Virus record (IMG/VR): IMGVR_UViG_3300043465_000218
Location: 1-20,181 of that record
DNA length: 20,181 nucleotides
Reading direction: 5' to 3' (one strand)
Source of the DNA: a virus
The position numbers and the translations under genes were made by a program. Every line of letters begins with the position of its first letter. The first letter of the stretch is position 1. The notes beneath the pieces are model-generated. The model searched no databases and was not told the DNA's origin. It worked only from the letters and a program-made list of their open reading frames with translations. Of this stretch, positions 1-20,181 are shown piece by piece.

Positions 1-47
1 GCGCAGGCGGTGAGTACGGCGGCACATAGTACCGCTGCGATCCTCAC
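1..47 (-). CDS. Start of a probable small lipoprotein (partial, cut by window edge)
   Basis: Only the first 15 codons are in the window. The GTG start overlaps the stop of the upstream gene in a GTGA overlap, and an AAGG-type ribosome binding site lies a few bases upstream. The visible peptide is MRIAAVLCAAVLTAC. It has a short basic n-region, a hydrophobic core and an LTAC lipobox, the pattern cleaved by signal peptidase II with lipidation of the Cys. Small lipoproteins of this kind are frequent in phages, sometimes linked to superinfection exclusion, but nothing here shows a function. The call rests on 15 residues plus the operon-like overlap, so it could be fortuitous. Confidence 0.45.
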   Translation of the reverse strand, partial: MRIAAVLCAAVLTAC

Positions 48-256
48 GCGCCTGCCTTGTCGTGGCTGGTGTGATTGTTGTTGTTCATGATGGTTTCCTT
101 TGTTCGACTAGATGGGTGGCGCATGATCGCGCATTGGTGCGTGGGGTGCAGGTAGTTCTGCACGGTGAGAAATGTGATACCGCAGGCGACGCAGCGCACG
201 GGGCGAGGTTTGCCCGTTTTCGGGTTGAGACCATCTGAACAGTTCGTGATGCTCAT
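44..256 (-). CDS. Small Cys/His-rich protein, possible zinc finger
   Basis: A 70-residue protein of unknown function. The ATG at 256 follows the stop of the upstream gene by six bases, with GAGG as a possible ribosome binding site. Residues 22-42 contain C-x2-C, then H37, H40 and C42 (CVACG followed by HPTHQC), a plausible zinc-binding knuckle. The region before it is basic (KTGKPRPVR). The tail from residue 57 is Asn/His-rich and low in complexity. It begins at an internal Met with its own good ribosome binding site, so a 14-residue peptide might also be made. Small zinc-finger-like proteins are common in early or accessory phage operons, where some bind host transcription or nuclease proteins. 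No specific role can be assigned. Confidence 0.6.
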   Translation of the reverse strand: MSITNCSDGLNPKTGKPRPVRCVACGITFLTVQNYLHPTHQCAIMRHPSSRTKETIMNNNNHTSHDKAGA

Positions 257-262
257 GTCAAG

Positions 263-460
263 TCACCCTCGCCCTGCCCTGTACTCACGCACATACTGCG
301 CCCATACCGACGCACACGGGGCGCAGGGTGGTTCGTGGTGTCTCCGGTGGCGTGCGTACGCGGCGAGGGTGCCACATGGTCGGGTGACGGGTCTGCCTGG
401 TTTGCCTGTGTTTGCACCGTGACGTGCACGCCACGCCCGTTGATATTCGGCGCTGCTCAT
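263..460 (-). CDS. Small basic Cys/His protein of unknown function
   Basis: A 65-residue, strongly basic protein. Its ATG at 460 overlaps the methyltransferase stop by four bases (ATGA), which fixes the start and suggests coupled translation. The N-terminus is rich in Arg and aromatic residues (EYQRAWRARHG). The centre holds C29, a His cluster (H38, H41, H42) and a C46-x2-C49 pair, a possible C-H-C-C metal site. I recognise the pattern of a CGT-AY-RH stretch followed by PC-PC from hypothetical proteins of actinobacteriophages, but no function is known to me. Being directly downstream of the DNA methyltransferase, it may share its expression; no functional link is shown. Confidence 0.65.
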   Translation of the reverse strand: MSSAEYQRAWRARHGANTGKPGRPVTRPCGTLAAYARHRRHHEPPCAPCASVWAQYVREYRAGRG

Positions 461-1359
461 TGTGTTTCACCTATTTTCACGATTACTTCATTAAACATTG
501 GCTGGCTCGATTCAATCCTGTTGCGTGCTATTTCTGCATATTCCGCGTTTAGTTCTGTACCGATGAAGTTCCTGCCGTGTTTTAGTGCCACGACTCCGAC
601 TGTGCCCGAACCTGTAAACGGATCTAGCACTAGGTCATCTGGTCTGCTGGATGCCGACACACAGGGTTCTACGAGTGCTTCGGGCATGACAGCGAAGTGT
701 GCGCCTCTGAATGGTTTGGTGTTGATTGTCCACACGCTGCGCTTGTTGCGCAGACCATCTTGCCGTGTGAGGTTGCTTGTGACGCCTTTGCCGTGCACGA
801 CTCGTTGTGTACCGTTGCGTGTCTCGTGTCCGACGATGACGTTGCCTGCTGTTGCACCAGCGGCTTTTCGTTCGGCCCATGTCGCACCAGGTTTTGTCGT
901 TGCTGGTTCTGCTATTGCTAAGTCGTCAAAGTAGTAGCGATTGGATTTTGCGAGTAGGAACAGATACTCGTGAGATTTTGTGCATCTGTCTTTGACTGAT
1001 TCGGGCATCGGGTTCGGTTTAGACCAAATGATATCCTGTCGCAATATCCACCCGTCTGCCTGTAGAGCAAATGCCACACGCCACGGTATACCTGCCATTT
1101 GTTTACCTGGCAGAGAAGTGTCGCCGAGGTTGAGCCATAGCACACCATCATCACGCAACACCCGCCATACTTCACGGAACACCTCAACCATCTCAGAGAC
1201 ATACTCGTCAGGGGTCTGTTCCAAACCGATCTGGCCATCGTGACCATAATCCCTGAGTCCCCAATACGGTGGGGAAGTCACGCAACATTGAACCGTTCGG
1301 TCGGGTATCTCTGCGAGCCGTTTCCGGACATCGCCCACGAGAATTGTCGCGTTGCTCAT
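457..1359 (-). CDS. Beta-class site-specific DNA methyltransferase (N4-cytosine or N6-adenine)
   Basis: A 300-residue SAM-dependent DNA methyltransferase. The catalytic motif IV is at residues 28-34 (TSPPYWG) and comes before the SAM-binding motif I at 246-253 (DPFTGSGT), the order of beta-class enzymes. The region between (about 150-210) holds the likely target recognition part. SPPY is most often seen in N4-cytosine enzymes but also occurs in adenine enzymes, so the base methylated is not certain. The open frame extends further upstream. I chose ATG 1359 because an AAAGGA ribosome binding site precedes it, it overlaps the previous stop (ATGA), and homologous-looking sequence starts there. 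No restriction endonuclease is adjacent. A solitary phage methyltransferase usually protects phage DNA from host restriction. Confidence 0.93.
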   Translation of the reverse strand: MSNATILVGDVRKRLAEIPDRTVQCCVTSPPYWGLRDYGHDGQIGLEQTPDEYVSEMVEVFREVWRVLRDDGVLWLNLGDTSLPGKQMAGIPWRVAFALQADGWILRQDIIWSKPNPMPESVKDRCTKSHEYLFLLAKSNRYYFDDLAIAEPATTKPGATWAERKAAGATAGNVIVGHETRNGTQRVVHGKGVTSNLTRQDGLRNKRSVWTINTKPFRGAHFAVMPEALVEPCVSASSRPDDLVLDPFTGSGTVGVVALKHGRNFIGTELNAEYAEIARNRIESSQPMFNEVIVKIGETQ

Positions 1360-1541
1360 TTGTGGTTCCTTTCGTGGTGTTCGGCGTAGGCGGTCAGTGC
1401 GCCAACGGCGCTGAGTATGGCAACCCAAATCCAGAACGCACCGAACGTGGTGCCGATGTAGTCGAGCAGTGACAGGGTGGCGTATAGGGCGACGAATAGG
1501 GCGACAGCCCTGACTGCGTAGCGGATGGCGGTTTTCATCAT
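1356..1541 (-). CDS. Small two-pass membrane protein, unknown function
   Basis: A 61-residue hydrophobic protein. Two membrane segments are visible at about residues 12-28 (VALFVALYATLSLLDYI) and 33-51 (TFGAFWIWVAILSAVGALTAY), followed by a short His/Glu/Arg tail. The start at 1541 overlaps the stop of the Mom-like gene (ATGA), and the stop overlaps the methyltransferase start, so it sits in a tightly coupled three-gene set. The longer frame starting at 1607 would lie inside the Mom-like gene and lacks support. It could be a membrane exclusion protein or an inner-membrane helper. It is too far from the endolysin to call a holin. Confidence 0.6.
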   Translation of the reverse strand: MMKTAIRYAVRAVALFVALYATLSLLDYIGTTFGAFWIWVAILSAVGALTAYAEHHERNHK

Positions 1542-2068
1542 AGTTCGTATTCCCATCTGATTTTTGGGCTGGTGGTTTGTGCAACTGATCTTTTTCGATT
1601 GTTCCAATCATTCAGATCTGACTTACAAACCGAGGTCCAGTTTGCTGCCTTGTAAATTGTGCCCTGGTGAACATCTGTATCTTGATATGAAATCAATCTG
1701 ATGACATTGGGAAACCGTTTTTTTATATCCTTAGTCATTTTTGAGATCATCCATGTTGCAGTATTTTTTGGCGCACTTCCGTTGATTGCCATGCGTCTGA
1801 GTTCTAGAAGTTTTTTGCCATCTTTTAGACGGTTGCCGGCAATAGGGGATGACCAAATGGCAACGGCATATGCAATGGTTTGATATCTTGCGACATAGCA
1901 GACGTAGTGGGTGTTTCTTGTGACATTAGAAGGATCAATCAATGGGACTCGTGAGTGCCATTTGAAATTCAAACTGCACGCGCTGTGAGCCGAAATTGTT
2001 TCAAGGTCAAATAATTTGGGACTAGAAACTTTTGGTGCTTCATCAAATTGAAAAAGGGTTTCTGTCAT
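1538..2068 (-). CDS. Mom-like GNAT-fold protein, candidate DNA hypermodification enzyme
   Basis: A 176-residue protein. The second half carries the signature I associate with the phage Mu Mom family and its phage relatives: a WSSP stretch (72-75), LELRR (88-92), APKNTA (99-104), then YQDTDVHQGTIYKAANW (128-144). Mom has an acetyltransferase-like (GNAT) fold and modifies adenine in Mu DNA to a carbamoylmethyl form that resists restriction enzymes. Whether this protein makes the same base is not shown. The start at 2068 overlaps the upstream stop (ATGA). Base composition is unlike the neighbours: 18 of 60 bases are G or C in 1681-1740 against 35 of 60 in 3661-3720 by hand count, which suggests recent transfer. 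It is encoded two genes upstream of a DNA methyltransferase. Confidence 0.75.
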   Translation of the reverse strand: MTETLFQFDEAPKVSSPKLFDLETISAHSACSLNFKWHSRVPLIDPSNVTRNTHYVCYVARYQTIAYAVAIWSSPIAGNRLKDGKKLLELRRMAINGSAPKNTATWMISKMTKDIKKRFPNVIRLISYQDTDVHQGTIYKAANWTSVCKSDLNDWNNRKRSVAQTTSPKIRWEYEL

Positions 2069-2241
2069 TTCGTTTCAATCTCTACTGTTGTGATGACAGT
2101 GATACCGCCGATGTTGCGCACATATTCGATCACAGGGTTTTCGTCTGATATTGATTTGGCGATAGCGCGTGCGTCGTTGATGGTGGGGCATTTGATGCCG
2201 AGTTGACCGCCCATCGTTTTGATTCTCCAATACGGTTTCAT
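2065..2241 (-). CDS. Small hypothetical protein (58 aa)
   Basis: Translating the minus strand gives 58 residues beginning MKPYWRIKTMGGQLGIKCPT and ending TTVEIETK. The ATG at 2241 is preceded by AGGAGG at a spacing of seven bases, one of the best ribosome binding sites in the window. The stop overlaps the Mom-like start in ATGA. I do not recognise a family. The sequence alternates short strand-like and helix-like parts (WRIKT, INDARAIAKSIS, VIEYVRN, GGITVITTVEIE), suggesting a compact alpha/beta fold. Because its stop is coupled to the Mom-like gene, it may control or assist Mom-like expression. In phage Mu, Mom also follows an overlapping small gene, com, but there is no Com-like zinc finger here. 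Confidence 0.75.
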   Translation of the reverse strand: MKPYWRIKTMGGQLGIKCPTINDARAIAKSISDENPVIEYVRNIGGITVITTVEIETK

Positions 2242-2265
2242 TTTCTTTCCTCCTGTTGGGTTGGT

Positions 2266-2436
2266 TCAGATTGCTGAGATGATTTTGTTTGCTTTGAATG
2301 CCATCGCAAGTGTGACGCCATAGTTGGTGCGAATCCATTGGATGCGCTGTTCGGCGTCGGTGTAACGCTCAACCAAATTGGCGGGCAGTAGTGCGACGAG
2401 TTCGGCGATGTCATTGTTGGTGTTCTGTGTGTTCAT
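2266..2436 (-). CDS. Small hypothetical protein (56 aa)
   Basis: A 56-residue protein from MNTQNTNNDIAELVALLPAN to KIISAI. It is mostly helical, with a Trp-containing segment (EQRIQWIRTNYG) and a C-terminal Ala/Lys helix. I chose ATG 2436, which has AAAAGGA about ten bases upstream. An alternative GTG at 2493 overlaps the previous stop (GTGA) with GAAGGA upstream; it would add 19 residues rich in Asn and Pro, encoded by the tandem TTGGG repeat tract. Both starts may be used. No family is recognised. It lies within the leftward operon that leads to the Mom-like and methyltransferase genes. Confidence 0.6.
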   Translation of the reverse strand: MNTQNTNNDIAELVALLPANLVERYTDAEQRIQWIRTNYGVTLAMAFKANKIISAI

Positions 2437-2457
2437 TTTGGTTGGGTCCTTTTCTGT

Positions 2458-2485
2458 TGGGTTGGGTTGGGTTGGGTTGTTGGGG
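2458..2485 (+). repeat. Telomere-like (TTGGG)n tract with G-quadruplex potential
   Basis: On the plus strand four GGG runs at 2459-2461, 2464-2466, 2469-2471 and 2474-2476 are separated by TT, and a GGGG follows at 2482-2485. This meets the simple G-quadruplex rule with two-base loops. The plus strand is the template for the leftward operon, so the transcript carries the C-rich complement. The tract lies between the two candidate starts of the 56-residue protein. Confidence 0.7.
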
Positions 2486-2489
2486 TTGT

Positions 2490-2801
2490 TCACGGTTGCG
2501 CCGATCCTTCAAAACCATTTGGGCACGCTTTGCGGATTGCATTGGCACACGCTCTCGCTGCACTTCTAAAGCCGAAATCCTGACTGCAATCGCCGTTGTC
2601 GGTGTAGAAATCCGCATCGGACAGGAGATCGTTGTATCCGTACAGATTCAATTCAACGACATAATGAGATTTTGTTTTATGCACGATGCGACTACCTTCT
2701 CCGCAGTCACGCTCTAGATGGTCCCCGTAGAACTTTTTCGGAATCTGGATCGTGACGATCAGATCGTTGGGCTGGATGCTGTTGTTCTGTGTTGTTGTCA
2801 T
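2490..2801 (-). CDS. Hypothetical protein, first gene after the leftward promoter
   Basis: A 103-residue acidic/aromatic protein with MTTTQNNSIQPNDLIVTIQI at its start. The central part (KKFYGDHLERDCGEG, then SHYVVELNLYGYNDLLSDADFY) looks like a conserved soluble fold that I have seen in hypothetical phage proteins. C31, C71, C84 and C92 are present but not arranged as an obvious metal site. I chose ATG 2801 rather than the upstream in-frame start at 2840, because a promoter with TTGACA and TATACT boxes ends only six bases before this ATG, so the upstream start would lie inside the promoter. The message would be leaderless or nearly so. The stop overlaps a GTG start of the next gene. Confidence 0.7.
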   Translation of the reverse strand: MTTTQNNSIQPNDLIVTIQIPKKFYGDHLERDCGEGSRIVHKTKSHYVVELNLYGYNDLLSDADFYTDNGDCSQDFGFRSAARACANAIRKACPNGFEGSAQP

Positions 2802-2807
2802 ACCTTG

Positions 2808-2837
2808 AGTATAAGCACTATCCCGTAGAGATGTCAA
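2808..2837 (-). promoter_or_regulatory. Sigma70-like promoter, probably giving a leaderless mRNA
   Basis: On the minus strand a perfect -35 box TTGACA (2837-2832) and -10 box TATACT (2813-2808, five of six to consensus) are 18 bases apart. The ATG of the first gene is at 2801, where transcription would be expected to begin, so the start codon would be at or near the 5' end. Leaderless messages are common in actinobacteria. It would drive the leftward accessory operon. Confidence 0.65.
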
Positions 2838-2866
2838 CATCTATTGAAAAGAAATCCGAAAGATGT
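2829..2866. promoter_or_regulatory. Possible operator: three AGATGT half-sites around the -35 box
   Basis: AGATGT at 2829-2834 and its inverse ACATCT at 2837-2842 form an inverted repeat with a two-base centre that covers the -35 box. A third AGATGT lies at 2861-2866, extended to AGATGTCTCTA, whose TCTCTA mirrors TAGAGA at 2826-2831. The arrangement looks like a repressor or activator site, but no regulator gene is visible. Confidence 0.35.
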
Positions 2867-2904
2867 CTCTAAGCAGGAACTATGTCAGCCCCTGAAACGT
2901 CAAA

Positions 2905-2938
2905 CGCCCCGCACCGAGGAGGGAAACGGTGCGAGGCG
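2905..2938 (-). terminator. Strong hairpin, probable terminator of the late operon
   Basis: Arms 2905-2916 and 2927-2938 pair at 11 of 12 positions (one C/A mismatch), with a ten-base loop and one further A-T pair outside. Read on the minus strand the stem is followed only by short T runs (TTTGACGTTTC), so it is a weak intrinsic terminator by the T-tract rule. Its position after the last gene of the long operon and before the next promoter supports a terminator or insulator role. Confidence 0.5.
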
Positions 2939-2943
2939 TGACG

Positions 2944-2966
2944 GTGCGCGGGCAGCAGACGCGCAC
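2944..2966 (-). terminator. Second hairpin in the same intergenic region
   Basis: A perfect seven-base inverted repeat, GTGCGCG (2944-2950) and CGCGCAC (2960-2966), with a nine-base loop. It lies between the stop at 2996 and the stronger hairpin at 2905-2938. With that hairpin it forms a tandem stem-loop region, which could stop transcription or protect the 3' end of the late mRNA. Confidence 0.35.
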
Positions 2967-2995
2967 ACTATGGCAACATCCCCTGCACCAGGATG

Positions 2996-3274
2996 TCACT
3001 CGACTTCAGGTTCAACAGGTAACAAACCGTTAACACTCAGACGGTGCACCCGACGAACCATCCCCAACGGAATCGCAACGATATGGTCAAGCATGTCGTC
3101 GCGTTCAATTATGGACTGCGCCAACACTAGGTGCCCTGGTTTACTGTGTGGAAGTAACACACCGACCGACCGCACCACACACGGTTCATCATCAATGTCG
3201 TCAACACTTGACCAGGTGTCAGAAACTGCGTGAGCGTCATGCCACACCACCTCTACCAACATGTAGTCACTCAC
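2996..3274 (-). CDS. Hypothetical protein downstream of phosphoesterase (92 aa)
   Basis: A 92-residue protein. I chose the GTG at 3274, which overlaps the phosphoesterase stop by eight bases (GTGAGTGA) and has GGAAGG about nine bases upstream; an ATG at 3262 is the alternative. The longer frame starting at 3394 is inside the phosphoesterase gene. The sequence has a WHDAHAVSDTW segment, an acidic DDIDDEP stretch, then a strand-rich part (CVVRSVGVLLPHSKPGHLVL, then HIVAIPLGMVRRVHRL). I recognise this layout from small proteins of actinobacteriophages that accompany replication or accessory genes, but their function is unknown. It is the last gene of the late-operon run before the hairpins. Confidence 0.65.
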   Translation of the reverse strand: MSDYMLVEVVWHDAHAVSDTWSSVDDIDDEPCVVRSVGVLLPHSKPGHLVLAQSIIERDDMLDHIVAIPLGMVRRVHRLSVNGLLPVEPEVE

Positions 3275-4427
3275 CGCCGTACACCTTCCCACGCCAAAAC
3301 GCTTGACCATCAAATATTGGCACCTGCTCATATGTGAACCGATGCGTCTCCGAGTTGTACGGGATGACCGCCAAACCTTGCTGCCAATCCTCATGACGCG
3401 TCAACGGTCGCCCATCCAAATCGGTACCGCCACGAGTTGACGGCACCACACCATCAATGCGAGCCAAACAACCAGGCGACGCCGCCATCACCGTTGACGG
3501 ACCATCAAAATCCTCACGGGTCCGATACGCGGTCTCTATGCGGTGAATATGCCCGTAGATCACACTCACTTTTTCGGTGGCAAGATACTTGTGGGCGGTG
3601 CTACCACCGGAGGCGACACGGTCGCCGTGGATGACTCGCAGTTTGGGTGTGATCCACACGCATCCCGTCGGGTATCCGCTGAGATACTCGATGCTGTAGT
3701 CGTCAAGGCGGCACAGGAACGGCACTGACATGACGGGCCAGGCGTCAGGGATGTTGCCTCGACGCAACCCGAACGCTGCACCAGCGTTGTCGATGAGGTA
3801 GCGGGGGAGGCGTTCCTCATGGTTTCCTGCGATCCACACGATGCGTGCGTCGGGTGCGGCATGGCGCACTTCGGCGCAGAGTATGGCGGCACGGTCAATG
3901 GTCGCCTGTGTCGTGTTCTGGTACGGCGCAGTGAGCCTATATTTTGACATTTCGGGGAGGTCAAGGTTGTCGCCGACGAGCACCACGAGGTCAGGTTTCG
4001 CCGCCGCTGTCACCGCGAGCGCAGCCGCCAACGCTGACTCGTCATGTGTGGGCACTAGAACGCCGTCTGCGCCTTTGTAATAGCCGATCTGCATGTCGGG
4101 GAGTACGACACAAACAGAACCGCTAGCGGGCGCCTGCGCCGTTTTGCGGGGAGGCAGTTTCACTAATGGACCAGGTTGCACCACAGGCCATTGGGGACCG
4201 TCAGCCCAATGAGGCGACAACTGCACCGCCGTCAAATCGTGAACCGTCGGCTCACCAGTCTCCGGATCTTTCGTCACCTGCTGATACAACGAGACACGAC
4301 GAACCGAACCAACCTCATCAACATCAATACCGTTGCGTTCCAACAGTTCAGCGATGCGCCCTAATGCTGCACGTTTCGCGCCCGACGGTTCGGCGGCGCG
4401 TGCGATGTCGTCACTCAGCGCGCCCAC
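3267..4427 (-). CDS. Calcineurin-like metallophosphoesterase with N-terminal helical domain
   Basis: A 386-residue protein with the full metallophosphoesterase motif set: DMQ (111-113), GDNLD (152-156), GNHEE (201-205), HGD (267-269) and GHIH (292-295). Motif I has Gln where DxH is usual, a variation seen in this superfamily. Residues 1-100 form a separate helical/linker region (about 5-45 includes ERNGIDVDEVG and VRRVSLYQQVTKD) that I have seen fused to phosphoesterases in actinobacteriophages. I chose GTG 4427: GAGGGGAG lies seven bases upstream, and it overlaps the HTH gene by 17 bases. The upstream extension in the same frame overlaps that gene and looks non-coding. The likely reaction is phosphodiester or phosphomonoester hydrolysis with two metals; the substrate (nucleic acid, cyclic nucleotide or protein) is unknown. 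Confidence 0.85.
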   Translation of the reverse strand: MGALSDDIARAAEPSGAKRAALGRIAELLERNGIDVDEVGSVRRVSLYQQVTKDPETGEPTVHDLTAVQLSPHWADGPQWPVVQPGPLVKLPPRKTAQAPASGSVCVVLPDMQIGYYKGADGVLVPTHDESALAAALAVTAAAKPDLVVLVGDNLDLPEMSKYRLTAPYQNTTQATIDRAAILCAEVRHAAPDARIVWIAGNHEERLPRYLIDNAGAAFGLRRGNIPDAWPVMSVPFLCRLDDYSIEYLSGYPTGCVWITPKLRVIHGDRVASGGSTAHKYLATEKVSVIYGHIHRIETAYRTREDFDGPSTVMAASPGCLARIDGVVPSTRGGTDLDGRPLTRHEDWQQGLAVIPYNSETHRFTYEQVPIFDGQAFWRGKVYGGE

Positions 4428-4665
4428 AACGGCACTCCCCTCTACGGTGGCGTTGCAACGCACCCTGAGACACATTAATTCCACGCTGATCCAACGCACG
4501 CCAGATCGCCGATGTTGGCACCAACGGTTCAGAGAACGCCGCCAGGAGGTCGGCGTAATCATCGGGGGTGAATGTTTGCTTTAACACTTTCACGGTGCAT
4601 GTGGGGCCGCCTAGCCCTTTTTTGTTGCCGCGTATCTCATCGAGTAGCCGTATCGGTTTGTTCAC
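4411..4665 (-). CDS. Small helix-turn-helix protein
   Basis: An 84-residue protein, starting at GTG 4665 with GAAGG upstream. Residues 38-75 read as a DNA-binding helix-turn-helix: TSAIWRALDQRGINVSQGAL followed by QRHRRGECRC. The pattern of PTSAI, a helix, a turn at RGI-VS, a recognition helix and then RHRRGEC-C is one I know from actinobacteriophage proteins often placed just before a calcineurin-like phosphoesterase, exactly as here. Cys 23, 78 and 80 may be structural. It could be a small terminase-like or regulatory protein; since TerL is at the other end of the window, I cannot decide. The 17-base overlap with the phosphoesterase implies co-translation. Confidence 0.7.
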   Translation of the reverse strand: MNKPIRLLDEIRGNKKGLGGPTCTVKVLKQTFTPDDYADLLAAFSEPLVPTSAIWRALDQRGINVSQGALQRHRRGECRCGRAE

Positions 4666-4698
4666 AGGTTGCTGCCTTCTGTTGTTGGGTCTAGTTGT

Positions 4699-4893
4699 CT
4701 AGATGCTATTGACTTCGGGTTCATCAACGGGGGCATGCCAAACACCGTTGACGAGTTGCCAACCGAACGACACGCCAGCGTTATCTGCACACGGTAGGAG
4801 TTGTGCAACACCAGCGGGCGAATACGGTGTGGAACCATCCCAAACAGAAATGTTTACGACAACGCCGTCAGCGTTCAATTCTAGATATCTCAT
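4699..4893 (-). CDS. Small tail-fibre-associated protein
   Basis: A 64-residue protein. The ATG at 4893 overlaps the stop of the collagen-like adhesin (ATGA). The sequence starts with [20 protein letters not shown] and has a [19 protein letters not shown] stretch. A motif of this kind (valid for short beta-rich proteins after tail fibre genes: an N-terminal VVVN strand, a C-DN cluster, then GW and a V-GVW strand) recurs downstream of phage tail fibre genes. Its role is not established; it may be a fibre assembly or tip protein. A TCTAG/CTAGA inverted repeat (4690-4703) spans the stop codon. Confidence 0.6.
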
Positions 4894-6083
4894 CCGAACA
4901 CCCATATCTTGATTTGTGCGTTGCCGCCATTACCGCCTGCACCTGAGTCGAAACCGTTTGCTGAACTGCCACCGCCGCCACCACCACCACCAATGTTGCC
5001 ACCGTTGCCACCATTGCCACCAGTAACAGTTGTTCCTCGTGCGCCACCACCACCGCCTTGTGATGTTCCACCGTCAGATCCGTTCGCGCCTGCGGTAGCA
5101 CCACCAGCACCGCCACCGCCTTGTGTTGGGGTGTTCGTGTTGACGGTAAGACTGAGAGGTGCATCGGATTCAGAACTGCCACCAGCAAAACCTGCGATCG
5201 CTGCAACCCCACCGCCACCGCCACCGCCGCCACCACGCCAACCCTTAAAACCTTCTGCTGATGCGGAACCACTACCCAAACTTTGGGATAGAACCAAACC
5301 ACCTGAATATCCAGAACCACCAGCATTTCTCAAACCTGGTGCGCCACCAACAAAATAGAATGATCCGAAACGAGACGAACCACCCCTATCACCACGCAAA
5401 CCACTTGTGGAGTCCGTAGTGATTGAAGCACCACCAGCACCACCAGCACCGACAGTCACTGTCACAGATGCCCCGACACCGCCGAGTTCTGAAACGGGTA
5501 CAGATATGCGTTCCCACGCACCACCAGCACCACCAGCAGCAGGGAGAAAGCCTGTGGTTCTACGATCTCCCGAGGCACCGCCACCGCCAGCACCAATACA
5601 CTCAACCACAATCAGTTTTGAAGTAGCAGGGATTGTGTAAGTAGTTGAACTTGAGAAGGTTTGTGCGTCAATCTGAGACATCGCACCAGCAGAACCCGTT
5701 GCGCCAGTTGCGCCGATAGCGCCCTGAGCGCCAGTCGCACCCGTGGCACCGACAGCACCAGTCGGACCGATAGCGCCCTGAGCACCAGTTGCACCCGTAG
5801 GGCCAGGAACAGTTGACGCTGCACCAGTTGCACCAGTCGCACCGATGGCACCCGTTGCGCCCGTTGCGCCAGTTGGACCAGTAGGGCCAGGAACAGTTGA
5901 CGCTGCACCCGTTGGACCCGCAGGACCAGTTGCACCCGTCGGACCCGTGGCACCTGTATCACCAACAGGGCCAGCAGTACCCATGTTCTGAATCGAAACA
6001 CTCTGACTCGTTTGCGTCACCGTCACATTATTAGTCTCAGTCACACTAACCGTGAACGGCGTGTCATTGAGGGTCACACTCAT
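4890..6083 (-). CDS. Collagen-like, glycine-rich tail fibre/adhesin
   Basis: A 397-residue protein in four parts. Residues 1-34 are Thr/Val/Ser-rich and likely the attachment region. Residues 35-134 are Gly-X-Y collagen-like repeats dominated by GAT and GPT, twice interrupted at the same STVP break (residues 62-65 and 90-93). Residues 138-163 form a beta-strand linker ([20 protein letters not shown]) typical of the start of glycine-rich phage tip domains. Residues 164-390 are glycine-rich with pure Gly runs at 284-292 and 365-372, ending IKIWVFG. The combination suggests a trimeric fibre with a triple-helix stem and a polyglycine-type receptor-binding tip like the adhesins of some T4-like phages. 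The start overlaps the previous gene (ATGA). Confidence 0.85.
5797..5909 (-). repeat. 29-bp in-frame direct repeat pair in the collagen-like stem
   Basis: The 29 bases at 5797-5825 are repeated identically at 5881-5909. The period is 84 bases, exactly 28 codons, so recombination between copies would delete or add 28 residues without changing frame. Both copies encode the [10 protein letters not shown] interruption of the Gly-X-Y repeat. Confidence 0.8.
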
Positions 6084-6427
6084 CTAGTGACCTCAGCGTT
6101 CACCGTGAAATTCCCCTGCACCAACCGTGTCACATTACTACCGTTGACCAGTTCCAGATCGTAAACAAAACTGGCACCAGTCACAGCCGCCATATCTGAT
6201 GCTGACACCAAAAGGGTGATGGTTCCCAACGCGCCACCGAGGGTGATTTTGCCGTTCTCTGTCGTCAACGACAATGCGGCGGTCGGGCTGGCATAGTCTG
6301 CCCGCACCTGCATCCGTGCCGTATATCCGGTCAGATTGATGAGAGCATCGTTCTCATCTCGCCAAGTTAAAACCCTCGTGAATGTTGCGCCTTGTTCTGC
6401 GGTGATGTTGTAAGTGCCTGCGGGCAT
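6080..6427 (-). CDS. BppU-like N-terminal domain tail/baseplate protein
   Basis: A 115-residue beta-rich protein. The order of [36 protein letters not shown], an I-L-V strand, then [10 protein letters not shown] and [15 protein letters not shown] matches the small beta-sandwich domain found at the N-terminus of phage baseplate upper proteins (BppU type), where it anchors a receptor-binding protein. Here it is a stand-alone protein encoded immediately upstream of the collagen-like adhesin, with ATGA overlap, which fits a role in anchoring that fibre to the tail tip. The match comes from pattern recognition and has not been tested by a search. Confidence 0.65.
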
Positions 6428-6448
6428 CTCAAACCAGTCTTTCGTGTT

Positions 6449-6655
6449 CTAGTTGTCGTCTTTTTCTAGATGCCATTCCAAATGGCTCGCTATCCGTTCG
6501 CCGACCTTATCCACTTTATTTTCGATACGAGACAACATCTCAGCGTTGTCGCCGTGCTGCTTATCATTCTTGCGATCCAAACGTGCGATCAACGCCACAA
6601 TAGGACCACCAGCACCGATAATTGCAACAACCACAGGAATCCACGTGTTCATCAT
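6449..6655 (-). CDS. Small membrane protein with TM helix and coiled coil (lysis cassette)
   Basis: A 68-residue protein with one membrane helix at about residues 5-25 (WIPVVVAIIGAGGPIVALIA), then a charged region (RLDRKNDKQHGDN) and an amphipathic helix (AEMLSRIENKVDKVGERIASHLEWHLEKDDN) that should form a coiled coil. The start overlaps the stop of the holin candidate (ATGA, 6655). This shape fits a second holin-like or antiholin protein, or a membrane protein that bridges to the cell wall in place of a spanin. It follows endolysin and holin genes, which is the main support for a lysis role. Confidence 0.6.
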   Translation of the reverse strand: MMNTWIPVVVAIIGAGGPIVALIARLDRKNDKQHGDNAEMLSRIENKVDKVGERIASHLEWHLEKDDN

Positions 6656-6873
6656 TCCCCCGTTCCGAACGCATCATCAATTTCGTTGCGTGAAATTTTG
6701 CCATCGTCGGCGTAGGCACGCGCCAACCGTTCGAGCACCTGCGCAGCGGCAGCGATACCCGCTAGCACCGCGGCCTTCCACACGGGGATACCACCCAACA
6801 CGGATGCGCCACCCACAATGCTCATCGCCGAGTAGATGAATGTGGCCACAATTCGCAGTGCAATCGTTTTCAT
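6652..6873 (-). CDS. Holin candidate
   Basis: A 73-residue protein with two membrane segments (about residues 5-25, LRIVATFIYSAMSIVGGASV, and 28-47, IPVWKAAVLAGIAAAAQVLE) and a charged C-terminus (ARAYADDGKISRNEIDDAFG). Small size, two segments and the place directly after the endolysin fit a holin, which forms the membrane lesion that releases the endolysin. The tail resembles half of an EF-hand loop (DDGKISRNE), also seen in holin-like proteins of phages of this kind. ATG 6873 has AAAGG seven bases upstream. A 115-base gap before it carries a possible promoter and hairpin. Confidence 0.7.
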   Translation of the reverse strand: MKTIALRIVATFIYSAMSIVGGASVLGGIPVWKAAVLAGIAAAAQVLERLARAYADDGKISRNEIDDAFGTGE

Positions 6874-6920
6874 AGTTGACCTTTGGCGCTACCAGTTCGG
6901 TTGGTTGTAATTTCTGCCAT
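6870..6920 (-). other. Possible 16-codon leader ORF before the holin gene
   Basis: An ATG at 6920 opens a frame of 16 residues (MAEITTNRTGSAKGQL) whose TGA overlaps the holin ATG. No ribosome binding site is visible upstream, and the ATG is inside a small hairpin (6916-6928). It may be chance. Confidence 0.2.
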
Positions 6921-6963
6921 GAGATGGCGTTTTCGTATGCTATGCGATGAGGGTTCGTGTCAA
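6916..6963 (-). promoter_or_regulatory. Possible promoter and hairpin before the holin gene
   Basis: On the minus strand TTGACA (6963-6958) is followed by TAGCAT (6942-6937) at 15 bases or CATACG at 18; both are poor -10 boxes. Downstream, GCCAT and ATGGC form a five-base stem with three-base loop (6916-6928). The 115-base gap is the largest between the endolysin and the fibre, so separate control of holin synthesis is plausible but weakly supported. Confidence 0.25.
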
Positions 6964-6988
6964 TGATGGAACCGTTAGGTGCCACTGT

Positions 6989-7567
6989 TCACCGCACATC
7001 AAGTGTGGGAAAATATGCAATGGCGTCGAGTACGGACTGCGGCAGTCTGTCGCCGCACACATAGCGCAGATGCCATGCCTCGGCGTTTGGGTTTTTGGGG
7101 TCTGCAACTTCCCACGTGAAACCAAATTTCAGGGCGTTAGAAGTTGCGAACCCGTCGCCGAGTAACCACGCAAGGCGTTTACCTGAACAGTCGGCGATAT
7201 CCACCGCGAGGCCGAGGCCGTGGTTCGACGTGGAAGGGGTGCCCGCAGGCGCCATACCCTTTTTCAAATACCAAGTCTTGCCCAAATAGGTGCGGGTCAC
7301 CTGCGGTTTACGACCCGTCGGCGACAACGCATAACGATTGTTGAACAGGGCCATCTGTTCAGATAACGGCCTATATGCGCCAACATGCTTCAACTCGATA
7401 CCGTCAAAGTATGCGGCGAGCTGCATCGCATTCCATGCGGTAGCGGCGAGGGCGTGCAGCTGACCGTTCGGTGCCTTAATGTTCCGCAACAGTTTCGCAG
7501 GCAGTTTACCGTTCGCAACACCTACCAGATCTGACGGCATGATGATCGGCAGCACCGGATACAACAT
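6989..7567 (-). CDS. Endolysin, M15 family peptidase (LAS-type, VanY-like)
   Basis: A 192-residue protein with the zinc peptidase signature: YRPLSEQ (65-71), SNHGLGLAVDIA with H116 and D123 as zinc ligands, and EAWH with E163 as catalytic base and H166 as third ligand. This family cuts peptide bonds in the peptidoglycan stem or cross-bridge. No signal peptide or cell-wall binding domain is present, so export through a holin is expected. The start at 7567 overlaps the previous stop (TGATG); an internal Met10 (MPSDL) is an alternative start. The holin candidate follows. The exact bond cut, D-Ala-D-Ala or L-Ala-D-Glu type, cannot be read from sequence. Confidence 0.92.
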   Translation of the reverse strand: MLYPVLPIIMPSDLVGVANGKLPAKLLRNIKAPNGQLHALAATAWNAMQLAAYFDGIELKHVGAYRPLSEQMALFNNRYALSPTGRKPQVTRTYLGKTWYLKKGMAPAGTPSTSNHGLGLAVDIADCSGKRLAWLLGDGFATSNALKFGFTWEVADPKNPNAEAWHLRYVCGDRLPQSVLDAIAYFPTLDVR

Positions 7568-8046
7568 CAGATCGGCCCAATATCCTCAACCAATATGAAC
7601 GCTGGCTGTTGTGCCGACCGTTGCAATGTTGGTGCGCCCGTCGTGACGTTCACTGACGCCGCACCGACGACAACTTTACTGCCTGCTGTCGCATAATTAA
7701 CGACGGCGACAGTGTTCACGTTACCTGTGATCATCAGGGCGGCTGAAGTTGTTAGGCGACCGTAGTTCACCGTTGCGCCTGCGGCACTGTCTTGTTTAAT
7801 TGACAGGTTGACATAGCCTGACACAGCCGCAGGTGTTTGTACTTGCGGTTCATAGTAGGTGATCCGATAGTAACGGCCGACAACTGCCGTGAATGTGGCG
7901 CTCATACCTGTCGCGATGGTGTCGGTTGCCGTCAGAGTGTAGTTAGTCGATGACGACGCAAACTGCATGACGCCACGAGGCAGACGGTTTTGCTGACTTG
8001 CCAGGAGAACAGAACCAGCGGAGAAATCAACGTTGGGATTCGGCAT
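7567..8046 (-). CDS. Tail structural protein, unknown subtype
   Basis: A 159-residue, Ala/Thr/Val-rich beta protein. It begins MPNPNVDFSAGSVLLASQQNRLPRG in outline, and a GRYYRITYYEPQVQTP segment lies in the middle, both patterns I have seen in tail-fibre-region proteins of phages. No catalytic motif. It sits between the tail accessory genes and the endolysin, with a TGATG overlap to the endolysin and an AGAGG ribosome binding site at 9 bases. It is probably a virion protein such as a fibre or decoration component. An alternative is an adhesion protein. Confidence 0.6.
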   Translation of the reverse strand: MPNPNVDFSAGSVLLASQQNRLPRGVMQFASSSTNYTLTATDTIATGMSATFTAVVGRYYRITYYEPQVQTPAAVSGYVNLSIKQDSAAGATVNYGRLTTSAALMITGNVNTVAVVNYATAGSKVVVGAASVNVTTGAPTLQRSAQQPAFILVEDIGPI

Positions 8047-8049
8047 AGT

Positions 8050-8271
8050 TTATGGCCTCTCAGGAAATGTGACGGTCGGGGATGGTGTCCAAGTTGCAGG
8101 GAAGTCCCGCAACGCTTGACGGTACTCTGCCCACGCCGTTTTGTCGGTTGGTGTATCGGGAATCATCGCCCAATCAGATTGAACCAGTAACGCGTCACGC
8201 CGTAGGCGCATACGTTCCACCAACCATTCGTCAGGTGCTGAGGTTTCGTTGTCTGTTAATAGGTTCATCAT
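8050..8271 (-). CDS. Tail assembly chaperone-like accessory protein (tail fibre region)
   Basis: A 73-residue helical protein with the pattern RLRRDALLVQSDWAMIPDTP followed by AWAEYRQALRDFP. This repeats the signature of a phage family described as tail assembly chaperones of the fibre region (Pfam Phage_tail_APC as I recall it). I chose ATG 8271, which overlaps the preceding stop at 8268-8270 (ATGATGA); the longer frame to 8319 would lie inside the upstream gene. It probably binds the fibre protein encoded just upstream during assembly. It is distinct from the G/GT chaperone of the tail tube further upstream. Confidence 0.75.
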   Translation of the reverse strand: MMNLLTDNETSAPDEWLVERMRLRRDALLVQSDWAMIPDTPTDKTAWAEYRQALRDFPATWTPSPTVTFPERP

Positions 8272-8840
8272 GCCGCCTTGTAAAAAATTGACCAAACGAA
8301 AATGTCGGTACTTGCCCATGTCATCGGTGCTGTTGAGGTGATTCCTGCGGTAGCGGTGTAGGTGTTCACTATGTTTTGGATCGCTAACGACGCAGTCGTA
8401 GGGAAACCTTCAATGGGTCGAATTACGCCCGTATGGGTGACACCTGCGCTGACGTCACGGATACCAACAAAACCTGCAATCGTTGCGGCAGTAGCAGCAA
8501 AAGTTGAATCACACGAGACAGGCAACGAAACCTGCAACCCTGCCGCACTCAACGACGTAGTCGTACCCCAAACAACACGGCCCCAATAATGCACAAAATT
8601 GTTGACACGACTGTATTGACCGGTGACTGTACCGTTGCCCAATGTTAGGCCCGACGGGAACGTTGGTGTCACCGAAATATAGGTGCCGAGTACCGTGTTA
8701 CCGATAGCGACCTTTGTCTGTAATGCCTCGACAGCGTCGTTGATGTCGGAGTGTTGCAACGCGTGCGACGGTGAAGTCAGCAGGCTTGCCGCTGTCGGAT
8801 TCGTGAACGTATCCAGTGATGTGGGGAATGTGCTAGCCAT
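8268..8840 (-). CDS. Tail fibre / minor tail protein
   Basis: A 190-residue protein. The N-terminus (FPTSLDTFTNP, then LLTSPSHALQHSDINDAVEAL) is a recurrent phage tail-fibre attachment motif that forms a short helical segment at the start of trimeric fibres. The remainder is Thr/Ser/Gly/Ala-rich and beta-predicted, with aromatic residues in YWGRVVWG. ATG 8840 has AGGA about ten bases upstream. It is encoded directly after the baseplate-type minor tail gene and before the fibre accessory protein, consistent with a small tail-tip fibre. The C-terminal part has no obvious enzymatic motif. Confidence 0.7.
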   Translation of the reverse strand: MASTFPTSLDTFTNPTAASLLTSPSHALQHSDINDAVEALQTKVAIGNTVLGTYISVTPTFPSGLTLGNGTVTGQYSRVNNFVHYWGRVVWGTTTSLSAAGLQVSLPVSCDSTFAATAATIAGFVGIRDVSAGVTHTGVIRPIEGFPTTASLAIQNIVNTYTATAGITSTAPMTWASTDIFVWSIFYKAA

Positions 8841-8843
8841 GTT

Positions 8844-10061
8844 TTACCATCCTAATCGTGAGCCTGTGTTAACGCTTGACGCATTGTAAACCAAACCGAC
8901 CTCATCATAGGTAAGGGCGGGCTGGTCGTAGGTGATCTCTCCGCCGAGTATGCCGAGAGTGTCGCTATCCAAAACGAAAAACTGGTAGTACGTCAACGGG
9001 CTGAAATACAGTTCGTAGTCTGTCTGTTCTGGTGTCGCGTTGATTGACCATCCTTCTAGTACGACCTGAACGGTCGTATCGGAAACCGCGCCTGGTATCC
9101 GATAGTCAAGACTGAACGCGATATCGGGAAACGTTGTCAGGAATGTTGCGTACGCGGTGGAGTTTTGCGAACGGTCCGAGAAACTAATCCTGAACCTGAG
9201 ACTGGTTATGTCTGAAAAACTGTTGACGATCCAGTCGGCGTTACCTTCCGCCTGCGTCGTGGTGTAGTCAACCGTTGACGAACTGTAAAAGGTTGCGCCG
9301 TAGTCATCCACCGACGCAGTATTCGATCGTGTCTGTGCCGCTAAACCTTGAGGCGTGATCGTGGCGGTGTTGATGAACGAGGTGCCGTTTTGGATGCGTT
9401 CAAAGTCCTGGTATGCGATCACCGAAGCCGAAGTGTTACGACCGAAAGTGAACGCGGTGACCACATTGTCGTCAATATCGTTGCGGGCATAAGGAAAAAT
9501 GAACTGGCCCGTAAAACTGCCGTACGCCTGCGTTCTAATAATGCCACGCTCTGTCGCCTGCAAAATGTTCAACTGGTTCAGTACCGTTCCCGTATAGGTT
9601 TGTGCTGACGCTATTGAGTCGCCCAAACTTGACAGAACATCGGTCACGGTCAAGTCGGCAGGCAAAACAACAATATTGAACTGTTCCATCTGGTCAGTTG
9701 TCGCGGCCTGAGTCAACGCCACATCCGTGGCCTGATAACGCCCCACACGCGCCAACGGATCAACCGCCATAATCGTTGCCGTACTCAGTCCCGTAGCGCC
9801 AGGGGCATCGTTGAACGTGATCTCCTGCACCGTAAACACGTCACGATATCCAGTGCCCGATGTCTCACTGGCGGCATAAATTTTGTCATTGAAACTGAAA
9901 CTGCTCGCCAGGTTTGTGTTGTTGTTAATAGTGAGAACGATTGAGCCGCCGCTGTAGTTGTCTAAATACTTTTCGCGGCCCTGCTTAATACTCATCGACA
10001 AAACACTGCTCGTGAAATCTGTTGATCCGTTCAGGAGGAACTGCCAGGGTGTTGTCGGCAT
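8844..10061 (-). CDS. Minor tail protein, baseplate hub type
   Basis: A 405-residue beta-rich protein encoded right after the tape measure. The first 100 residues (VLSMSIKQGREKYLDNYSGGS, then VLTINNNTN and FSFNDKIY) resemble the N-terminal domain of actinophage minor tail proteins that cap the tail tube. A middle region (about 130-230) is hub-like and the C-terminal 150 residues are Ser/Thr/Tyr-rich beta, perhaps receptor-contacting. I chose ATG 10061, whose first base is shared with the tape measure stop (TGATG); a GTG at 10064 would add one residue. It is likely the hub or Dit/Tal-like protein; no lysin domain is visible. Confidence 0.78.
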   Translation of the reverse strand: MPTTPWQFLLNGSTDFTSSVLSMSIKQGREKYLDNYSGGSIVLTINNNTNLASSFSFNDKIYAASETSGTGYRDVFTVQEITFNDAPGATGLSTATIMAVDPLARVGRYQATDVALTQAATTDQMEQFNIVVLPADLTVTDVLSSLGDSIASAQTYTGTVLNQLNILQATERGIIRTQAYGSFTGQFIFPYARNDIDDNVVTAFTFGRNTSASVIAYQDFERIQNGTSFINTATITPQGLAAQTRSNTASVDDYGATFYSSSTVDYTTTQAEGNADWIVNSFSDITSLRFRISFSDRSQNSTAYATFLTTFPDIAFSLDYRIPGAVSDTTVQVVLEGWSINATPEQTDYELYFSPLTYYQFFVLDSDTLGILGGEITYDQPALTYDEVGLVYNASSVNTGSRLGW

Positions 10062-11941
10062 CACATGGCTCGCGTGTTAACGGGGACTGGTCCCGACTGA
10101 CGCACATACTGCTGCAACGCCCTGACGATGCTGTTCGGGTCGCCACCGTTCACATTGACAGTGATCGTGTTGCCACCGCCACCGGTACCGACGCCGTACT
10201 GTGCGCCGCGTGACAACGGGATCACGGCCTCAGGTCCGGATTCGCCTATGAGGGCGAGGGTCGGACCCGTGGCGATACCTCCGGAGGCTAGTTCTGGTAT
10301 GCCTGGAATGTCTGGTGGGTTCACACGGTATGAAACAGGACCAACAGAAATGGTGAAGTCGAGCAGATCGTTTATTTTCTTGATGACGTTGTTGTTTATG
10401 AAACGAATGATCCCGTTCGCAAACGACTTACCGACCGTTAAACCTTTTTCACCGAGGCCCTTCAAAGCGTCAACAAGTGCGCCGAGGAGTTTGCCACCTA
10501 GATCAGCACCGAGATCCGCCATCGCTGTCACTAAGTCAACGAATAGACCAGGTATTTTTTTGACAAGATCAAGAACAAATTTGCCGAGACCTTCAACGGC
10601 TTCTGGCAGCATGTCTGCTACCCATTCAAGCAAAGCGCCACCGAGTTTGACTGCTTGTTCACCAAGTTTTGGCACTGCCTCAGTGACTATCCAATCAACA
10701 ATGGCCAGCAACAGGTCACCAAGTTTTTCAAGCATGGGCACGATGTTGGGTTTGATCCACTCAACAAACGCGTCGCCGAGTTCAATGAGTTTGTCAACCA
10801 ACATTGGCAGACCTTCATCAAGCAACCAGTTCGCCAGGTCACCGATCAACTCGCCGAGGCGTTCCAGGGCTGGCGGTGCTGCTTCCTTTATCCAGTCCCA
10901 CAACGCATTGGCACCTTCACCGAGTTTCTCTGCCACCCACGGCAGACCTGTATTGAGTAACCATTGGCCGACGTCATAAGCAAAATCTGCTAGTGCTTTC
11001 AACGCTGGCGGCACCGCGTCTTTGATCCACTCCCATGCGACTGTCGCATATTTGATGAACGCGTCACGCAGTTCAGGCAGTTTTTCCTTCACCTTCTCAA
11101 TGACACCAGACAGACCATCCTTCTCGATGATGCTCGCCAGGCTTGAAAAAATCGGTATCACTTTGTTCGTGATGAAACCCAACACCGCCGAGAACGCAGG
11201 AATAAGGGCGGTGCCTAGTTTTGCTTTCACATTCTCAAACTCTGCGGCCAGAATGCGCTGTTGGTTTGCCACACCGTCAGATGTGCGAGCAAAGTCGCCC
11301 TGTGCGTCACTGGTCTGCTTGAATATCGCCGCCTGCGCCGCCAACACCTTCTGCTGCGTCGTGAGAGGACCTTTGCCGTCATAGATGCCCATTGCTAGTG
11401 CTTCGGCTTTCAATGCCGCATCATCAAGCATGACACCGTATTTGCGGATAGGTTCCGCCTCGCCACGCAACGCCGCACCCAACGCCTCAGCAGCCTCCTC
11501 CGGAGACGTATTAGCAAACGACGCCATGTCTGACGCCAACGACACAAGGTCGGTGGAGAATGTGCCGAGATCTTTGCCTGTTAGTCCTGCCGCTTTACCG
11601 AACACACCAAATGTCGAGGCGGCGGTCAGTGCTGCCGTTTTTGACTGGCCGAGAGTTTTGGCGGCACCTTCAGCAAATTTGGTGACCTCATCGTTGGCGT
11701 CACCAAAGATGACTGAGGTTTTGGCTGAAACCTCCTCTAGATCAGAGGCGCTGTCGATGAGACCTTTGGCGATGACGGCAGCGCCAGCGGTCGCAGCTGC
11801 GATACCGAGTGCCGCTTTTTTTCCGAAGTCAACAAGTTTGCCGCCGAGGTCGCCTGCCTTACTGCCTACGTCGTCGAGCGCGCCGAGAGCACCTTTGGCG
11901 TTTCCTAGAATCTCGATGCTGAGTTTGCGGGTGCCCGCCAT
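10061..11941 (-). CDS. Tape measure protein
   Basis: A 626-residue protein with the typical tape measure layout. Residues 1-65 are small, Gly/Ala-rich and hydrophobic (LGIAAATAGAAVIAKGL). Residues 66-260 contain the conserved TMP segment (SASDLEEVSAKTSVIFGDAN, EALGAALRGEAEPIRKYGVM, LTTQQKVLAAQAAIFKQT). Residues 303-460 hold three and a half 45-residue repeats. The C-terminus has IGESGPEAVIPL (565-576) and a Gly/Asn linker. It fixes tail length and passes through the tube into the host during DNA entry. At about 0.15 nm per residue the tail would be near 95 nm, an estimate. ATG 11941 has AGGAG upstream. No peptidoglycan hydrolase domain was seen. The stop overlaps the next gene. Confidence 0.95.
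   Translation of the reverse strand: MAGTRKLSIEILGNAKGALGALDDVGSKAGDLGGKLVDFGKKAALGIAAATAGAAVIAKGLIDSASDLEEVSAKTSVIFGDANDEVTKFAEGAAKTLGQSKTAALTAASTFGVFGKAAGLTGKDLGTFSTDLVSLASDMASFANTSPEEAAEALGAALRGEAEPIRKYGVMLDDAALKAEALAMGIYDGKGPLTTQQKVLAAQAAIFKQTSDAQGDFARTSDGVANQQRILAAEFENVKAKLGTALIPAFSAVLGFITNKVIPIFSSLASIIEKDGLSGVIEKVKEKLPELRDAFIKYATVAWEWIKDAVPPALKALADFAYDVGQWLLNTGLPWVAEKLGEGANALWDWIKEAAPPALERLGELIGDLANWLLDEGLPMLVDKLIELGDAFVEWIKPNIVPMLEKLGDLLLAIVDWIVTEAVPKLGEQAVKLGGALLEWVADMLPEAVEGLGKFVLDLVKKIPGLFVDLVTAMADLGADLGGKLLGALVDALKGLGEKGLTVGKSFANGIIRFINNNVIKKINDLLDFTISVGPVSYRVNPPDIPGIPELASGGIATGPTLALIGESGPEAVIPLSRGAQYGVGTGGGGNTITVNVNGGDPNSIVRALQQYVRQSGPVPVNTRAM
10562..11035 (-). repeat. 45-residue tandem repeats coding region in the tape measure
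   Basis: Residues 303-347, 348-392 and 393-437 align with a 45-residue period, and a partial fourth begins at 438. Shared positions are E/D-W-I-K at the start, P at 9-11, L at 12 and 15, W at 25 or nearby, LP or VP at 31-32 and LG near 41. Each repeat divides into two amphipathic helices of about 22 residues. The DNA repeats are diverged. Confidence 0.7.
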
Positions 11942-11950
11942 TTTTTACTC

Positions 11951-12592
11951 CTAGTCAGGGAAAACGTCGCGCAGGATGTCCTGCATTCCGTCACCGTAGA
12001 TGTCTATTATCTCATCAATGTTGCGTCGTACTGTAGGAAACAGGAAGTAACCCGCACCACTTTTGTTGCCTCGCCAATCTTTGAACTGGTTCCAACCAAT
12101 CCGGACACCAGTCACTTTCACCGCTGTTGCACCATAGTCTTTTCGGGCACGTTTGCGCACCGTGCTACTAGCGCCATAGCGGTCATATGCCAGAGTTTGT
12201 GACTCAACCTTTTTGATGACCTTCGACGCCGACTCATTTTTGCGCACAATCGTTGAACGCCCGCCAGTGTTTTTGATCAACCGTTTACGGTTCCGATGTG
12301 CACCGAATTCGGCACCACCAAAATACGGATACTTAGCACCGCCAGCGTTCACCCTGGCAGCGACACCAGACCTTGACGCATCCATCGACTGCGCCGCCTT
12401 GCTCGCCATAGACGAAACACTGCCCGCAGCCGTTTTTGCTTTACCAATCACAAACTCAGACACCTGATAGTTCAGATCCTTCAGTTGTTGCGTGCCGTCA
12501 GGACCGCCAGCCTGCTGCGCTTTTTTGATTTCACGGCGTAACTCAGCGAGACCAGTGACATTCACACTGTCAACACTGCGCACAACGGCCAT
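11951..12592 (-). CDS. HK97 gp10-like minor structural protein
   Basis: A 213-residue protein. It has an N-terminal helical segment (LAELRREIKKAQQAG), a central YPYFGGAEFGAHRNRKR motif and a C-terminal GYFLFPTVRRNIDEIIDIYG followed by VFPD. The PY-GG-EFGA and FLFPT-R patterns are those of gp10-like head-tail or tail completion proteins. In many phages a gp10-like gene lies before the tail tube gene; here it lies between the tail chaperones and the tape measure, so it may instead be a tail initiator or minor tail protein. GAAGGTGAG precedes ATG 12592, two bases into the spacer after the GT stop. The many Lys/Arg residues (145-165) are notable. Confidence 0.65.
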   Translation of the reverse strand: MAVVRSVDSVNVTGLAELRREIKKAQQAGGPDGTQQLKDLNYQVSEFVIGKAKTAAGSVSSMASKAAQSMDASRSGVAARVNAGGAKYPYFGGAEFGAHRNRKRLIKNTGGRSTIVRKNESASKVIKKVESQTLAYDRYGASSTVRKRARKDYGATAVKVTGVRIGWNQFKDWRGNKSGAGYFLFPTVRRNIDEIIDIYGDGMQDILRDVFPD

Positions 12593-12595
12593 GAC

Positions 12596-13008
12596 TCACC
12601 TTCTGTTCTGTTTGCGGGACTCATCCGCTTTCGTTTGCAACACATCCACCATCGCCTCAAATATCCCCTCAGGGGCATCTAAAAGCGCCTGTGGTGCGAT
12701 CCCTGTCTCGACCGCGACCTGTGCCACCAAATAGGTCAGGGAGTCCCGACGGTAGGGTTTACATTGGCATCAAGATCAACATCTGCGACCGTGTCTAAAT
12801 AGTCGTCAAATGTTTGTGATGTCTGATTCTGCCGTTTGTCGGCGGTCCATGCCAACCAGAGAATGTGTTCCATTTTCTGATCCTCAGAGAACGCACGCCC
12901 CAAACCCATACCAAACTCGCGCTCAAACGCCACAATATGTGGTGCGCCGATTCGGTAAGTGTGTGAGGTTCCGTCAACTTTTGTTACTGACAACTGCCAT
13001 GTCAGCAT
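12596..13008 (-). CDS. Tail assembly chaperone GT fusion by -1 frameshift
   Basis: Tail assembly chaperones come as a short G form and a longer GT form made by ribosomal slipping. The 0-frame chaperone ends at 12736. At A-AAC-CCT (12760-12754), which fits the X-XXY-YYZ slip rule with 0-frame codons AAC and CCT, a -1 shift continues as YRRDSLTYLVAQVAVETGIA and onward to a TGA at 12596-12598, giving 137 residues (85 + 52). The added part (PQALLDAPEGIFEAMVDVLQ, then a basic tail) resembles the T segment of such proteins. The frame is open back to well before the slip. A possible stem of six base pairs begins three bases after the heptamer. Confidence 0.85.
12736..13008 (-). CDS. Tail assembly chaperone G (unshifted product)
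   Basis: A 90-residue protein with strand-helix pattern (LTWQLSVTKVDGTSHTYRIG, then IVAFEREFGMGLGRAF and a helical WLAWTADKRQN segment) typical of the short phage tail chaperone that coats the tape measure before tube polymerisation. It follows the second tail tube-like gene by a single base and precedes the gp10-like and tape measure genes, the usual place. The 0-frame TGA lies 15 bases downstream of the slip site. No strong ribosome binding site is visible, so translational coupling to the upstream tube gene is likely. Confidence 0.85.
   Translation of the reverse strand: MLTWQLSVTKVDGTSHTYRIGAPHIVAFEREFGMGLGRAFSEDQKMEHILWLAWTADKRQNQTSQTFDDYLDTVADVDLDANVNPTVGTP
12754..12760 (-). promoter_or_regulatory. 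Programmed -1 frameshift site AAACCCT
   Basis: The heptamer A-AAC-CCT on the minus strand places AAC and CCT in the P and A sites; after slipping both tRNAs pair with AAA and CCC. Translation then reads the overlapping -1 frame for 52 codons. A stem of six pairs (one G-T) with a four-base loop can form at minus positions 12750-12735, only three bases downstream. Confidence 0.75.
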
Positions 13009-13009
13009 A

Positions 13010-13426
13010 TTAGTTCGTGCCCCACGTGACAGCGCCAGTGATCTGCAACGACAACGAGAACGTCACCAGGTCGGCGACCGAACTGGAAACCTCATACGAC
13101 GACACGAAACATTCGCCAGTGACCTTCGGCAAACCAGCGGTGGTGCCGGCGGGCGAGTAGTCAAAAGTTGACGAGGTTGACAAACCGAGCAGCGCAGTGA
13201 TCTGAGTGTTCAGTGTCGAATCCCATTTACCCGAAACGCTGATCGAGTCACCATTGCGCAGGGTGCCCTGGAATGTTTTGGAGGTTGAACCGAATGTGGT
13301 GGTTTCGGCCATGTCGGTTGTGTTGGCGATACCGCTCACAGAGTCCACATATGCCGAAATGTCGGTGAGTGTTCCTGCGGCGTTGTCGAGTTTGAACGAT
13401 GATGATCTAGCGGCTACAAATGCCAT
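13010..13426 (-). CDS. Tail tube-like protein 2 (short paralogue)
   Basis: A 138-residue beta-rich protein. It has ETTTFGSTSKTFQGTLRNGD near residues 40-60, then a SYEVSSSVADLVTFSLSLQ segment near 108-126; both patterns are shared with the next gene upstream, showing common ancestry. This sequence layout (NTTDMAETTTFGS with SKTFQ) is that of siphophage major tail tube subunits, so this could be the tube protein itself. AAGGAAAG lies before ATG 13426, giving it a good initiation site. It precedes the G chaperone by one base. Which of the two paralogues builds the tube is not decided here; the short one is closer to the minimal tube domain. Confidence 0.8.
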   Translation of the reverse strand: MAFVAARSSSFKLDNAAGTLTDISAYVDSVSGIANTTDMAETTTFGSTSKTFQGTLRNGDSISVSGKWDSTLNTQITALLGLSTSSTFDYSPAGTTAGLPKVTGECFVSSYEVSSSVADLVTFSLSLQITGAVTWGTN

Positions 13427-13438
13427 GATGTTCTTTCC

Positions 13439-14161
13439 TTAGTTACGGGCCAGGCTGACCTGGCTAGTGAATGATGGGGTGGTGCCACCCGCAGTATATG
13501 ACGCGCGCACATAACGGTTGACTGTACCCGTGAACGAGACTGACTGACTGGTGGCTGCTGTCGCCGTGGTGAACGTCGCAAGTGTTGACCAAGTGCTGTT
13601 GTTCGTTGAATGTTGAATCACTACGGCGAGCGTCGGGGAGGTGCCACTGACTGCGGTGATGTGCAGGTTAGCGATTCCACCATTGGTTGTGCCGACAGCG
13701 TTATCGACACTGGTGCCGTTGCCTGTGGCGGTGATGGCGGCGAGGTCGGCGAGACTGACACCCAAACCTGGTGCCGAACCTGAACCGAACGCCATGCTGA
13801 AAGAGACCAGATCGGCAACCGCGCTGGAGACCTCATATGAGATCGTTTTGGCGCCCATCAACCACACAGGGTTCGTCACTGCGAAACCGCTAGGTGCCAC
13901 CGATGTCGCCACCGTTGACTCGCCTGTGATTCCAGCGATGATGTTCGTGAATGCGGTACCCGCACCGGTGGTGTTGTCAAACAGTCCGTCAAGGTTGAGA
14001 GCGATATCCTCTAACCCTGGCTGAAATGTTTTTGAAGTGTCGGCCAGCGTCGTCGTTTCGAGCATGTCAAAGTTCACCGACGGTGAGACGGTGCGCAGGA
14101 TCGCCGCTAGCGCGTTGGTCCCGTAGATGACTCTGGTTTGGTTTGAGGAAATGAAAGGCAT
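13439..14161 (-). CDS. Tail tube-like protein 1 with C-terminal beta domain
   Basis: A 240-residue protein. Residues 1-125 are homologous to the short paralogue downstream (DMLETTTLADTSKTFQPGLED against AETTTFGSTSKTFQGTLRNGD, and SYEVSSAVADLVSFSMAF against SYEVSSSVADLVTFSLSL). Residues 129-240 form a second domain (GTSVDNAVGTTNGGIANLHI, then VVIQHSTNNSTWSTLATFTT and VNRYVRASY), a beta-sandwich seen appended to phage tail proteins and facing outward. It may be a decorated tube subunit mixed with the short form, or a related cap or terminator-adjacent protein. ATG 14161 has AAAGGA upstream. Confidence 0.8.
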   Translation of the reverse strand: MPFISSNQTRVIYGTNALAAILRTVSPSVNFDMLETTTLADTSKTFQPGLEDIALNLDGLFDNTTGAGTAFTNIIAGITGESTVATSVAPSGFAVTNPVWLMGAKTISYEVSSAVADLVSFSMAFGSGSAPGLGVSLADLAAITATGNGTSVDNAVGTTNGGIANLHITAVSGTSPTLAVVIQHSTNNSTWSTLATFTTATAATSQSVSFTGTVNRYVRASYTAGGTTPSFTSQVSLARN

Positions 14162-14173
14162 CTGGTCGTTCCT

Positions 14174-14584
14174 TTATGCGGTGACTGTGACAGCGAAATC
14201 TACGAATAGGTAGGTTGAGCCATCAGGTGAGTTCACTGTACCAATCTGTTCAGCTGCGGTGACGCGTGCATCAAAAGCAGCACCACCCAATGTGACATCA
14301 CTCTCGACAGCAGTTTTGACGGATGTGACACCTGTGCCTGCCAAATAGGTTTCAAGTTTGTTTTGAGCACTACGATCATCGGCTCGTGCAACAACGAGCG
14401 TGACCGTGAACTCGATGCTGTCGCAACCTCTCGCCATCGTCGAGTCAAACTCAATCCGATCCAACGAGATCAACGCGGCGGGGAACTGCGGATTATCAGT
14501 CAAGACTGTATAGACCCGCAAACCGTTGATCGTTGACAGGTTCGCTGCCAGCCCTTCCCTCAGGCTAGAGATTGATGCCGGCAT
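14174..14584 (-). CDS. Probable tail terminator
   Basis: A 136-residue alpha/beta protein. It begins with a helix (SISSLREGLAANLSTINGLR), then VYTVLTDNPQFPAALISLDR, the pattern of siphophage tail terminator proteins that cap the tube and join the head. The rest (IEFTVTLVVARADDRSAQNK, then a VDFAVTVTA end) fits. It is encoded between the head-tail adaptor and the tail tube-like genes, the expected position. The start shares the adaptor's stop (TGATG), so the two are likely coupled. The assignment is by layout and position. Confidence 0.72.
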   Translation of the reverse strand: MPASISSLREGLAANLSTINGLRVYTVLTDNPQFPAALISLDRIEFDSTMARGCDSIEFTVTLVVARADDRSAQNKLETYLAGTGVTSVKTAVESDVTLGGAAFDARVTAAEQIGTVNSPDGSTYLFVDFAVTVTA

Positions 14585-15186
14585 CAGGCCACCACAAAAG
14601 TTTTGTACGGTGCCACCATCGCAGCAACATCAGGATCAATGCGACGCACAACAATGGCGCCGAGGTCGCCGAAACCTGCGACACCCAACGGGGAGTCAAG
14701 GCGTTTGAACTGGCGTGACGCCAGCAGTACGGTTGCCTCACGGATCGCGTGAGGCACTGACGGCCATCCCCATTTGGCGGTCACTTCAATGAGGGTGCGA
14801 CCGTTTTCGGCGACAGGAAAACCAGTGTCCAGTGCACGCAACAAGGTGATCGGTTCGCCCTGCGCGACAGCATTCGAGGGTTCTGTCTGATAGTCAACAC
14901 CGACCGTGAGGGTGGTGCTGAACGATCCTGACATCTGGTCATCAACTTTGACAACCAAACCTGTGGTGGTTGAGATGTCGTCAACGAACAGAAAAGCGTT
15001 ACGGTTCGCCGCATATGTGCGGGCGCTGACTGCCCCGTCAACATAGAAACGGCGTGAACATTCGCCATCAATGCGCCGTGAGGCTGCTTCGACTGCTCGT
15101 TCTAGGAGTGCGTCGTCAACATTGTCGGCGATCCGTGCAGCAGATTTCAAATCGCTGAGAGTGCAGTACCCGTTCGTGATAGCCAT
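14584..15186 (-). CDS. Head-tail adaptor/connector
   Basis: A 200-residue protein. It starts with a helical segment (YCTLSDLKSAARIADNVDDA, LLERAVEAASRRIDGECSRRF) typical of the phage gp6-like or gp15-like connector family, whose helices form a ring under the portal. A beta-rich middle (ARTYAANRNAFLFVDD, GVDYQTEPSN) and a C-terminal helix (HAIREATVLLASRQFKRLDS) complete the fold. The gene shares one base with both neighbours (TGATG), placing it in a tightly coupled head-tail module. Confidence 0.82.
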   Translation of the reverse strand: MAITNGYCTLSDLKSAARIADNVDDALLERAVEAASRRIDGECSRRFYVDGAVSARTYAANRNAFLFVDDISTTTGLVVKVDDQMSGSFSTTLTVGVDYQTEPSNAVAQGEPITLLRALDTGFPVAENGRTLIEVTAKWGWPSVPHAIREATVLLASRQFKRLDSPLGVAGFGDLGAIVVRRIDPDVAAMVAPYKTFVVA

Positions 15187-15449
15187 CAGTTCACCGCCAT
15201 GATTGAAACCTCTGCTGTCCCACTGTCTTTCACACCGTAAAGTGCTGACGTGGGTGGCAGGGTAAATTGAACTATTTGATGCGCATCAATTTCTAAACCA
15301 TTTTCTATCGTCACGGTCGCATCACCGATGTGGATATGTTGACCTGAACCCGCACTCATATGAAGTGAGATCGTGCACCCGTCGGCGTCTGTTTGATGTA
15401 ACAGAACACGCGTCGTGCCGACTTCTATTTGTGCAGTCGTGATCGGCAC
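15186..15449 (-). CDS. Small beta-rich head protein, possible decoration or fibre
   Basis: An 87-residue protein starting at GTG 15449, with AAGG eight bases upstream and a three-base gap to the previous stop. The alternating hydrophobic strands (TRVLLHQTDADGCTISLHMS, then IHIGDATVTIENG, LEIDAHQIVQFTL, ALYGVKDSGTAEVSIMAV) match a small phage fold seen near capsid genes, in which short strands and an 'LYG' motif are kept. A decoration protein or a minor head protein is likely. Nothing in the sequence fixes this. Confidence 0.6.
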   Translation of the reverse strand: MPITTAQIEVGTTRVLLHQTDADGCTISLHMSAGSGQHIHIGDATVTIENGLEIDAHQIVQFTLPPTSALYGVKDSGTAEVSIMAVN

Positions 15450-15452
15450 GAT

Positions 15453-15662
15453 TTATGCCTTGCGAGTTTTCGCGGCTGGTTTAGCGGCAGTTTCTTTCAC
15501 AGGGTTCACAGCAGCAGTTTCGACTGTCCCGTCAACTTCAGCGAACCTGTTGAGAATCATGTCTGCGCCAACATGGTCGGCGACCTCAATGGTGCCACCA
15601 ATAGCGGGCCATTCTTGCCCATCAATGGTTCCTGATATTGCGATAAGCATTCTGATTTTCAT
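15453..15662 (-). CDS. Small head-region protein (69 aa)
   Basis: A 69-residue protein from MKIRMLIAISGTIDGQEWPA to a basic Ala/Lys tail (KETAAKPAAKTRKA). The pattern of a beta-strand, then SGT-DG--WPA-G-T-E-AD--GADMI, is a small protein frequently encoded after the major capsid gene in actinobacteriophages. I chose ATG 15662, with AAAGG at seven bases, over the upstream in-frame start at 15713, which would overlap the 15704-15738 hairpin. Role unknown; a head assembly or capsid stabilising factor is possible. Confidence 0.7.
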   Translation of the reverse strand: MKIRMLIAISGTIDGQEWPAIGGTIEVADHVGADMILNRFAEVDGTVETAAVNPVKETAAKPAAKTRKA

Positions 15663-15703
15663 GCTGCGACCTTTACAAAAAATGTTCGGATATGGGTGGT
15701 GGT

Positions 15704-15738
15704 TCACCGTCACCGCATCAAAGACACGGTGACGGTGA
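15704..15738 (-). terminator. 12-bp perfect hairpin after the capsid gene
   Basis: Arms 15704-15715 and 15727-15738 are perfect complements (TCACCGTCACCG against CGGTGACGGTGA) around an 11-base loop, beginning 18 bases after the capsid stop on the minus strand. The stem is G+C-rich but no T run follows directly, so full termination is uncertain. A partial terminator or mRNA-end protector here would let the capsid be made in excess over the genes downstream. Confidence 0.6.
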
Positions 15739-15755
15739 CCAACATGGCAGGGCTA

Positions 15756-16946
15756 TCAGGAGACAGCGCCACCGACGAAACACTTAACGGCACCGGTCTG
15801 ATCGACCAGAACACCGTCAGTGCGGAGGCTCACACGGAACGTGCGCACCGAGTAGTCGAACGCGAAGTCGTCAGACACGGCAACTTCAATGCCGTTGACT
15901 TCACGAATGAAGTACGACGGCAAGTGACCGAATAGGACTGACTTAGCGGCGACCGCGGTGGAGGCCATTGAGTCGTTGATGTGAACGGGGAAACCGAGCA
16001 ACGTGTCAGCAACACCGTTCAGACCTGGTGCGAACAGGTACTGGTTGGTGGTGTCCTTCAATTTGCGTGCGGCGGCCATTGACGATGAGTTCATCATCCA
16101 TGCCACGCCTGGTTGCGCCTTGTAGGTGCTTGACACCGAGTAGTTCAGGTCAATGAGGTTGTCGGCGGTGAACGCACCCGAAACGGCTGCGGCACCAGTG
16201 ACACCAGTGGTGGCGTTGGTGACGATACCGTAAGGCTTGCTCGAACCGTCGCCCGTGGTCATGTGACCGCGAGTTGCGACACCGATGGCCAAACCTGCCT
16301 GGCGTGCCAAGAAACCAGCAACATCGACGGTGGCGTCTTGTGCGAGTTCGTTGGACATTTGAACGAGCACGACATACTTGTATGCGTTCAACGTTGCGGT
16401 GCCGAGAGTCGGGTCCGATGCGCTCGCTTGTGCAGCCTCGCCAACAATGCTGGCGGTACTGAATGCGGTTGACTTCGGAATCGACAAGGCTTCACCACTA
16501 GCGGTGGTCAACACGGTTGCGTACTGGCGAACAACGTTCGCCTGAACCAAATGCTCAACGATGCGGTCGTACACTGACGACGGAACCATTGTGGCGCTTG
16601 ACTTAGTGATGGCACGCTTTTCAAACTTTGCGGTGCGCTGTTCACCAGCCAACAGACGGCGAACCGTCACATCATCCTGGTCAACTTCAGCGGCAGCGCC
16701 ACCGAGGTTTGCGGGAACGCCGAGGCGTGCGCGTGATTCTTGAATGTCACGGTCACGAGTTTCGGCGTCAAGGATTGACTTGATTCGAGCATCTTTGATG
16801 TCGAGGTCTGCGTTGATCCGGTCGAACGTTTGGTTTTCCTCAGCGGACAGATCACGCTTTTCAGCGACTGCCACATCGAGAAGTGCTTTGGCCTGTTCCC
16901 ATGCCTTAGCCCGCTCTTCAGATAAATTTGCGATGTATTCGCTCAT
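15756..16946 (-). CDS. Major capsid protein, HK97 fold
   Basis: A 396-residue protein. Residues 1-75 are helical and charged (SEERAKAWEQAKALLDVAVA, SAEENQTFDRINADLD, KDARIKSILDAETRDRD), the delta/scaffold domain of HK97-type capsids. The mature fold begins near residue 110 (TKSSATMVPSSVYDRIVEHL), then has AFSTASIVGEAAQASASDPT, YKYVVLVQMSNELAQDATVD, GDGSSKPYGIVTNA and ends FRVSLRTDGVLVDQTGAVKC. The upstream gene encodes the matching prohead protease, so cleavage somewhere near residue 100-112 is expected. ATG 16946 has a weak GGAA site and an unusual C-tract leader. The hairpin just downstream suggests high and separate expression. Confidence 0.95.
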   Translation of the reverse strand: MSEYIANLSEERAKAWEQAKALLDVAVAEKRDLSAEENQTFDRINADLDIKDARIKSILDAETRDRDIQESRARLGVPANLGGAAAEVDQDDVTVRRLLAGEQRTAKFEKRAITKSSATMVPSSVYDRIVEHLVQANVVRQYATVLTTASGEALSIPKSTAFSTASIVGEAAQASASDPTLGTATLNAYKYVVLVQMSNELAQDATVDVAGFLARQAGLAIGVATRGHMTTGDGSSKPYGIVTNATTGVTGAAAVSGAFTADNLIDLNYSVSSTYKAQPGVAWMMNSSSMAAARKLKDTTNQYLFAPGLNGVADTLLGFPVHINDSMASTAVAAKSVLFGHLPSYFIREVNGIEVAVSDDFAFDYSVRTFRVSLRTDGVLVDQTGAVKCFVGGAVS

Positions 16947-17059
16947 GGTTTTTGTTCCATTTCTGTTTGGGGGGTTGATGTTTTGGGGGGTTCAGGTGGT
17001 GACATTCTGAGGTGGTGCCAGTCATGCTGGTCCGGTCTTGATGTTCCGATCTGAGGTGT
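16947..17059 (-). promoter_or_regulatory. Capsid gene leader with paired direct repeats
   Basis: The 113-base gap upstream of the capsid gene has two copies of TTTGGGGGGTT (plus strand 16966-16976 and 16982-16992) and two copies of TCTGAGGTG (17006-17014 and 17050-17058). In the mRNA the first pair appear as C6 tracts 20-46 bases before the start codon. No clear -35/-10 pair was found. The layout suggests an mRNA control element, not shown. Confidence 0.4.
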
Positions 17060-18046
17060 TCACGCTTTTTTGGCGTAAAGATCATTCATTCGACGAGCCA
17101 CCGAAACGGGCACAGTGACCACAGATGTTTCGTCAATATGTGTTTCGGTTTCTATGTTTCTGACAGTCGCACCAGATGTTTCAGGGTATGCGGGGAAACC
17201 AGTCACAACAGAAACCTCATGCAGAATAACTTCAGTGAGTGCGCGTTGTGCACCATTCTCTGACCAGATGTCACCTCCACGAGGAACACTGAAACCGAAC
17301 GACATGCCGTGCACATCACCGCGTTGCATCAACGCTGACAGATCACGAGCATATGTGGTGTCTGGTAGTTCACCCTCGACGAGTAAGCCGCGACTGTCCT
17401 CAGTGACAGTGATGGTGCCAGATCGGGTTGAACCGAGAACGAGATCAGTGTTGTGATTGACAAACATGCGAACTTCACGACCTGCGTTCAGTGACCGTTT
17501 GAATGCGCCAGGGCGGATCGTTTCGGTGAACGGCAACGGTTCTGACGGGGAGTTGAACACGGCCGCATATCCACGGAACCGCATCGGCTGCCCTTCCACA
17601 TCGGACCGCACCTCAATATTCCCGAACGAAACAGTACGAAATTCAACGTCACGACCTTGCACCTTACGATGCTGAATTTCTAGCGCGCCATACCTGACAG
17701 CAGGTTCAGATGTCCCGTTCATTTCCATTTCAGTTTCAACGGTATCACCAACGATAAGTCGGTCGGGAATAATCCACTTCTTGCAGATACCTTCCGGTGC
17801 GATGTCACCCTCAACGATTTCACAGGCGCGTGCGCCATCATAGAAAACGCACGAGCTGCACACCAAACCTTCAGCAGCGAACGGCGACTCAGCCATATAG
17901 TGCGCACCGTCAGCACTCGAATCCTGTGTGTACGAGCCGAACAGTTCCACGACTTTTTCGTCGTTCTCGTACTGCATCACCTGACGTGGTGTGAAACCGA
18001 GATCGCCTAATTCACCATCACGGGTTTCTAATTCGTTGAGGTCCAT
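17060..18046 (-). other. Internal in-frame start in the protease gene
   Basis: Met168 (ATG 18046) is preceded by AAAAGGAAA at about ten bases, a good ribosome binding site within the frame. A shorter protein of 328 residues would hold the Cys cluster and protease but lack the two N-terminal modules. Nested in-frame products are known in phage head genes such as lambda C/Nu3. The region just before it (about 153-167) is an unconserved linker. Confidence 0.45.
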
Positions 18047-18547
18047 ATTGTTTGTTTCCTTTTCGGATGTTTTGCTTTCAGAAATAATTGCCAACGACCA
18101 TGCGCGCCCCGCATCGCCACCCCACAACGCCCACGCGACACGGCCCGCAGACGGGAAACCTTCCTCGCCGGCACGGAAACCTTCGGCATCCTTATCAACC
18201 AGATGACGCGCAAAATACGATGACATCCGTTTCACAGTGTCGAACGACAGATCACCATTGATGATGTCCCTCGCACGAGCAACACCGACCGCCGTGCCAC
18301 CACGCCCAAACTCCTGACGCCAATCCAAACCCTGCTGCGCCTCATCACGCATCGCCGATGTCGGTGTATAAGAATCAGCACGAATATCACGCGACTGTTC
18401 ACTGTATTCAGGCATAGCGATATTCAACGCTGCTAACTGACGCAATGCCGCTGACCTCGTTTTGTGGCATCCAACAACATCACCACCATCTTTGACCACG
18501 GCGTATCCATCGCAGTCAGCATTGTTGTTCTCAATATGCCACGGCAT
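17060..18547 (-). CDS. Prohead protease with N-terminal fused modules (S78/U35-type)
   Basis: A 495-residue protein. Residues 1-42 form a small module (PWHIENNNADCDGYAVVKDG, then GCHKTRSAALRQLAALN). Residues 60-152 (PTSAMRDEAQQGLDWRQEFG, VGVARARDIINGDLSFDTVK, GFPSAGRVAWALWGGDAGRA) are a conserved helical phage module. Residues 228-258 hold a C230-x2-C233-x8-C242-x12-C255-x2-W pattern. Residues 318-465 are the HK97-type maturation protease, with candidate catalytic H365 (VNHN) and S416 (GMSFGF). The enzyme processes capsid and scaffold in the prohead. HK97's protease is about 225 residues, so this protein is more than twice as long. ATG 18547 overlaps the portal stop by one base. Confidence 0.88.
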   Translation of the reverse strand: MPWHIENNNADCDGYAVVKDGGDVVGCHKTRSAALRQLAALNIAMPEYSEQSRDIRADSYTPTSAMRDEAQQGLDWRQEFGRGGTAVGVARARDIINGDLSFDTVKRMSSYFARHLVDKDAEGFRAGEEGFPSAGRVAWALWGGDAGRAWSLAIISESKTSEKETNNMDLNELETRDGELGDLGFTPRQVMQYENDEKVVELFGSYTQDSSADGAHYMAESPFAAEGLVCSSCVFYDGARACEIVEGDIAPEGICKKWIIPDRLIVGDTVETEMEMNGTSEPAVRYGALEIQHRKVQGRDVEFRTVSFGNIEVRSDVEGQPMRFRGYAAVFNSPSEPLPFTETIRPGAFKRSLNAGREVRMFVNHNTDLVLGSTRSGTITVTEDSRGLLVEGELPDTTYARDLSALMQRGDVHGMSFGFSVPRGGDIWSENGAQRALTEVILHEVSVVTGFPAYPETSGATVRNIETETHIDETSVVTVPVSVARRMNDLYAKKA

Positions 18548-19719
18548 TACTTCGGCGGCTCCGCGTCAACACCCATCGGCGGCGGTGTTTCACCAGGACC
18601 AGCCATCGGTGCACCAGGCAACGCCATCACAAATTCGTCGCCGCCTTCATACGGTTCAAGATCCTCACTGGCACGACATTCGTTCGGTGTACGAATACCA
18701 GTCGCGACGGCCAACTGATACGCCTTCAAACGGCTGAGAGTGTCAGCACGCAGGAACGCATCAACATCAAAACGCACAAAATCTGGTGGCGCTAACAAAC
18801 TAGAGAACGCATCCTCAAGACGACGCAACCACGGCATCAACGTATAAGTCACAAAATGCTGACCCGCCATCTCAGCGTTCGCGTATGTTTGTGAGTCGCC
18901 CTTAGCGCCGATCAAGTATGATGGCACACGGAAAATGCGTGCGATCTGCAACACCTGCTGCTCACGAGACGCATTCAACTCCATATCGGCAGCACTCGCC
19001 GTGACTGGTCGCCACTTCATGCCACCAGTGAGAACAGCAGGTCGGCGGCGACGGTTGTGCTGGTCGAACCAGGTCTCACGCAGAACCTTCGCCTGCTGCG
19101 CTGTCATCTCGTTATCGGTTTCAATAACACTCGACGGCGTACCGCCGTCGGCATAGAACTGTGCCATGTGGCGTTCCATAGCCAACGCCAAACCGATCGT
19201 CGTTTTCTGTTCCTCAATAGGAGACAAACCGACCACCGCCTGCGGTGGTGCCCACCAGCGAATATGCAACATGTTCTCAGCCGGAACAGGCTCACCGCCG
19301 ACGGTGTAGTTGCGGGTCTGCATATTCAACGACACAACATTCACATTCGTCGGCGACAACGGCGTCAACGCAATCGGCGTGCCGTTCGCACTGCGGTCAA
19401 CATAAATGTACGAATTCCCATGCAACGCCAAACTGGTGATCGTCTGATGGATCAACTCGTATGCCGTCACAGTTGACGACGGATCAAGAAACAACGCTGG
19501 CACATCCATCGGGATATTGCGGTCACCGATTCGACGAGTAGAACGCAACGGTAGTGACGCAACACTGTCAGCAATCAAACCAACACACGCCATCACCGCC
19601 GAGACCTGCAACGCAGTTGACTCATTAACAGGTTCACCAGACCAATTCGTGACGGTACCGAAACCGCTGTTCTGCAATGGGAGAAACTCGCGTCGTTCAC
19701 GCCTCGAAAAAATGCTCAT
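18547..19719 (-). CDS. Portal protein, HK97 family
   Basis: A 390-residue protein with the HK97-type portal layout: STALQVSAVMACVGLIADSV (35-54), LHGNSYIYVDR, AENMLHIRWWAPP and GLSPIE in the clip and wing, then LAMERHMAQFYADGGTPSSV, REQQVLQIARIFRVPSYLIG in the stem, and the C-terminal RLKAYQLAVATGIRTPNECR with LEPYEGGDEFVM. It forms the ring at one capsid vertex through which DNA is packed. The ATG at 19719 overlaps the upstream membrane protein stop (ATGA). Length is normal for the family. Confidence 0.96.
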   Translation of the reverse strand: MSIFSRRERREFLPLQNSGFGTVTNWSGEPVNESTALQVSAVMACVGLIADSVASLPLRSTRRIGDRNIPMDVPALFLDPSSTVTAYELIHQTITSLALHGNSYIYVDRSANGTPIALTPLSPTNVNVVSLNMQTRNYTVGGEPVPAENMLHIRWWAPPQAVVGLSPIEEQKTTIGLALAMERHMAQFYADGGTPSSVIETDNEMTAQQAKVLRETWFDQHNRRRRPAVLTGGMKWRPVTASAADMELNASREQQVLQIARIFRVPSYLIGAKGDSQTYANAEMAGQHFVTYTLMPWLRRLEDAFSSLLAPPDFVRFDVDAFLRADTLSRLKAYQLAVATGIRTPNECRASEDLEPYEGGDEFVMALPGAPMAGPGETPPPMGVDAEPPK

Positions 19720-19856
19720 CTAGAAACCAGCCATCCAGTCAAAATCAAACCAACACCAGCAACAACGATGCCAGCAGGAACAAACACCAAACCAATACCC
19801 ACACAAATCAAAACGCCACCACAAATCTCCATCGCAGTTGTCAACATCTCACGCAT
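19716..19856 (-). CDS. Small membrane protein between terminase and portal
   Basis: A 46-residue protein, largely hydrophobic: residues 9-46 are two close membrane segments separated by Pro27 (MEICGGVLICVGIGLVFVPA, then GIVVAGVGLILTGWLVSR). The ATG at 19856 overlaps the terminase stop by eight bases, and its stop overlaps the portal start (ATGA), so it is flanked by coupling overlaps. The longer frame up to 19901 would lie inside terminase. Such small membrane proteins are often found near the terminase-portal junction in actinobacteriophages; the function is unknown. Confidence 0.6.
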   Translation of the reverse strand: MREMLTTAMEICGGVLICVGIGLVFVPAGIVVAGVGLILTGWLVSR

Positions 19857-20181
19857 ACTCTGTACTCCACGGGTCAACAATACGAGGCAACGGTGCCACA
19901 TTCTGACGGCGAGTCGCCGACCATGTAGCCAACGTTACCGCCATCAAAGGTGTGATGTCGGAACCATCACGACGCGCCCAACGCCACGAATCACCGACAG
20001 TTTGCCTAGTCGCTGCCAATGTTGCCACATCCAACCCCGCATGGCGACGAATACTCAAACGACCATCAGCGAGATCATCAAAAAACGATGCGCACGCATG
20101 CTGCACCTCAGTCGGCGGCAACTCAACAACACGAACACCAGCACGCCTCAAATCAGGAACCAGAGAACCAGCAGGCCCACG
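19849..20181 (-). CDS. terL: Large terminase subunit, C-terminal end (partial)
   Basis: The frame is open to the right edge of the window, so this is a 3' fragment of 110 residues. It contains RGPAGSLVPDLRRAGVRVVE, then ACASFFDDLADGRLSIRRHAG, TVGDSWRWARRDGSDITPLM and TLATWSATRR. This matches the end of the nuclease half of actinobacteriophage terminases, in which the GP-GSL, CGAFYDxV-GRL and GDAWxWxRR patterns recur. TerL cuts concatemeric DNA and pumps it into the prohead through the portal. The ATPase half, with the Walker motifs, lies outside the window. It immediately precedes the membrane protein and portal. Confidence 0.88.
   Translation of the reverse strand, partial: RGPAGSLVPDLRRAGVRVVELPPTEVQHACASFFDDLADGRLSIRRHAGLDVATLAATRQTVGDSWRWARRDGSDITPLMAVTLATWSATRRQNVAPLPRIVDPWSTEYA

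Follow-up and report, generated by a model that had tools for sequence, protein, structure and literature searches.

The window analysed here is the whole of a 20-kb virus record (IMG/VR IMGVR_UViG_3300043465_000218; 20,181 nucleotides) that is not part of any larger assembly. Its head genes lie on the minus strand in the order portal-protease-capsid, which is the HK97-type order, and the stop codon of the portal gene overlaps the start codon of the protease gene (TAATG). The head genes and the catalytic domain are located as follows.

18547..19719, minus strand: portal protein, immediately upstream of the protease (PF04860, E=1e-80)
17060..18547, minus strand: prohead protease ORF, 495 aa (Pfam S78, E=5e-42; TIGR01543)
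17159..17617, minus strand: S78/HK97 prohead protease domain, residues 311-463 (Pfam and TIGR01543)
15756..16946, minus strand: HK97-type major capsid protein, downstream of the protease (PF05065 at 120-387, E=9e-58)

The protease ORF opens with an ATG at 18547, and its stop codon ends at 17060. No comparable ORF was found on the plus strand of 17060-18547, and a promoter scan of the protease region returned nothing above chance. The catalytic domain passes the curated cut-offs of both models: Pfam Peptidase_S78 covers residues 311-463 (E=5e-42, 144 bits against a cut-off of 21) and TIGR01543 covers residues 324-464 (128 bits against a cut-off of 59). The candidate catalytic residues H365 (VNHNT) and S416 (MSFGF) both fall within the matched S78 domain. 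The whole protein contains six Cys (12, 27, 230, 233, 242 and 255), none of which lies in the protease domain. In the major capsid protein, the N-terminal 119 residues fall outside the Pfam domain and are a probable delta/scaffold region. The preliminary description had stated that more than half of the protease gene product is not protease, and the S78 match at 311-463 indeed leaves ~69% of the chain to other sequence. Compared with the HK97 gp4-type prohead protease, the window protein shares the full catalytic domain above the curated cut-off and the portal-protease-capsid order but differs in its 300 additional N-terminal residues, which make up three exchangeable modules including the HiPIP-like one, and in a possible second start. 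Judged by its profile matches, the protein is an HK97-type prohead protease with three separate modules, A, B and C, N-terminal of S78.

Several further genes were recognised on the minus strand of the window. These encode a DNA N6/N4 methylase (457-1611), a calcineurin-like phosphoesterase (3267-4562) and a VanY-type peptidase that is likely the endolysin (6989-7567). At 4890-6083, collagen-like repeats (GPTGATG) precede a glycine-rich domain, and the product probably belongs to the tail fibre or tip. Two small Cys/His-rich ORFs (263-460 and 44-256; CGTLAAYARHRRHHEPPCAPC and CVACGITF...HPTHQC) gave no Pfam match.

Within the N-terminal part of the protease gene, the following features were distinguished.

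18413..18547, minus strand: module A, residues 1-45 (MPWHIENNNADCDGYAVVKDGG-VVGCH...), with C12 and C27; a unit found in 138 ORFs
18077..18370, minus strand: module B, five-helix, residues about 60-157 (phrog_2859, E=5e-27; AF2); found in 219 ORFs
18057..18061, minus strand: putative internal Shine-Dalgarno AAGGA (in AAAAGGAAACAAAC), 10 nt before an ATG (synonymous-codon conservation)
18044..18046, minus strand: putative internal start ATG, M168, which would yield a 328-aa short form (module C and protease)
17753..17950, minus strand: module C, HiPIP-like Cys4 module, residues about 200-265 (PDB profile search, Pfam, Foldseek)
17858..17860, minus strand: C230, first predicted cluster ligand, invariant
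17849..17851, minus strand: C233, second predicted cluster ligand, invariant
17822..17824, minus strand: C242, third predicted cluster ligand, invariant
17783..17785, minus strand: C255, fourth predicted cluster ligand, invariant
17774..17776, minus strand: W258, invariant aromatic at Cys4+3, as in HiPIPs (alignment; PMC7462912)

Module A mostly stands first in the chain. Its Cys pair, C12 and C27, which is also present in Pontimonas phage phiPsal1, may form a second metal or disulfide site. Module B was modelled by AF2 as five helices with a pLDDT of 95.6. Comparison with the PDB by sequence and by fold yielded nothing, with no fold match better than E=0.67, and Pfam gave no consistent family; against viral models, the only matches of module B were to further phage proteins, which are variously annotated and include many proteases or portals. 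The earlier suggestion that residues 60-152 form a separate module holds, as this segment matches phrog_2859 on its own and is found in other protein contexts. Module B (phrog_2859) occurs widely among phage head genes, where it is fused to portals (at their C-termini), proteases and capsid proteins; further examples are L049, L051, L054 and L084 among the 240 loci that we compared. Another mobile unit, module D (YRRGAGAFSTSHRPGM...DNDLL..HP+YS), stands before the Cys module or replaces it (L022 and L023, residues 167-297; L030; L046). Homology of modules B and D was considered and rejected (hhalign probability 0.1%).

The DNA just ahead of module C (AAAAGGAAACAAACAATATG) offers a good Shine-Dalgarno sequence and a start at M168, and both are kept in nearly all relatives. 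When the window is compared with five diverged relatives, synonymous-codon identity is 0.57 over the whole gene and 0.93 over residues 158-168, with the gene maximum in the ten codons starting at 157. In L027, which is without modules A and B, nearly the same Shine-Dalgarno and ATG follow the portal stop and constitute the only possible start of the gene. From this pattern we infer that the gene would give two products, of 495 and 328 aa. Phage lambda provides a mirror case, in which the scaffold Nu3 is nested in frame in the protease gene C. The alternative is that M168 is unused, the 495-aa protein is the single product, and AAGGA and ATG are a relic of module insertion. Module joins near M168 are indeed clear, with module D inserted just upstream in L022 and A and B missing from L027, and a recombination junction could be another cause of the high local conservation. 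However, synonymous conservation within the gene peaks around AAGGA-ATG, and L014-L020 retain AAGGA-ATG while being diverged elsewhere; we regard the relic as somewhat unlikely.

The motif C-x2-C-x8-C-x12-C-x2-W, which the preliminary description had noted at residues 230-258, is found exactly there. Its conservation was assessed in 80 relatives fetched by patterns lying outside the Cys segment. Among these Cys-independent relatives, 26 of the 27 copies of module C carry the exact motif, and the 27th is cut by a contig end. A wider search used module C itself and has a Cys bias, as every pattern included one or two of the four Cys; the fourth Cys was absent from all of these patterns, yet it is also invariant. 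In all 57 complete distinct copies of module C, the four Cys are present at x8 and x12 spacing, and they are kept in the most distant copy (26% identity), from Actinomycetia phage DSL-LC01. Invariant positions in a diverse 40-member alignment include H216, Y217, the four Cys, K256 and W258. In relatives without module C (L030/L031, L033-L037 and others), the whole module is gone and other sequence stands in its place. The possibility raised earlier that the Cys might not be conserved in homologues is thus answered by their presence in every complete copy, and this conservation is far beyond chance.

The spacing of these residues corresponds to that of a known iron-sulfur protein. PioC of Rhodopseudomonas palustris TIE-1 (PDB 6xyv, 7a4l, 7a58) has been described as the smallest known HiPIP, with cluster ligands Cys22, Cys25, Cys34 and Cys47 (PMC7462912). 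The offsets of C230, C233, C242 and C255 (0/3/12/25) are exactly those of PioC, giving the same x2-x8-x12 spacing, and the two also share the aromatic at Cys4+3 and a similar size of the cluster-binding segment. HiPIPs feature an aromatic residue at Cys4-1 as well as at Cys4+2/+3 (PMC7462912). The former is not present in module C: PioC, a free electron carrier, has Trp before Cys4, whereas module C, embedded in a phage head protease, has Ile, Val or Leu there.

Searches with module C covered 24,736 Pfam families and 177,635 PDB sequences, and HiPIP ranked first and was matched far more often than anything else. With a five-member profile, HiPIPs were the top three PDB matches (3h31, E=1.5e-4; 1isu, 0.018; 1hpi, 0.025). 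A 40-member profile found 3h31 at E=1e-4 (hmmsearch) and aligned the invariant Y217 with a Tyr of this HiPIP. Profile-profile comparison with five HiPIPs gave a probability of 97%. When the single protein was searched against the PDB, there was no usable match (best E=0.6), and HiPIP 3h31 came second with its Cys collinear. Matches to disintegrins in the PDB (E about 0.1) were taken as chance, as they mostly spanned ~25 residues and missed the last Cys. The core of the AF2 model of module C has a pLDDT of about 89-97 per block (segment residues 21-100), and in a Foldseek comparison with the PDB, 3h31 was the only match at E<=10 (E=0.05, probability 0.95), although the superposition is poor globally (rmsd 11 over 84 columns). 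This HiPIP, from Rhodothermus marinus, is therefore both the best sequence match of the module C profile and its only PDB fold match; it differs in being a free protein and in its longer loop between the second and third Cys.

Matches to the curated family were weak. The preliminary description had proposed HMM searches of both segments; residues 60-152 matched phrog_2859 as described above, whereas the Cys segment led to HIPIP (PF01355) only weakly and below the cut-off, with 13.9 bits for the window segment against a curated cut-off of 22. Weak matches to PF01355 were obtained for 29 of 40 module C members (best E=0.0042), and within the window's own record the family matches in a single place, 17774-17902. 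A strict PROSITE-type HiPIP pattern fits 0 of 126 segments, and a relaxed form of it fits 122 of 126. We do not file module C as a HiPIP, because the Pfam cut-off is missed, the aromatic at Cys4-1 is missing, and the module is internal to a head-assembly protein rather than a small, Tat-exported periplasmic electron carrier. The profile and fold matches nonetheless sharpen the earlier prediction of a small metal or iron-sulfur unit, and they suggest that module C is HiPIP-like and probably binds a [4Fe-4S] cluster.

In phage proteins, a small Cys4 unit is often a zinc site. Module C could accordingly be a zinc-binding knuckle or ribbon with a structural role that resembles HiPIPs merely in its Cys spacing. 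The absence of the HiPIP-typical aromatic before Cys4 fits such a site, and zinc-type Pfam matches do occur, though in just 2 of 40 members (zf_Rg). Against zinc stand the rank and frequency of HiPIP matches over the Pfam families and PDB sequences searched, the HiPIP identity of the sole PDB fold match, and the fall of the invariant Tyr and Trp on HiPIP positions. A zinc site is thus unlikely, and the matches favour the HiPIP-like [4Fe-4S] site over a zinc ribbon.

A second Cys4 variant, C2, is found in phiPsal1 and in many IMG/VR contigs. Its 68 distinct segments all have four Cys, with x2, mostly x15-18, and x12 spacing and a Tyr before Cys4. Of 17 members, 12 match Pfam HIPIP (best E=0.0013) and 11 match DUF7140, a family about which little is known; the profile-profile probability with the five HiPIPs is 95%. 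Direct homology between C and C2 is weak (34%), though both match HiPIPs, and the two may be separate acquisitions or far diverged. The phiPsal1 prohead protease (AUV61415.1) shares with the window protein modules A and B and a Cys4 module ahead of S78, but its order is A-C2-B-S78, and its C2 has the longer loop and the Tyr before Cys4. In DSL-LC01 (OQ999401.1), module C ends an 851-aa protease and module B lies in the preceding gene, so that, compared with the window, the modules are on different genes and in a different order. A neighbouring gene in DSL-LC01 (P0003) is annotated 'high potential iron-sulfur protein'; it has no Pfam match, and the label was not taken as proof. The label belongs to a Cys-rich phage protein distinct from module C, which is annotated in this way in both DSL-LC01 and the Manatee Spring phages (L082:1191-1925; H84-H88, MW202xxx).

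Module orders were compared with home-made profiles across the 240 loci. Ahead of S78, module C occurs in the orders A-B-C-S78, B-C-S78, C-S78, A-C-B-S78 and A-B-D-C-S78, among others, and C2 in the orders A-C2-B-S78, A-D-C2-B-S78, A-C2-B-D-S78 and A-C2-D-B-S78. Single cases have module C after the protease (S78-C, L101), a portal ending in module C (L144), and B-C-S78-capsid (MCP) as one chain (L146). L111, L113 and L130 encode A-B-C in an ORF of its own, which in L111 overlaps the protease start (ATGAATGA). In L030 and L033, module D or others take the place of module C. Further head modules were seen in the L146 and L084 fusions: L146 has an N-terminal stretch resembling XkdF, and a TUDOR-like domain of the DUF2945 type precedes the protease-capsid fusion. 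At the level of profile matches, these architectures show A, B and C to be independent, reorderable units outside the catalytic domain. Because the modules are reordered, lost and relocated, catalysis probably needs no fixed contact between module C and the protease, and an accessory role is favoured.

We propose, with moderate confidence for the reading as a whole and its mechanism, that the protein is a modular prohead maturation protease of the HK97 type and that its Cys4 segment forms a HiPIP-like module, similar in size to PioC, most likely binding one [4Fe-4S] cluster. The cluster would be loaded in the host cytoplasm and would keep the short module C folded; its role would be structural rather than that of a redox switch of proteolysis. 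The full-length protein, made from M1 in coupling to the portal stop, would enter the procapsid, where A, B and C may serve for docking or as internal components of the head, in contact with the portal, the scaffold region or DNA. The protease would then cleave the N-terminal region of the capsid protein and probably also itself, and self-cleavage could free the modules inside the head or lead to their discard. Use of M168 would give module C and protease without A and B, and thus two protease forms per procapsid. The docking and structural roles are suggested by gene position and modularity.

Other roles for the modules appear possible but less likely. As internal head cargo, they would ride the protease into the procapsid, be cut loose, and pass with the injected DNA into the new host, where they would act. 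MuF- and portal-linked 'polyvalent' effector domains, for which packaging and injection have been proposed (PMC5512222), offer a likeness, and portals carrying B or C at their C-terminus also occur; however, no enzymatic or toxin-like domain was recognised in A, B or C, and B has no consistent Pfam family, and we consider cargo improbable. More doubtful still is a true HiPIP-type [4Fe-4S] carrier, recruited to phage heads as a mobile module and packaged with the protease, whose cluster acts by redox or charge (in DNA protection, maturation timing or injection). It is very improbable that the cluster senses redox state or iron and thereby gates proteolysis, making head maturation dependent on the redox state of the cell. 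The covalent linkage of module C to the protease in most architectures and the lack of Cys in the catalytic domain would fit such a gate. A gate would, however, require fixed geometry, and module C has its own ORF in L111, follows the protease in L101, is fused to the portal in L144, and gives way to D or others in L030 and L033; these arrangements speak against a redox switch built into catalysis.

The relatives of the modular protease are IMG/VR virus contigs, and its closest cultured neighbours are actinobacterial phages (phiPsal1 of Pontimonas salivibrio CL-TW6, and DSL-LC01). Matches in genome collections included MAGs labelled Aurantimicrobium and actinobacterium, and also Rhodobacteraceae and other Proteobacteria, where the matching sequences may be mis-binned phage contigs. 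The host is likely an aquatic actinobacterium.

To our knowledge, Fe-S clusters are hardly known in the heads of tailed phages, and our literature search found no paper describing a HiPIP in a phage capsid protease. If module C holds a cluster, a small and well-studied redox fold would serve as an exchangeable head-assembly part in aquatic phages. Between the portal and capsid genes, the shuffled modules (A, B, C/C2 and D) offer a testable system for the roles of the large non-catalytic parts of prohead proteases.
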